From positions 7,897 through 71,896 of the forward strand of contig PMOQ01000106.1 of the NCBI GenBank assembly GCA_003161255.1: 64,000 nucleotides of DNA, in the 5' to 3' direction. Position numbers and translations under genes: made by a program. The stretch is from Acidimicrobiaceae bacterium (lineage in GTDB: Bacteria; Actinomycetota; Acidimicrobiia; Acidimicrobiales; RAAP-2). The notes under the pieces were generated by a model, which was not told the origin of the DNA, ran no database searches, and saw only the letters and a list, made by a program, of their open reading frames with translations. Below are positions 1-64,000 of the stretch, piece by piece. The stretch's first letter is position 1. The number at the start of each line of letters is the position of its first letter.

Positions 1-1
1 C

Positions 2-106
2 CCCGCGACGCTCGGGGACCGGCTGACCCGGGCCGGCTTGGCGGGGGTGGAGGTCGAGACCAACGACTTCGGCTTGCGCTTCCGGGGCTGGCGGCCCAAG
101 AGTTGA
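2..106 (+). CDS. C-terminus of a truncated CDS, possibly SAM-dependent methyltransferase
   Basis: Open frame from window edge ending ...GVEVETNDFGLRFRGWRPKS*; methyltransferase-like tail only, weak. Confidence 0.4.
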   Translation, partial: PATLGDRLTRAGLAGVEVETNDFGLRFRGWRPKS

Positions 107-149
107 CCCGTCCCGGCGTGGCCCGAACGCCGAATGAAAGGAGAGCGAG

Positions 150-1568
150 ATGGCCGAGGTCCTGGTAGTCGGGGGTGGCGTCGTCGGGATGGGCCTTTCC
201 ATGTTGCTCGCCCGCGACGACCACCAGGTCACGATCCTCGAACGGGACAGCCAACCGCCGCCCGGGTCACCCGAAGAGGCATGGGCCAGCTGGGATCGAA
301 CAGGGGTCAACCAGTTCCGCCTGGCCCATCTCTTCCTCTCCCGGTACCGCGAGATCGTCGAGGCCGAGCTCCCCGACGTTGCCGCGGCGCTGGTCCGCGA
401 CGGCGCGGTGCGATTCAACCCGATCGCCGACGCGCCCGACTTCGTTACCGGTGGGCATCGCGACGGCGACGAGCGTTACTCGATGTTGTCGGGCCGCCGC
501 GCCGTGGTCGAGCGGACGGTGGCCTCGGTCGCCGACGAAACGGCGGGTCTGGCGGTGCGACGCGGCGTGGTCGTCGAAGGCCTGCTCACCGGCCGGGAGG
601 CGATCGACGGCGTGCCCCACGTCTCGGGGGTGCGCACGACAGCGGGTGAGGAGCTCCGGGCCGACCTGGTCATCGACTGCAGCGGCCGCCGCTCGGCTCT
701 CCCGACCTGGCTGGAGGCGATCGGCGCCCGTCGGCCCGATGAAGAGGTTGACGACAGCGGTTTCATCTATCTCGGTCGGCACTTTCGCTCGCGCGACGGC
801 AACCTGCCCGTTGCCCTCGGCCCGGGGTTGCAGGAGTACGGGTCGATCTCGTCGTTGAACCTCCCGGCCGACAACGGCACCTGGTCGGTCACCCTCATCG
901 CCCGCTCCGGCGACCGGCCCATCCTCGGCCTGCGGGACACCGAGCGTTGGACCGAGGTCGTGCGGTCGCTCCCGACGGTGGCCCACTGGATCGACGCCGA
1001 CCCCATCGAGGATCGGGTGGTCAGCATCACCAAGATCGAGGACCGTCACCGCGATCTCAGGCCCGGCGACACGCCGGTCGTGACCGGGTTGCTCGCGGCT
1101 GCAGACGCCTGGGCCTGCACCAATCCCTCGGTCGGGCGCGGCGCGTCGATCGGGATGCTCCACTCGCTGGCCCTGCGCGACACGCTGCGCGAGGTCGGGC
1201 CGGATCGACCCGCCGAGCTCTCAGAGGCCTTCGGTGTCGCCACCGCGGCCACCGTCGAGCCCTGGTTCCAGGCGACGCTCGCCTTCGACCGCCACCGCCT
1301 GGCCGAGATGGCCGCCATCGCCGCCGGCACGACGTACGAGCCCGAGGACCCCGCGTTCGCGATCACCAAGGCGATGAGTGCTGCGAGCGGGAAGGATCCC
1401 GACGTCCTGCGCGGGTTCGTCGACATCGCCTCGGTGTTGGAGCTACCCGAGAACGTGCTGGCCCGTCCCGGCCTGCTCGAGCGGGTCATCGAGCTCGGCG
1501 CGGGTTGGCGCGACGAGCCGCCGATCGGGCCGAGCAGGGACGAGCTGGTCGCCATGGCCACCGCTTGA
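150..1568 (+). CDS. FAD-dependent oxidoreductase/monooxygenase
   Basis: N-terminal VLVVGGGVVGMGLSMLLARDDHQVTILER Rossmann dinucleotide-binding motif; full-length ORF with upstream GGAGAG. Confidence 0.85.
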   Translation: MAEVLVVGGGVVGMGLSMLLARDDHQVTILERDSQPPPGSPEEAWASWDRTGVNQFRLAHLFLSRYREIVEAELPDVAAALVRDGAVRFNPIADAPDFVTGGHRDGDERYSMLSGRRAVVERTVASVADETAGLAVRRGVVVEGLLTGREAIDGVPHVSGVRTTAGEELRADLVIDCSGRRSALPTWLEAIGARRPDEEVDDSGFIYLGRHFRSRDGNLPVALGPGLQEYGSISSLNLPADNGTWSVTLIARSGDRPILGLRDTERWTEVVRSLPTVAHWIDADPIEDRVVSITKIEDRHRDLRPGDTPVVTGLLAAADAWACTNPSVGRGASIGMLHSLALRDTLREVGPDRPAELSEAFGVATAATVEPWFQATLAFDRHRLAEMAAIAAGTTYEPEDPAFAITKAMSAASGKDPDVLRGFVDIASVLELPENVLARPGLLERVIELGAGWRDEPPIGPSRDELVAMATA

Positions 1569-1596
1569 GCGTGGTGGCCCGAGAACGGAGACGAAC

Positions 1597-2409
1597 GTGC
1601 GTGTCGACAACGGTGGGGTAGGGATCGAGTACGAGGTCACCGGCGAGGGCCGGCCGGTGGTGCTCATCCACGGCTTCCCCGACTCGGGGAAGTTGTGGCG
1701 CCATCAGGTGAGCGCGTTGGCCGACGCCGGCTTCAAGGTGATCGTCCCGGACATGCGCGGCTACGGGGCCTCGGACAAACCGACCGACATCGAGCAGTAC
1801 AACATCTTGTATCTGGTGGCCGACGTCGGCGCCGTGCTCGACGACGCCGGGGTGGACCGGGCCCACGTGGTCGGCCACGACTGGGGCGCCGCGGTCGCGT
1901 GGGTGCTGGCGGCCGTCGCCCCCGAGCGGGTCGACCATCTCGCCGTGCTGTCGGTTGGCCACCCGACCACCTTTCGCTCCGACGGCCTCGAGCAGCACGA
2001 GAAGTCGTGGTACATGCTCCTGTTCCAGTTCGAGGGCATCGCCGAGCGCTGGCTGTCCGAAAACGGCTGGGCCAACTTCAAGGAGTGGGGGCACTATCCC
2101 GACGCCGACGGGATCATCGCCGATCTCGAGGCCGACGGCTCGCTGACCCCGGGTCTCAACTGGTACCGGGCCAACGTCCCGGCCTCGTCCTACGTCGAAG
2201 AGCCGGTCGCCCTCCCGCCGGTCCAGGCCCCGACGATGGGGGTGTGGAGCAGCGGGGACCCCGCCTTGACCGAGGGGCAGATGACCCGGTCGGCGACCCA
2301 GGTCGCGGGAACATGGCGGTATGAGCGCCTCGAGGGTCCCGGACACTGGATGCAGTTGGAGGCGCCCGACGAGGTCAACCGGCTGCTCAAGAACTTCCTG
2401 CCCAACTAG
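1597..2409 (+). CDS. alpha/beta hydrolase (epoxide hydrolase-like)
   Basis: VVLIHGFPDSGKLW, GHDWGAAVAW nucleophile elbow, C-terminal GPGHWMQLEAPDEV; GTG start preferred over the longer ORF from 1378. Confidence 0.88.
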   Translation: MRVDNGGVGIEYEVTGEGRPVVLIHGFPDSGKLWRHQVSALADAGFKVIVPDMRGYGASDKPTDIEQYNILYLVADVGAVLDDAGVDRAHVVGHDWGAAVAWVLAAVAPERVDHLAVLSVGHPTTFRSDGLEQHEKSWYMLLFQFEGIAERWLSENGWANFKEWGHYPDADGIIADLEADGSLTPGLNWYRANVPASSYVEEPVALPPVQAPTMGVWSSGDPALTEGQMTRSATQVAGTWRYERLEGPGHWMQLEAPDEVNRLLKNFLPN

Positions 2410-2433
2410 GCGCGCCGCGATCACCCGGTTCGT

Positions 2434-2516
2434 GCGGGCGAGAGGAGTCGAACCTCCATCCCCATGAGGGGACCGGGACCTAAACCCGGCGCGTCTACCA
2501 GTTCCGCCACACCCGC
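2434..2516 (-). tRNA. tRNA-Leu (UAG)
   Basis: Reverse complement GCGGGTGTGGCGGAACTGG...CCGGGTTTAGGTCCCGG...GGTTCGACTCCTCTCGCCCGC; 7-bp acceptor, long variable arm, anticodon TAG. Confidence 0.95.
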
Positions 2517-2629
2517 CAGCACCCGAGGGCGCGGGCAGATTCTATGGGGGCACCGTCGGTATGACCGTGACGACCGCGGGCCGTGGCACCGGGGATGGGA
2601 CTTCGAGCACATCGCGGCCGGGTAGCCTC

Positions 2630-3247
2630 ATGCGCATGCCCAACCACCCGGTTCAGCCCCTTCTGGCTGCCGCGGGTCCGTCTTTCGACCCCGGCTCGGA
2701 GATCTTCCAGCGGCTCTTGAAGGAACGCATCATCTTCCTCGGGAGCACGGTCGACCAGGCCATGGCCAACTCGATCTGTGCCCAGCTCATCCTCTTGGAG
2801 GCCGAGGACCACGAGCGCGACATCTCGATCTACATCAACTCGCCCGGGGGATCGGTCACCGACGGCCTGGCCATCTACGACACCATGCAGTACGTGCGCT
2901 GCGACGTCGCCACGATCTGCCTCGGCCTCGCCGCTTCGATGGGCCAGTTCCTCCTCTGTGCCGGCGCCCACGGCAAGCGCTTTGCGCTGCCGCACTCCCG
3001 GATCCTCATGCACCAGCCCTCGGGGTCGATGCAGGGCCAGGCGGCCGACATCGCCATCCAGGCCGAGCAGATCGTCTACCTGAAGCGGATGATGGCCGAG
3101 CGGATCTCCCAGCACACCGGACAGCCGATCGAGCGGATCGAGGCCGACTCGGACCGCGATCGCTGGTTCACCGCCGAAGAGGCGCGCGACTACGGGTTCA
3201 TCGATCAGGTGATCGATCGGTCTCCCACCACGGTCGGCGGTACCTGA
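2630..3247 (+). CDS. clpP: ATP-dependent Clp protease proteolytic subunit
   Basis: [34 protein letters not shown] with catalytic Ser/His and downstream Asp; [20 protein letters not shown]. Confidence 0.95.
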
Positions 3248-3249
3248 GG

Positions 3250-4206
3250 GTGGCGCTCGAGGCTCCGGCCGCGAGCGGAGTTGCCGGGCGAGCCAAAGCC
3301 ACGCGTGTCGTCGCTTCGCACATCAGCGTGCCGAGGCGGGTCGCCGAGATCTGGAGGTCCCGCCAACTCCTGATCAACCTGGTCTCGACCGAGATCCGCG
3401 TGAAGTACAAGAACTCAATCCTCGGCCTCGTGTGGTCGCTGCTCGCGCCCGCCATGGCGCTGTTGGTCTATGCGATCGTGTTCGGCGTCGCGTTAAAGAA
3501 CGGCTACCCCGAGTTCGTGATCCTGCTGTTCTCGGGCCTGCTGGCCTGGAACCTCTTCCAGACCTCGGTGCTGGCGGCCACGGGAGCCATCGTCAACAAC
3601 GCCGGGCTGGTCAAGAAGGTGTCGTTCCCGAGGGAGATCCTGGCCCTGGCGTCGGTCGGCTCCGCATCGGTCTTCTTCTTCTTCCAGGCTTGCGTCATGG
3701 TCATCTTCCTGGTGGCCCTGCACTGGCGGCCCGCCTTCGGCGAGCTGTGGCTCATCCCGGTGGCGCTGGTGCCGCTGCTCGTCTTGTGCTCGGCCATGGC
3801 CATTTTCCTGTCCGCGGTCAACGTGTACCTCCGTGACATCCAGCACCTGACCGAGGTGGTGGTCGGCTCCGCGTGGTTCTGGGCCTGCCCGATCGTCTAC
3901 TCGTTCGCGCACATCGTCGAGCCCAAGCTCAGCACCCACCACATCTTGGGCATCCCGCTCATCTGGATCTACTTCTTGAACCCGATGGTGCCGATCGTGC
4001 TCACCTTCGAGCGGGTGCTGTACGCGAAGACCGGCCTCGTGCCCCTCACGACGGCCGGCCACACCCCGACCCAGCTTCTGCCCACCTGGGGGTCGATGAC
4101 CTACGTGGAGCTGGACGCGATCGTGCTCGGGGTCTCGCTGATCTTCCTCTACGTTGCCATGGTGGTGTTCGGTCGGCTGGCCGGGAACTTCGCCGAGGAG
4201 CTGTAG
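3250..4206 (+). CDS. ABC-2 type polysaccharide/O-antigen export permease (Wzm-like)
   Basis: Multi-TM; EIRVKYKNSILGLVWSLLAPAMALLVYAIVFG typical of ABC-2 polyol phosphate exporters; followed directly by Wzt-like ATPase. Confidence 0.88.
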   Translation: MALEAPAASGVAGRAKATRVVASHISVPRRVAEIWRSRQLLINLVSTEIRVKYKNSILGLVWSLLAPAMALLVYAIVFGVALKNGYPEFVILLFSGLLAWNLFQTSVLAATGAIVNNAGLVKKVSFPREILALASVGSASVFFFFQACVMVIFLVALHWRPAFGELWLIPVALVPLLVLCSAMAIFLSAVNVYLRDIQHLTEVVVGSAWFWACPIVYSFAHIVEPKLSTHHILGIPLIWIYFLNPMVPIVLTFERVLYAKTGLVPLTTAGHTPTQLLPTWGSMTYVELDAIVLGVSLIFLYVAMVVFGRLAGNFAEEL

Positions 4207-5448
4207 GTGGGCAACATCGCCGTCGAGATCCAGGACGTTTCCAAGCGCTTCCGCCTCTACCACCAGAAGTACACGTCGCTGAAGGAGCGGGTGATCCACG
4301 CGGGCCGGACCCCGTATACCGAGCTGTGGGCCCTGCGCGACGTCGGCTTCGAGGTGGAGGAGGGCCAGACGGTTGGCATCCTCGGCCGGAACGGCTCGGG
4401 CAAGTCCACCCTGCTCAAATGCGTGTGCGGCGTGCTCCAGCCGACGGAGGGCCAGGTCGTGGTCCGGGGCAAGCTGGCCGGCCTGCTCGAGTTGGGTGCC
4501 GGCTTCCAGCCCGACCTCACCGGGCGCCAGAACATCTATCTCAACGGGTCGCTCCTCGGCCTGGCCAAGAGCGACATCGACAAGGTCTTCGACGACGTCG
4601 TGGCCTTCGCCGAGCTCGATCAGTTCATCGACAACCAGGTGAAGTTCTACTCGTCGGGCATGTACGTCCGGCTCGGGTTCGCCGTCGCAGTCAATGTCGA
4701 CCCCGATGTGCTCGTGATCGACGAGGTCCTGGCCGTCGGTGACGAACGCTTCCAACGCAAGTGCCTCGACCGGTTGAAGGAGTTCCAGAACCAGGGCCGG
4801 ACCATCATCTTCGTCTCCCACTCACCCGACCAGGTCCGCGCGATCTGCGACCAGGCGGTCGTGTTGAGCGACGGCCGCATGGTCGGCCACGGCGCGCCCG
4901 GGGAGGCGGTCCGCATCTTCCGTGAGCACCTGCTCGAGGCCGGCGACATCCTCGCCCTCGGGCACGGGGACGACGAGGCCGCGCCGGCCGACGAGGTCGG
5001 ACCGATCGCCGTGTCCACGACCGACAGCTCGCACCCGATCCGGATCACGGAGGTGACGGTGGAGCACCCGGGCACGGGCGAGCGGCCGTATCTCATCACC
5101 GGCGAGCGGCTCACCATCTCGCTGCAGTACTCGGCGGCCTCGATCACGACGGCATCGTTCGTCGTCGAGATCCGCGACGACCTGTCCAAGGTGCTGCTCC
5201 GCACGGAGTCGGGCGACCTCGGGGCGCCGCTCGAGATCGCGTCGGGGACCGGCACGGTCTCGTTCCAATGGGCTACCTTCCCGTTCCTCGACGGCGTCTA
5301 CCACGTGTCGGCAGGCGTGGAGCACCGGGCGGGGGGCCGGCTCTATGACTGGAAGGAGTCGGCGGCGAAGCTCGAGGTCATGAACCCGACCAAGAACGTC
5401 GGGCTGATCAACCTCCCCGTCGCCGTCACCCTCGTTCCGGACCGGTGA
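4207..5448 (+). CDS. ABC transporter ATP-binding protein, Wzt-like with C-terminal carbohydrate-binding-type domain
   Basis: Walker A GRNGSGKSTLLK, signature YSSGMYVRLGFAVA, Walker B DVLVIDEVLAVGD; about 150-residue Wzt_C-like tail. Confidence 0.9.
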   Translation: MGNIAVEIQDVSKRFRLYHQKYTSLKERVIHAGRTPYTELWALRDVGFEVEEGQTVGILGRNGSGKSTLLKCVCGVLQPTEGQVVVRGKLAGLLELGAGFQPDLTGRQNIYLNGSLLGLAKSDIDKVFDDVVAFAELDQFIDNQVKFYSSGMYVRLGFAVAVNVDPDVLVIDEVLAVGDERFQRKCLDRLKEFQNQGRTIIFVSHSPDQVRAICDQAVVLSDGRMVGHGAPGEAVRIFREHLLEAGDILALGHGDDEAAPADEVGPIAVSTTDSSHPIRITEVTVEHPGTGERPYLITGERLTISLQYSAASITTASFVVEIRDDLSKVLLRTESGDLGAPLEIASGTGTVSFQWATFPFLDGVYHVSAGVEHRAGGRLYDWKESAAKLEVMNPTKNVGLINLPVAVTLVPDR

Positions 5449-6482
5449 GCGGCCGAGGCCCCGAAGCGGCAGACGCCGCAGAGCAGGGCGCGGAGGATGT
5501 CGCGGTCGCCCACGACTACCTGGCCAAGGTGATGGGCGAGATCGACGAGGAGGTCGTGCGGCGGCGACGTTCGGGTGACCTTCCGCTCCGCGTCGAGCGA
5601 GAGCTCGACGAGTTGTTCTTGAGGTACTCGCCGATGGCCGGGCCCGACGGGAGCCTCGAAGAGGCGCTCGGCGTCGTCGAGGCGTCGAGCTTCATCGATC
5701 CGGTGGTCCCGGTCGACTCGTCCAAGCCCGGCGGCGCGCTGGTCAAGCAGTCGATCCGGCGGGCCAGCCTCTGGTACATGGGTTGGGTCGTCCACCAGAT
5801 CAACCAGTTCGCGACGGCGACCAGCCGCACGCTCCGGGTCCTCGACGACCGGGTCCGGGCCCTCCAGGTCGAGTTCGACGCCCAGCGGGTGCGGGCAGCG
5901 CCGGTGCTCGAGACGCAGTGGGCCCACGGCCCGGGGGCGTGGTGGGTCGACCGGGTGCTCGAATCCTTGGCCGGCCAGCCCGGCCGCATCCTGCACGCCG
6001 CGGCCGGCGACGGCTGGCTGGTCCGTCGAATGGCCGCGGCGGACCTCGACGCGTACGGGGTCGACCCGCGCGAGGCCCGGATCGACCGGGCCGAGGTCGA
6101 GGGCCTCGACGTGCGCGAGGAGCCGGTGCTCGACCACCTGAGGGCAGTGGCCCCGGAGGGTCTGGGCGGCCTGGTGCTCACCGGCGTGGTCGACGGCATG
6201 ACGGCCGCCGAACGCGACGCGGTTGTCGAGCTGGCCGGCCACACGGTCGCCTCGTCCGGGCGCCTCATCATCCACTCGCTGTCCGAGCTCGGCTGGAGAT
6301 CCGACGACGCGCCCCTCGAGGCGGACCTCGCGTCGGGCCGGCCGCTGCGCTCCCGGACCTGGGCGACGCTGCTCGGGCAGGCCGGGTTCGACGTCGATGT
6401 CATCGACGGGCCGGACGCACTGGACTATCTCGTGATAGCGGTGTCCGACCGGGGTCGGGAGGACGCCCGCTCCACCCGATGA
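5445..6482 (+). CDS. methyltransferase-like protein in polysaccharide cluster
   Basis: Overlaps end of Wzt gene by 4 nt; ILHAAAGDGWLVRRMAAADLDAYGVDP resembles SAM motif I/II but diverged. Confidence 0.6.
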   Translation: MSGRGPEAADAAEQGAEDVAVAHDYLAKVMGEIDEEVVRRRRSGDLPLRVERELDELFLRYSPMAGPDGSLEEALGVVEASSFIDPVVPVDSSKPGGALVKQSIRRASLWYMGWVVHQINQFATATSRTLRVLDDRVRALQVEFDAQRVRAAPVLETQWAHGPGAWWVDRVLESLAGQPGRILHAAAGDGWLVRRMAAADLDAYGVDPREARIDRAEVEGLDVREEPVLDHLRAVAPEGLGGLVLTGVVDGMTAAERDAVVELAGHTVASSGRLIIHSLSELGWRSDDAPLEADLASGRPLRSRTWATLLGQAGFDVDVIDGPDALDYLVIAVSDRGREDARSTR

Positions 6483-7672
6483 AGGTCGTCTTCGTCACGC
6501 CCCGCTACGGCCCCGAGATCATGGGGGGCGCCGAGTCGGCGTCCCGGTTGCTGGCCGAGCACCTGGCAGCAGAGCCCGGGTTCGAGGTGGCCGCCTACTC
6601 CACCTGCGCGCTCGACGACCGGGCCTGGGAGAACGACCTGGCACCCGGGGAGACCGACATGAACGGGGTCACCCTCACCCGCTTCCCGGTGGCGAGAGAG
6701 CGCCCGAAGGAGTTCTTCGGGTTCGACGGCAAGCTGCGCCGTTCACCACGCCATGTCACCTGGGACCAGTCCACGCACTGGCTCGACCTCAACGGGCCCG
6801 ACGTGCCCGAGCTCATCGACGCTCTCCGACACGGCGTCGCCGACGTCGCCGTGTTCTCGCCGTACCTGTTCCTATCGACGGTGGCCGGCATCCGCTCGGC
6901 CCGGATGCCGACGGTCCTGCACCCGGCGGCCCATGACGAGCCGGCGCTGTACTTCCCGGCCATCGGGGACGCCTTCGCGCGGTCCGACGCGCTGTGCTAC
7001 TACACCGCCGCCGAGCGGCGGCTGGTCCAGCGCATCTACCCGGTCGCGGAGAAGGCCCAGATCGTCCTCGGGATCGGGCTCGGCGACCCCGTCGAGGGCG
7101 GCCGGAGGGGTGGCGACCTGCTCGGGCTCGGCGACCGCCCGTACCTGATTTGCGTGGGCCGCGTCGACGACCGCAAGGGCTCGGCCATGCTCGACACGTT
7201 CTTCCGGCGCTACAAGGAGCACCGACCCGGCCCGCTCGCGCTGGCGCTGGTCGGCCGGGTGCGCTCGACCATCGAAGCGCATCCCGACATCGTCGTGACC
7301 GGCGAGGTCGACGAGCCGACCAAGTGGGACCTGTTGCGCGATGCGACGGCGGCGGTGTCGCCGTCGGCGATGGAGTCGTTCTCGCTCGCCATCATGGAGG
7401 CCTGGGAGCAGGCCGTGCCGGTGGTGGTGAACGCGCGGTGCGAGGCCACCCGCGACCACTGCGCGCATTCGGGTGGCGGCCTGTGGTTCGGCTCGTACCG
7501 CCAGTTCGAGGTGGTGATCGACCGGCTCAACGCGGACGCCGAGCTTCGCCGCCGCCTCGGAGCGAGCGGCCGCGCCTACGCGCAGGAGCACTACCAGTGG
7601 CCGGCGCTGACGGCCCGCTACGCGCGGTTCTTGGAGTCGGTGGTCGAGCGCGGGGCGTCGGCCCGGGTCTGA
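6479..7672 (+). CDS. glycosyltransferase (GT4-like)
   Basis: MKVVFVTPRYGPEIMGGAESASRLLAEHL start; C-terminal SPSAMESFSLAIMEAWEQAVPVVVNARCEATRDHC; ATGA overlap with upstream gene. Confidence 0.85.
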   Translation: MKVVFVTPRYGPEIMGGAESASRLLAEHLAAEPGFEVAAYSTCALDDRAWENDLAPGETDMNGVTLTRFPVARERPKEFFGFDGKLRRSPRHVTWDQSTHWLDLNGPDVPELIDALRHGVADVAVFSPYLFLSTVAGIRSARMPTVLHPAAHDEPALYFPAIGDAFARSDALCYYTAAERRLVQRIYPVAEKAQIVLGIGLGDPVEGGRRGGDLLGLGDRPYLICVGRVDDRKGSAMLDTFFRRYKEHRPGPLALALVGRVRSTIEAHPDIVVTGEVDEPTKWDLLRDATAAVSPSAMESFSLAIMEAWEQAVPVVVNARCEATRDHCAHSGGGLWFGSYRQFEVVIDRLNADAELRRRLGASGRAYAQEHYQWPALTARYARFLESVVERGASARV

Positions 7673-7681
7673 GCCCGGGGC

Positions 7682-8758
7682 TCAGGCGGCGGTGGCCGTC
7701 TTGAGCAGCTCGACGAAGCGGGCCTTGGATCGCCCGAGGTCGAAGTCGGTGACCCGGCGGGCCGCCGCCTCGGCCAGAGCGCACCGGAGGTCCTCGTCGG
7801 AGAGCACCCGGGCCAGCGCGGCGGCGAAGCGGAGCGGCTCCTTGGACGTGAGCACGATGCCGGCGTCGCCGACGGTCTCGGGCACCGCCGCGGCGCCGAA
7901 GGCGACGACCGGGACGCCATGGCCCATGGCCTCGACCACCGGGACGCAGAAGCCCTCGTGGTCAGATGCGCTGACATAGGCGTCGGCCGCCTCGAAGTAG
8001 GCCTCCAGGCCGGCCGGTTCGAGCGACCCCACCAGCTCGACCGCATCGGTGAGCTCGAGCCGCCCGATGAAGGACTCGAGGGCGGGCCCGTATCGCTCGC
8101 CGAGCGGGGAGCCGACCAGATGCAACCGGGCCAGGGGGTCGTAGAGGCGCCGGTAGACGGCCAGCATCTTCACCAGGTCGTGGGGGGCCTTGTGGGGCGA
8201 GATCTTCCCGACGTAGAGCAGGTCGGCACCGCCGCCCGACTTGGCCTCGGCCAGCCGCCGCGCGATGGCCCTGTCGGGCTCGGCCCCGGTCGAGGTCATG
8301 TCGACGAGCAGGGGCACGACGGCGGTGCCCTTGTAGCCCGCCTCGATCAGCTCGGACTCGTTGAACGCGGAGTCGGCGACGGCGAACCGGCTCTCGGGGG
8401 CCAGCCGCCCGAGCTGGGCCCGGCCCAGCGCGACCTCGTAGGTGACCTCGTTGGCCCACCCGTCGATCAGCTCGGCGGGCGTGATGTTGTGGTAGTTGAC
8501 CAGCTTCGGTTCGGTCCGAGCCGCCACGATGTCGAACACGTCGCTCCCGATGGAGGCGTGGTAGAGCAGCCACCGATCCTTGCCGGTCCGGCCGAGCTCG
8601 GTGATGGGCCGGCCCCGGCCCGCCACGTCGGGCGTGCAGTTCCCGTAGTAGATGTCCGAGTCGAACCCGGCCGCGCGCAGCGCGTCGGTGAGGGCGAGGG
8701 TGTGCACGCCGATCGCATCGCGGCTGGCCAGGGATGGGAGAACCTGGTCGATGCGCAC
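7682..8758 (-). CDS. glycosyltransferase group 1 (GT4-like)
   Basis: LLYVGKISPHKAPHDLVKML..., ADAYVSASDHEGFCVPVVEAMGHGVPVVAFGAAAVPETVGDAGI; GTG start chosen within the longer ORF. Confidence 0.88.
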   Translation of the reverse strand: MRIDQVLPSLASRDAIGVHTLALTDALRAAGFDSDIYYGNCTPDVAGRGRPITELGRTGKDRWLLYHASIGSDVFDIVAARTEPKLVNYHNITPAELIDGWANEVTYEVALGRAQLGRLAPESRFAVADSAFNESELIEAGYKGTAVVPLLVDMTSTGAEPDRAIARRLAEAKSGGGADLLYVGKISPHKAPHDLVKMLAVYRRLYDPLARLHLVGSPLGERYGPALESFIGRLELTDAVELVGSLEPAGLEAYFEAADAYVSASDHEGFCVPVVEAMGHGVPVVAFGAAAVPETVGDAGIVLTSKEPLRFAAALARVLSDEDLRCALAEAAARRVTDFDLGRSKARFVELLKTATAA

Positions 8759-8790
8759 GGCGGGAGTGTACTTTCGGGCCCCTCCGGCCC

Positions 8791-8838
8791 CAGCCTTCAC
8801 ACGTCTGAGGTGGCAGGTTCGAATTCTGTAGCGCCCAC
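8791..8838 (+). other. 3' fragment of a tRNA-Val(CAC)-like gene (anticodon arm, T arm, acceptor 3' strand), no 5' half
   Basis: CAGCC-TTCACAC-GTCTG anticodon arm, GCAGG-TTCGAAT-TCTGT T arm, AGCGCCCAC acceptor end; no D arm or 5' acceptor upstream. Confidence 0.7.
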
Positions 8839-8851
8839 TTTGTGGGCTTTT
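8833..8851 (+). terminator. intrinsic terminator of the tRNA fragment
   Basis: GCCCAC-TTT-GTGGGC followed by TTTT, overlapping the tRNA 3' end. Confidence 0.6.
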
Positions 8852-9030
8852 CCCAGCTTTTCCCAGGTAGAGGTGAGAGGGGGAAACGCAGGACGGCAAC
8901 GCCAAAAGCGGGGACTCGGGGAGCGGAGGGCACAGAGCGGGGCGGCGACACTGGGGGCCAGCGGCGACGTCCTGGCCCGACGGCCCCGGCCCGCGATCGG
9001 GATCCGTCGTGGTGTCTGGTGCGGGCGCGG

Positions 9031-10863
9031 CTATGGCCGCGCGGTGCTCCCCGCGAGCAGGGAATAGATCTCGACCATCGGTGCAGTCGTGTTCACGCCG
9101 TAGGTCTGTCCGTTCTGGAGGAAGAGCCCGGTTGATGTGTCGCGCTGCGTCCACATGAAGGTGGCGTAGGTTTGGGCCTCCGTGCTGTACGCGCTGTTGG
9201 GTTGGATCTGGTTGAGCACGAACAGGTCGCGAAAGTAGATGGCATTGAACGCCGGACCCTGGTTTTGCAGGGTTGTCCCCGTCCCGAAGTACGACACCGC
9301 GGCACCTGCGGTCCGCTGGGCCGCAGTCAGGTAGCTCGAGTTTCCCGTGATTTGGTAGAGGAGCGCTCCGGCACCGACCATCGTGCCTTGGTTGTAGCTC
9401 CACATGACGGTGTTCAGGCTTCCACCGGGGTTCACGTGGTCGTAGTAGAGACCACTCGGTGATTCAAGACACGTGTTTTCCCATTGGTACATCCGTTCGG
9501 CCCATGACAGGTCGGCGGAGTCATGGGTCAGCTGGTAGAGCTCCAAGCCGACGTCGGCATTCCCGCCGTTCGCCGTCGTGGTGCGCGGGCTCCCTGCGAC
9601 GTCCTCCCAAAACACCCCGCCCGGACAGCCATCGGTCTGACTGGTGTCCCAACCGGTCACGACGAAGTTGAACGTGTCTTGGGCCAACGCGAGGTCGTTC
9701 GAGTTCCCAGTGAGCCGGTACGCATCGAGGAGGTCGAGGGCCACCCAGGCGTTGTCGTCGTAGTAGGTGCTACCCCCGGGTCCCTCTGGCGGGGCGACCG
9801 CCGATTCGAACGCTCGGGGTTGGGCGGCGCCATTCGGACTGACCTCGCGGGGATCCACGTAGGCAACGAGTCCATTTAGCCTCGCTGCGACATCTGGGGC
9901 GTAGCTCGAGCCACCCGGGCTCGCGTATAAGTACTCGGTGGCGGCCATCGCGTTCGTGAACGGCCAGAGACACGAGTAGGAGCCGCAGGTATATGACGGC
10001 AACCCTAGGTAGAGCCCCACCGAAGGCGTATAGAGGTTCTCTTGGAGGGCCTGGTAACTCGCCACGGCCTCTTGCTCTGCAAGTGGCGCGGTGGTGGTCA
10101 CCGTCAAGGTGGCCGAGTTCGTGGCCACGCCGCTGGGAGCGACCGAGTTGGTGAACACCGCCTCGTACTCGTACCCGTTTTGCGAGGTGGACGCTGCCGG
10201 GATCGAGTAGGTCGTCGAGGTCGCCGAAGGTATGGCGGTCCAAGTGGTCCCGCCGTTCGTCGAGTACGACCACTCGACCGTCGGCGTCGGCGAGCCGGAC
10301 GCCGCCGCGCTGAACGAGGCGGGGTTACCCGATGCCACGGTCTGGCTCATCGGCTCGGTGGTGATCACCGGTGCGCTCGTCGCTGTCGTTGTCACGGTCA
10401 AGGTGGCCGCGTTCGTTGTCGTGTTGCTGCTAAAGCCCAAGAACGTTGCCTCGTACTTATATCCGTTTTGCGAGGCCGACGCGGTGAAGGAATAAGTCGT
10501 CGAGGTCGCCGAAGGTATGGAGGTCCAAGTGGCCCCGCCGTTCGTGGAGTACGACCAATAAACTGCGAAGCCGGACCCCGACGCGTGGAACGAGGCGGTC
10601 GCACCCGCCGCCACGGTCTCGCTCACCGGCGTGATCACTGGCGCGCCGGGGCCGTCCTGAGACGCCGGTCCGGGTGTCGAAGCACCCGCCGCCAGCGGCA
10701 GTCCGAACGTGGTCCCGAGGATGACAACGGCAGATAGCAGGCCAGCACCCCGCACAAAGCCGTTGAACGATCCCCTCCCGCAGGTCACGGTCCCAGTGGC
10801 ACGGGTCGCGTGAACCCGGGAGCGTCCCACGGCCCGGCGCAACGAGAGGTTGTCCTTGAGCAT
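9031..10863 (-). CDS. secreted glycoside hydrolase family 76-like protein with tandem Ig-like domains
   Basis: Signal-peptide-like N-terminus; two Ig-like repeats (WSYSTNGGTTWTAIPSATSTTYS...QNGYEYEA); GH76-like YDDNAWVALDLLDAYRLTG, MWSYNQGTMVGAGALLYQITG. Confidence 0.82.
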   Translation of the reverse strand: MLKDNLSLRRAVGRSRVHATRATGTVTCGRGSFNGFVRGAGLLSAVVILGTTFGLPLAAGASTPGPASQDGPGAPVITPVSETVAAGATASFHASGSGFAVYWSYSTNGGATWTSIPSATSTTYSFTASASQNGYKYEATFLGFSSNTTTNAATLTVTTTATSAPVITTEPMSQTVASGNPASFSAAASGSPTPTVEWSYSTNGGTTWTAIPSATSTTYSIPAASTSQNGYEYEAVFTNSVAPSGVATNSATLTVTTTAPLAEQEAVASYQALQENLYTPSVGLYLGLPSYTCGSYSCLWPFTNAMAATEYLYASPGGSSYAPDVAARLNGLVAYVDPREVSPNGAAQPRAFESAVAPPEGPGGSTYYDDNAWVALDLLDAYRLTGNSNDLALAQDTFNFVVTGWDTSQTDGCPGGVFWEDVAGSPRTTTANGGNADVGLELYQLTHDSADLSWAERMYQWENTCLESPSGLYYDHVNPGGSLNTVMWSYNQGTMVGAGALLYQITGNSSYLTAAQRTAGAAVSYFGTGTTLQNQGPAFNAIYFRDLFVLNQIQPNSAYSTEAQTYATFMWTQRDTSTGLFLQNGQTYGVNTTAPMVEIYSLLAGSTARP

Positions 10864-10909
10864 GAGTGCTCCTGAGTACGTCCTGGTTGTAGCTATCTAT
10901 CTTCCCGCA

Positions 10910-11506
10910 TTACGGACAGCTCTGGAGCGCCACCCGGTACCAGTTGGCCAGCTCCTGCTGTCCGAGGGCGTTCGGATGGATGCCGTCAGGCTGTAGCCAG
11001 TCCGGGTTCTGCGCTACCAGCGAGGCCCAGTCGATGATCTTGACCTTGGCGGGGTTCGCTGCCGCGGCCTGTTGGAGCGCCGCGTTGATCTGAACTGCTA
11101 CCGTTCCCGAGCCGCCGTCGAAGCTGTCGGCGTTGAGACCGACGGCGACGAGAATCACACAGGACGAGTTGTAGTTCATTAGCTGCAGTGCGAGGGCGAG
11201 GCCGGTCTCCCAACCGGTGGCGTGGCCGTAGCCGGCTTGGATGGCGTCGTCGGTTCCGAGGTTGAAGATCCAATCCCGTGGCGGCGGCGAGCCGTAGTTC
11301 TTCATCGCCTCGATGGCCGGCAGTTGATCGCCGATGGTATAGCCCGGTGCTCCGTTGACGTCTACGTCGTAGGTCGGGCTGAGGGTGTTGGTAATCGCCG
11401 CTTCCGAGTCGTAGGTGATCGAGTCCCCCACGATGCCAACATGCGGGCTGTTGCCCATTGAGTAGACACTCAAGAGCACACCGCCCAGGGTGACGGCTAG
11501 CACCAT
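10910..11506 (-). CDS. SGNH/GDSL-type hydrolase, membrane anchored, possibly 5'-truncated
   Basis: VGIVGDSITYD, PDGIHPNALGQQELANWY; single N-terminal TM; in-frame stop 6 codons upstream of the start. Confidence 0.75.
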   Translation of the reverse strand: MVLAVTLGGVLLSVYSMGNSPHVGIVGDSITYDSEAAITNTLSPTYDVDVNGAPGYTIGDQLPAIEAMKNYGSPPPRDWIFNLGTDDAIQAGYGHATGWETGLALALQLMNYNSSCVILVAVGLNADSFDGGSGTVAVQINAALQQAAAANPAKVKIIDWASLVAQNPDWLQPDGIHPNALGQQELANWYRVALQSCP

Positions 11507-11631
11507 GGCGCCGAGACGTCGTCAGTCATGTCTTCACGAAGTCGGTGGCGACGCGCTCTAGTTTCAGACTTGGGCTCAGCACAAGGTCCCTACTTGAAGT
11601 CGACGATGTTGTTGCTCCAGGGAGGCGGAGT

Positions 11632-12057
11632 TCAGCTCGGCGTGATCGTCTCCCAGGTCAGCTCTTCTGCGCCGAGGACATCCGGCAGCATTCCCGATGC
11701 CCCCTCGGGTGAGAGCCAGAGGGTCGCACCAAGCCAGCGTGCCGTGGCGACCGCCTCGAGATTGACCACGTTGAGCCCGGGATGGCGGCCGGCCACGCTC
11801 ACCATGATCGGAACGACGTCCCGCGGTCGAGGCAGCCCAATCTCCTCGGGAAGCTGCAGCATCGAGGTGATGGCTCGTTGCTGCTCGGCGTGGGGCAGAT
11901 CTCGGAACGGTCCGGAGAGGTGGCCGCCGGCTCCAGCGACCGCGGCGTGGCAGGCCCGGTAGTACCAATACGACGTCGTGTGTAGCTGCGCGCCGCGCCG
12001 ATCGAGGCCAACCAGCAGTTCTTCGATCAGCAGTCGATCATCGAGGACGACATCCAC
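11632..12057 (-). CDS. PIN-domain-like toxin (VapC-type)
   Basis: MDVVLDDRLLIEELLVG N-terminus; start overlaps the stop of an AbrB-type antitoxin ORF. Confidence 0.62.
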   Translation of the reverse strand: MDVVLDDRLLIEELLVGLDRRGAQLHTTSYWYYRACHAAVAGAGGHLSGPFRDLPHAEQQRAITSMLQLPEEIGLPRPRDVVPIMVSVAGRHPGLNVVNLEAVATARWLGATLWLSPEGASGMLPDVLGAEELTWETITPS

Positions 12058-12308
12058 TACTGATCGGCGAGGTCGGGATCGGCGATGGCCGCAAGTCCTG
12101 CGTCGTAGCGCTGGGCCAGGACGCGCTTCAGCTCGGCCTTGGCCTGATCCGTTCCGCCCGGCAGTATCAGCGCCGCGTCCCCGAGGTCGACGAAGGCGAC
12201 ATCGCCGCCAGCCTCGATACCCCAGCGATGCCGTAGTTCGGCGGGAAGGCTGGTCTGACCTCGGTTTGAGACCTTTGCGTGAACGACCGATGAAGGCATA
12301 CGGCGCAT
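12057..12308 (-). CDS. AbrB/MazE/SpoVT-like antitoxin
   Basis: AKVSNRGQTSLPAELRHRWGIEAGGDVAFVDLGDAALIL; ORF track extends to 12377, start at MRRMPSS judged more likely. Confidence 0.72.
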   Translation of the reverse strand: MRRMPSSVVHAKVSNRGQTSLPAELRHRWGIEAGGDVAFVDLGDAALILPGGTDQAKAELKRVLAQRYDAGLAAIADPDLADQ

Positions 12309-12330
12309 TGTAACACCTGACATCTTACAA
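12308..12330. promoter_or_regulatory. inverted repeat TTGTAA-N11-TTACAA at the TA promoter/start
   Basis: TTGTAACACCTGACATCTTACAA read on +; overlaps a TAAGAT -10-like element on the - strand. Confidence 0.45.
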
Positions 12331-12505
12331 AGCGTCACTGGGACGCCTCGCCCGAGCGCTCGCTGCTGGACGGCCAAGGCGAGGGGTGGGGACTTTCGGC
12401 CCTTGCTCGGTCTCCCGCGAAAAGGATCACCGCAGCGGCGTGGACATCCCGTTCCCGACGGACAGCTGGCACTCGCTCGTGCCGTTTCCGAGGTCCTGAT
12501 GCCGC

Positions 12506-13330
12506 CTATTTCGTCGTGGGATCGCTGTAGACCGGCGGTCGTTTCTCAAAGAACGCGCTGACGGCTTCGACCTGGTTGGGTCGGCCAATGAGGGCGCCGA
12601 TCTCCCGGCGTTCGAGGGCCAGCTGTTCGGCGGTGCTGCGTCCGGCCAGCCCGGTCAAAAGACGCTTCCCCGCTCGGATGGCATGGGGGCTTTTGGCGGC
12701 CAGTTCGGCGGCCAGCTCGAGGGCAGCGGCCCGCGGATCGTCGGCGGACGAGGTGGCAAGGCCAAGGCGAACCGCCTCATCTCCCGTCACGGTGCGACCG
12801 GTCCACATGAGCTGCTTGGCCACGTCGAGACCCATGAGGCCGGGAAGCATCAGGCTCGCTGCCATGTCGGGAACCAGGCCCCAACGGATTTCGAGCACCG
12901 ACAACGAGGCGTCGGGAGCGACGATTCGGATGTCGGCGCCGAGCGCGATCTGCAGGCCACCGCCGAGGCAGGGTCCGTGGATGGCGGCGATGACGGGCAC
13001 TTCCAGCTCGGTCCACACCCACGCCACCTGCTGGCCTAGGTGGGTCACGCGCCCATCGGTTTGCCCCAGGTCGCTGACCCCACCCTCTGCGGTTCCGGGC
13101 CCCCGACTCTCCTTCATGGACTGGAAGCCGCCGAAGTCGAGGCCGGCACAGAACCCCCGTCCCTCACCCGAAAGCACGACAGCACGCACCCTCGACTCGG
13201 ACTTGAGCTGTTCGCCCGCCTCGGCGATGGCCTTGAACATCGCCGTGTCGAGGGCGTTGAGCTTTTCCGGGCGGTTGAGGCGGACGTCGGCCACACCCCC
13301 CTCGATGCTGACGAGCACGCGATCAGTCAC
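12506..13330 (-). CDS. enoyl-CoA hydratase/isomerase (crotonase family)
   Basis: GEGRGFCAGLDFGGF, GPCLGGGLQIALGADIRI oxyanion-hole motifs. Confidence 0.92.
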   Translation of the reverse strand: MTDRVLVSIEGGVADVRLNRPEKLNALDTAMFKAIAEAGEQLKSESRVRAVVLSGEGRGFCAGLDFGGFQSMKESRGPGTAEGGVSDLGQTDGRVTHLGQQVAWVWTELEVPVIAAIHGPCLGGGLQIALGADIRIVAPDASLSVLEIRWGLVPDMAASLMLPGLMGLDVAKQLMWTGRTVTGDEAVRLGLATSSADDPRAAALELAAELAAKSPHAIRAGKRLLTGLAGRSTAEQLALERREIGALIGRPNQVEAVSAFFEKRPPVYSDPTTK

Positions 13331-13496
13331 GGCGCAACGCTACCGCCTGTCACCAAGTGGGATCCCCGTCGACCGAGCGCAGTTCTCGGCGCGTCGGCGG
13401 TCAGTCGGTTCGGCCCTGCGCGATGGTCGAGCGGGGCCGGTCCCGATACGTTGGGTCCTCGAGAGCCGCCCGGCGGCTCAATGGGGGAGCCCTCCG

Positions 13497-15650
13497 ATGT
13501 CGATCGCTATTTCCGAAGACCACCGAGAGCTTGCACGTACCGCTGCGGCGTTCGCCGCGGACCGCAAGGTCCTACAAGAGGCCCGCACCATGCTCGAGGG
13601 CGAGCACGACCGCCGCCCGACGTTCTGGGACGAGATGGCCAAGATCGGCTGGCTGGGCCTGCATGTGCCCGAGGAGTTCGGTGGCTCCGGGTTCGGACTG
13701 CCCGAGTTGGTCGTCGTGGTCGAGGAACTGGCCCGGCAGGTGGCACCGGGACCGTTTGTGCCGACCGTGATCGCATCGGCGGTGTTGGCCCGGGTCGGGA
13801 CCCCCGAACAGCGGGCGCGGTGGCTGCCCGGCCTGACCGACGGCTCGGTGACGGCCGCGGTCGGCCTGGCCGGCGAGCTCACGGTCAGCGGGGGCAAGGC
13901 GGGCGGCGATGCCGGCGTGGTCCTCGGCGGCGCGGTTGTCGACCTGCTGGTGCTCCGGGCCGGCGACGATCTCGTCCTGCTCGAGGCCTCCGCTCCCGGG
14001 GTCTCCATCCTGAGCCCGCACAATGTCGACCCGTCGAGGCCGAGCGCCCGGGTCAGCGTGGACGCCGCCCCGGGCGAGGTGATCGCCGGTGCGTCCGGAT
14101 TGGCCCTCGCCCTCGCCCGCACGCTGTTCGCCGCCGAGGCCTCGGGCGTTGCCCGGGCGGCCACCGAGTCGGCGACGCAGTACGCGAAGGAGCGCCAGCA
14201 GTTCGGGCGGCCGATCGGGATGTTCCAGGCGATCAAGCACCACTGCGCCAACATGCTCGTCGCGGCCGAGCTGGCCGCCTCCACCACCTGGGACGCCGCG
14301 CGGGCGGCCGAGGAGGGTGGGGACCAGTTCCTCCTGTCGGCCGCCATCGCCGCCGCACTGTCGGTGCCTGCGGCCGTCGAGAACGCCCAACTCAACATCC
14401 AGGTCCACGGCGGCATCGGCTTCACCTGGGAGCACGACGCCCACCTGTTGCTGCGCCGGGCGATGGCGATCGCGGCGGTCATCGATGCCGTCGCGGCGGC
14501 CGAGGATGTCACCGCGTTGACGGCACGCGGGGTTCGCCGAAAGGCCGACCTCGACCTGCCGCCCGAGGCCGAGGCGATCCGCGCCGAGATCGGGCGCGAC
14601 GCCGCGTCGATCGCAGCACTGGCCGGCACCGAGCAGAGGAACCGGCTGATCGAGACCGGCTACGTCATGCCGCACTGGCCCCGGCCGTGGGGACGCGCCG
14701 CCAACGCGGTCGAGCAGCTCGTCATCGACGAGGAGTTCGCCGCGGCCGGCATCACCCGACCCCAGTTCGGGATCACGGGATGGGTGATCCTCACCCTGAT
14801 CCAGCATGGGACCGACGACCAGATCGAGCGGTGGGTGCGCCCGACGCTGACCGGCGAGCTCGTCTGGTGCCAGCTGTTCAGCGAACCCGACGCCGGCTCG
14901 GATGCCGCCGGCATCAAGACCAAGGCCACCGAGGTGGCGGGCGGGCTCGTCATCAACGGCCAGAAGGTCTGGACGAGCGGGGCCCAGGTGGCCCACATGG
15001 GTCTTGCCACCGTCCGCTCGGACCCCGACGCCCCCAAGCACGCCGGCATCACCACCGTCGTGATCGACATGCACGCGCCGGGCGTGGAGGTTCGCCCGCT
15101 CCGCCAGATCACCGGTGCCTCCGGCTTCAACGAGGTGTTCTTCTCCGACGTGTTCATCCCGGACACCGACGTCGTCGGCGCACCGAACGCGGGATGGACG
15201 GTCGCCCGGGCCACGCTCGGCAACGAGCGCGTGAGCATCGGGAGCGGCGCCGGTGGCGGCCCGAGCGGTCCCGACGTCCTCGGGCCCCTCACGGCCAACG
15301 CGGACCGACTCTCGGGCGGCGCGGCGCGGGTGGGCCGCTATCTGAGCGTGCAGCACTCGATGAAGCTGCTCAACCTCCGCAGCGCGCAGCGGGCGGTGTC
15401 CCGCGCCGGCCCGGGCCCCGAGGGCAACGTCACGAAGCTCCTGTTGGCCGAGCAGAACCTGGAGCTGGCCGCCATCCTCGCCGCGCTGTCCGGCGCCGAC
15501 GCCGCCTTCACCGAGGGTCCCGGTTCGACGGCGGCGATGCTCGGCCTCGCGAGCCGGGCGCTCTCGATCGCCGGCGGGACGTCGGAGATCACCCGCAACC
15601 AGATCGGCGAGCGCATCCTCGAGCTGCCGAGAGACCCGCTGCTGCGCTGA
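13497..15650 (+). CDS. fused double acyl-CoA dehydrogenase (FadE34-like architecture)
   Basis: 717 aa with two ACAD units: YAKERQQFGRPIGMFQAIKH...VHGGIGFTWEHDAHLLLRRA, then WCQLFSEPDAGSDAAGIKTKA...ERILELPRDP. Confidence 0.9.
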   Translation: MSIAISEDHRELARTAAAFAADRKVLQEARTMLEGEHDRRPTFWDEMAKIGWLGLHVPEEFGGSGFGLPELVVVVEELARQVAPGPFVPTVIASAVLARVGTPEQRARWLPGLTDGSVTAAVGLAGELTVSGGKAGGDAGVVLGGAVVDLLVLRAGDDLVLLEASAPGVSILSPHNVDPSRPSARVSVDAAPGEVIAGASGLALALARTLFAAEASGVARAATESATQYAKERQQFGRPIGMFQAIKHHCANMLVAAELAASTTWDAARAAEEGGDQFLLSAAIAAALSVPAAVENAQLNIQVHGGIGFTWEHDAHLLLRRAMAIAAVIDAVAAAEDVTALTARGVRRKADLDLPPEAEAIRAEIGRDAASIAALAGTEQRNRLIETGYVMPHWPRPWGRAANAVEQLVIDEEFAAAGITRPQFGITGWVILTLIQHGTDDQIERWVRPTLTGELVWCQLFSEPDAGSDAAGIKTKATEVAGGLVINGQKVWTSGAQVAHMGLATVRSDPDAPKHAGITTVVIDMHAPGVEVRPLRQITGASGFNEVFFSDVFIPDTDVVGAPNAGWTVARATLGNERVSIGSGAGGGPSGPDVLGPLTANADRLSGGAARVGRYLSVQHSMKLLNLRSAQRAVSRAGPGPEGNVTKLLLAEQNLELAAILAALSGADAAFTEGPGSTAAMLGLASRALSIAGGTSEITRNQIGERILELPRDPLLR

Positions 15651-15651
15651 C

Positions 15652-17196
15652 ATGGCCGACATCTGCTCCGCCGCCGACCCGAGCACCGACGCAGTGGTCA
15701 TGGCCTCGTCCGGCGAACGACTGTCGTTCGCCGAGCTCGAGGCCGGCTCACGGCGGCTCGCCCACCTGCTGCGCGACCGCGGCCTCGAGCGCGGCGACCA
15801 TATGGCGGCCCTGCTCGACAACAACCTCCGCTACTTCGAGGTGTGCTGGGCGGCCCGCCGGGCGGGCCTGTTCATCACGCCCGTCAACTGGCACCTCGGT
15901 CCCGGCGAGGCCGGGTACATCGTGGAGGACTGCGGGGCCACCGCCCTCGTGACGACCAACCGCCTCGACTCGCTCGCCCGCGAGTTGGGCCAACGACTCG
16001 ACGCTGTGACGACGCGCCTGGTCGTGGACGGAGCGGTCGAGGGGTTCGAGGACTACGACGCTGCGATCGCGTCGCAACCGGACACGCCGCTCGACGAGGA
16101 GACGGCCGGGGCCTTCATGTTCTATTCCTCCGGCACGACCGGTCGACCCAAGGGGATCCTGCCGAACATGAGTCCCGTGCCCTTCGGGACGCCGACCGGG
16201 CTCGACACGCTCACGCAGGCGCTGTACGGGTTCGCGCCGGGCATGGTCTATCTGTGCCCGGCGCCGCTGTACCACGCCGCGCCGATCGCGTGGTCGCTCG
16301 CGACCCAGGGGGCCGGCGGGACCGTCGTGGTCATGGAGCGTTTCGACGCCGAAGGGGTGCTTGCCGCGATCGAGAAGCACCGGGTCACCCATGTGCAGTT
16401 CGTCCCGACCCACTTCATCCGGATGCTGCGACTCGACCCCGAGATTCGGGGGCGCTACGACCTGTCCAGCCTGCGCACCGTCATCCACGCGGCCGCGCCG
16501 TGCCCGGTTGAGATCAAGCGCCAGATGCTCGACTGGTTCGGCCCGATCATCTACGAGTACTACGCCGGCAGCGAGGGCGGCGGGTTCTGCGCCGTCGGGC
16601 CCGACGAGTGGCTGGCCCACCCCGGGACGGTCGGGCGGGCCCTCGGGGCGACCGTGCACATCACCGACGAGGACGGAACCGAGCAGCCGACCGGCGAGGT
16701 GGGTCAGATCTGGTTCGAGAGCGGGGTTCGGTTCCGGTACCACCATGACGAGGAGAAGACGAAGGCTGCCTTCAACGAGCATGGTTGGAACACCCTCGGC
16801 GACGTCGGGTACCTCGACGCCGAGGGCTACCTGTACCTCACCGACCGCATCTCGCACATGATCATCTCGGGCGGCGTCAACATCTACCCTCAGGAGATCG
16901 AGGACGTGCTCGTGATGCACCTCGGCGTGGCCGACGTCGCGGTGATCGGTGCCCCCGACGAGGAGATGGGGGAGTCGGTGATGGCGGTCGTCCAGCCGAC
17001 CGACCCCGACGCCGACGAGGACGCGCTGGCGGCGGAGCTCGACGCGCTGTGCCGGTCCCAGCTGGCCGGCTTCAAGTGCCCGCGCCAGTACCGGTTCACG
17101 GCCTCCCTGCCTCGCCTGCCGACGGGCAAATTGTTGAAGCGCGTGGTGCGCGAGGAGTTCGGGGGATCGTCGGCCGGGTCGGTCGTCGGCGCCTGA
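15652..17196 (+). CDS. AMP-dependent fatty acyl-CoA synthetase
   Basis: [60 protein letters not shown]. Confidence 0.93.
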   Translation: MADICSAADPSTDAVVMASSGERLSFAELEAGSRRLAHLLRDRGLERGDHMAALLDNNLRYFEVCWAARRAGLFITPVNWHLGPGEAGYIVEDCGATALVTTNRLDSLARELGQRLDAVTTRLVVDGAVEGFEDYDAAIASQPDTPLDEETAGAFMFYSSGTTGRPKGILPNMSPVPFGTPTGLDTLTQALYGFAPGMVYLCPAPLYHAAPIAWSLATQGAGGTVVVMERFDAEGVLAAIEKHRVTHVQFVPTHFIRMLRLDPEIRGRYDLSSLRTVIHAAAPCPVEIKRQMLDWFGPIIYEYYAGSEGGGFCAVGPDEWLAHPGTVGRALGATVHITDEDGTEQPTGEVGQIWFESGVRFRYHHDEEKTKAAFNEHGWNTLGDVGYLDAEGYLYLTDRISHMIISGGVNIYPQEIEDVLVMHLGVADVAVIGAPDEEMGESVMAVVQPTDPDADEDALAAELDALCRSQLAGFKCPRQYRFTASLPRLPTGKLLKRVVREEFGGSSAGSVVGA

Positions 17197-17212
17197 CGGC
17201 GGGCTCGGGCGG

Positions 17213-18874
17213 GTGGTGACGGGCGAGCGTGGCGGGGCCGAGTGGTGGCGCGACGCCGTCGTCTACCAGGTCTACATCCGCAGCTTCGCCGACGGCGACG
17301 GCGACGGAATCGGCGACATCGAGGGCATCCGCTCCCGGCTCGGCTACCTGTCCGATCTCGGCGTCGACTCGATCTGGGTCACGCCGTGGTACCCCTCGCC
17401 GTTCGCCGACGGGGGCTACGACGTCGCCGATTACTGCGATATCGCCCCGGTCTTCGGTGACCTCGCCCAGGCCGAGGCGCTGATAGCGGAGGTGCACGAC
17501 CTCGGCATGCGGCTGATCGTCGACCTCGTGCCCAACCACACCTCGGACCGACACCCGTGGTTCACCCGGGCACTCGAGTCGGGAGAGGGATCACCCGAGC
17601 GCGAGTGGTACTGGTTCCGGCCCGGCAGCGGGCCGGGCGGCGACCGGCCACCCAACGACTGGCCATCGGTCTTCGGGGGCCCGGCCTGGGAACGAGTGGC
17701 CGGCGACGGGGACGCGTCGCAGTGGTTTCTGCACCTCTTCGCGCCCGAGCAGCCCGACCTCAACTGGGCCAACCCGTTGGTCGCGGAAGCCTTCGACGGC
17801 GTGCTCCGTTTCTGGTTCGACCTCGGCGTGGACGGGTTCCGGATCGACGTCGCGAACGCCATGGCCAAGGACCCGGCGCTCCCGGACCTGGTCGACCCGG
17901 CCAACGACCGGCCGACCGGGGCGGGCGACGAGGACGATCGCCTGGCCGACCATCCGTACTGGGACCGGGACGAGATCCACGAGACCTTCCGGCGGTGGCG
18001 CCGGATCGCCGACTCGTACCGCGATCCCCGGCACGGGGAAAAGATGTTCGTGGCCGAGGCATGGCGGGTGCGCCGCGGCGGTCTGGCCCGTTATGTGCGG
18101 CCCGACGAATTGCACAACGCGTTCAACTTCGAGTTCCTCGTGACCGCGTGGGCGCCGGACGCGATGCGGTCGGTCATCGACCGGCACGTCTCGATGGTGG
18201 CGGCGGTGGGAGCCGGGCCGACCTGGGTCCTGTCCAACCACGACACGGAGCGGGCCGTGACCCGTTACGGGCGGGCGGCGGGCGCCGCGGCGGGGGAGGG
18301 GCCGCGCGTCGACCTCGTGGTCGGACTGCGCCGGGCCCGGGCGGCGGCCCTGCTCACGCTGGCGTTGCCGGGCAGCACCTACCTGTACCAGGGCGACGAG
18401 CTCGGGCTGGCCGAGGTGGAGGACCTTCCAGATGAGGCACTTCAGGACCCGATCTGGCGTCGCTCCGGGCGGACCACCCGCGGCCGGGACGGGTGCCGGG
18501 TGCCGCTCCCGTGGAGCGACGATGGCCCGAGCCTCGGGTTTGGCGCCGCCGAGCCGTGGCTACCCCAGCCGGCCGGCTGGGCCCGTCTCGCCGTGTCCGC
18601 GCAGTCGAACGACCCGGAGTCGATGCTGAGCCTGTATCGACGTGCCATCGGGCTCCGCCGCTCGCACCTGGTCGGCCGCGGCCACGACATCGTCTGGCCC
18701 GAGACGGGCCCGGGCGTTCTGGCCTTCGATCGAGGGGGGTCCTTCGCTTGCGTCGTCAACTTCGGAGCCGACGCAGTGGCGCTGGAACGGGGCGCGGCGG
18801 TCCTGATCGCGAGCGGCCAGCTGGACGGCCCGAACCTGCCGACCGACACCGCCGCGTGGTTGATCCACCCGTAG
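17213..18874 (+). CDS. GH13 alpha-glucosidase / oligo-1,6-glucosidase
   Basis: WWRDAVVYQVYIRSFADGDGDGIGDIEGI, DGFRIDVANAMAKD, WVLSNHDTERAVTRYG. Confidence 0.93.
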   Translation: MVTGERGGAEWWRDAVVYQVYIRSFADGDGDGIGDIEGIRSRLGYLSDLGVDSIWVTPWYPSPFADGGYDVADYCDIAPVFGDLAQAEALIAEVHDLGMRLIVDLVPNHTSDRHPWFTRALESGEGSPEREWYWFRPGSGPGGDRPPNDWPSVFGGPAWERVAGDGDASQWFLHLFAPEQPDLNWANPLVAEAFDGVLRFWFDLGVDGFRIDVANAMAKDPALPDLVDPANDRPTGAGDEDDRLADHPYWDRDEIHETFRRWRRIADSYRDPRHGEKMFVAEAWRVRRGGLARYVRPDELHNAFNFEFLVTAWAPDAMRSVIDRHVSMVAAVGAGPTWVLSNHDTERAVTRYGRAAGAAAGEGPRVDLVVGLRRARAAALLTLALPGSTYLYQGDELGLAEVEDLPDEALQDPIWRRSGRTTRGRDGCRVPLPWSDDGPSLGFGAAEPWLPQPAGWARLAVSAQSNDPESMLSLYRRAIGLRRSHLVGRGHDIVWPETGPGVLAFDRGGSFACVVNFGADAVALERGAAVLIASGQLDGPNLPTDTAAWLIHP

Positions 18875-18892
18875 TCGGGCCCGCAGCGCCGC

Positions 18893-19624
18893 CTACGGGT
18901 GGTTCGGCCGGGCCCGCGGCGCGTCGAGCGACGCCAGGGTCGGGAACTTGCGGAGCGCGCCGAACCGCCCGAGGCGCCCTGCGTCGACGGCGTGATCGGC
19001 CGCATCGAGCAGCCACGCATCGCCGCGGCTGTTGCCGTATGCCCACAACACGGCCTGGGGGCGGCCCGGTCCGGACAGGTCGTTGGACCGCATCCAGCCG
19101 ATCACCCTGGCGTACTTCTCGGCACCGCGGCAGTTCTTGCCGTCGAAACGGCCCGAGACGATGCCGGCCGCGTCGACGGCCAGTCGGGTGGCGAGCACCC
19201 CGTCCACGCCCAGGATCTCCCCGGCCGGCGCGATGTAGTGCTCCACCGACGCCGAGACCAGAACGACCCGGTGGCCGCGCTTTTGGTGCCACTCGATTCG
19301 GCGGCGGACCTCCGGTCGGAGGCGCAACCTCAGGTGGTCGGCCGCAAAGGCCCGGCCCTTGCGGGAGAGGTCCAAGTCGGGCGTGTTGCGCAGCAGTCGG
19401 ACGAAGAGCTGTTCCTTGTAGTCGTCGGCCGCCGAACCGGAGAGGATCGCCGCCCGCACGAGCTTCGGAAACGTGCGGGCCAGCGCGATTGCGACCGGGA
19501 TGAGCCCGCGGACGGCAATGAGGAACGAGACGGTGCTCGCGCCCCGGGTGACGGTGCCGTCGAAGTCGAACGCGGCGACGGTCGCGGGCTCGGTGCTCTC
19601 GTCTCCTGGACCGGCCAAGCTCAC
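18893..19624 (-). CDS. HAD-IB family hydrolase
   Basis: AAFDFDGTVTRGASTVSFL, VVLVSASVEHYIAPAGEILGVDGVLATRL, YGNSRGDAWLL. Confidence 0.88.
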   Translation of the reverse strand: MSLAGPGDESTEPATVAAFDFDGTVTRGASTVSFLIAVRGLIPVAIALARTFPKLVRAAILSGSAADDYKEQLFVRLLRNTPDLDLSRKGRAFAADHLRLRLRPEVRRRIEWHQKRGHRVVLVSASVEHYIAPAGEILGVDGVLATRLAVDAAGIVSGRFDGKNCRGAEKYARVIGWMRSNDLSGPGRPQAVLWAYGNSRGDAWLLDAADHAVDAGRLGRFGALRKFPTLASLDAPRARPNHP

Positions 19625-20448
19625 AGGGCGACCCCGCCACGTCCTTCGCCCGATGTGAACCGCTCGAAACCGACCCTGGCCTCGCCGCTCCGGAGCACCT
19701 CGCGTCCGAGGCGCGCCTCGACGATCGCCGCGTCGTCCTCGGTGAGACCCCACTGCTCCATGGCCGAGTGACGATCGCTGCGCATGCAGCCCTGCGGGAG
19801 CGCGGCGAGATCGTTGCCGAGGGCTATGGCGGTCTCGAGTGCCGAGCCGGGCGCGCACACGCGGTTGGCCAACCCGATGGCGAGCGCCTCGGGCCCGGCC
19901 ACCGGCCGGCCCGTGAGGATCATGTCCATGGCCCGGCTCGCGCCGATCAGACGGGGGAGGCGGACGGTGCCGAGGTCGACGAGGGGGACCCCGAAACGGC
20001 GGCAGAAGACCCCGAAGACCGCGTCCTCGGCGGCCACCCGGAGGTCGCACCAGACGGCGAGCTCGAGGCCGCCCGCGACGGCGTAGCCCTCGACCGCCGC
20101 GATGACCGGCTTGCCGAGCGTCATCCTGGTCGGCCCCATCGGCCCGGGACCGACGTCGTGGACGGGGCGGCGGTCGCCGGCGGCGGCCGCCTTCAGGTCG
20201 GCACCGGAGCAGAAGTTGCGCCCGGTCCCCGTGAGGATGGCCACGGCGGCGTCCGGATCCGCGTCGAAGGCCTCGAAGGCCTCCCGGAGGGCGGCGGCCG
20301 TCGTGCTGTCGACGGCGTTGCGGACCTCGGGCCGGTCGATGGTGACGATGGTCACCGGTCCCCGGCGCTCGACGCGGACCGTTTCGGCCGGGTCGGGGGG
20401 CGCGTCGGGTCGGTCGGCGTCGGGCGGCACAACGGGGGATTTTGGCAT
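19621..20448 (-). CDS. crotonase/enoyl-CoA hydratase family protein
   Basis: GTGRNFCSGADLKAAAAG, EGYAVAGGLELAVWCDLRVAAEDAVFGVFCRRFGVPLVD; GTGA overlap with HAD gene. Confidence 0.92.
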   Translation of the reverse strand: MPKSPVVPPDADRPDAPPDPAETVRVERRGPVTIVTIDRPEVRNAVDSTTAAALREAFEAFDADPDAAVAILTGTGRNFCSGADLKAAAAGDRRPVHDVGPGPMGPTRMTLGKPVIAAVEGYAVAGGLELAVWCDLRVAAEDAVFGVFCRRFGVPLVDLGTVRLPRLIGASRAMDMILTGRPVAGPEALAIGLANRVCAPGSALETAIALGNDLAALPQGCMRSDRHSAMEQWGLTEDDAAIVEARLGREVLRSGEARVGFERFTSGEGRGGVAL

Positions 20449-20515
20449 GACCGGGCGGGCGCCTCGGTCATGGGGTCGGGCCAGGGCCGACGCGGCACGG
20501 CGGTTCGCCCAAATC

Positions 20516-20561
20516 TTGACTTGCTGAGTCGACAATTGGTCGGACCACCTATAAGGTGGTC
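20516..20561. promoter_or_regulatory. palindromic operator/promoter region upstream of peroxiredoxin
   Basis: TGGTC-G-GACCA (20537-20547) overlapping GACCACCT-ATA-AGGTGGTC (20543-20561). Confidence 0.55.
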
Positions 20562-20634
20562 ATCGACGACACCAAGGTCCGGCACGAGGGGAAGTTTGAC
20601 GACCCCCGGCCAGCGACGAGGAGGCCCTCTAACC

Positions 20635-21270
20635 ATGGCAATCCGATTGGGCGACACCGCCCCCGATTTCACCGCAGACACCACCGAGGGAACGATCAAC
20701 TTCCACGAGTGGCTGGGCGACAGCTGGGGAGTGCTGTTCTCCCACCCGAAGGACTTCACCCCGGTCTGCACCACCGAGCTCGGGGCCTTCTCCAAGGCCA
20801 AGGCCGAGTTCGACAAGCGCAACGCCAAGCTGATCGGGCTCTCGGTCGACGGCGTCGAGTCCCACAAGGGCTGGGCCGGCGACATCGAGGAGACCCAGGG
20901 TTCGGCGCTCAACTTCCCGTTGATCGGCGACGAGGACCGCCGGGTGGCCGACCTCTACGACATGATCCACCCGAACGCCAGCGACACGATGACGGTCCGT
21001 TCGGTGTTCATCATCGGCCCGGACAAGAAGGTCAAGCTCACCTTGACCTACCCGGCCTCCACCGGCCGCAACGTCGACGAGATCATCCGGGTCCTCGACT
21101 CCCTGCAGCTGACCGCCGGCTACCAGGTCGCGACGCCGGTCAACTGGAAGGACGGCCAGGACGTGATCATCGTCCCCGCGGTGTCCGACGAGGACGCCAA
21201 GACCAAGTTCCCGAAGGGCTTCAAGGCGCTCAAGCCGTACCTTCGGGTCACCCCCCAGCCCAACCGCTGA
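20635..21270 (+). CDS. peroxiredoxin, 1-Cys (Prx6) type
   Basis: LFSHPKDFTPVCTTELGAF peroxidatic Cys motif; Prx6-type C-terminal extension. Confidence 0.93.
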   Translation: MAIRLGDTAPDFTADTTEGTINFHEWLGDSWGVLFSHPKDFTPVCTTELGAFSKAKAEFDKRNAKLIGLSVDGVESHKGWAGDIEETQGSALNFPLIGDEDRRVADLYDMIHPNASDTMTVRSVFIIGPDKKVKLTLTYPASTGRNVDEIIRVLDSLQLTAGYQVATPVNWKDGQDVIIVPAVSDEDAKTKFPKGFKALKPYLRVTPQPNR

Positions 21271-21292
21271 GGGGCCGGCGCCACCGGGCGCC

Positions 21293-23077
21293 CTACGAGG
21301 TCGAGCCGGGTTCGTGCGCGAGCAGTTGCGCCCGCAGCTCGCGCTTCAACGCCTTGCCCGCCGGATTCCGGGGGAGCGGCTCGTCGCGGAACCAGAACCG
21401 CCGCGGCACCATGAACGAGGCGATGTGCTGGCGCAGGTGTGCGCTCAGCTCGTCGGCGCCGATCTTGGCCCCCGGTCGCAGCACGACCGCCGCTCCCACC
21501 TCTTCGACGAGCGTCGGGTGCGGCACCCCGAACACTGCGCACTCGGCGACAGCCGGGTGCTCGTGGAGGGCGTTCTCCACCTCCACGCAGTAGACGTTCT
21601 CCCCGCCCCGGATGACGACGTCCTTGGCCCGGTCGACGATGTGCACGAAACCCTCCTCGTCGATCCTGGCCACGTCGCCCGTGTGGAGCCAGCCGTCGGT
21701 GATGACGAGCGCGGTCTCGTCTGGCCGGTTCCAGTAGCAGCGGACGACGTTGGGCCCCCGGATCCACAGCTCGCCGATCACGTCGGGCCCGGCCGGGAGC
21801 TCGGACCCCGGTGACGACCCCGGGTACTCCTCGGGGACGACGGCGAGCTCGCATACCGGCACGGTCGGTCCGACGCTGGTCGGCTTGCGCACGTAGTCGG
21901 CCCCGCTGTTGGCGGTGACGAGCGACGACGTTTCGGTGAGGCCGTACCCGTTGCCGGGCTCGCCGACCGGAAAGCGCTCCTTGATCCGGCGGACGAGATC
22001 GGGCGGGGCCGGCGCGCCGCCGTAGGAGACGGACTGGATCGACGAGGTGTCGTACTTGTCGAAGTTCGGATGGTCGAGGACCTGCATGACGATGGTCGGG
22101 ACGCCACCGAAGCCCGACAGCCGTTCGCGTTCGATGAGTTGGAGGGCCCGCTCCGCGTCGAAGTGGTGCATCATCACGATCTTCCCGCCGGTCGCGGTGG
22201 TCGGCATGAGGGTCGACAGGCAGCCGGTCGCGTGGAACAGCGGGACTGACAACAGACTGCTCCGTTGGGCCGGTGCGGGGCCCTCGCCCGCTGGCTGCGG
22301 CCTCGCTCGGGTCATCCCCCGGGCGCCCACAAAGAAGAGGTTCATCAGATTGGTGCAGGAGTTCCGTTGCGTGCCGACGGCCCCCTTGGGGCGGCCCGTC
22401 GTCCCGGACGTGTAGAAGATCGTGGCGTCGTCCTCGGGCTCGAGGTCGACCGCCGGCGGGCTGGCCGCCGGATCCACCTGGCCCAACAACGTGTTGAACG
22501 CCATAACGTCGACGTGGTCGCCCACGGTGAGCGCGCCGAGAACCGGCCCCGATGCCGAACGGTCCTCGTCGACGATGACCAACCCCTTGAGCTGGTCGAG
22601 GCCCACGGCGGACCGGGCGATCCTCGTCGCCCGCTCGGTGTCGCAGAAGGCGACCTTTGACCCCGAGTCCGACAGCCCGTAGCAGAGCTCCTCGGCGGTC
22701 CACCAGGCGTTGATCGGGACCACGACGGCGCCTGCGATCGCGCCGGCCCAGAACGCGATCACCCACTCGGGGAGGTTCCGCATCGCAATCGCGACCCGGT
22801 CTCCCTTCTCGATTCCGAACCGCTCGATGAGCCGGTGGGCCAGGGTGGCCGCGGCGCGGTAGTGCTCGGCGAAGCTCAGCGTCTCGTCCTCGTACACCAA
22901 GAACCCGGCGTCCCCGTGGGTGCGCGACATCTCGAACACGTCCCGGAGCGACGCCGGCGCGCTCTTCCACGTTCGCACGATGACCCCGCGGATCTCCTTC
23001 GACTCGATCTCGAAGAAGCCACCGGGCGCCGTCAGGACAGCGTTGGCCTCCTCGATGGACATCGTCGCGTCGCTCAC
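21293..23077 (-). CDS. AMP-dependent acyl-CoA synthetase/ligase
   Basis: [74 protein letters not shown] start overlapping orn stop. Confidence 0.92.
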
Positions 23078-23634
23078 GGCGTCCCCTCGGGTGAATCGGC
23101 GGCGGGCCGGAAGATCGCGGCCCGGTAGTAGGCAAGCTCGGCGACGCTCTCCTTGATGTCGTCCATGGCCCGGTGCGTGGTCCGCTTGCCCGGCGCGTTG
23201 GTCAGCACGTCGGGGTACCAGCGTCGGCACAACTCCTTGATCGTGGACACGTCGACGCAGCGGTAGTGCAGCCAGTCCTCGATCTCGGGCAGATAGGCGG
23301 CCAGGAACCGGCGATCGGTCCCGATGGAGTTTCCGGCGAGCGGGACGCTGCGCTGCTCGGGGATGTGCTCCTTCAAGAACGCCAGCACCTCCCGGCCGGC
23401 CGCCTCGAGCGTCGTCGTCGAGCCCCGGATCGCTTCGAGCAGCCCCGAACGGGTGTGCATGTCCCGGACGAAGTCGTCCATGAGACCCAGCTGCTCGTCG
23501 GTGGCCGAGACGACGAGGTCGGGGCCCTCTGCCACCACCTGGAGCTCGTCGTCGGTGACGAGCACCGCGATCTCCACGATCACGTCTCGGCTCGGCTCGA
23601 GGCCGGTCATCTCGAGATCCATCCAGGCCAGCAC
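23074..23634 (-). CDS. orn: oligoribonuclease
   Basis: WMDLEMTGLEPSRDVIVEIAVLVTD, MDDFVRDMHTRSGLLEAI, AGNSIGTDRRFLAAYLPEIEDWLHYRCVDVSTIKEL, TTHRAMDDIKESVAELAYYR. Confidence 0.95.
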   Translation of the reverse strand: MLAWMDLEMTGLEPSRDVIVEIAVLVTDDELQVVAEGPDLVVSATDEQLGLMDDFVRDMHTRSGLLEAIRGSTTTLEAAGREVLAFLKEHIPEQRSVPLAGNSIGTDRRFLAAYLPEIEDWLHYRCVDVSTIKELCRRWYPDVLTNAPGKRTTHRAMDDIKESVAELAYYRAAIFRPAADSPEGTP

Positions 23635-23738
23635 GCCCGGCGATGCTACCGGGGCGGGTCCGCCGGCCCCCGTTGAACCCGTTTCGCGCTCCGAAGCCCT
23701 CCGGGTGGCACCCAGGGCTTCGGGGCAGACTGGGCCCG

Positions 23739-24764
23739 ATGAGTCCACCCAACATGTACGGCCCCCCGGCCACCTTCGTCGGCGTGCCGGCCGCCGATCT
23801 CGGTGACCGGCAGAGCTTCGTCGGGGCCGGGGCGGTCGTGATCGGGGCGCCCTTCGACGGCGGGACCTCGCACCGCGCCGGGTGCCGGTTCGGGCCCCAG
23901 GCCATCCGCACGACCGACTACCTGCCCCACGACGGGCGCCGGCCCCACCTCGCCCTCGGCGTGGACCCGCTCATCGAGCTCGGCGTGGTCGACGTGGGCG
24001 ACGTCGAGATGCCGCCCGGGAACATGGAGGTCGCCCTGGCCCGGCTGGAGGAGGCGGTCGAGACGGTCGCGGCTGGGGGGGCGGTGCCCGTCGTCCTCGG
24101 CGGCGACCACACGATCGCCCTGCCCGACGTGACCGGGGTCGCACGGGCGATCGGGTGGGGCGAGGTGTCGGTCATCCACTTCGACGCCCACGCCGACACC
24201 GGCGACACCCAGTTCGGCTCCCTCTACGGGCACGGAACGCCGATGCGCAGGCTCATCGAGTCCGGAGCGACCCGCGGCGACAGGTTCCTACAGATCGGGC
24301 TGCGCGGCTACTGGCCCGAGCCCGAGACGCTCGACTGGATGGCCGAGCAGCGCATGCGGAGCTACGAGATGACCGAGCTGGTCGAGCGCGGCCTCGGCGA
24401 GTGCCTCACCGAGGCCTTCCGGACCGCCTCCGACGGCTGCAAGGGGGTCTTCTTGTCCATCGACGTCGACGTGGTCGACCCGGGGTCGGCGCCCGGGACC
24501 GGGACCCCGGAGCCCGGCGGCCTCTCGAGCCGCCAACTGCTCGACGCGGTCCGCCGCGCCGCGATGGAGCTGCCGATCGTCGGCCTCGACGTCGTCGAGG
24601 TGTCCCCGCCCTACGACCACGCCGAGGTGACCGCGTACCTCGCCAACCGGGTGGTGCTCGAGACCCTGAGCGGTCTGGCCTGGCGCAGGCACTACTCGGC
24701 CGGGGAGTCGATTCGCCGGCCTGGCGACCCGTTGCTCGAGGGCCGAGGTCCGCAGCCGGGTTAG
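23739..24764 (+). CDS. agmatinase/ureohydrolase family protein
   Basis: GGDHTIALPDVTG, IHFDAHADTGDTQFGSLYGHGTP, SIDVDVVDPGSAPGTGTPEPGG metal-binding motifs. Confidence 0.92.
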   Translation: MSPPNMYGPPATFVGVPAADLGDRQSFVGAGAVVIGAPFDGGTSHRAGCRFGPQAIRTTDYLPHDGRRPHLALGVDPLIELGVVDVGDVEMPPGNMEVALARLEEAVETVAAGGAVPVVLGGDHTIALPDVTGVARAIGWGEVSVIHFDAHADTGDTQFGSLYGHGTPMRRLIESGATRGDRFLQIGLRGYWPEPETLDWMAEQRMRSYEMTELVERGLGECLTEAFRTASDGCKGVFLSIDVDVVDPGSAPGTGTPEPGGLSSRQLLDAVRRAAMELPIVGLDVVEVSPPYDHAEVTAYLANRVVLETLSGLAWRRHYSAGESIRRPGDPLLEGRGPQPG

Positions 24765-26143
24765 GCCAGTGTGGCCAGGATCTCGCCCACCATCTCGAGG
24801 CTGGTGTCGGGGTGCAGGAACGCGAACCGGCCGACGGGCCGGCCCTCCCAGCTGGTCGGCGTCACGAAGCCGATCTGGTCGTTCAGGAGCTGGACCGACC
24901 ACTTGTCGTAGTCGGCCCGCTCCCATCCGGGCCGGCTGAACAGGACCACCGACAGCTCGGGCTGGCGGACCAGCTCGACATGCTCGGTCTCCTCGATGAG
25001 CGCCGCGCTCAGCCGGGCGGTCGTGAGCACCTGCTCGACGGCGTCGCGGTAGGCGTCGGTGCCGTAGACGGCGAGGGAGAACCACAGTGGCAACCCCCGG
25101 GCCCGACGGGTCAGGTGATAGGCGTAGTCGCTCGGGTTGAACTCCTCGGTGTCGTGGAACACGTCGAGGTACTCGGCCTGCTGTGAGTGGACGGGTCGGG
25201 CCACCGCGGGGTCCCGGTACAAGAGCGCCGCGCAGTCGAACGGTGCGTACAGCCACTTGTGCGGGTCGATGACCAACGAGTCCGCCTCCTCGATGCCGGC
25301 GAACCGGTCCCGGACCGACGGTGCGAAGAGGGCCGCGCCGCCATAGGCACCGTCGACGTGGAGCCAGATGTCCCGACGCCGGGTGACCTGCGAGATCGTC
25401 GCCAGGTCGTCGACGAGCCCCGCGTTCGTGGTGCCGGCCGTTGCCACGACCGCCACGACCGACTCGGCGGCGCCGGCTTCTTCGAGTGCGTGGTCGATGG
25501 CGGCCCCGGTCAGCCGGTGGTCTCGGTGCGGAACGATCAACGGTTCCACCCCGATGATGTTCAGTGCTTTGGCCACCGACGAGTGGGTCTCGTCGCTGAC
25601 GACGACCCTTGGCCGGTACGGCTTGACGCCACCCAGGCGGCTCGGGGCGGTGTCACGCGCCACGACCAGCGCCGACAGGTTGCCCATCGAACCGCCCGAG
25701 ACGAAGCATCCTCCCGCCGACGCCGGAAGACCGGCCAGGTCGGCCAGCACTCGCAGGGCCTGGTTCTCGGCCAGCACCGCGCCGGCGGCCTCCAGCCACG
25801 ACGTGCCCTGCAAGCACGAGCACGAGACGATCATGTCGAACAGGAGCGATGCCTTCGTCGGCACCGCCGGGATGAAGGACAAGAAACGGGGGCTGTCCGC
25901 CGAGACGATGGCCGGGGCCAGGTGTTGCGAGAACACCGAGAGGATCTTCTCGGGGTCGGTCGGCTGTGGCCCGATCAGCCCGGCCACGAGATCCTTGGAG
26001 AGCCACGGGGCCTGTCCGCCGAGGTCGAGCGGGACGGGTTCGAGCGACAGGCGCCGCCGGCAGTAGTCGAAGACCAGGTTGGCGAGCGTCTCGTCGTATT
26101 GGAACATCGGGTTGCGGGTGGGGGAGCGCTCGGTCACGCCCAT
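24761..26143 (-). CDS. pyridoxal-dependent group II decarboxylase (aromatic-L-amino-acid decarboxylase-like)
   Basis: ATAGTTNAGLVDDLATI, WLHVDGAYGGAALF, DSLVIDPHKWLYAPFDCAALLYRD. Confidence 0.9.
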   Translation of the reverse strand: MGVTERSPTRNPMFQYDETLANLVFDYCRRRLSLEPVPLDLGGQAPWLSKDLVAGLIGPQPTDPEKILSVFSQHLAPAIVSADSPRFLSFIPAVPTKASLLFDMIVSCSCLQGTSWLEAAGAVLAENQALRVLADLAGLPASAGGCFVSGGSMGNLSALVVARDTAPSRLGGVKPYRPRVVVSDETHSSVAKALNIIGVEPLIVPHRDHRLTGAAIDHALEEAGAAESVVAVVATAGTTNAGLVDDLATISQVTRRRDIWLHVDGAYGGAALFAPSVRDRFAGIEEADSLVIDPHKWLYAPFDCAALLYRDPAVARPVHSQQAEYLDVFHDTEEFNPSDYAYHLTRRARGLPLWFSLAVYGTDAYRDAVEQVLTTARLSAALIEETEHVELVRQPELSVVLFSRPGWERADYDKWSVQLLNDQIGFVTPTSWEGRPVGRFAFLHPDTSLEMVGEILATLA

Positions 26144-26221
26144 CAGGATCGCACCGCCTGAGCCGCGGTGCCGCAACGATCTGGTCCCTTTGGCTGGATG
26201 AGGCCCCTGTAGCTTCTTGGC

Positions 26222-26665
26222 GTGGTCGACGTCCCGCTCCACCAGCTCGACCCCGATCTCCCGATCCCTGCCTACGCTCGCCCGGGCGACGCAGGCGCCG
26301 ATCTCTTTGCTCGGGAGGACGTCCACCTGCCGGCAGGTGGCGGGCGGGCTCTCGTGCCGACCGGCGTGGTCCTGGCCCTTCCTCTCGGATTCGGCGGCTT
26401 CGTCCTACCCCGGAGCGGTCTGGCGCTCCGCCATGGGGTGACGTGCCTCAACACCCCGGGCCTGGTCGACCCCGGCTATCGAGGTGAGCTGTCGGTGCTC
26501 CTCGTGAACACCGACGCCGCCGAGGACTATCAGGTGAAGAGAGGCGACCGGATCGCCCAGTTGGTCATTCAGGCGGTCGAGCAGGCCGAGTTCACACTCG
26601 TCGATCGAGATTCGCTGCCGGACTCCGAACGGGGCGAAGGCGGCTTCGGGCATTCTGGTCGTTGA
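26222..26665 (+). CDS. dut: dUTP diphosphatase
   Basis: ARPGDAGADLFA, LPRSGLALRHGV, NTPGLVDPGYRGELSVLLVNT, RGDRIAQLVIQ, RGEGGFGHSG. Confidence 0.96.
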   Translation: MVDVPLHQLDPDLPIPAYARPGDAGADLFAREDVHLPAGGGRALVPTGVVLALPLGFGGFVLPRSGLALRHGVTCLNTPGLVDPGYRGELSVLLVNTDAAEDYQVKRGDRIAQLVIQAVEQAEFTLVDRDSLPDSERGEGGFGHSGR

Positions 26666-26705
26666 ACCAGCTCGCCGAAGGCCCGGGGTAATCTGGGCCC
26701 CACAC

Positions 26706-26780
26706 GCGGACGTGGCTCAGTGGTAGAGCATCACCTTGCCAAGGTGAGGGTCGCGGGTTCGAATCCCGTCGTCCGCTCCA
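26706..26780 (+). tRNA. tRNA-Gly (GCC), CCA encoded
   Basis: GCGGACGTGGCTCAGTGGTAGAGCATCACCTTGCCAAGGTGAGGGTCGCGGGTTCGAATCCCGTCGTCCGCTCCA; complete cloverleaf. Confidence 0.97.
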
Positions 26781-26824
26781 GAAACCGCGGAACGCTATGC
26801 CCACTCCACCGACCAGGCTGGAAC

Positions 26825-26864
26825 GTCTAGCTGACTAGACGCTACTCCGTCTATATATATAGAC
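26825..26864. promoter_or_regulatory. two palindromic sites (GTCTA-N6-TAGAC) upstream of hicAB
   Basis: GTCTAGCTGACTAGAC (26825-26840) and GTCTATATATATAGAC (26849-26864). Confidence 0.65.
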
Positions 26865-26871
26865 TGAGGAG

Positions 26872-27072
26872 GTGATCGCTCGGACGTTGATCCGCAGACT
26901 CCGTGAACTCGGCTGCAGGCCGGTGCGCCAACGAGGATCACACCAGATCTGGCGATGCGGCAACTGCCAGACCGTGATCCCGCTCCACACCGGCGACATC
27001 CCCGCCGGCACGCTCCGCTCCATCGAGCGGGACCTCGAAGCCTGCCTCGGCCCGAAGTGGCTCACCCAATGA
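26872..27072 (+). CDS. hicA: HicA family type II toxin (mRNA interferase-like)
   Basis: LIRRLRELGCRPVRQRGSHQIWRC...VIPLHTGDIPAGTLRSIERDL: dsRBD-like HicA with catalytic His; start may instead be TTG 26887. Confidence 0.85.
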   Translation: MIARTLIRRLRELGCRPVRQRGSHQIWRCGNCQTVIPLHTGDIPAGTLRSIERDLEACLGPKWLTQ

Positions 27073-27497
27073 CCAACGTGGAGGAGAACATGAAGACTTA
27101 CACCGCCCGCCTGGAGCGGGAGAAGGACGGGCGCTGGACCGTCGAGCTCGAGGAGGAGCCACGAGTCCACACCTGGGGCAAGACCGTTGAACAAGCCCTC
27201 GCCCGCATGCGCGAAGCCGCCGCCTTGTGGTTCCAGATCGAGGAAGACCAGATCGAGCTCGTCCCCCGACCAGTGCTGCCCAAGTCCGCCGACAGGACCG
27301 TCGAGCAGGCACGCCAAGCACGCGAGCAAGCCCGCAGCGCTGACCGCCTCGCCCTCGAGCGAACCCGGAAAGCCGCCGCGACACTCACCAGCCGAGGGAT
27401 CAGCATGCGCGACGCCGCCGCCATCTTGGGCATCTCTCACCAGCGGGTTCACCAGCTCCTCGCCACCGAGGTGCCGCCGCGCCGCAAAGCCGGCTGA
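27069..27497 (+). CDS. hicB: HicB family antitoxin with C-terminal HTH
   Basis: YTARLEREKDGRWTVELEEEPRVHTWGKTVEQALARMREAAALW then SMRDAAAILGISHQRVHQLL; ATGA overlap with hicA. Confidence 0.85.
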   Translation: MTNVEENMKTYTARLEREKDGRWTVELEEEPRVHTWGKTVEQALARMREAAALWFQIEEDQIELVPRPVLPKSADRTVEQARQAREQARSADRLALERTRKAAATLTSRGISMRDAAAILGISHQRVHQLLATEVPPRRKAG

Positions 27498-27727
27498 GGA
27501 GGGAGCCAAAGACTGGTCGGTAAGCAAGGCCAAGGTCAGCTAGCGGCGAATCCCCTCGTGTGCTGCGGTATGTGGAGAGAGTCCTGCTGGGCGTTTGTAT
27601 CGAGGTGGACTTAGCTCCACTGCCACAATCAGGGTCGGTGGGTCGGAGCGGTGCACGCCGGCGCCCTTCTCGGCGGCGCAGGCGTGCACGGTACCGTCAC
27701 TGGGCGGACCCAGAGAGGTGGGAAAGG

Positions 27728-30700
27728 GTGCTCACGCCGGTCGAAGAGGAGATCGTGACCAGATTCGTCGGGCCGACGACCTTCAGCCGGGGACGGGCCT
27801 ATGCCCGCCAGGGGGCGGTGCGAAGCAGTCAGTGGACGAACGACGGCACACGCCTGTTTGGCGAGGTCCAGGGCGGGGACCGATCTCCGTATGCGGTCTC
27901 GATCGTCGTGACCCGATCGCCGTCGGACCGCATTGTCGCGATCGATGCCGCCTGCAGCTGCCCGGTCGAGATCAACTGCAAGCACGCCGTTGCGCTGCTC
28001 ATTGCCGCCGCCCCGCAGTGCGCGCCATCGGATCTTGACCCTGTAGCCACTGGCGAGGAGCCTGTCGTTCGAATCGTCGGCGGCGCGAGGCCAGCCAAAG
28101 GGCTTCCGGCCGGCACCGATCGATGGCCTGGTGTCCAGCCGGTCAAGAAGGCGCCCAGCTGGGAGGCCCCCCTGCATGCAGTGGTTGGTGGAACCGAGTC
28201 GGGTGCTTTCGAGTCAGAGCCAGCTGAGATCGGGCTCCAGTTCGAGCTGGTCATGACCTCGCCTCCGAGCACGTCGCGATCGAGCGCACCGACGTCGGGG
28301 ATCCGGGTTCGACCGGTCGTCCGGAACCACACCGACAACTGGGTTAGGACCGGAATCTCGTGGTCGAGGCTCGACTACTTCACCTACGGGCGATCGGTGC
28401 GCGGCCGAACGGCTGGACACCTGATGATTCTCACCGAGCTCTTGGCGTTGAGCCGGTTGTCCACCCGTGGGTACTACTACAGCGCAACGCCCGATGCGGT
28501 CTGGCTTCAGACGATCAACAGCCGGCGGCTCTGGGACCTGCTCATCGAGGCCCGAGACCTCCGGCTGCCGCTGCTCGGATTCGGGCGCCATGCCGTGCCA
28601 GTCGACCTTCGAGCACGGCCAGCGCGGGTCACCATCGACGTGACCCGTGTCGACTCGGGTCTCGAGCTCCGACCTCATGTCCGGATCGACGACGAGGACG
28701 TGCCTCTGGCGTCGTCCCTCTTGATCGGAGAGTCGGCCCACGGCATCGCATGGTGGGGCGATCACCGCGGTGCGCCGGGCGGCACCGCTCATCTCGCCCT
28801 GGCCTCGCTTGCTGCACCGGTGGACGTCGGCCTTCGTGCCTTCCTTCGATCCGAACCGGTGGGAGTGCCACGACGCGACGAGGAGCGGTTCCTGCGCGAC
28901 TTCTATCCGAAGTTGGTGCGCCGGGTCGATGTGCGCTCGAGCGACCAATCCGTCGATCTTCCCGAGCTGCCCCAGCCCACCCTGGTGCTTACCGTCAAGC
29001 AATTCGATGCCCATCGGGTCGAGCTGAGGTGGGCTCGAGGGGCCGCGGGACTCGAGTGGAGAGAGCCGCTCTGGGCCGCGTCAAAGGGCACCGGCGACCA
29101 GGCCGCCGAGAACGCCATCGTCGATGCGGTGATGAGGGTGGTCGGCTCCGTCCCCGAGTTGCTCGAGACCACGCTCCTCGGTGAACGCCTCGCCCAGGAG
29201 GTCTGCCTCGAAGGAATGTCGGCCGTGATGTTCGTCTCCGAGCTTCTCCCAGCCCTGCTGGACGTCGACGGCGTGGAGATCAAGCAGGACGGCACGGCCC
29301 TTGAGTATCGAGAGGTCCTCGAGGCACCGACCGTGCGTCTCGGAGGTTCGGAGTCGAGCGAGAGGGACTGGTTCGACCTGTCGGTCACGGTCAGCGTGGA
29401 CGGCGAGGATGTCCCGTTCGCCGACCTCTTCGTGGCCCTGGCTGAGGGACGGTCGCATCTCATCCTTCCATCAGGGACGTACTTCTCGCTCGACCGCGAC
29501 GAGCTGCGTCAGCTCGCTGAGCTCATCGCAGAGGCGCGCTCACTGGGCGAGGTGTCCGGCGACAGCATCCGCCTCAGCCGATTTCAGGCCAGCCTCTGGG
29601 AGGACCTGCAACGCCTTGGGGTGGTCAGTGCTCAGGCCCGCGACTGGGAGGCCTCGGTGCGAGCGCTCAGCGAGGCCAGCAACCGGATCGAGCACGCCGT
29701 GCCCGACGGCCTCGATGCCACCCTCCGGCCCTATCAGCTGACCGGCTTCAACTGGTTGGCCTACCTGTACGAGCACCGGCTCGGCGGCGTGCTGGCCGAT
29801 GACATGGGGCTCGGGAAGACCATCCAGGCGCTGGCGCTGATGTGCCACACCAAAGAACATGGGCTCGCCCGGTCCCCGTACTTGGTGGTGGTCCCGACGA
29901 GCGTCGTCGGGAACTGGGCGTCCGAGTGCCGCCGGTTCGCTCCGGAGCTCCGCCCGGTCATGGTCACCGAGACCGAGGCTCGCCGGGGCGTCGCTCTCCG
30001 AGCGATCGCCGCCGACGTCGACCTCGTCATCACCTCCTATGCCCTCTTCCGCATCGAGTACGACGACTACGCCGCGCTCGATTGGGCCGGGCTGTTCCTC
30101 GACGAGGCCCAGTTTGCGAAGAACCGGACCTCGAAGGCATACCAGCGGGCCAAGATGCTGCCCGCTCCGTTCAAGGTGGCCATGACGGGGACGCCGATCG
30201 AGAACAATTTGATGGAACTGTGGTCGTTGCTGTCGATCACAGCACCAGGGCTCTTCACCAATCCCGACCGCTTCACGGATCACTACCGGACGCCGATCGA
30301 GAAGAAGGGGGACGCCGAGCGTCTGGCGCAGCTGCGCCGGCGTGTCCGTCCGCTGATCCTGCGCCGGACCAAGGACCAGGTCGTCCGGGACCTACCGCAG
30401 AAGCAGGAACAGGTCCTCGAGCTCGAACTCAATTCGAAGCACAAGAGGCTTTACCAGACCTACCTGCAACGGGAGCGTCAGAAGGTCCTCGGACTGTTGG
30501 GAGACATGCAGAGGAACCGATTCGAGATCTTCCGGTCGCTCACACTGCTGCGCCAGGCAAGCCTCGACATGTCGTTGGTCGACTCCAAGCACGCCAAGGT
30601 TCCTTCAACCAAGCTCGACGCTCTCATGAAAATGCTCGATGACATCGTGGCCGACGGGCACCGGGTGTTGGTATTCAGCCAGTTCACCCGCTTCCTCAAC

Positions 30701-31108
30701 TTGGCCCGAGAGCGAATTCTCCACTCAGGGATCGAGTACTGCTACCTGGATGGGAGGACGCGCAAACGCGATGACGTCATCTCAGGCTTTCGGACAGGTA
30801 CGGCTCCCGTGTTCCTCATCAGCTTGAAAGCCGGTGGGTTCGGGCTCAACCTGACCGAGGCTGACTATTGCATCATCCTCGACCCGTGGTGGAACCCTGC
30901 CATCGAGGCTCAGGCCGTGGACCGCATCCATCGGATTGGCCAGGCGAAGAAGGTCATGGTCTACCGCTTGGTGGCCAAGGACACCTTGGAGGAGAAGGTC
31001 ATGGCCCTCAAGGCGAAAAAGGGTGCTCTGGTCGCCAGCGTCATGGACTCCGGCGACTTCGAATCCGGTACGATGACCGCGGCCGACATTCAGGAGCTGT
31101 TGACCTGA
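27728..31108 (+). CDS. SWIM zinc-finger SNF2 family DEAD/DEAH helicase
   Basis: CSCPVEINCKHAVALL SWIM; DDMGLGKTIQALALM Walker A; LDEAQFAKN; VFSQFTRFLNLARERI; GFGLNLTEADYCIILDPWWNPAIEAQAVDRIHRIGQ. Confidence 0.93.
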   Translation: MLTPVEEEIVTRFVGPTTFSRGRAYARQGAVRSSQWTNDGTRLFGEVQGGDRSPYAVSIVVTRSPSDRIVAIDAACSCPVEINCKHAVALLIAAAPQCAPSDLDPVATGEEPVVRIVGGARPAKGLPAGTDRWPGVQPVKKAPSWEAPLHAVVGGTESGAFESEPAEIGLQFELVMTSPPSTSRSSAPTSGIRVRPVVRNHTDNWVRTGISWSRLDYFTYGRSVRGRTAGHLMILTELLALSRLSTRGYYYSATPDAVWLQTINSRRLWDLLIEARDLRLPLLGFGRHAVPVDLRARPARVTIDVTRVDSGLELRPHVRIDDEDVPLASSLLIGESAHGIAWWGDHRGAPGGTAHLALASLAAPVDVGLRAFLRSEPVGVPRRDEERFLRDFYPKLVRRVDVRSSDQSVDLPELPQPTLVLTVKQFDAHRVELRWARGAAGLEWREPLWAASKGTGDQAAENAIVDAVMRVVGSVPELLETTLLGERLAQEVCLEGMSAVMFVSELLPALLDVDGVEIKQDGTALEYREVLEAPTVRLGGSESSERDWFDLSVTVSVDGEDVPFADLFVALAEGRSHLILPSGTYFSLDRDELRQLAELIAEARSLGEVSGDSIRLSRFQASLWEDLQRLGVVSAQARDWEASVRALSEASNRIEHAVPDGLDATLRPYQLTGFNWLAYLYEHRLGGVLADDMGLGKTIQALALMCHTKEHGLARSPYLVVVPTSVVGNWASECRRFAPELRPVMVTETEARRGVALRAIAADVDLVITSYALFRIEYDDYAALDWAGLFLDEAQFAKNRTSKAYQRAKMLPAPFKVAMTGTPIENNLMELWSLLSITAPGLFTNPDRFTDHYRTPIEKKGDAERLAQLRRRVRPLILRRTKDQVVRDLPQKQEQVLELELNSKHKRLYQTYLQRERQKVLGLLGDMQRNRFEIFRSLTLLRQASLDMSLVDSKHAKVPSTKLDALMKMLDDIVADGHRVLVFSQFTRFLNLARERILHSGIEYCYLDGRTRKRDDVISGFRTGTAPVFLISLKAGGFGLNLTEADYCIILDPWWNPAIEAQAVDRIHRIGQAKKVMVYRLVAKDTLEEKVMALKAKKGALVASVMDSGDFESGTMTAADIQELLT

Positions 31109-31232
31109 CCGGTCGATCTCGAGCACATCGAGCGCTAGGCGGCCATCCGTGCAGCGATGCCGTTAGGTCAATAGAGATCCAGGTCAGCGGACACGGACGG
31201 GATTCTCGGCACCGACAGGCCGCTACCCGTGT

Positions 31233-31268
31233 GTTGACAGTTGGCAACAGGTGTTGTAGGTTGTCAAC
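31233..31268 (+). promoter_or_regulatory. consensus-like sigma-A promoter embedded in GTTG/CAAC inverted repeats
   Basis: TTGACA (31234-31239), 17-nt spacer, TAGGTT (31257-31262); GTTGACA...TTGTCAAC plus internal GTTGGCAAC. Confidence 0.6.
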
Positions 31269-31473
31269 GTAACGGATAGACCTCGGCTGGACTTCGCCGA
31301 GGCTCACAGGTGGCTGGTCGAATCACCTCGTCCTGGCCATCCCTGGGGGAAGGCGACGTGCCGGCGCGAAGGCCACGACTGCCTCGTATGGATCTGGTCG
31401 ACGCCGAGAGTGCCAGCCAACCACGCGAAGCAGATCCGTCGAGCGGTCTACGGCTGCGAAAGAAAAGAGGAAG

Positions 31474-32001
31474 ATGGTGACTGAGTACGAATTAACCTTG
31501 GTAGTCGACGGCGATCTCGCCGATGAGAGCGTTGCGGCCGCCCTCTTCGAGGTTGGCTGTGATGATGCAACCTTCGGCGTCAGTGACGGCATCGGATACG
31601 GCGAATTCATCCGTGAGGCCTCAACGTTCGCCGAAGCGGTGACGAGTGCGATCCACCAGGTCGAGTCCGTTGCTCCGCTTCGGGTTGTGCGGGTAGAGCC
31701 GGACGACATCGTCACGATGACCGACATCGCTGATCGACTAGATCGCACCAGGGAGAGCGTTCGATTGCTGATCGCAGGTCGACGCGGACGTGGTGGTTTC
31801 CCGTCCCCGATCTCCCGTAGTCGAGAACGAAGCCGCCTTTGGCGATGGTCGGATGTGGCCGAATGGCTTGGCCAGATGGAGCCAGAGCAAAGAGAGGCTG
31901 CTCGCTTCACTGCTGCCATTAACGCCGCCCTCGAATTGCGGCACCGATTGGGATCTATGACCGATGAGATCGCTGCGAAGGAAGTACGTGCGCTGGTTTG
32001 A
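31474..32001 (+). CDS. helix-turn-helix DNA-binding protein
   Basis: VTMTDIADRLDRTRESVRLLIAGRRGRGGFPSPI...LWRWSDVAEWL HTH-like region. Confidence 0.6.
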   Translation: MVTEYELTLVVDGDLADESVAAALFEVGCDDATFGVSDGIGYGEFIREASTFAEAVTSAIHQVESVAPLRVVRVEPDDIVTMTDIADRLDRTRESVRLLIAGRRGRGGFPSPISRSRERSRLWRWSDVAEWLGQMEPEQREAARFTAAINAALELRHRLGSMTDEIAAKEVRALV

Positions 32002-32164
32002 ATCGAAGACTGTGGTGCACGTGGTACAGGTTTCCGTGCCACCCGCAATGGGCCGAGAATGGAGAGGGGACCTGCGAATCACAGTGAGGAGCCCGCATCG
32101 ACGACAAAAGAACCCTGACTGGTGCGTGGGGAACCCTCCGAAAACCCACTCCTAAGATGGTCGG

Positions 32165-32683
32165 ATGCCGATTTATGCACTGGGCGACCGTGTGCCAAAC
32201 ATCCACCCTGACGCATTCGTCCATCCCGACGCGACAATCATCGGCGACGTTCGATTGGGACCCGAGGCCTCGGTATGGCCCGGCGCCGTCCTCCGCGGGG
32301 ACTTCGGGACTGTGATCGTCGGGGCGCGCACCTCGATCCAGGACGGGTCAGTCGTTCATGCGACACCGGAACTGGCGACCGTCGTTGGCGCGGGATGCGT
32401 AGTCGGGCACCTGGTTCATCTGGAGGGTTGCGAGATCGAAGACTCGTGTCTGATCGGGTCGAACAGCGTGGTCCTACATCGAGCCACGATCCGCACCGGC
32501 GCCACGGTTGGCGCCAGTGCCGTGGTCATCAACGGCACAGAGGTCCCTGCCGGGGCACTCGCCATCGGCATACCCGCGACTATCAAGTTGGGAGCATCGT
32601 CGGCGGCGGCAATCCGGCGCGGAGCCGATGCCTACGCCGAGAATGCCAAGCGCTACCGAGCCGAGCTTCGCCAGCTCAACTGA
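32165..32683 (+). CDS. gamma-carbonic anhydrase family / hexapeptide-repeat protein
   Basis: PGAVLRGDFGTVIVGARTSIQDGSVVHATPE...GCVVGHLVHLEGCEIEDSCLIGSNSVVL left-handed beta-helix repeats. Confidence 0.93.
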   Translation: MPIYALGDRVPNIHPDAFVHPDATIIGDVRLGPEASVWPGAVLRGDFGTVIVGARTSIQDGSVVHATPELATVVGAGCVVGHLVHLEGCEIEDSCLIGSNSVVLHRATIRTGATVGASAVVINGTEVPAGALAIGIPATIKLGASSAAAIRRGADAYAENAKRYRAELRQLN

Positions 32684-32826
32684 TCGTCCCTAGTGGAACA
32701 CTTTGCCGACTCCGTTCGCGAGCGCGGTCGCTGTTGGAGCGGGCCTGTGAGCTTCGCCGCGCCACGGTGATCCAGGCCGATGGTGTGAGGGCGGCGGCGC
32801 CGAGGGTGCCTCGGTCTTGAAGCCAT

Positions 32827-33630
32827 TCAGGGGAACGTCGTCGGGGGCAGCCGGTCACTTCGGCCCGCGACAGTGTTCATGACGCCCTCCCTCCGGGACA
32901 GGTGCGTCATGCTCTCCAGCCGCCCCGTATAGGAGACGGGCTGGTGGAGCATCCAGAGGAGACCTTCGGCGGCCACCTCGGGGGGCTCCCAGTCCCGGAA
33001 GTCGGCTTGCGGCATGTGGGCGCGTGCGCCTTCCGATCCGACCGGTGCGTCGACGCGGAAGCAGTTCATCGCGATGTGGTCGGGCGCGAGCTGCCGGGCC
33101 AGGTCAACCGTCATGCGCTCCACGCCGATCTTGGCGATCCCGTAGGAGGTCGAGGTGATGGTGACCGGGAGCGCCCGGAGGGCGACGAGGGACGAGACGT
33201 TCAGTATGCGGCCCCCGCCCGCGGTCCGGAGGTGGGGCACCGCGTGTCGGGACGCCACGAAAGGCGCGTCGAGGTTGACCGCCATGATGTGGTCATGCAC
33301 GTCGAGGGCGATTTCGAGCCCTCCGATGCCTCCGGCGGCCGCGTTGTTCACGAGGACATCCAGACGACCGAGCTCGGCCACGGTCGTCTGGATCATTTTC
33401 GCCACCTGGGTCCGGTCCGCGAGATCCACGGGGATACCGACCGCCCGGCCGCCGCCGTCGCGGATGCGGTCGACGACATCGTCGAGGGTACCCGACGTCG
33501 GCTGCGGGTGGTCTCGGGTGGATCGGGCAGCGCACGCCACGGCATATCCCTCCTTGGCGAGCGCCCGCGCCAGCGCCGCGCCAATTCCCCGACTCGCCCC
33601 GGTCACAAGGGCCACCTTCTCCACAGTCAC
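32827..33630 (-). CDS. SDR family oxidoreductase
   Basis: ALVTGASRGIGAALARALAKEGYAVACAAR, VNNAAAGGIGG, SYGIAKIGVERM. Confidence 0.9.
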   Translation of the reverse strand: MTVEKVALVTGASRGIGAALARALAKEGYAVACAARSTRDHPQPTSGTLDDVVDRIRDGGGRAVGIPVDLADRTQVAKMIQTTVAELGRLDVLVNNAAAGGIGGLEIALDVHDHIMAVNLDAPFVASRHAVPHLRTAGGGRILNVSSLVALRALPVTITSTSYGIAKIGVERMTVDLARQLAPDHIAMNCFRVDAPVGSEGARAHMPQADFRDWEPPEVAAEGLLWMLHQPVSYTGRLESMTHLSRREGVMNTVAGRSDRLPPTTFP

Positions 33631-33926
33631 GATTCGAGCCTACGGGGCGGGCCAAGCTGGATCGACTCAAGCGCGACTGCTGCACCCTCCATCGGGTGGA
33701 CAAGGGCAACGGCGCTCAGTGTGCCAACGGTCAACGCTCCTGCGTCCACCAGCCCTACACGGAGCGCCTCTTCGGAGAGGCGCTCTCCTGTTTCAGCGCT
33801 CCACAATCTCCCGTTGCTCGCGCAGGGTCGGACCGACGGACGCAAGCAGGATTCGGACCGCTGACGGCACCGAGCGACTCAAGGGGGAGCGGCGACGCGG
33901 ATCGGGGCGCATGCCGTACTAGCCGA

Positions 33927-34538
33927 TCATCCGACCAGTTTGTTCTGCTCCACGGCCGCGCTCGACAGGACCTTCTGCTGGGCTGGGGTGATCGGCACCG
34001 CGGCGCCCGTGGTGGTGGTGGACGAGGTACTACTCGCCGGCACGTTGGTGTTGAGGCCCACCACCTCCGCGATGTTGCCCCGCACCCAATAGATGAGGTA
34101 GTTGTTCGAGCCGCCGCTTCGCTCGATGGCCGAAGAACCCAATTGCTTCGGAGGGGTCCCCGAAGTCCCTGACGGCGTTCCGCTCAGAAGCGCAGCCGCG
34201 GCCTTGCTGGTGGTGCAGGCCACCACTTCTGACAACAGAGCGGTTTGGCCCGAAGCGCTCTCAAACACCTCCCGTGCGGCGTTGGGGCAGGACTTCTGGC
34301 CCGTCTTGGAGGTCGTGCTGGCCTTTGCCGCCACCTTGGTGAAGCCGGCCTTCTTCGCGTATGAAGACGGCAGAAGGTCCTTCGCCAGAGACTTGGGCGA
34401 CGCTAGCGTGCTCGCCCCGGCCGGCATTTGCGCGGCCACGGTCAGCGGTAGCACGACAACCACGGCCAGAGCGGCAAAGATTCTTCGGTTGATCGGCAAG
34501 GTGCGCCCTCCGAATCGGATCGGGATTTGCTCAGACAT
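33927..34538 (-). CDS. hypothetical exported protein
   Basis: Signal peptide RRIFAALAVVVVLPLTVAAQMPAGAS; low-complexity Ser/Thr stretch; no recognised domain. Confidence 0.65.
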   Translation of the reverse strand: MSEQIPIRFGGRTLPINRRIFAALAVVVVLPLTVAAQMPAGASTLASPKSLAKDLLPSSYAKKAGFTKVAAKASTTSKTGQKSCPNAAREVFESASGQTALLSEVVACTTSKAAAALLSGTPSGTSGTPPKQLGSSAIERSGGSNNYLIYWVRGNIAEVVGLNTNVPASSTSSTTTTGAAVPITPAQQKVLSSAAVEQNKLVG

Positions 34539-34651
34539 GTTGCCACCGATTTTTGACCCAGATGTACGGGTGACTCCTGCCGGCACGTCCGGGGACGTTT
34601 GGCTCGTGTCGTCTATGGTGCCCCAGCGCGAGGCCGATGGGAGGGGGCCCC

Positions 34652-35479
34652 ATGCAGGTGATCATCCTGGGCAGCGGAAATCCGCTCCCACATCCTGATC
34701 GAGCTGGACCATCGACGTTGGTCCGCACGTCGGCGGGTGACCTGCTCTTCGATTGTGGCCGCGGCGTGCTCATGCGGGCTGGCGCCGTTGGCTCTGGTGC
34801 CCCAGCGCTACGAGCGTTGCTGCTCACGCACCTCCACAGCGACCACATCACCGACCTCAACGACATCTACACGATGCGTTGGGTCATGTCGCTTCAACCC
34901 AACCCCTTACCCATCTACGGCCCCGTCGGGACCGCCGAAGTGGTGCGGGCCATGGAGGCGATGCTGGAGCCCGACATCGGCTACCGCATCACCCACCACG
35001 ACGACCTCAACTGGCGTCCGGTCGCAGATGTGACCGAGGTGGACCACGGGGTCATCCTCCAGGAGGGGGCGGTTCTGGTGACCGCACGGCCGACCGATCA
35101 CGCTCCGGTTCGTCCGACCGTCGGGTATCGGGTCGATGAGGGTGAGCGATCGGTCGTGATCGCCGGCGACACCGTGCCGTGCGCCGGTCTCGACGAGCTG
35201 TGCGACGGAGCCGACGTGCTCGTCCACACCGTGGTCCGCCGCGACCTGATCGAGCCCCTGGGCCTGCCGCGGCTGACCGACGTGCTCGACTACCACTCCG
35301 CAGTCCCGGATGCAGCCGAGACCGCGGCCCGAAATGGGGTGGGCACACTGCTGCTCACGCATCTCGTCCCTCCACCGGCCCCAGGCACCGAACAGGAATG
35401 GATCGACCAGGCTCTGGCGCACTTCGACGGCAAGATCGTGCTGGCGACCGACCTCTTGACCCTCGAGGTCGGCGACTGA
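34652..35479 (+). CDS. MBL-fold metal-dependent hydrolase (RNase Z-like)
   Basis: ILGSGNPLPHPDRAGPSTLV, LLTHLHSDHITDLND, VIAGDTVPC, TLLLTHLVP. Confidence 0.88.
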   Translation: MQVIILGSGNPLPHPDRAGPSTLVRTSAGDLLFDCGRGVLMRAGAVGSGAPALRALLLTHLHSDHITDLNDIYTMRWVMSLQPNPLPIYGPVGTAEVVRAMEAMLEPDIGYRITHHDDLNWRPVADVTEVDHGVILQEGAVLVTARPTDHAPVRPTVGYRVDEGERSVVIAGDTVPCAGLDELCDGADVLVHTVVRRDLIEPLGLPRLTDVLDYHSAVPDAAETAARNGVGTLLLTHLVPPPAPGTEQEWIDQALAHFDGKIVLATDLLTLEVGD

Positions 35480-35518
35480 CGGGCGGCGTCGGCCGTGCAG
35501 AGTCGGCCGTGGTGCGGA

Positions 35519-36337
35519 TCAGGCCGGGGCGACGGTGTCGATGTTCTCGCAAGCGGTGGTGATGAGTTTTGCCAACGCCTGGGCACCTATCCCGCCGATC
35601 CCGAGATGCGTGCCATCTGAGCCGAACCATTCGGGGTTGCTTGCCGCCAGGGTCGCCCAGTCGGCAATCACCGCGTTCGGGTACGCCATCACGCCGGTGT
35701 ACAGCACCTGGTTCACCTCGTCCTGCCAGGGTCGGTCGACGTGCACCGTGACAAAGACCACCCGGGGCACGTGCGCCAGGATGCTCATCATGTTGTCGAA
35801 GTCGGCGGACGTGACGGGCCCGTTGCTGCCCAAGCCGACCACGACGGTGTTCCCGAGCTGGCCGTCCGCCTTCAACTGGGCCAGCAGGGCCTCACCGGCC
35901 ACGAACTGTCGGCTCACCGCCGCGTTGACGGTTATCCCGGGGATGTCCAGCTGGAGGTCGGGGACGGCGTCCAGCATGACCGAGTCCCCGATCGCGGTGA
36001 CCGGTCCGAACACCCCAACGCTTGGTGGGGTTGCGTGAAACGTGGCCGGCGCCGATGTTGTCGTCACCGCCGGCGCCGTGGTCGGCGTCCTCGGGAGAAC
36101 GTGGGTTGGCTTGACCGAGGGAGGTAACGACGCGACCGGACCGACGGCGGAGCTACCGCAACCGGCGAGGGTGACCGCCGCGATCGCTACAGCAACGAGC
36201 AAACCTGCCACCCGATTCCGGGATTCGGTCCTCACGAATGTGGTCCGGGCAAGGCAAAACCCTAGGTCTGCCACCTCGCTCACCCGAGCCACCCATCCCC
36301 GGCGTATCAACGCCCTGATGCCCCGGTATCGACGCAC
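35519..36337 (-). CDS. SGNH hydrolase domain protein, membrane anchored/lipoprotein-like
   Basis: VTAIGDSVMLDAV block I, GLGSNGPV block III, GSDGTHLGIGGIGAQAL block V; N-terminal VTLAGCGSS lipobox-like. Confidence 0.85.
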   Translation of the reverse strand: MRRYRGIRALIRRGWVARVSEVADLGFCLARTTFVRTESRNRVAGLLVAVAIAAVTLAGCGSSAVGPVASLPPSVKPTHVLPRTPTTAPAVTTTSAPATFHATPPSVGVFGPVTAIGDSVMLDAVPDLQLDIPGITVNAAVSRQFVAGEALLAQLKADGQLGNTVVVGLGSNGPVTSADFDNMMSILAHVPRVVFVTVHVDRPWQDEVNQVLYTGVMAYPNAVIADWATLAASNPEWFGSDGTHLGIGGIGAQALAKLITTACENIDTVAPA

Positions 36338-36438
36338 CTATCAGGCGTAGGCAGCGCTTTTCGATCGTGATCACTCCGAAATAGAGTGCCCTGGGCAGAC
36401 CGAACGGCGCGCGTCCACCGAGGAACCCGGAGGCAGAC

Positions 36439-37638
36439 ATGGCGAAGGTCTTGTGCGTGCTCTACAACGACCCCGTCGGTGGCTACCCGACGACCTATGC
36501 CCGGGACGACGTGCCGGCGATCACGTCGTATCCGGGGGGCCAGAACGCGCCCACTCCGTCGGCCATCGACTTCACGCCGGGCGATCTCCTCGGCAGCGTC
36601 TCGGGCGGGCTCGGCCTCCGTGGATTCCTCGAAGCGGGTGGGCACACCTTCGTCGTCACATCGGACAAGGACGGAGCCGACTCGCAGTTCGATCGGGAGC
36701 TGGTCGACGCCGACATCGTGATCTCGCAGCCGTTCTGGCCCGCGTATCTCACCGCGGAGCGGATCGCCAAGGCCAAGAACCTCAAGATGGCCATCACGGC
36801 CGGCATCGGGTCCGACCACGTCGACCTGCAGGCGGCGATCGAGCGCGGCATCACGGTGACCGAGGTCACCTTCTCCAACTCGATCAGTGTCGCCGAGCAC
36901 GTCGTGATGATGATCCTGGCGCTGGTCCGCAACTACATCCCGTCCTACGGCTGGGTGGTGCGGGGAGGTTGGAACATCGCCGACTGCGTCGAGCGGTCCT
37001 ACGACCTCGAGGGGATGAAGGTCGGGACGGTGGCCGCGGGGCGAATCGGCTCCGCCGTCCTCCGGCGGCTGAAGCCCTTCGACGTCGAGCTGCACTACAC
37101 GGATCGCCACCGGCTGAGCGCGGAGGTCGAAGAGGATCTCGGCCTGACCTTCCACGAGACGACCGCCCAGATGGTCCCGCTTCTCGACGTGGTGACCATC
37201 AACGCCCCGCTGTACCCCGAGACCGAGGGGCTGTTCAACGAGGCCCTGCTCTCGACCATGAAGCGCGGCGCGTACATCGTGAACACGGCTCGAGGGAAGA
37301 TCTGCGACCGGGACGCCATCGCCCGGGCCCTCGAGAGCGGGCAACTGGCCGGCTACGCCGGTGACGTCTGGTTCCCCCAGCCTCCACCGGCCGACCATCC
37401 GTGGCGGTCGATGCCCCATCACGGGATGACCCCCCATATATCGGGCACCTCGCTGTCGGCGCAGGCGCGGTATGCCGCCGGGGCCCGGGAGATCCTGGAG
37501 TGCTTCTTCGAGGGTCGCCCCATTCGCGACGAGTACCTGATCGTGGACGGAGGCCGCCTCGCCGGCACCGGCGCCCACTCCTACGGGGAGGGCAACGCCA
37601 CCGGTGGCTCGGGGGAGGCGGCGCGCTTCAAGGCGTGA
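36439..37638 (+). CDS. fdh: NAD-dependent formate dehydrogenase
   Basis: [26 protein letters not shown]...[37 protein letters not shown]...[19 protein letters not shown]...[22 protein letters not shown]...GTGAHSY. Confidence 0.96.
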   Translation: [399 protein letters not shown]

Positions 37639-37834
37639 GCGAGCCGGTCGCGCCCCGTCAGGTCTTGGAGCGGTACAGGACCCCGAAACGGCCAGTAGTG
37701 ATCGCGCCGTCTCCGCCGATGGTCATCGTGAGTTCAGGCATTGCGACCCCCATGCGCCTCGAATCGAAGCCGGCATGCCCAGGTGGAATGCCTCGCTGAC
37801 ACATCGACCGATGGCTGGCCGTCCTCGGCCGGTC

Positions 37835-38563
37835 TCACGACTGAGGTCGGGCGTCCGCACCGGGGCCGAGGTCGAGCAACTGCTCGTAGAACCCACCAAT
37901 CTGGCGGCTGCGATCGACGAGGTGAACCTCGAGGATCCAATGGCACGTGCGGCCGGATCGGTCCGTTCGGCGCATCGGTTTACTCGAACCGGGGGTGACG
38001 TAGTACTCGATCATGTCGCCGTCGATCTTGTCGTGCGGGAACTGGCCGATCAGGTGGCCGGCGATGGTGCCGCCGAACTCCCAACCGGCCTGGTCACTCA
38101 ACTCGCAGACGTGTGCGAACAGCTGCTCTCCGGTGACGTCTGGGTGGCCGTCGAAGAAGGCTCGGCCGGCGTCCCAAACGGGTGGCAACGACTCGCACAA
38201 CCGCAGCTTGATCGGGTCGTCGCCGATGACGAAGGTCCGGCCCAGGTCGGCCTCCCAGTCCTCGAAGATGGGTCCGAAGTCACAGAACACGATGTCATCG
38301 GCGACGATGACTCGGTCCGGGGGGTCTTCCCGGTATGGCTCGAGGGTGTTCGGCCCGGCACGCACGATCCGCTTGTGCCAGTGATTCTCCATCCCGAACA
38401 TCGTCGCGGCGAGGTCCCGAATCGCATCGCTCGCCTCGACCTCACGAACGCCGGGGGCGATGAGGCAGCGGCGCCTCACCTCGTCGAACAGGACGACCGC
38501 CCTGTCCTGCGCCTCGATCAGCTTCGCGGTTGTGCGTCCTTCATCATCGATCGCCTCGGCCAC
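37835..38563 (-). CDS. M24 family metallopeptidase (aminopeptidase P-like)
   Basis: VIVADDIVFCDFGPIFEDWEADLGRTFVIGD, GTIAGHLIGQFPH metal-ligand regions. Confidence 0.82.
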   Translation of the reverse strand: MAEAIDDEGRTTAKLIEAQDRAVVLFDEVRRRCLIAPGVREVEASDAIRDLAATMFGMENHWHKRIVRAGPNTLEPYREDPPDRVIVADDIVFCDFGPIFEDWEADLGRTFVIGDDPIKLRLCESLPPVWDAGRAFFDGHPDVTGEQLFAHVCELSDQAGWEFGGTIAGHLIGQFPHDKIDGDMIEYYVTPGSSKPMRRTDRSGRTCHWILEVHLVDRSRQIGGFYEQLLDLGPGADARPQS

Positions 38564-38753
38564 GCCCTAGACGCTAACGACGCATCGCCGGGTTCTCGGA
38601 CGGCCCGCCGCGACCGGAGCAACGAGAGCTGGACCACGCTTCGAGAGGTGATCTCGGGCCGGAGGCATGCGGTACGATTTGACCGGACACCCGGGTGGGT
38701 CCAAGAGCGATTGCGACCGAATGATGCGGACACCGACGATGACAGCGTTTGAG

Positions 38754-38771
38754 GCCAGTGTGAACACTGGC
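38754..38771. promoter_or_regulatory. perfect inverted repeat GCCAGTGT-GA-ACACTGGC
   Basis: 8-bp arms with 2-nt spacer in the divergent region between the M24 peptidase and ABC exporter genes. Confidence 0.5.
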
Positions 38772-38993
38772 ATGGTGTCTCCGGTCATCGGGACCCGCGA
38801 CCCCGGTCGGAAGCCCAACCTCTGAGTCTCGAGGTCTCCTCCGGGGGGTAGGGCCCGGTCGACCCGTTCGACCGACATCGCGTCTCACCTTCCCCAGTTG
38901 CCGGCATCACTGATGTCGCCAGCAGCACTCTTCAATCCGTCAATCCGGCCGACCGGTCTGTGGGGTGTCCCCCCAATTGCCCGGCCGGGATCA

Positions 38994-40847
38994 ATGCACA
39001 AGGAAGCCCCCGTGGCTGAACTCTCAGATTTCCCGTCCGCATCGGCGGGCGACACGATCGCATTCTGTTGGGAACAGATCGAAGGCCAGAAACGCCAGCT
39101 GATCACGTCGTGGGTGGTCATGGTCCTGGCCGTCATCGTGGCCGACATCGTGTGTCCGCTCATCTTTGCGTCGATCCTCAGCCGGGTCGCCTCGCTGCCC
39201 CTCCACACGGTGACCAGTGAATGGCACCGCTTTGGCCCGCTGCTGCTCGCGTACGGCGTCGCCGGCCTGATCGCCATGGCGATGTGGGGGGTCGCGGGCT
39301 GGTTCGAGTGGGGAGCGTGCGTCCGGGCCTTCGCCAAGGGCCTCAACAACGGCTACGAGCACCTGCTCCGACTGAGCTACCGCTGGCACATGGACCACCC
39401 TGCGGGCGAGGTCATCTCGTCGCTCGGCAACTTCTCGTGGGCCTTCGTGGAGATGGTCGATGTCGCGTCGTGGGGGTTGCTCCCCGTGGCGGTGGTCGTC
39501 CTGTCCGCGATCGCGGTGCTCTCGGTGGTGGCGTGGCCGGCCGCCTTGGCCCTTCTCGTCATGGTGGCCGGGTTCGTCTACGTCTTGTACAAGCGGCTCC
39601 CACTGGTCCGGGAGGCCTCCCAGGAGTTCGAGAACCATCACTCGAAGGCGACCGGGGTCGTCGCGGACACCGTCACGAACCTGATGGCGGTCCGCACCGC
39701 CGCGGCCGAGCCCCGGGAGCGATTCCGCGTGGAGGACCTGATGCAGCAATCGGTCAATGCCGACCTGCGGGCCCGATCCATCTTCATGCGTACCCAGCTG
39801 CAGCTGGAGACCTCAATCGTGGTCGGGACCCTGCTCGCGTTGATCGCGGGAACGACCATGGCGGTCCACCACTGGTCGTCGACGGCGGCGCTCTACCTGA
39901 TCCTCTACTACTCGGCCCAGGTCGCGTTGAGCCTGCAGCAGTCCTTCGAGCACCTGCGGTCGCTCGCCCGTTCGCTCGGGCGGGCGGCCAAGTTCACCGC
40001 CATCGCCGGCGAGGAGATCGAGATCACCAACTGCCCGAACGCCCGAGACGTCCGCGTGTCGACCGGAAGGGTGGAGTTCAACCGGGTCTCCTTCGGCTAC
40101 CGATCCAACTACAAGCTCTTTCAAGATCTGACGCTGGCGGTGAAGCCGGGCGAGCACGTCGCGTTGGTCGGGCCCTCAGGGTCCGGGAAGTCGACACTGT
40201 CCAAGCTCCTGCTGCGATTCATGGACGTGGACGCCGGACAGATCCTGGTCGATGGGCAGGACATCAGGGAGGTCACCCTGGCCTCCCTGCGGAGCCACGT
40301 CTCCTACGTACCCCAGGACCCCCAGCTCCTGCACCGGACCATCGCCGAGAACATCTGCTACGGCATCGGCGTCGACGCCAACGGCTCGGGAGGCGACGGT
40401 GCCGTGCCAGTCGTCGACTACGACATCGTGCACGCCGTGGGCAAGGCCGCCCATGTCGAGGAGTTCGTCTACGGTCTCCCGGACAGGTACGACACCGTCG
40501 TCGGCGAGCGCGGTCTCAAGCTCTCCGGGGGGCAGCGCCAGCGGGTCGCCATCGCCCAGGCGATGGCGAAGAACGCCCCCATCCTGGTCCTGGACGAAGC
40601 CACCTCGGCGCTCGACTCGGAGTCCGAGCACCTCGTGCAGGAGGCGCTCTGGCAGCTCATGGAGCGCTCAACGGCACTCGTCATCGCCCACCGCCTATCC
40701 ACCATCGCCAAGATGGACCGCATCGTGGTGTTCGATCAGGGCCGGATCGTCGAAGAGGGGACCCACCGCGAGCTCCTTCGCAACGGGGGCCTCGGCATGT
40801 ACGGGCGCCTGTGGCACCACCAGTCGGGCGGCTTCCTGGTCGAGTAA
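38994..40847 (+). CDS. ABC exporter, fused permease-ATPase
   Basis: TM domain followed by VGPSGSGKSTLSKLLLRF, LSGGQRQRVAIAQAM, PILVLDEATSALDSESEHLV, IAHRLSTIAKMDRIVVFDQGRIVEEG; start uncertain (38898/38994/39012). Confidence 0.92.
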   Translation: MHKEAPVAELSDFPSASAGDTIAFCWEQIEGQKRQLITSWVVMVLAVIVADIVCPLIFASILSRVASLPLHTVTSEWHRFGPLLLAYGVAGLIAMAMWGVAGWFEWGACVRAFAKGLNNGYEHLLRLSYRWHMDHPAGEVISSLGNFSWAFVEMVDVASWGLLPVAVVVLSAIAVLSVVAWPAALALLVMVAGFVYVLYKRLPLVREASQEFENHHSKATGVVADTVTNLMAVRTAAAEPRERFRVEDLMQQSVNADLRARSIFMRTQLQLETSIVVGTLLALIAGTTMAVHHWSSTAALYLILYYSAQVALSLQQSFEHLRSLARSLGRAAKFTAIAGEEIEITNCPNARDVRVSTGRVEFNRVSFGYRSNYKLFQDLTLAVKPGEHVALVGPSGSGKSTLSKLLLRFMDVDAGQILVDGQDIREVTLASLRSHVSYVPQDPQLLHRTIAENICYGIGVDANGSGGDGAVPVVDYDIVHAVGKAAHVEEFVYGLPDRYDTVVGERGLKLSGGQRQRVAIAQAMAKNAPILVLDEATSALDSESEHLVQEALWQLMERSTALVIAHRLSTIAKMDRIVVFDQGRIVEEGTHRELLRNGGLGMYGRLWHHQSGGFLVE

Positions 40848-40879
40848 TCGACCGGAGCATTGCCCGGCGACGATGCGAA

Positions 40880-41344
40880 TCAGGTAGTCGTCGACTCCCG
40901 GGCGACCAGGACGGCGAACGCCTTCACCGATCGTTCCTGCGCTCGCGTCATCTGTCCGGCGATTGCCCGGTCGATGACCGCACCGACTGGCCCAAAGCGA
41001 GGCGTGTAGCGGATGGTGAGGGCCATATGCGTGCTCTGCCCGTCCGGCGTGAGGTCGATGACTACCGCCATTCCCGTCGCCGCGACGACGCCTTCGCCTT
41101 CGTGGACTTGGCGCCGCGGGCGTTCGAATTCCGTGACGCGCCATCGGGTCAGCACCTTCCATGGACCGGCGATGCGAGTCCGCTCTTCGTACGTCGTGCC
41201 CATCTGAACGGTGCCGTCGAAGTACACCTCGAGGGTGTTCTCAACCCAGTCCGCGTAACGGGTCACATCCGACGCGAGATCCCATACGCGCTCGGGTGGC
41301 GCCGGGATGTCGACCGATACGGTTATCGACCTCTCTTTGGACAT
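40880..41344 (-). CDS. SRPBCC family protein
   Basis: ERSITVSVDIPAPPERVWDLASDVTRYADWVENTLEV polyketide-cyclase-like fold. Confidence 0.82.
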   Translation of the reverse strand: MSKERSITVSVDIPAPPERVWDLASDVTRYADWVENTLEVYFDGTVQMGTTYEERTRIAGPWKVLTRWRVTEFERPRRQVHEGEGVVAATGMAVVIDLTPDGQSTHMALTIRYTPRFGPVGAVIDRAIAGQMTRAQERSVKAFAVLVARESTTT

Positions 41345-41382
41345 AGCAGCTCCTCAGGGGATGGTGTGCGTGGTGGCCGGGG

Positions 41383-42615
41383 CTACCGCTCGGCGCGCAC
41401 GCCTTGAGATGGGGAGGAGCCGGGTCCGACCGATTGGCCGGCCCTGTGCCGAGCCGCAGCGCGTGCGATCCGCCGGGCGTGTATGGGCCCCAGACGGATC
41501 TGCCCACTGAACTGGCCCCACATGCCGGCGAAATAGAGCCGTGGTGCCGCGGGATGTTCGGGAGCACCTTCGTACGCAAAAGGAACCCCGTCGGGCCGGA
41601 GCACACCCAGATGACCGACCAGCGGCTCAAGCCCTCGACGGAACCCGGTCGCGCAGATGACGACGTCGGGTCGAAGCCGCGTACCGTCGACGAGGACGAC
41701 CTCGGATCCGTCGAGTCTCTCTATCTCTGCGACGACGTGCGTCCTTCCATGTTTGAGCGCGCCCACAAACCCGGTATCGACGGCCGGATTGCGAAAGTGA
41801 TGATGGAAGTTGGCATATGGCCCCTCCGGTGCCCGCGGTATCCCGAAGCGAGCGAGGTCTCCGAAGGCCAGCCGTTGGACCATCGAAAAGTTGAAGTCGG
41901 CCAACCGCATCGGCAGATGGTCCGCGATGAGCACCAGCAACGGTTGGCCGGGGATGCCGAGGAAGTCGGCGTGCGAAAGATTGGGCGGCGTGCGCATCGA
42001 CACCGTCACGTTCGCCCCACCAGCGATGAGGTGCCCGGCAATGTCGATGCCGGAGTTGCCGGCGCCGACGATCAGCACATCACGACCCCGGTACGCCCTG
42101 GCCCCTCGGAACTCGGACGAGTGGATCAGCTCGTGAGTGAAGCCTTCCTTTCCCGGCCAGTCGGGCACAACGGCCACCACGTCCCAACCGGTGGCGATGA
42201 CGAGGTAGCGGGCCAGGTACGGGTGGGTCGATGTCTCCAAACGCCAGAGATCGTCGACGCGCTCGACTCCGGTCAGGCTCGTGTTGAAGCGAACATGCAG
42301 CTGATGGTGCGCCGTGTATCGCTCGAGATAGGCCACAAAGTCGTCTCGTGTCGGATGTCGCCCGGCGCTCAGTGGCATCCGATAGCCCTGGAGGTTCGAC
42401 ATCGCGCGCCATGAATTCAGCCGAAGCTCCTCGTAGCGTGACCGCCAACTCGCCCCAATCCGATCCGAACTCTCAAGCGTGAGGGTCTCGAAGCCCCGTT
42501 TTTCGAGCGCGGTTGCCGCAGAGAGCCCGGCGGAGCCTGCACCGACCACGATCGCCTCGTGCTCCTCGATGTCCCGGCTGTCCGAACCGTCGACGGCGGC
42601 TTCCTCCATGACCAA
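41383..42615 (-). CDS. flavin-containing monooxygenase-like NAD(P)/FAD oxidoreductase
   Basis: AIVVGAGSAGLSAATALEKRGFETLTLESSDRIGASWRSRYEELRLNS; second Rossmann VLIVGAGNSGIDIAGHL. Confidence 0.88.
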   Translation of the reverse strand: MVMEEAAVDGSDSRDIEEHEAIVVGAGSAGLSAATALEKRGFETLTLESSDRIGASWRSRYEELRLNSWRAMSNLQGYRMPLSAGRHPTRDDFVAYLERYTAHHQLHVRFNTSLTGVERVDDLWRLETSTHPYLARYLVIATGWDVVAVVPDWPGKEGFTHELIHSSEFRGARAYRGRDVLIVGAGNSGIDIAGHLIAGGANVTVSMRTPPNLSHADFLGIPGQPLLVLIADHLPMRLADFNFSMVQRLAFGDLARFGIPRAPEGPYANFHHHFRNPAVDTGFVGALKHGRTHVVAEIERLDGSEVVLVDGTRLRPDVVICATGFRRGLEPLVGHLGVLRPDGVPFAYEGAPEHPAAPRLYFAGMWGQFSGQIRLGPIHARRIARAAARHRAGQSVGPGSSPSQGVRAER

Positions 42616-42842
42616 AGTGTGCGGTCACAAGGAAACCGGGGCAATGTGGCTAGCACGGCCCCCCCGTGGGCGCTGCCACGACCACGACCCATGCCCGAGT
42701 CGTCGTACCGGCGTGCTGCCCACGACGCCGGCCGAGGCTTCTTCGGGCCCCCTCTCGTGGCGCCCCAGAAGACCGGCGTTCCCAAAGCCCTGGGTTGATC
42801 GTGCTCCCGGCGCCTCCCGACGGACCGACGGCTCCGTGTGCG

Positions 42843-44552
42843 CTACGTCTCGTTCGGTACCGGAGCGGTCGGTGTGGCGCCGGGAGCGCACGCACGAGGG
42901 TCCCAGGGCTGGAGGTTGCTGGATGGCGCGGACGGGGCCGCTATCGCAGAGCTCGCGGGGATCGTTGTCGTCGTCGTGACCGACGCGCTGGCCGGTGGGT
43001 TCACGGCGAACTGGGTCCCGGTGAGCACGGTCACCTCGGCGCCGTTTGTGACCTGGCTCGGGTCGAAGGCCAGGATGACCGAGCCGGACATGGAACGGGC
43101 GACCTTCTGGGCGGCCGCCTCGACGGCGGGGGAGCGGGACCCGTAATAGACCACGGTCTCGGCGATATCGCCGGTGGCCGGCGCATCGCCCAATCCGACC
43201 ATGTTGAAGCCGAGGGCGGCCAGCGCGCTGGAGGTGGCGGTGGCCTGGTTGGTCGCCCCGCTGCCGTTCACAACCGAGACGCTCACCGCCGACGCCGCGG
43301 GCAGGGGATCGCCCGTCATCGGATCGATGTTCGGACCGATTCCGAGGACCCCATCGATTGCCGCCTCGTCCTGGACCTGTGAGGGGAATTCGACCTGGTT
43401 GTAGTTCCCGCCCTGGTAAATGAGGTCTCCCGACGAGCCGCCGTTCGGGTCGGTCACGAGCGCCACGGGCAGCGTGAGCTGGGGGACCGAGTTGATGTTG
43501 GTCGAGTGGAAGTCGAGAACCAGGCTGACCATGTCGCGGACCGACCACGACTGGTCGAAGGTCACGTCACCCTTCACCGAGTTGATGAGGTCCAGGTCGC
43601 TGATGGGGTTGCCGAGCCCGTGGGTTGCCGCCGCCGACGCCAACACCCGGAGGAACTCGTGGTCGCGACGGATGCGGGCGAGGTCGCTCAGCCCCTCCTG
43701 GGGCCAGTAGAAGGCGTCGGCGCTCGCGGTGCCAGGTGCGTCGTATTGGAGGTGGCGGGCCCGGACGACCTCGAGGGCCTGGGTCCCGTTCAGATGCACG
43801 CATGCTGCCGCCCGGACGTTCAGTCCCGACTCCTGGTCGAAGACCGACATCGGGAACGACATGTTGATGCCGTTCAGCGCGTCCACGACGTTCGCGAACT
43901 GGTCGAAGTTGAGCGAGACCGCGTGTTGGATGGGGATCCCGAAATCCTCTTCGATGGCCGCCACCAGCTGGCTCATGCCCTGATAGAGCGCCGCATCGAC
44001 CTTGTTCGGCCCGTCGCTTCGGGCATTCGGGATGAACAGGTCGCGCGGGATCGACAGGAGCGCCAGCCGGTGATGTGCCGGGTCGACGTGGAGGATCATG
44101 ATGACATCGCTGTTGACGCCGTTGACGCCCTGCGAGCACAGGCCGTACGCCGCGTTCTGCACCTTCAACGCGCAGCGCGACGTGGAGCCGGCCATCAAGA
44201 TGTTCTCGGTGCCGGCCTCTTTTCCGGTGGTTAGCGAGTTGCTCAGCCCGCCAACGTTGGTGCGATTGAGATCGTGGGTCAGGTAGTAGACGTAGCCCGC
44301 CCCGCCGACGATCACGATCAACAGCACGACCAGGCTCACCAACAGGGTTCTGCGGAGACGCTGTCCGCGTGTCCTCCGTGCCGCGTGCGTCCCGGCCGCA
44401 TGCCGTCCGGCAGGCCTCCGGCCCCTTGCGCGGGCGGGATCCTGGCCCATCATTTCTCCGAGAGCACGCAGCCCGCCCTCGTTGGGAGAGTTGGCGTTCC
44501 TACCCTGACCTGGGGGGTTCGGAGCGCGCCCTCTCCGGCCGCGTTCGGTCAT
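42843..44552 (-). CDS. LCP (LytR-CpsA-Psr) family protein with LytR C-terminal domain
   Basis: SDVIMILHVDPAHHRLALLSIPRDLFIPNA, VSLNFDQFANVVDALNGINM, RARHLQYD; C-terminal VSVVNGSGATNQATATSSALAALGF. Confidence 0.92.
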   Translation of the reverse strand: MTERGRRGRAPNPPGQGRNANSPNEGGLRALGEMMGQDPARARGRRPAGRHAAGTHAARRTRGQRLRRTLLVSLVVLLIVIVGGAGYVYYLTHDLNRTNVGGLSNSLTTGKEAGTENILMAGSTSRCALKVQNAAYGLCSQGVNGVNSDVIMILHVDPAHHRLALLSIPRDLFIPNARSDGPNKVDAALYQGMSQLVAAIEEDFGIPIQHAVSLNFDQFANVVDALNGINMSFPMSVFDQESGLNVRAAACVHLNGTQALEVVRARHLQYDAPGTASADAFYWPQEGLSDLARIRRDHEFLRVLASAAATHGLGNPISDLDLINSVKGDVTFDQSWSVRDMVSLVLDFHSTNINSVPQLTLPVALVTDPNGGSSGDLIYQGGNYNQVEFPSQVQDEAAIDGVLGIGPNIDPMTGDPLPAASAVSVSVVNGSGATNQATATSSALAALGFNMVGLGDAPATGDIAETVVYYGSRSPAVEAAAQKVARSMSGSVILAFDPSQVTNGAEVTVLTGTQFAVNPPASASVTTTTTIPASSAIAAPSAPSSNLQPWDPRACAPGATPTAPVPNET

Positions 44553-44683
44553 GACGGAACGAGCGTAACAATCGGCACCGCGAAAGTGGGTTCTCCCCTT
44601 CCTCGTCCGAGCGTGGTGGTGTCGTGAGGACCCCGCGTCGCAGCGCCCTGACCAGGGCCGCTCGGATCGGGCATTGTGGAGCG

Positions 44684-45256
44684 ATGAACCGCGACCCGAA
44701 GCGGTGGGACGTGCCAAAGCCTCGGCTCGTGCTGGTCACCGGGCTCCCGGGCACCGGGAAATCGACGGTGGCCGAAGCCATTGCCGACCGGATCGGGGCT
44801 CCGGTGCTCGCCCACGATTGGGCCATGAGCGCCCTCCGTCCGTACCCAGAGGTGCAGTCGGCGCTCGATCGCATGCCCATGGGGCACCGCGCCGTCGGGT
44901 GGTCGACCCTGCATGCCCTGGCCCGATCGCAGCTCCGAGCCGGTCGATCGGTGATTCTCGACGGCGTGGCCCGGGCCGACGAGCTCCGCACGTGCCGAGA
45001 GATCGCACACGACGAGGACGCCTCGATGGTGGTGATCGCGACGCAGTGCTCCGATCCGTCCGTGCACCGCTCTCGGGTGGAGGGACGACAACGGCTCATA
45101 CCCAACTGGCACGAGCTCGACTGGGTTGGCGTCGTGCCGTCGCGGGCCACCTGGGAGTCTCCCGACGATGCCGACCTTTCGCTCGACGCGGCGAGCGACT
45201 GGAACGACAACCTCGCGCTATTGAACAACCTGTTCGCCGACGGGGAGGGTAAGTGA
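44684..45256 (+). CDS. AAA/P-loop kinase-like ATPase
   Basis: LVLVTGLPGTGKSTVAEAIADRIGAPVLAHDWAM Walker A. Confidence 0.82.
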   Translation: MNRDPKRWDVPKPRLVLVTGLPGTGKSTVAEAIADRIGAPVLAHDWAMSALRPYPEVQSALDRMPMGHRAVGWSTLHALARSQLRAGRSVILDGVARADELRTCREIAHDEDASMVVIATQCSDPSVHRSRVEGRQRLIPNWHELDWVGVVPSRATWESPDDADLSLDAASDWNDNLALLNNLFADGEGK

Positions 45257-45265
45257 CGCCTGCCG

Positions 45266-45784
45266 CTACCAGCCCACCCTCCCGTCGAGAAGCTCGCGGA
45301 GCAGGTCGGCGTGGCCGTTGTGGCGCGCGTACTCCTCGATCATGTGCACGTAGATCCAGCGGAGCGACACCTCTTGCCCATTCTTCAGACCGGTGTCATC
45401 CAGGTCGCGTCCAGCCGCGGCGGCCCGGCTCTCTTCGCAGGCGGTCTCCCATGCGGTGAGGTCCGCCACCCATTCGGCGTCGTCGAGCGGGGCGATCTCC
45501 TTGTCTTCAACGTCATCATCGGCCCAGATGTAGCCCAGGTCGGGCTGGCGAAGGAAGACCCGTTGGAACCACCCCTGCTCGACCTCGGCCATGTGGCGGA
45601 TCAGTCCGTGCAACGACAAGAGGGACGTCGGCACGGCGCGGCGCTTCAGCACCTCCTCTTCCAGACCCTCGCACTTGAGCAGCAGTGTGGTGCGGTGCCA
45701 ATCGAGCCAGTTCTCCAGCATCTCGCGTTCGCCCCCGATGAACGGGGGCTCGCTCCGTCGTGGATCGACCAGCTCTCCGACCAT
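45266..45784 (-). CDS. DinB family protein (DUF664-like)
   Basis: LDWHRTTLLLKCEGL...PTSLLSLHGLIRHMAEVEQGWFQRV...MIEEYARHNGHADLLRELLDG. Confidence 0.88.
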   Translation of the reverse strand: MVGELVDPRRSEPPFIGGEREMLENWLDWHRTTLLLKCEGLEEEVLKRRAVPTSLLSLHGLIRHMAEVEQGWFQRVFLRQPDLGYIWADDDVEDKEIAPLDDAEWVADLTAWETACEESRAAAAGRDLDDTGLKNGQEVSLRWIYVHMIEEYARHNGHADLLRELLDGRVGW

Positions 45785-45879
45785 CGTTGGAACCTCCATC
45801 CCTCGAGAGACCTCAGTCTGCCCCCTGAGATGTGATCGCCCGGCCGATGCGTTGACGTCCCGTCGCCCCCTCCACCCGG

Positions 45880-47862
45880 GTGACCGGCCCGGCTTGCTCC
45901 TACGATGCCGGTGTGGCGGACCCGACCGAGCGTCCGAGAGCCGCAGGACGATCCGTCTTGAGCGTGCTCATCGGGCGACCCCTGCGGACCAGCGAGACGG
46001 CCAAGGAGCACATCACCCCGGTCGAGGGGCTGTCGGCGCTCTCACTCGATGCCTTGACCTCGGTCGCCTACGGCCCCGAGGCGATCATCGTGGTGCTGGC
46101 GGTCGCCGGCGCGGGGGCGTTGCACGTGATCTTGCCGATCACGATCGCGATCGTGGTTCTGCTGGCCATCCTGGTCTTCTCGTACCGACAGGTGATCGAC
46201 GCCTATCCGGGTGGAGGCGGCGCCTACGCGGTGTCACGGGCCAACCTCGGCCACGGGGCGAGCCTGGTCGCCGGCGCATCGCTGATCGTCGACTACACGC
46301 TGACCGTCGCCGTCTCGATCGCCGCCGGAGTCGGGGCTCTGGTGTCGGCGTTCCCCAGCATCTCGTCGGCGACCGTCCCGATCTGCCTCGGGATCCTCGC
46401 CTTCATCACCGTGCTCAACCTGCGCGGCCTCGGGGAGACGGCCCGGGCGTTCCTCCTCCCGACGATGGTGTTCATCGTCGGCCTGCTCGCGATCATCGCG
46501 GTTGGCCTGATCCACCCGCTGGCCGTGCACGTCCGCCAGCCGGGCCGCTCCCTGCTGGCCACCCATGGGCTCCAGACCGTCGGCGTCCTGCTCGTGCTGA
46601 AGGCCTTTTCCGCCGGGTGCAGCGCGCTCACCGGGGTCGAGGCGATCGCGAACGGGGTCCCGCTGTTCAAGGAGCCCCGGGTGGTCCGGGCCAAGCGCAC
46701 CGAGGTGATGCTCGGGGGGATCCTCGGGGTGATGCTGGTCGGACTGGCCGTGCTGGCCCGGCGCTGGCACATCGGCCCGCGGAGCAATCAGACCGTGCTC
46801 AGCCAGATCATGGGCATGGCCGTCGGCCGCCACTGGGCCTACTACGTCGTGTCGCTGACCATCACGGTCGTGCTGGCGCTGGCCGCCAACACCTCGTTCG
46901 GGGGCCTCCCGATACTGGCCAGCCTGCTCGCGCGGGACAACTACCTGCCCCACCTGTTCGCTCTGCGCGGCGACCGCCAGGTGTTCGCGAACGGCATCGT
47001 GGTGCTGGCCGGGCTCTCGGCGGCACTGCTCATCGCGGTCGGCGGCAACACCAACGAGCTGATCCCGCTGTTCGCGATCGGGGTGTTCACCGGGTTCACC
47101 CTCTCCCAGTCCGGGTTGGTCGTCCATTGGTGGCGGCAACGACCCGCCGGGTGGCACTACCGGGCCGCCGTGAACGGCTTCGGCGCGCTGACCACCGCGC
47201 TCGCGACGGTGATCTTCCTCATCTCGAAGTTCGTCGACGGGGCGTGGGTGGTCGTCGTGGCCGTGCCCACCTTCGTGCTCCTCTTCTGGCGCATCCACAT
47301 CTATTACGACCGGGCAGGGTTGCAACTCGGCGTGGGCAGTGTGCCCGGCAAGCCGGAGCGAAAGCCGACCCTCGTCATCGTGCCGATCTCGAGCGTCTCG
47401 TTCCTCACCGAGTGCGCCATCTCCGAGGCCCTCTCACTCGGTGACGAGGTGGTGGCGATCTCGGTCGTCATCGATGGCGGCGACGACGGGGAACGCGCCG
47501 CGCAACGGCTGCACGATCAGTGGGGGGAGTGGGACCCCGGCGTCCCGCTGCGGGTTCTGCACACCGAGTACTCGTCGGTGGTCGACCCGATCGTCGCCTT
47601 CATCGACCATGCCCGTGAGGAGAGCGACCAGCAGATCGTCGTGCTCATCCCGGTGGTGGCGCCCGAGCACCTCCGCCACCGTCTGTTGCACAACCAGATC
47701 GATGTGGTCCTGTCGGCGGCGCTCCGGACGCGGACCGACGTGGTGGTGGCCCGGGTCAGGATGCCCATCCGGCCTCCCGCGGCTGACGACGGCCCAAACG
47801 ACGTCGGCTCGGTGCGGGCAACCGGTGAAGCCGGCTCGGGTGGCGACGGCTCGGGGTCGTAG
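45880..47862 (+). CDS. APC superfamily permease
   Basis: About 12 TM; LSLDALTSVAYGPEAIIVVLAVAGAGAL, SYRQVIDAYPGGGGAYAVSRANLG; soluble C-terminal domain. Confidence 0.9.
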   Translation: MTGPACSYDAGVADPTERPRAAGRSVLSVLIGRPLRTSETAKEHITPVEGLSALSLDALTSVAYGPEAIIVVLAVAGAGALHVILPITIAIVVLLAILVFSYRQVIDAYPGGGGAYAVSRANLGHGASLVAGASLIVDYTLTVAVSIAAGVGALVSAFPSISSATVPICLGILAFITVLNLRGLGETARAFLLPTMVFIVGLLAIIAVGLIHPLAVHVRQPGRSLLATHGLQTVGVLLVLKAFSAGCSALTGVEAIANGVPLFKEPRVVRAKRTEVMLGGILGVMLVGLAVLARRWHIGPRSNQTVLSQIMGMAVGRHWAYYVVSLTITVVLALAANTSFGGLPILASLLARDNYLPHLFALRGDRQVFANGIVVLAGLSAALLIAVGGNTNELIPLFAIGVFTGFTLSQSGLVVHWWRQRPAGWHYRAAVNGFGALTTALATVIFLISKFVDGAWVVVVAVPTFVLLFWRIHIYYDRAGLQLGVGSVPGKPERKPTLVIVPISSVSFLTECAISEALSLGDEVVAISVVIDGGDDGERAAQRLHDQWGEWDPGVPLRVLHTEYSSVVDPIVAFIDHAREESDQQIVVLIPVVAPEHLRHRLLHNQIDVVLSAALRTRTDVVVARVRMPIRPPAADDGPNDVGSVRATGEAGSGGDGSGS

Positions 47863-47979
47863 CCGTCGGGTGCCACGCCGGTCGGAGACTCCCCTCACTA
47901 ACCTTCGGCGCGCCAGCACGACCACTGCCCGGCGTCCTCCTGGACGCCCGCCAGTCAGGTCCCGAACCGAGGAGCGGCC

Positions 47980-48435
47980 ATGTCGCAGTACGTCCACACA
48001 CCCCATCCCCACACGCTCGAGCGCCTGGAGCATAAGGACCGGCCGGTCAAGACGAAGGACGTCTACTCAGAGAAGGCCACGACGAGGTTCAACGCGTGGC
48101 TGGCCGTCAAGATCACCGACGGCGTCGGGACCATGTGGTGCGCGTACGTGTTCGCGGCCATCGCGTTGGTCGGCCTTCCGGCGGCACTCAAGCCTGGCGG
48201 GGAGGGGATCATCGCCTGGATTGCGCAGACGTTCCTCCAGCTGGTTCTCTTGTCGATCATCATCGTCGGACAGAACATCGCCGCCGCGTCCTCGGACAAG
48301 CGGGCCGAGAACACCTTCAAGGACGCGGAGGCGATCCTGAGCGAAGCCATGGAGATCCAGAAGCACCTGCAGGCTCAGGACGAGGAGCTGATGGCCCTCT
48401 TGAAGGACGCCATGGCCAAGCTCCCGGCGGCGTAG
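47980..48435 (+). CDS. small membrane protein, DUF1003-like layout
   Basis: Two predicted TMs then LLSIIIVGQNIAAASSDKRAENTFKDAEAIL. Confidence 0.6.
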   Translation: MSQYVHTPHPHTLERLEHKDRPVKTKDVYSEKATTRFNAWLAVKITDGVGTMWCAYVFAAIALVGLPAALKPGGEGIIAWIAQTFLQLVLLSIIIVGQNIAAASSDKRAENTFKDAEAILSEAMEIQKHLQAQDEELMALLKDAMAKLPAA

Positions 48436-48442
48436 GACTTCG

Positions 48443-49240
48443 ATGGGGACGAACCTGCGTGGGGAATGGTCGGTCGCCCCGCTGGCCAAGGAAACCCTGG
48501 CGCGTCGGAACCCCGACTCGCTCGAGCACGCCCCGGGCGACAGGGCGGCCACCGAGGCGGCGATGGCGGAGCTGCAAGCTCCGTTGCTCGACCTCCAGAG
48601 GCGCCTGTGGGCGGAGGGCCGGCGTTCGCTGCTGGTCGTCCTCCAGGGCATCGACACCTCGGGCAAGGACGGCACCATCTCCCGGGTGTTCCGCGGCCTC
48701 AACCCACTGGGGATGCGGGTGGTCTCGTTCAGGGAGCCGAGCCGGGAGGAGCTGGCCCACGACTTCCTCTGGCGTGTCCACCCGCACAGCCCGGCCGTCG
48801 GTGAGATCGCGATCTTCAATCGGTCCCACTACGAGGACGTGCTGACCGTCCGTGTCCACGGCAGCGTGCCACCGGAGGTCTGGCAGCCCCGCTACGCGCA
48901 CATCAACGCATTCGAGTCGGTGATGCACGACGCGGGCACGACCATCGTGAAGGTGTTCTTGCACATCTCGAAGACCGAGCAGCGCAAGCGCCTCGACCAG
49001 CGGCTGGCCGACCCCGAGAAGGCCTGGAAGGTCGCCGAGTCCGACTTCGCCGACCGCGAGCTTTGGCAGGACTACGTCGGGGCGTTCGACGAGATGTTCG
49101 AGAAGACCTCGACCGACATCGCCCCGTGGTACGTGGTCCCGGCCGACCACAAGTGGTACCGGAGCTGGGCAGTATCGAACCTGCTCCTCGAAACGCTCGA
49201 GGAGATGGACCCCCAAGCGGCCCGCGGTCCTCAGCCCTGA
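48443..49240 (+). CDS. polyphosphate kinase 2 family protein
   Basis: LLVVLQGIDTSGKDGTISRVFRGLNPLGMRVVSF, HDFLWRVHPHSPAVGEIAIFNRSHYEDVL. Confidence 0.93.
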   Translation: MGTNLRGEWSVAPLAKETLARRNPDSLEHAPGDRAATEAAMAELQAPLLDLQRRLWAEGRRSLLVVLQGIDTSGKDGTISRVFRGLNPLGMRVVSFREPSREELAHDFLWRVHPHSPAVGEIAIFNRSHYEDVLTVRVHGSVPPEVWQPRYAHINAFESVMHDAGTTIVKVFLHISKTEQRKRLDQRLADPEKAWKVAESDFADRELWQDYVGAFDEMFEKTSTDIAPWYVVPADHKWYRSWAVSNLLLETLEEMDPQAARGPQP

Positions 49241-49352
49241 TGCGTCTTCGGCCGGCCTCGATCGCTGTGTCGGCGAAATATCCAAAATCCTGTCGATCGA
49301 GCCAATCTCGTTCGTCGTCCCTGTGACACCGAAACCTTGAGGGAGGACCGAA

Positions 49353-49700
49353 ATGCGCTACATCATGTTGATCTGCAACGACGAGGTGGCCTGGGAGAAG
49401 ACGCCCGACGACGTCAAAGCGGCCAACTCCGCAGAGTACGAGACGTTCATGGGCGAGATGGGGGGACGCAACGTGCTCCAGGGCGGGGAGCGCCTGCGGC
49501 CGGTCGCCGATGCGACGACCGTTCGTGTGCGTGACGGCAAGGTCGTGACGGTTGATGGGCCCTTCGCGGAAACGAAAGAGCAGATCGGGGGCTACTTTGT
49601 CGTCGACTGCAAGGATCTGGACGAGGCGATCGAGATCGCCGGAAAGATCCCCGGAGCTCGCGATGGCTCGATCGAAGTGAGGCCGATCTGGGAGATGTAA
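49353..49700 (+). CDS. YCII/DGPF-related protein
   Basis: MRYIMLICNDE..., VTVDGPFAETKEQIGGYFVVDCKDLDEAIEIAGKIPGARDGSIEVRPIWEM. Confidence 0.93.
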   Translation: MRYIMLICNDEVAWEKTPDDVKAANSAEYETFMGEMGGRNVLQGGERLRPVADATTVRVRDGKVVTVDGPFAETKEQIGGYFVVDCKDLDEAIEIAGKIPGARDGSIEVRPIWEM

Positions 49701-49753
49701 GACCCGGGGTCGAAGCCGCTGTCGGGGCGGCGTTCCGAGACGAGTGGGGGCGG

Positions 49754-50950
49754 GTGGTCGCCACTCTGATCGGCGTGACGCGCGACTGGGACCTGGCCGA
49801 GGAGTGCGCGCAGGACGCCTTCGTGAAAGCTCTCGAGCATTGGGGCCGCGAAGGTGTCCCGCGCAACCCCGGCGCGTGGCTGACCACCACCGCCCGCAAC
49901 CGCGCGATCGACCAGCTCCGCCGCGCCGCGGCTGGCGCGACGAAGGAGCGAGAGGCGACCGAGGGGACACTCGCCGCGATGGAACAGGCCGAACCCACGT
50001 CGCCAATCGACGGCGCTCCGATCGGGGACGACCGCCTGCGGCTGATGTACACCTGCTGCCACCCCGCGCTATCCGTGGAAGCCCAGGTGGCGCTGACCCT
50101 GCGGACCCTGGCCGGCCTGACGACCGGCGAGATCGCGCGAGCGTTCCTGGTTCCGGAGGCGGCGATGGCCCAGCGCCTGGTCCGGGCAAAGCGAAAGATC
50201 CGCGAAGCCGGCATCCCGTACCGGGTGCCTCCGTCCGATGCGCTCGCGGAGCGGACCTCGGCGGTGCTCGGGGTGCTGTACCTCTTGTTCAACGAGGGGT
50301 ATTCGGCCAGCTCGGGCGCCCTTGTCCGCCACGACCTGTGCGACGAGGCGATCCGCCTGGGCCGCCTTCTCGTGCAGCTGACCAACGGGGAGCGAGAGGC
50401 CGTCGGGCTGCTGTCCCTCATGCTCCTCCAGCACTCCCGTCGGGCCACCCGGCTGGACGCGGCCGGCGCGCTCGTTCTGCTGGAGGACCAGGACCGCACG
50501 GCCTGGGACCGCTTCGCGATCGCCGAGGGTCTCGGCCTCGTCCAGTCGTTCCCCGCTCGAGAGCCCGCCGGTCCCTACGAGCTCCAGGCGGCCATTGCGG
50601 CGTGCCACGCTGGGGCGAGGACCGCCGAGGCAACCGACTGGCCGAGGATCGCCGGCCTCTACGGCGAGCTGGCCCGGGTGGTCCCCTCCCCGGTGGTCGA
50701 GCTCAACCGGGCGGTGGCGGTGGCCATGGCCGACGGACCCGCCGTCGGGCTCCGCCTGGTCGAACGGCTCCAAGAGACGGGGGCGCTCGCCGGCTACCAC
50801 CTGCTCCCGGCGACCCGGGCCGACCTCCTCCGTCGGCTCGACCGGCGGGAAGAGGCGGCGGAGGCGTATCGAGAGGCGCTGGCCCTTGCACCGACCCCCG
50901 CCGAGCGTGACTTCCTGACGGCCCGGCTCGATCAGAGCCTGGCCGGGTAG
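49754..50950 (+). CDS. ECF sigma factor with C-terminal TPR-like extension (ECF42-like)
   Basis: LAEECAQDAFVKALEHW, LTTTARNRAIDQLRR, LTLRTLAGLTTGEIARAFLVPEAAMAQRLVRAKRKI; start may lie slightly upstream. Confidence 0.88.
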   Translation: MVATLIGVTRDWDLAEECAQDAFVKALEHWGREGVPRNPGAWLTTTARNRAIDQLRRAAAGATKEREATEGTLAAMEQAEPTSPIDGAPIGDDRLRLMYTCCHPALSVEAQVALTLRTLAGLTTGEIARAFLVPEAAMAQRLVRAKRKIREAGIPYRVPPSDALAERTSAVLGVLYLLFNEGYSASSGALVRHDLCDEAIRLGRLLVQLTNGEREAVGLLSLMLLQHSRRATRLDAAGALVLLEDQDRTAWDRFAIAEGLGLVQSFPAREPAGPYELQAAIAACHAGARTAEATDWPRIAGLYGELARVVPSPVVELNRAVAVAMADGPAVGLRLVERLQETGALAGYHLLPATRADLLRRLDRREEAAEAYREALALAPTPAERDFLTARLDQSLAG

Positions 50951-51233
50951 GCCGGCCGGGTCCGGTCAGCCGTGCCTATGAAGGGTGCCTAGGCGTGACC
51001 GGGTCTCGAGGCCCGACGGGATGCCGGAGCTGGCGCGTCGGGTCCCATTTGTGTCGCTACGTGCGTTACGGGGAACGGCCGCGCAGGGTTCACTGTTTTT
51101 CGGAATTTCGCGGCGAAACGCGCCGCATCGCGCCGTATCGCTCCGAGCGAATCGACCGATCGTTGCGAACGATGACGCGACGCACCTGACACTCGGTAGA
51201 GCGTTCGAGACCGGAGCGAATCGCCCCGCTCGG

Positions 51234-52007
51234 TTACCGGAGCGTCGACAGCCCTCCGTCGACCGCGATGACCTGGCCGGTGAGATAGCTGGCCTCGTCG
51301 GACAACAAGAACACCACCGGGGCGGCGACCTCCCATGCCGTTCCCTGCCGACCGAGGGGGACGTTCGTCCTCTCCCGGCTCGGCCGCCCCTCCGACGCCC
51401 GGCGGCCGAGCGGCGTGTCGATGAGCCCGGGGGCGATGACGTTGGCCCGGACGCCCTGGCGTGACCCCTCGAGTGCGACGTGGCGGCACAGCCCGGCGAT
51501 GGCCGCCTTCGAGCTGTCGTAGGCAGGGATCGAGCTACCCGGCTTCAGGCCGGCCACGGACGAGATGAACACGATCGAGCCGTCGCTCATGTGGGGCAGC
51601 GCTGCCTTGGCCAACAAGAAGTGCGAGCGGACGTTCACCGAGAACACCAGGTCCCACTGATCGGCCGAGGTCCCCGCAAGCCGCCCGCCCGCGCCGATCC
51701 CGATGTTGAGAACCAGCCCGTCGAGCCCGCCCATCTGGCTCACCGCGCTGCCGACGATGGTCTCGCACGCCGCCTCGTCGGTCACGTCCCCGATCAGCAC
51801 CCCCGCCGTGGCCCCCTCGTCCTCGACGAGGCGCGCCGTCTCGCGGACCGACGACTCGTCGCGGTCCGCCAACGCGAGGGTCGCCCCGGCACGCGCCGCG
51901 AGCACCGAGATCGCTCTTCCGTTTCCGGGCGGCGCCTCGGGGTCTTCCGAGCGCTGCGTCCCAGCGCCGACCACCAGGACGCGCCGACCGTCCAGCCGTG
52001 CGCTCAC
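51234..52007 (-). CDS. SDR family oxidoreductase
   Basis: VLVVGAGTQR..NGRAISVLAARAGATLALADRD, SIPAYDSSKAAIAGLCRHVALEGSRQGVRANVIAPGLIDTPLG; GTG start. Confidence 0.9.
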   Translation of the reverse strand: MSARLDGRRVLVVGAGTQRSEDPEAPPGNGRAISVLAARAGATLALADRDESSVRETARLVEDEGATAGVLIGDVTDEAACETIVGSAVSQMGGLDGLVLNIGIGAGGRLAGTSADQWDLVFSVNVRSHFLLAKAALPHMSDGSIVFISSVAGLKPGSSIPAYDSSKAAIAGLCRHVALEGSRQGVRANVIAPGLIDTPLGRRASEGRPSRERTNVPLGRQGTAWEVAAPVVFLLSDEASYLTGQVIAVDGGLSTLR

Positions 52008-52564
52008 CCGGGGAACGGGGCCGCGTCGCTCTCGAGCTCGACCCCGAGCGAGTTCAGCGTGAATGCAACCAGGTGGTACTGGCCGACGACCATGCACACC
52101 TCGATCAGCTGGCGCTCGTCCAGGTGCGCGGCCAGCACCTTCCACGTGGGATCGGCGATGTACGCGTCGTCGTGCAGCTCGTCGGCCGCCCGGAGCAGGG
52201 CCGCGTCGAGCGGCGCCCACCCAGCAGCATCGGGCCCCTCGGCGATCCGGGCGATCTCCTCTTCGCTCAGCCCGGCCGCGCCGGCGATCCGCACATGCTG
52301 GCCCCATTCGTAGTGGGCGTGGCAGTGCAACGCCGTGCGGAGGATGAGCAGCTCACGACCGCGATGGGAGAGTTCCCCGCGTTGGAGCAAGGTGCCGCCG
52401 AACTTCGACCACCGGTTGAACAGGCGGGGGTGTCTGACGAAGGTCGCGAAGATGTTGAGGACCCGCCCGTTGACGGCGATGGGGGCCAGGAGCTCGTTGG
52501 CCTTCTCGTCCCGATCGGCCGGGGGGAGCGGGGGGATGCGGAGCGGGCGGGCGGCGTCGGTCAT
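52004..52564 (-). CDS. carboxymuconolactone decarboxylase family protein
   Basis: RGRELLILRTALHCHAHYEWGQHVRIAGAAGLSEEEIARI. Confidence 0.92.
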   Translation of the reverse strand: MTDAARPLRIPPLPPADRDEKANELLAPIAVNGRVLNIFATFVRHPRLFNRWSKFGGTLLQRGELSHRGRELLILRTALHCHAHYEWGQHVRIAGAAGLSEEEIARIAEGPDAAGWAPLDAALLRAADELHDDAYIADPTWKVLAAHLDERQLIEVCMVVGQYHLVAFTLNSLGVELESDAAPFPG

Positions 52565-52610
52565 GACGGCCACGCTAGACCTGGGGCCGAGATCGATCCG
52601 ATGGAAGGTT

Positions 52611-53045
52611 TCAGACCGCCGCGGCAGCCGAGGCGATGCCGGTCGCGGCGCGCTGGAGGAACCGCGTCATGTACCAGCGGTAGAACCATCCGGTTCCGGG
52701 CACCTTGGCGTCGAAGGACGCACGCCAGTGCAGCATCGTCCCGCTGCCGACCGCCTCGAGGTCGATGGAGGCCCGGTAGTCGCGCAACGGCAGCCCGGAG
52801 AGGGCCACGTAGCTGAGCCGATGGCCGTCGACCGTCTCGATGATCTGTTCGCGGCTCTTGACCGGGCCCGTCTTGAAGACCCGGATGGCGCCCGGGCCCT
52901 CGGTCGCACCGGCCCCCGGCTTCTCAAGTTCGAACGACCCGAGCGGGGTGCAGCTCGGCCACCGGGCCCCGTCGGCGACGATTCGATAGATGGCCTCGGG
53001 CGGCGCCGTCGACGGCGCCTGGACGTGGATCTCTTGGCGGGCCAT
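52611..53045 (-). CDS. SRPBCC family protein
   Basis: QEIHVQAPSTAPPEAIYRIVADGARWPSCTPLGSFELEK. Confidence 0.85.
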   Translation of the reverse strand: MARQEIHVQAPSTAPPEAIYRIVADGARWPSCTPLGSFELEKPGAGATEGPGAIRVFKTGPVKSREQIIETVDGHRLSYVALSGLPLRDYRASIDLEAVGSGTMLHWRASFDAKVPGTGWFYRWYMTRFLQRAATGIASAAAAV

Positions 53046-53187
53046 GCGTGTCCCTCCAGTGTGCCGAAACGTCGGCACCTCGTTCGTGTTCGTTCCTCGC
53101 CTCAACGTGGCACCGAACCGGGCCGGGGGCCAGTCCACCGGGGAGAGCGGTCAGCCCTCGAAGTGCTGCACCTTCGAAGGGCTATAC

Positions 53188-53215
53188 TTGACTAAAACGA
53201 TCGGTTTTATAGTAT
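53188..53215 (+). promoter_or_regulatory. sigma-A-like promoter with embedded GATCGG element upstream of cysteine dioxygenase
   Basis: TTGACT (53188-53193), 16-nt spacer AAAACGATCGGTTTTA, TAGTAT (53210-53215). Confidence 0.7.
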
Positions 53216-53232
53216 TACGCTAAGGACGACGG

Positions 53233-53817
53233 ATGAGCCTCACCGGAGAACGCCAGACGAGCCAACACCCGGCGGGGTCCGGATTGCACGGCCCGGCGCC
53301 AGTGCATCCATATGCCCGACCGGCGTCGCCCAAGGCGGCTCCCGCCACGATCCGACTGGACGAGGACTCGCTGTTGAGCCTGGGCCGGCTTTTCGGGTCG
53401 TCGTGTGTGACCCCGTGGTCGGAACGGGGTCACGGAGCGCTCGACGCGCGGGACTATGAGCTGCTGGAACTCTCCGACCACTTCGAGGTGTGGGTCATCC
53501 ACTGGCCGTCCGATGGCTTGCTGCAGCTCCACGACCACGGGGGTTCGTCGGGTGCCTTGTACGTGGTGAGCGGCTCGCTCGACGAAGGCACGGTTTCGGC
53601 CGCCAACACCCACGAGCGGCGGTCGATCGGCGCCGGTCAGGGCACGAGCTTTGGGCCCCGGCACGTGCACGACGTGGTGAACCCGGGCCCGGATGTCGCG
53701 ACGAGTGTGCACGTCTACTCTCCGCCCATGGAGAAGATGACGTTCTTCACACTCCGAGCGGGGGGCCTCGTCCCTGATCACACCGAGTACCGCGCCGATC
53801 CGACATGGGCTCCGTGA
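53233..53817 (+). CDS. cysteine dioxygenase family cupin
   Basis: QLHDHGGSSGALYVVSGSLDEG, GTSFGPRHVHDVVNPGPDVATSVHVYSPPMEKMTFF. Confidence 0.9.
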   Translation: MSLTGERQTSQHPAGSGLHGPAPVHPYARPASPKAAPATIRLDEDSLLSLGRLFGSSCVTPWSERGHGALDARDYELLELSDHFEVWVIHWPSDGLLQLHDHGGSSGALYVVSGSLDEGTVSAANTHERRSIGAGQGTSFGPRHVHDVVNPGPDVATSVHVYSPPMEKMTFFTLRAGGLVPDHTEYRADPTWAP

Positions 53818-54218
53818 GCGGGGATGCGAGCGGCGCAGTCGACCCGGTCCTGGCGGAGGTCCGGACGCGGATCCGGCGGGTCGGACCCGAAGAGGCTTCG
53901 CGGATCCAGAGCGACGGCGGCCTGCTGATCGACATTCGGCCGGTCGAGAAGCGGAAGCACGAAGGCGTGATCCCCGGCGCGCTCGTCATCGAGCGCAACG
54001 TCCTCGAGTGGCGGCTCGACCCGTTCGGGCCGCACCGGCACCCCGACGCGGGCCCGCCGGGGCGCGAGCTCGTCGTGTTCTGCCAGGAGGGCTACGCCTC
54101 GAGCTTCGCCGTCGAGGGTTTGGTTCGGATCGGAGTGGCGCTGGTCAGCGATCTCGCCGGGGGATTCGCGGCCTGGAAGGCCGCCGGTCTCCCGGTTAGA
54201 CCAGACCCTCGGCCTTGA
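53805..54218 (+). CDS. rhodanese-like domain protein
   Basis: GLLIDIRPVEKRKHEGVIPGALVIERNVLEWRLD, VVFCQEGYASSFAVEGL catalytic Cys loop. Confidence 0.92.
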   Translation: MGSVSGDASGAVDPVLAEVRTRIRRVGPEEASRIQSDGGLLIDIRPVEKRKHEGVIPGALVIERNVLEWRLDPFGPHRHPDAGPPGRELVVFCQEGYASSFAVEGLVRIGVALVSDLAGGFAAWKAAGLPVRPDPRP

Positions 54219-55098
54219 CCCACTCCTGAGCCACCGTGGCCGGCGACGCCCCGCCGTTCACCTCGATATTGAGCTTCGAGAGCTGGTCGGTCGTCAGCTT
54301 CGCCGAGAGCTTGTTGATGAGCGCCGCCACCTTGGGTGTGTCGACCGACTTGCGGATCACCGGGATCACGTGGTCGGCCGGCTGGAGATGCTTGTCGTCG
54401 GTCAAGGCGACGAACCCGTTCTGGACGACGTTGCCGTCACTAGAGAACAATTCGACTACCTGGACCTCACCGCTCTTCAGGGCGGCGACGCTGATCGGGC
54501 CGGCCTCGTCGAGCGCCTTGAAGCTCGCGAAGTGGAGCCCGTAGACGGATTCGAGCCCCTCGAGGCAGGTCGGCCGGGTCGGGCACTCCTGGGGGCCGCC
54601 CAAAATGAGCTGGCTGGCGACGCTCTTCAGGCTCGACACCGTGGAGAGGTGGTACTTCTGGGCCGTGGCCTTGGTCACCACGAAGACGTTGGTGTCGATC
54701 GCCGGGGCCGGGTTGAGCACCGTCGCGCCCGAGGGTGAGAGCAGCTTCTTCAGGTCGGCGACGTCGCTGCCGATCTGGTTGGCGGCCTTGGTGTCGTTCG
54801 CGTTGAGGAAGAGCAGCAGGGTCCCGGCGTAGTCGGGCTCGATGTCGAGCTGGCCGTGGGCGAGGGCCGGCTCGACCACTGACCGGGTCCCGAGGTTCGC
54901 CTTCACCTGCACCGAGTAGCCCGCGTGGGAGAGCACGTCGGCGTAGGCGTTGGCCACGATCGTGTCCTCTGGGAAGTTGACCGACCCGATCACGATCGTC
55001 TTGGAGCCGGCCGCCCCGGCGACCGATGCGGCCGGTAGGGCAATCATCGCTGCCGTGGCGAATGCGATCGCTCCGAGCACGATTCGCTTGAGACCCAT
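54196..55098 (-). CDS. ABC transporter substrate-binding protein, glycine betaine/osmoprotectant (OpuBC/ProX) type
   Basis: IVIGSVNFPEDTIVANAYADVLSHAGYSVQVKANLGTRSVVEPALAHGQLDIEPDYAGTLLLFL; signal peptide. Confidence 0.88.
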   Translation of the reverse strand: MGLKRIVLGAIAFATAAMIALPAASVAGAAGSKTIVIGSVNFPEDTIVANAYADVLSHAGYSVQVKANLGTRSVVEPALAHGQLDIEPDYAGTLLLFLNANDTKAANQIGSDVADLKKLLSPSGATVLNPAPAIDTNVFVVTKATAQKYHLSTVSSLKSVASQLILGGPQECPTRPTCLEGLESVYGLHFASFKALDEAGPISVAALKSGEVQVVELFSSDGNVVQNGFVALTDDKHLQPADHVIPVIRKSVDTPKVAALINKLSAKLTTDQLSKLNIEVNGGASPATVAQEWVKAEGLV

Positions 55099-55146
55099 GG
55101 TGGTCCTTCCTGATGGCTGGCCGGGTCCGTTGTCGGGCCCGGGCCG

Positions 55147-55175
55147 ATTGTACAAATCCCGATCTAATTACTCAA
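55147..55175 (-). promoter_or_regulatory. sigma-A-like promoter with embedded GATCGG element upstream of the ABC SBP gene
   Basis: On - strand TTGAGT, 17-nt spacer AATTAGATCGGGATTTG, TACAAT. Confidence 0.7.
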
Positions 55176-55281
55176 CTATAGCCCTCGAGGGCACAGGCCG
55201 ACCAAGGATCATAACCGCCTCGCCATGATCGTCACCGTTCCGTCATCGTCTCTACCCACCTGAAGCCGGTCCAAACCGCCG

Positions 55282-56001
55282 TCATACGGCGGCCCGCACA
55301 CGGGCACTCGTGCCAGCGCCGCCACCGGCCCGCAGCGGAGCCGGGGTCAGGGCCCGCTGCACCCGCCCGAGCACGACGGCGACCAGCCCCGCCAACAGAG
55401 CCACCAGGATCGACCCACTGAACGCCTCGACGTTGTCCTGCGAGGCCAATCCCGACAGCACATAGGTCCCGAGGTCCGAGTAGCTCACGTACGCAGCGAG
55501 CGTGGACGTCGCCACCACCTCGATCGCCGATGTCCGGATCCCGGCGCCGATGAAGGGGAGCGCGAGGGGCAGCTCGGCCCGCTTGAACACCTGCCACCCG
55601 GTCATGCCCATGGCCGATGCCGCCTCGCGCACGTCGGCGTCGACTTCGCGCATCCCGACGTAGGTGTTGGTGAGGATCGGCGGGATGGCCAGCACGACCA
55701 GCGCCAGGTATGCGGCGAGGAAGCCGCCGTACCGGATCGAGATGCTCGGCACGATCGCGAGCAGGGTGAGGAGCGCCAGCGTCGGGATCGCCCGGGCCGC
55801 GTTGGCGGCGTTGACCGCCGCGATGGAGCCTCGGCCGGTGTGGCCGGCCAGCGCGCCGAGCCCGCCACCGATGATGGTCGCGCTCGCGACGACCGCGATC
55901 GACAGCTTGGCGGTCTGCCAGAGCAGCTCGGGGATGCCGTTTGCGCCCTCCCAGTTGCTGGCGGTTGTGAACCAGTGGAAGACCGCGTTCAAGAAGTGCA
56001 T
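55282..56001 (-). CDS. ABC transporter permease (osmoprotectant type)
   Basis: AARAIPTLALLTLLAIVPSISIRYGGFLAAYLALVVLAIPPILTNTYVGMREVDADVREAASAMGMTGWQVFKRAELPLALPFIGAGIRTSAIEVVATSTLAAYV. Confidence 0.92.
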   Translation of the reverse strand: MHFLNAVFHWFTTASNWEGANGIPELLWQTAKLSIAVVASATIIGGGLGALAGHTGRGSIAAVNAANAARAIPTLALLTLLAIVPSISIRYGGFLAAYLALVVLAIPPILTNTYVGMREVDADVREAASAMGMTGWQVFKRAELPLALPFIGAGIRTSAIEVVATSTLAAYVSYSDLGTYVLSGLASQDNVEAFSGSILVALLAGLVAVVLGRVQRALTPAPLRAGGGAGTSARVRAAV

Positions 56002-56002
56002 G

Positions 56003-56731
56003 TCAGGCCGCCGCCCCCGTTCGCACGCGGCCGCCGCGGGTCGGACCCGGCGACCCGGCCCGGCTCCACGGGACGACGAGCCGCTCGGCTAGGACCAGCA
56101 GGAGGTCGGCGACGGCGGCCAGCACGACGGAGAGCACCAGGCCGACGAGGATCGGCGTGTAAAAGGGGCCGTCGTCGGACCCCTGCAGCCCGGTGACGAA
56201 CAGCTGCCCGAGCCCGCCCAGCCCGATCAGCGCGCTGACCGAGACGAGGCCGATCACGGTGACGGTGGCTACCCGGATCCCCGCGAAAAGGTAGGGGAGC
56301 GCGAGCGGGAGCTCGACCCGCACCAGGGAGCGCCCGGGCGTGTAGCCCATCGCCCGGGCCGCCTCCCGTGCGTCGTCGGGGACCGATTCCAGGCCGGCCA
56401 GCGTGTTGCGCACCAGGATCAGCAGTGTGTAGCTGACCAGCGCGATCTCGGCCGTGGTGATCGTGAAGTACCCCGTGACGGGGCCGAGGATCACGAACAG
56501 GGCCAGCGACGGGATGACGTAGAGCACGCTCGTGGCCGTGGTCACAGGGCTGCGCCACCTCCGGTAGCGCCACGCGACGACGGCCAAGGGGACCGAGATG
56601 ACGAGACCGATGCCGACGGCGATGAGGGTGAGCTCGATGTGCTGGTCGAGGTCGGCCACGATCTGGCCCCAGTTCTGTTGCACCCAGCTCCAGCTGAAGA
56701 AGGGCCTGCCCGTGGCCAGCATCCTGTGCAC
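56003..56731 (-). CDS. ABC transporter permease (osmoprotectant type)
   Basis: YVIPSLALFVILGPVTGYFT, DDAREAARAMGYTPGRSLVRVELPLALPYLFAGIRVATVTVIGLVSVSALIG. Confidence 0.92.
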   Translation of the reverse strand: MHRMLATGRPFFSWSWVQQNWGQIVADLDQHIELTLIAVGIGLVISVPLAVVAWRYRRWRSPVTTATSVLYVIPSLALFVILGPVTGYFTITTAEIALVSYTLLILVRNTLAGLESVPDDAREAARAMGYTPGRSLVRVELPLALPYLFAGIRVATVTVIGLVSVSALIGLGGLGQLFVTGLQGSDDGPFYTPILVGLVLSVVLAAVADLLLVLAERLVVPWSRAGSPGPTRGGRVRTGAAA

Positions 56732-56796
56732 GCTATCGGTGGCCGGGCGAGACGACGCGGGTTGACGGTGGACCCGGTGGGTATCGTTGCCCGGGC

Positions 56797-57909
56797 ATGA
56801 TCACGCTGGACGCGGTGACCAAGCGCTACGGAGACGGTGAGGTCGCGGTCGAGTCGCTGAGCCTCGAGATCTGCGACGGCGAGCTCTGTGTGCTGGTCGG
56901 GCCGTCGGGATGCGGCAAGACCACCACGCTCCGGATGATCAACCGGTTGATCGAGCCCTCGGATGGGCGGATCCTGATCGATGGCCGCAACGTGCTCGAG
57001 ATGGACCCGGTCGAGCTGCGGCGGGGCATCGGATACGTCATCCAACAGGGTGGGCTCTTCCCGCACCGGAGGGTGGGGGACAACGTCGCCGTCGTGCCGA
57101 GGCTGCTCGGCTGGGAGGCCACCAGGGTCCAGGCCCGGATCACCGAACTGCTCGAGCTGGTTGGCCTCGACCCGACCCGCTATGCCCGTCGGTACCCCCA
57201 CGAGCTCTCGGGTGGCGAACGCCAGCGAGTCGGCGTCGCGCGCGCCCTCGGCGGCGACCCGCCGGTGATGCTGATGGACGAGCCGTTCGGAGCGGTTGAC
57301 CCGGTCACCCGCGAGCGGCTCCAGCACCAGCTGTTGGAGCTTCAGTCCGAGCTTCACAAGACGATCGTGTTCGTGACCCACGACATCGACGAGGCGGCGC
57401 GGCTCGGCGACAAGATCGCGGTGCTGTCCAAGGGCGGGGTCCTCGAGCAATACGACACTCCCGCCGGGATCCTCGGTCGTCCCGCGTCGGCGTTCGTCGC
57501 CGAGTTCATCGGCAGCGACCGCGCCGTCCGTGTGCTTTCGGTCACCCCGGTAGAACGCCAGGACCTCTCGCTACCACCTTCGGTGGACACCGAGATGACG
57601 ATGCTCGAGGCCCGCCGCGCCGTGGCGGGGGCCGACACCAGATGGGCCGTGGTTCTGGACGCGGCCGGGGCCCTGCACGGTTGGGTCGACCTCGACCCGG
57701 CGAGCTCGGGGACCGTGGCGGACAACCTTCGCCCGTTCGACGTTGCCATCCCCCTCGGCACGTCGCTCAGAACGGCGTTTGCGAAGATGCTCGAACGCGA
57801 TCTGCGATGGGTGCCGGTGGTCGAGGACGGGCGCTATCTGGGCGTGGTGACCCCGAACGCGCTTCATGGCGCCATGCGTCGATCGGTCGGAGGCCAGCCC
57901 GAGCGCTAG
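56797..57909 (+). CDS. ABC transporter ATP-binding protein (betaine/osmoprotectant type) with CBS-like tail
   Basis: LVGPSGCGKTTTLRMINRLIEPSDGRILIDG, YVIQQGGLFPHRRVGDNVA, LSGGERQRVGVARAL, VTHDIDEAARLGDKIAVL. Confidence 0.94.
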   Translation: MITLDAVTKRYGDGEVAVESLSLEICDGELCVLVGPSGCGKTTTLRMINRLIEPSDGRILIDGRNVLEMDPVELRRGIGYVIQQGGLFPHRRVGDNVAVVPRLLGWEATRVQARITELLELVGLDPTRYARRYPHELSGGERQRVGVARALGGDPPVMLMDEPFGAVDPVTRERLQHQLLELQSELHKTIVFVTHDIDEAARLGDKIAVLSKGGVLEQYDTPAGILGRPASAFVAEFIGSDRAVRVLSVTPVERQDLSLPPSVDTEMTMLEARRAVAGADTRWAVVLDAAGALHGWVDLDPASSGTVADNLRPFDVAIPLGTSLRTAFAKMLERDLRWVPVVEDGRYLGVVTPNALHGAMRRSVGGQPER

Positions 57910-57958
57910 CCGCGGGCGGCCAGGGCGCCGGCTTCGCTCAAAGAACTCGCTGGTGAGC

Positions 57959-58804
57959 TCAGCGATTCTTTAGTGACCGGGTGCCCTGCCGAGCTCCTCG
58001 TACCAACGCCCGCTGATACAGCCCGCCGGGCAGCCGTGCCAGGAGGTCGATGACCTTGGCGTCGGGGCCGATGAGGGCCCGCCGGCGGTCGTTCGCCACC
58101 GCAGCCAGGATCTGGCGGGCCGCCTTCTCGGGGCTGGTGAGCGCGACCCGGTCAAAGGTGGCCCGAACGTTCGATGCATCGCCGAGCGCGCCTGATCCCT
58201 CGTCGATCCGTGCATTGCGGACGATGTTGGTCTTGATCCCACCGGGATGGATGGTCGTGGCCGACACCGGGGCCCCCTCGATCTCGAGCTCCATCCGCAG
58301 CGCGTCGGTGAAGCCGCGCACGGCGAACTTGGCCGAGTTGTAGGCGGCCTGGGAGGGGACGCTGATCAGGCCGAAGACGCTCGACATGTTGACGACGTGG
58401 CCCTCGCCGGACGCCCGGAGGTGCGGGAGGAAGGCCTTGGTGCCGTGGACGACGCCCCAGAAGTTGATGCTCATCAGCCACTCGAAGTCCGCAAAGGAGT
58501 GCGCCTCGACGGTCGCCACAACCGCCACGCCGGCGTTATTGAAGATCAGGTTGATCCGACCGTGCTCCTCGGCCGCCTGGTCCGCCCACGCGAACACCGC
58601 TGCCCGATCGGCCACGTCGACCATCCTCGAGGTGACCTTGACGCCGGCGCCCTCGCACCGAGCAACGGTCTCGGCCAGACCATCCGGGTCGACATCGGAC
58701 AAGGCCAGGTGACACCCCCGGTCGGCCAGCTCCCTGGCCAGCGCCCGCCCGATGCCCGACCCGGCCCCCGTGATGGCGGCGACCCGCCCGTTGAACTCCT
58801 TCAA
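57959..58804 (-). CDS. SDR family oxidoreductase
   Basis: VAAITGAGSGIGRALARELADRGCHLALSDVD, NNAGVAVVA, AYNSAKFAVRGFTDALRMEL; likely TTG start with AAGGAG upstream. Confidence 0.9.
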   Translation of the reverse strand: MKEFNGRVAAITGAGSGIGRALARELADRGCHLALSDVDPDGLAETVARCEGAGVKVTSRMVDVADRAAVFAWADQAAEEHGRINLIFNNAGVAVVATVEAHSFADFEWLMSINFWGVVHGTKAFLPHLRASGEGHVVNMSSVFGLISVPSQAAYNSAKFAVRGFTDALRMELEIEGAPVSATTIHPGGIKTNIVRNARIDEGSGALGDASNVRATFDRVALTSPEKAARQILAAVANDRRRALIGPDAKVIDLLARLPGGLYQRALVRGARQGTRSLKNR

Positions 58805-58933
58805 AGCGGCGACTCCTTGGTGGCCCTGCCACGATCCTGCTCGGTGCCCCGGGCTCGCACAAGGCTCGGGGCGGTCCCGCCAGGCCGGGCCGCCGGTCGG
58901 AGCCACCGATCGCGGCGAGGGGACGGTGACAAA

Positions 58934-60265
58934 ATGGCGGCAATGAGCCGCCGCCGCCCGACGAGCTCGGGCCGATCCTCGACGTTCGCGTCGTTGCACG
59001 TCCGGAACTACCGCCTGTTCTTCATCGGGCAGATCATCTCGACGTCGGGCACCTGGATGCAGACCGTCGCCCAGGGCTGGCTGGTGCTTCGCCTGACCCA
59101 CAGCGGCACCGACCTCGGTCTCATCACCGCGGCGCGGTTCCTGCCGATGATGCTGTTCTCGCCCTGGGGTGGCCTCATCGCCGATCGGCTCGACAAGCGG
59201 CGGATCCTCTATGTGACCCAGGTCCTCTCCGGCCTCCTGGCCCTGGTGCTGGCCGCGCTGGTGGCTACCCACCAGATCGAGCTGTGGATGTTGGCGGTGA
59301 TCGCGCTGGCGCTCGGCTGCGTCAACGTCTTCGACAACCCGACCCGGCAGAGCTTCATCGCCGAGATGGTCTCGGACAAGGAGCTGGGTAACGCCATCAC
59401 CCTCAACTCGGTCACCATCAACATGGCCCGGGTCATGGGCCCCGCAGCGGCCGGCGCGCTGATCGCGACGGTCGGGATCGCGCCGTGCTTCCTCGCCAAC
59501 GGGGTCTCGTTCGGGGCGGCCGTGATCAGCCTCATGCTGATGCGGGGCCACGAGCTGTACCCGGTGGACCGCCCGCCCCGTCAGCCCGGCCAAGTGCGCG
59601 ACGGCCTGCGCTACGTCAGGCGGACGCCCGAGCTGCTGGTGCCGCTCCTGATGATCACGTTGGTGGGCACCCTGTCCTGGGAGTTCCAGGTCTCCCTGCC
59701 GCTCATGGCCCGCTTCACCTTCCGCGGCTCCGCCGCCACCTACGGCACGATGCTGGCCTGCATGGGCGCCGGCGCCGTGGTCGGCGGCCTGGTGACGGCC
59801 CGCCGAAACCGGCTGAGCGCCGTCGGGCTGGGCCGGTCCTCGATCGGATGGGGCCTCGCCATCCTGGCCGCCTCGGTGGCCCCCAACCTGCCCACCGAGT
59901 ACGCCCTCTTGCTGCTCGTCGGCTACGGCAGCATCAGCTTCAACGCGCTGGCCAAGACGACCCTGCAACTGGCTGCGGTGCCGCCGATGCGCGGCCGGGT
60001 CATGGCGCTGTGGTCCGTAGCGTGGCTCGGATCGACCCCGATCGGCGGCCCGATCGTGGGGTGGATCGGTCAGAGCTTCGGCGCCCGATGGTCGCTCGTT
60101 GTCGGCGGGCTGGCCGCGGTCCTGGCCGGCCTGCTCGGGTACGCGAGCCTGGCCAAGATCGACCGCCGTGCGCTCGCGACGGCCACTGCGCTCGCCGATG
60201 TCGCGGCCATTGAGCCGGTTCCCGAACCGGCCGCCGCGCAGGTCTCGACGGCCCTGGAGCCCTAG
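58934..60265 (+). CDS. MFS transporter
   Basis: NYRLFFIGQIISTSGTWMQTVAQGWLVLRLTHSGTDLGLITAARFLPMMLFSPWGGLIADRLDKRRILYVTQ. Confidence 0.93.
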   Translation: MAAMSRRRPTSSGRSSTFASLHVRNYRLFFIGQIISTSGTWMQTVAQGWLVLRLTHSGTDLGLITAARFLPMMLFSPWGGLIADRLDKRRILYVTQVLSGLLALVLAALVATHQIELWMLAVIALALGCVNVFDNPTRQSFIAEMVSDKELGNAITLNSVTINMARVMGPAAAGALIATVGIAPCFLANGVSFGAAVISLMLMRGHELYPVDRPPRQPGQVRDGLRYVRRTPELLVPLLMITLVGTLSWEFQVSLPLMARFTFRGSAATYGTMLACMGAGAVVGGLVTARRNRLSAVGLGRSSIGWGLAILAASVAPNLPTEYALLLLVGYGSISFNALAKTTLQLAAVPPMRGRVMALWSVAWLGSTPIGGPIVGWIGQSFGARWSLVVGGLAAVLAGLLGYASLAKIDRRALATATALADVAAIEPVPEPAAAQVSTALEP

Positions 60266-60547
60266 GCCGACCACTTTCAGTGACCACCGTTAGTTGACGG
60301 CCGGAGGTGGCGATCGAGGCACTCTCCGGACGGAACGTCCTTGCCCTGGGTGGTCTCGCGTCGGGGTTCGCCGACCCTCGATCAGGCGAGGCGGTCGCCG
60401 AGAAGCCAAGAGCGTGCAGCCCGTCGAGCCGTTCGCTCGAGCGTTCGTCGCTCCAATCAAAGAGGAGCGGACCGGTGCGCATATCGTTGCCCCCGTGGGC
60501 ACACGAAGCACCGTTGGCCGTCGAGGTGGGTGGACGGGAATCGCTCG

Positions 60548-61309
60548 GTGAGCGCATCGACATACACCCTGTTGGCGGCGGTGTTCGCCGCCAGCGCCGT
60601 CGAGATGGTGGAGGCGCTCACCATCGTCGTAGCGGCCGGCGTGACCCGGGGCTGGCGATCGGCGATCGAGGGCGCAGCGGCCGCGGTCGCGGTCCTCGTG
60701 GTCATCGTCGGAGCGGTCGGTGTCCCGATCGTCCGCTATGTCCCGCTGTCGGCGCTCCGGGTGGTCGTCGGGACGCTGCTGCTCGTGATGGGAGAGGGCT
60801 GGCTCAGGAAGGCCGTTCTCCGGGGGAGTGGCCACAAGGCGGCTCACGACGAGGACGTGATCTTTGCCGAGACGGTCTCGGGGCTCGGTGGCGGGGCGAC
60901 GGCCCCGGCCCGGCGGGACGGCGTCGCCTTTGCCGTGGCCTTCAAGGGTGTCTTCTTAGAGGGGATCGAGGTGGCGATCATCGTGATCAGCCTCGGAGGC
61001 AGCCAGCATCGCCTTGGTCTCGCGGCGGCGGCGGCGGGTGCGGCGCTCGTCGTCGTCACGATCGTCGGACTGCTCGTCGCCCGACAACTCTCCGAGGTGC
61101 CCGAGAACGTCATTAAGGGCGGCGTCGGGATCATGCTCACCAGTCTCGGCTTGTTCTGGATGGGCGAAGGCGTCGGGATCAGGTGGCCCGGTGGAGACCT
61201 CGCGATCCCCGTCCTCGTCGGCGTCTTCCTCCTGGTCACGTTGGGGGCGGTGGCGTTCATGAAGACGGTCGTGCCGGTCACGGCATCGCTCTCGACCGGG
61301 GAAGGGTGA
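60548..61309 (+). CDS. polytopic membrane protein with duplicated ExxE-type helices (COG4280-like)
   Basis: AVFAASAVEMVEALTIVVAAGVTRGW and VAFAVAFKGVFLEGIEVAIIVISLG; about 7 hydrophobic helices; family from memory. Confidence 0.65.
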   Translation: MSASTYTLLAAVFAASAVEMVEALTIVVAAGVTRGWRSAIEGAAAAVAVLVVIVGAVGVPIVRYVPLSALRVVVGTLLLVMGEGWLRKAVLRGSGHKAAHDEDVIFAETVSGLGGGATAPARRDGVAFAVAFKGVFLEGIEVAIIVISLGGSQHRLGLAAAAAGAALVVVTIVGLLVARQLSEVPENVIKGGVGIMLTSLGLFWMGEGVGIRWPGGDLAIPVLVGVFLLVTLGAVAFMKTVVPVTASLSTGEG

Positions 61310-61557
61310 TGGCCGCGATCGCGCGTTGGCTCCGCGCCTTCGGCCACTTCTGGTTCGACTTCCTGTTCGGCGACTCGCCGGTGCTTTTCCCGGCGACGCT
61401 CGTCGTCGTCGCCGTCGCATTCGAGCTTCGGCACCATCGCCTTGCCGCCGTCATCTCTGTCCCTCTCCTTGTCATCGCCTTGATAGTCGGGACCGCGTAC
61501 CTCGGACGAACGAAGTCGGCCCAACCGGGTACCGGGGAGGCCGACGAAACCTCCTGA
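61309..61557 (+). CDS. small hypothetical membrane protein
   Basis: ATG overlapping upstream TGA; FDFLFGDSPVLFPATLVVVAVAFELRHHRLAAVISVPLLVIALIVGTAYLG two hydrophobic segments. Confidence 0.6.
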   Translation: MAAIARWLRAFGHFWFDFLFGDSPVLFPATLVVVAVAFELRHHRLAAVISVPLLVIALIVGTAYLGRTKSAQPGTGEADETS

Positions 61558-61636
61558 GCACGCTGGGCCCGGCCGCAGCACAATCGGGCATCGATCTCGG
61601 GCGGGTACCATCCACATCGGAGCGCCGGGAAGCCTG

Positions 61637-61669
61637 GTCGGCAGGACCCCTTCATGGGGAGGTGCCGAC
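61637..61669 (+). ncRNA. candidate structured 5' leader element (nested hairpin)
   Basis: GTCGGCA/TGCCGAC 7-bp stem enclosing CCCC-TTCAT-GGGG with GGA/AGG internal loop, 57 nt before the exchanger start. Confidence 0.5.
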
Positions 61670-61725
61670 GTGAGTCAACGGATGCCGGGACGAGCGACGC
61701 GGTGGTTCGCGACGGGGCGCCCCTG

Positions 61726-62724
61726 ATGTCGATACCGGTCGCCTGGACGCTCTTTCCGCTGGCCACGCTGGTCAGCCTGGGCGCGAGCGTGATATTGGTC
61801 ATCCGCCTGGAACGGGTGGCCGCCCGCCTGGGGTTCCGCGAGGCGACGCTCGGTCTGATCGCCGCTCTGGCCGCCGATGGCCCCGAGATCACCACCGCCA
61901 TCACCGGGTTGCTACGCGGGCAGCGAGAGGTCGGGATCGGCGTCGTCCTCGGTTCCAACGTCTTCAACCTGGCCGCGCTGCTCGGACTCGGAGCGCTCAC
62001 GGCCGGCCGGATCCGGCTCCACCGCGACGTCGTCGTCTTCTCGGGCGTGGTGGCCGGGGCGATCGCGCTGGTCAGCGTCGGGGCAGCGTCCGGAACCCTC
62101 GGGGCGGGCACCGCCCTCGGGCTCTCGTTGGCGGTCTTCGTGCCGTATGTCGCCGTCTCTGCCGTCAGCCCGAGCACGCTGGCTCGTTGGCCGGTGCCGT
62201 CGTCGTTCACCGACCGGTTGGAACGGGCGGTTCAAGACGAGGAGAGCGACCTCGCTGCGGCGATCCATCCGCGCCGAGGCGACGCTGCCGACGCCGCGCT
62301 CGCTGTGCTGGCCCTGGCCGTGGTGATCGGCGCATCGGTGGTGATGGAGCGTTCCGCGACCGATCTCGGGACCCACTACCGGGTTTCGGCAATCGTGATC
62401 GGGGGAGTGGTCCTCGGTGCGGTGACGAGCCTGCCCAATGCCGTGGCGGCGGTCTACCTGGCAGGGCGGGGCCGTGGTTCCGCCGTCTTGAGCGAGGCTC
62501 TCAACAGCAATTCGCTGAACGTGCTGCTCGGGCTGCTGGTCCCGGGTGTCTTCGTCGGGTTGGTCCACTACGGCGGGGCCGGACTGCTGGTGGCGTCGTG
62601 GTACGCCGGATTGACGGCGGTCTCGCTTGTCCTCGCCTATCTGGGCCGGGGCCTCGGGAGGATCAGCGGGTCTGTGGTGGTGTGCGGCTACCTCGTGCTC
62701 GTGGGCGTGCTGGTGGCGCGGTGA
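61726..62724 (+). CDS. diverged sodium/calcium exchanger (CaCA)-like membrane protein
   Basis: Two inverted repeats: ALAADGPEITTAITGLLRGQREVGIGVVLGSNVFNLAALLG and GAVTSLPNAVAAVYLAGRGRGSAVLSEALNSNSLNVLLGL. Confidence 0.78.
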   Translation: MSIPVAWTLFPLATLVSLGASVILVIRLERVAARLGFREATLGLIAALAADGPEITTAITGLLRGQREVGIGVVLGSNVFNLAALLGLGALTAGRIRLHRDVVVFSGVVAGAIALVSVGAASGTLGAGTALGLSLAVFVPYVAVSAVSPSTLARWPVPSSFTDRLERAVQDEESDLAAAIHPRRGDAADAALAVLALAVVIGASVVMERSATDLGTHYRVSAIVIGGVVLGAVTSLPNAVAAVYLAGRGRGSAVLSEALNSNSLNVLLGLLVPGVFVGLVHYGGAGLLVASWYAGLTAVSLVLAYLGRGLGRISGSVVVCGYLVLVGVLVAR

Positions 62725-62740
62725 CACTGACGCCGTGCAC

Positions 62741-63742
62741 TCACTCGGTCAGCGTGGCCACCATCAACGCCTTGATCGTATGCATCCGGTTCTCGGCCTG
62801 GTCGAACACGATCGAGGCGGGGGACTCGAACACGTCATTTGTGACCTCGAGTGCGGAAAGCCCCCTCGTGGCGTGGATCCGCCGGGCGACGCCGGTTCCG
62901 ATGTCGTGGAACGCCGGGAGGCAGTGCAGGAACTTCACGGCCGGGTTGCCGGTCGCCTCCAGTATCTGCGCGTTGACCTGGTAGGGCAGCAGCAGGTCGA
63001 TCCGCTCGTCCCAGGCCTCGGCCGGTTCTCCCATGGAGAGCCAGACGTCGGTGTAGAGGAAGTCGACGCCGGACACCGCGTCGCGGGTGTCCTCGGTGAT
63101 GGTGAGCCGGGCTCCCGATGACGACGCCAGCTGGTCCGCTATCGAGCGGATGTCGGGGTCGGGCCAAAGGCTGTCCGGCGCCGCGACCCGGACGTCGAGC
63201 CCGAGCATCGCCCCGGTGACGAGCAGGGAGTTGGCCATGTTGTTGCGGGCGTCGCCGAGATAACAGACCGAGACCGATTCGAGCGCCCCCGTGCAGTGGT
63301 CGCGCATCGTGAGGATGTCGGCCAGGGTCTGGGTGGGGTGCCACCGATCGGTGAGTCCGTTCCACACCGGCACGCCGCTGTGGGCACCCAGCTCATCGAC
63401 GTTGCTTTGCGCCCCGCCCCGGTACTCGATCCCGTCGAAGATTCGCCCGAGCACGCGGGCGGTGTCCCGGATCGACTCCTTCTCACCGATCTGGGTCTCT
63501 CCCGGGCCGAGGTAGGTCGTGTGGGCACCCTGATCGTGAGCCGCGACCTCGAACGCCGTTCTGGTCCGTGTCGACGTCTTTTCGAAGATGAGGGCGATGT
63601 TGCGGCCAACGAGGCGACGTTCCTCCTTGTCCGATTGCTTTTCCTGGCGAAGCTGCTCCGCCAGGTCCAGTACGGTCAGGAACTCGTCCGCGGTCAGATC
63701 TGTGTCCTTCAGGAGGCTTCTTCCCTCTAGGCCTGTGGTCAT
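62741..63742 (-). CDS. argF: ornithine carbamoyltransferase
   Basis: [62 protein letters not shown]. Confidence 0.93.
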
Positions 63743-64000
63743 CGATTCGATCCCAACCGTTGTCTCGACGCTGCGGTGGCCACGCCTCGGCCAATTCAGA
63801 GCCCGTCGACTCGGCACCCATCGTATTGCCCGACCGAGCGCCCAGCCCCGAGATGGCGTGCCTGCGGGGGTCTTGGATCGACCGATGTGCGGTGTCGATA
63901 CTCTGCGGTCCCGGTGACCGGGGTTCCTTTTGCGAGATACGTCGGATTCGGTTTCGTCTCCGGATCAATCTTTGCCCGGAAACGTGTCAGTCGCGGCCGT

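Follow-up and report, generated by a model that had tools for sequence, protein, structure and literature searches.

The locus analyzed here raises the question of why a predicted cysteine dioxygenase (CDO) operon and the opposing genes of a betaine-type ABC transporter should be preceded by the same promoter sequence. Both lie in a 64,000-nucleotide stretch of DNA (the window) from an Acidimicrobiaceae bacterium, whose 3.0 Mb draft genome (G000) was searched as a whole. The initial annotation of the window had proposed co-regulation of a sulfur-metabolism operon and a transporter that homology alone would assign to osmoprotectant uptake. The shared site, its conservation and its genome-wide restriction to sulfur loci support such co-regulation, with the regulation itself being inferred. 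Our main reading, to which we assign a probability of about 0.78, is that the shared sequence would be the operator of a dimeric Rrf2-family repressor governing cysteine and sulfur supply in Acidimicrobiales.

The paired sites and their dyad form

Both promoter sequences quoted in the initial annotation are present as written, on the + strand from 53180 and on the - strand from 55183. Their identical register is borne out by the pattern CTATASTTGASTAANNNGATCGG, which has exactly two matches in the window, both with 0 mismatches; dinucleotide-preserving shuffles gave a mean of 0.01 matches and two matches in 0/100 cases. Promoter-like hexamers are found at both genes where -35 and -10 boxes had been set. 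For cdo these are TTGACT (53188-53193) and TAGTAT (53210-53215) with a 16 bp spacer, and for the gene of the transporter's substrate-binding protein (SBP) they are TTGAGT (55175-55170) and TACAAT (55152-55147) with a 17 bp spacer. The SBP gene and the rhodanese gene that follows cdo are convergent; the permease genes lie upstream of the SBP gene, and the ATPase gene is divergent from the permeases (Table 1). The second site had been assigned to the betaine-type ABC operon as a whole; it does precede the SBP gene, but no site stands before the permeases or the ATPase.

Table 1. Predicted operators and associated genes in the window
Feature	Coordinates	Strand	Basis and remarks
Third, weaker site TTGACTTGCTGAGTCGA	20510..20538	+	CDO-promoter matrix score 22.1; precedes peroxiredoxin gene
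AhpC/TSA-type peroxiredoxin gene	20635..21270	+	Read from translation; similar site-fronted gene in L173
Predicted operator of cdo-rhodanese operon	53182..53210	+	CTATASTTGASTAANNNGATCGG match; held-out matrix score 32.2; kept before CDO orthologues
17-bp dyad TTGACTAAAACGATCGG of cdo operator	53188-53204	+	Overlaps -35 TTGACT, reaches -10 TAGTAT
CDO-family protein (thiol dioxygenase), 194 aa	53233..53817	+	Pfam CDO_I E 2e-10; PDB CDO matches; alignment
Rhodanese-domain protein, 137 aa	53805..54218	+	Pfam Rhodanese E 8e-12; start overlaps cdo end
SBP, OpuAC family	54196..55098 (ATG at 55098)	-	Pfam OpuAC E 3e-47; PDB matches; orthologue alignment
Predicted operator of SBP gene	55153..55181	-	CTATASTTGASTAANNNGATCGG match; held-out matrix score 27.8; SBP-orthologue sites
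Dyad TTGAGTAATTAGATCGG of SBP operator	55175-55159	-	Located between permease gene and SBP gene
ABC permease, same system	55282..56001	-	Pfam BPD_transp_1; no site upstream (window scan)
Second ABC permease, same system	56003..56731	-	Pfam BPD_transp_1; no site upstream (window scan)
ProV-type ABC ATPase with CBS domain	56797..57909	+	Pfam; TIGR01186 above cut-off; no site upstream

Alignment of 84 site rows yielded the consensus AAACCTGACTAA-TTAGTCAGGTTT, and the conserved unit is a 17-bp dyad, YYGACT-N5-AGTCRR, with AT-rich flanks; YYGACTNNNNNAGTCRR represents the same dyad in relatives. This revises one element of the initial annotation, as the GATCGG described there as a core between the promoter boxes is the degenerate right half-site of the dyad and TTGACT is its left half-site. 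The G000 sites have the dyad form of the Rrf2 family with a degenerate right half-site (ATCGG). Dyad spacing, half-site and AT-rich flanks are presumably those of the IscR type-1 operator. Steric repression is the simplest reading, as the left half-site coincides with the -35 box and the site extends to the -10 box: a dimer bound to the AT-rich dyad, over -35 and up to -10, should exclude RNA polymerase.

Several variations on this arrangement were observed. In three relatives (loci L134, L138 and L144), SBP orthologues are preceded by a pair of overlapping site-like matches spaced 9 bp apart, possibly allowing tandem binding. A variant, CCTGACC-N5-GGTAG, is found before sufC-like genes at a distance of ca. 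7 kb or less from rrf2A, one of the regulator genes discussed below (L104, L105, L107, L109, L111 and L115). The third window site listed in Table 1 was not reported by either of our two search models, R1 and R2, at the thresholds used. Site-fronted peroxiredoxin genes in both the window and G079 (L173) hint that the regulon may include a branch for oxidative stress.

Distribution in the source genome and its relatives

Allowing up to three mismatches, one further match to CTATASTTGASTAANNNGATCGG was found in G000. This third site, CAATAGTTGACTAAATCTATCGG on contig C37, stands 18 bp upstream of the gene for a sulfate-type substrate-binding protein. It heads the operon for sulfate uptake, sbp-cysT-cysW-cysA, which ends with a gene for an Rrf2-family protein (Rrf2A). 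A weight matrix derived from eight sites at CDO promoters in other genera, with the G000 sites held out, gave scores of 32.2 (cdo), 31.3 (sbp operon) and 27.8 (SBP). The same matrix revealed an independent site, scoring 27.5, between the divergently oriented operons cysH-sir and cysD-cysN. On 60 random 64-kb Markov sequences (3.8 million positions with the dinucleotide statistics of the window) nothing scored 20 or more, the maximum being 15.1. R2, a model based on 84 verified site rows from many genomes, many of them in both orientations, returned exactly four sites in G000 at E<=2, namely those of the sbp operon, cysH/cysD, cdo and the SBP gene, the last being the weakest (E 0.84). As R2 includes the G000 sites it measures restriction and not discovery, which rests on the held-out matrix. 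R1 overlooked the cysH/cysD site, and R2, built with that site, recovers it; all genome-wide statements refer to pattern and model searches, and weak sites may escape the prefilters of these searches. No site stands upstream of a second cysD-cysN pair in G000 (contig C38, L189).

Footprints in relatives were examined in a sample of 100 genomes including G000, the named relatives being Acidimicrobiaceae and other Acidimicrobiales/Acidimicrobiia, nearly all of them metagenome-assembled. CDO homologues occur in 14/100 genomes (counting G000), with a rhodanese partner gene in at least nine; the pairing is conserved in relatives. The site is kept upstream of CDO orthologues in other genera and families, with loci outside the training set scoring 23.2-35.6 (L204, L205, L212, L213 and L214 (Aquihabitans sp. 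G128)), and the CDO-promoter matrix found none upstream of a few distant CDO homologues. For the SBP, the site is retained in five Rrf2A-positive genomes, G000 among them, and in a weak sixth case; orthologues with sites are those of G001, G007, G016 and G030. The SBP orthologue of a genome of the same genus (L231, G001:C82) adjoins metY-metX, which carries a site of its own, and that of G048 (L107) adjoins sufU.

These results bear on whether the two sites simply constitute an ordinary sigma-70-type promoter pair, or one promoter region duplicated nearby, without any regulator. TTGACT and TACAAT/TAGTAT are indeed good promoter hexamers, and the two sites are 2 kb apart. However, there is one other near match in 3.0 Mb, conservation extends beyond the hexamers to the dyad and its AT flanks, the cysH/cysD site lacks a TTGACT box, and orthologues on separate contigs bear the site independently. 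With four G000 sites at E<=2, all at sulfur loci or at the two genes in question, the sequence is no widespread promoter of housekeeping genes. The counts across the genome and the footprints in orthologues lead us to reject a housekeeping promoter or local promoter duplication, and we regard this explanation as extremely improbable.

The genes downstream of the sites are predominantly concerned with sulfur. R1, a sequence-only model applied to all 100 genomes, detected sites in 68, and the downstream genes were identified by reading translations. Among them are cysK-cysE, sulfite reductase, cysD-cysN, cysH, siroheme synthase, ssuD, carbonic anhydrase, DsrE/TusA proteins, sulfide:quinone reductase (SQR), a TSUP exporter and peroxiredoxin. 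R2 adds metY-metX in G001 and G016; in G016 it also adds tauD together with a sulfonate-type binding protein. In Aquihabitans it places sites at a sulfonate-type binding protein, an LLM-type monooxygenase, metK and cdo. The targets are thus cysteine and sulfur supply genes, as in the CymR regulon. Two sites before genes with no clear sulfur role (L229 and L233) count against the main reading, as do the absence of detected sites in 29/97 Rrf2-bearing genomes and the weakness of the SBP site. In the open-access literature, our coverage of which is incomplete, we found no description of such an operator or of an Rrf2 sulfur regulon in Acidimicrobiia.

Candidate regulators

The initial annotation had suggested a trans-acting Rrf2-like factor, and this is strongly indicated by the IscR type-1 form of the site and by the Rrf2 gene that ends the co-marked sulfate operon. 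Further evidence comes from the three genomes in which no Rrf2 gene was detected (G085, G086 and G096), where neither R1 nor R2 found a site. The association between site absence and Rrf2 absence (p 0.03) is weak taken alone, because one of these genomes is only 63% complete and the 29 Rrf2-bearing genomes yielded no site either. We are confident that a protein of the Rrf2 family would act as the regulator, for which either of the two paralogues encoded in G000, Rrf2A or Rrf2B (contig C105), is a candidate.

In many relatives, the Rrf2A gene lies within or next to genes for sulfate, sulfonate, cystathionine/cysteine synthase or suf functions. Rrf2B occurs almost universally, shows 73-96% identity within the sample and contains an invariant YLEQ helix as in CymR/IscR. 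We give even odds to Rrf2B being the regulator, or to both proteins acting together, with Rrf2B as the core regulator of sulfur genes and Rrf2A, encoded in a target operon, as a modulator. Sites are as frequent in genomes without Rrf2A (33/45) as in those with it (35/55), which favors Rrf2B for the core regulon and weakens the case for Rrf2A as sole regulator; further, sites precede cysD/cysH in G002, G003 and G005, all without Rrf2A. Against Rrf2B, its neighbors in G000 are non-sulfur genes and its own gene has no site, whereas Rrf2A belongs to the site-bearing sulfate operon and co-occurs with CDO (13/14, p 0.003, ignoring kinship among genomes). SBP sites likewise follow Rrf2A, being absent from four genomes of the same genus without it, with G055 as the exception. 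Site sub-types for each paralogue, TTGACTAAANNNATCGG for Rrf2A and TGACCNNNNNGGTCA for Rrf2B, were inseparable by eye because CCGAT half-sites are also found in Rrf2A-less genomes. A third, different Rrf2-like gene lies directly before the site-bearing LLM-type monooxygenase gene of Aquihabitans sp. G128 (L227).

The form of the site also raises the question of whether the signal is iron-sulfur cluster status, as for IscR, sulfur genes then being controlled because they supply sulfur for clusters. Related sites before sufC genes near rrf2A in several relatives and the two invariant cysteines of Rrf2B (a C-x5-C pair) would fit this idea. Most of the targets, in contrast, are genes for sulfate assimilation, cysteine, methionine and sulfonates, and the three cluster-binding cysteines of IscR are found in neither paralogue: none is present in 31 aligned rows of Rrf2A, and the third conserved cysteine is absent from Rrf2B (14 rows). 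Both proteins also fall far below the IscR equivalog cut-off, and we consider iron-sulfur signaling unlikely.

The closer parallel is CymR of Bacillus subtilis and Staphylococcus aureus, an Rrf2-family protein that, like Rrf2A, has no cluster cysteines and exerts global control over cysteine and sulfur supply; Rrf2A matches CymR in the PDB with E ~1e-13. Regulation by CymR together with CysK is established in Firmicutes (PMC2940859, PMC9338935), where the signal involves the CysK complex and O-acetylserine (PMC2940859). The present system differs in its phylum, in having two Rrf2 paralogues and in counting cdo and an OpuAC-type SBP among its targets. As Rrf2A (75.9 bits) and Rrf2B (86 bits) miss the CymR equivalog cut-off of 195, the regulator is classed as CymR-like and not as CymR. 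Our comparisons support the view that the Acidimicrobiales system is a cysteine/sulfur regulon under putative CymR-like control. In another actinobacterium, Rhodococcus qingshengii IGTS8, a CymR/Rrf2 protein has been proposed as a sulfur regulator from proteomics and annotation; in contrast to the present case, the sections of that paper considered here give no operator or regulon (PMC8557817).

Probable roles of the dioxygenase and the binding protein

The CDO-family protein has the three metal-binding histidines expected in its cupin fold, with H100, H102 and H146 invariant (HDH plus a third histidine). The expected inducer of a true cysteine dioxygenase is excess cysteine, contrary to sulfate assimilation, which is a point against the main reading. 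Such an enzyme would also destroy the product made by the other targets, so that a thiol dioxygenase for organosulfur salvage is the likelier assignment, in line with tauD and ssuD of the same regulon.

The SBP belongs to the same OpuAC fold family as EgtU and ProX (E ~1e-26 to 1e-20), but sequence alignment did not recover the full set of binding residues of either. Across ten orthologues, the four-tyrosine cage and Lys13 of ProX are not preserved: two of the cage tyrosines, Tyr111 (here Asn) and Tyr214 (here Ala), and Lys13 (here Thr/Val) are replaced, while Tyr63 is kept and Tyr190 corresponds to Phe. Matches to EgtUC structures had raised the possibility of an EgtU-type ergothioneine transporter. 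This was dismissed on the published specificity residues Gly244 and Phe293 (PMC9732360), since the window SBP lacks Gly244 and the Tyr-to-Phe switch, with Phe42 and Tyr90 at these positions in 10/10 orthologues. EgtU positions were placed via ProX/OpuBC alignments and the residues published in that study; as these are sequence alignments at ca. 25-30% identity and no structure was used, individual placements may err. The SBP ligand is thus probably neither betaine nor ergothioneine. The main sign against this, and a further point against the main reading, is the CBS-bearing ATPase, a CBS domain being a trait of osmosensing OpuA-type importers. Since the two promoters are copies of one order-wide sulfur site, the 'osmoprotectant' transporter probably serves sulfur acquisition.

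Under sulfur sufficiency, the proposed repressor would keep sbp-cysTWA, cysDN, cysH-sir, the thiol dioxygenase-rhodanese pair and the OpuAC-type SBP low, and a shortage of cysteine or sulfur would turn on all of these targets jointly. The 'CDO' would then more likely help to free sulfite from organic thiols than clear surplus cysteine, and the binding protein would probably take up an organosulfur compound. A more specific version, which we put forward only tentatively and consider rather doubtful, is organosulfur scavenging in which the SBP captures a non-betaine, non-ergothioneine sulfur compound, the CDO-rhodanese pair acts on a thiol made from that compound to free sulfite, and sulfate assimilation is coordinated with this route by two Rrf2 paralogues whose operators overlap.

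In conclusion, a poorly studied and largely uncultured order of soil Actinobacteria, including Aquihabitans sp. G128 with its complete genome, gains a sulfur regulon with a defined predicted operator, candidate regulators and about a dozen target functions. Our analysis also makes a case that 'osmoprotectant' binding protein (OpuAC family) and 'cysteine dioxygenase' are the wrong names for some proteins that form part of sulfur acquisition.
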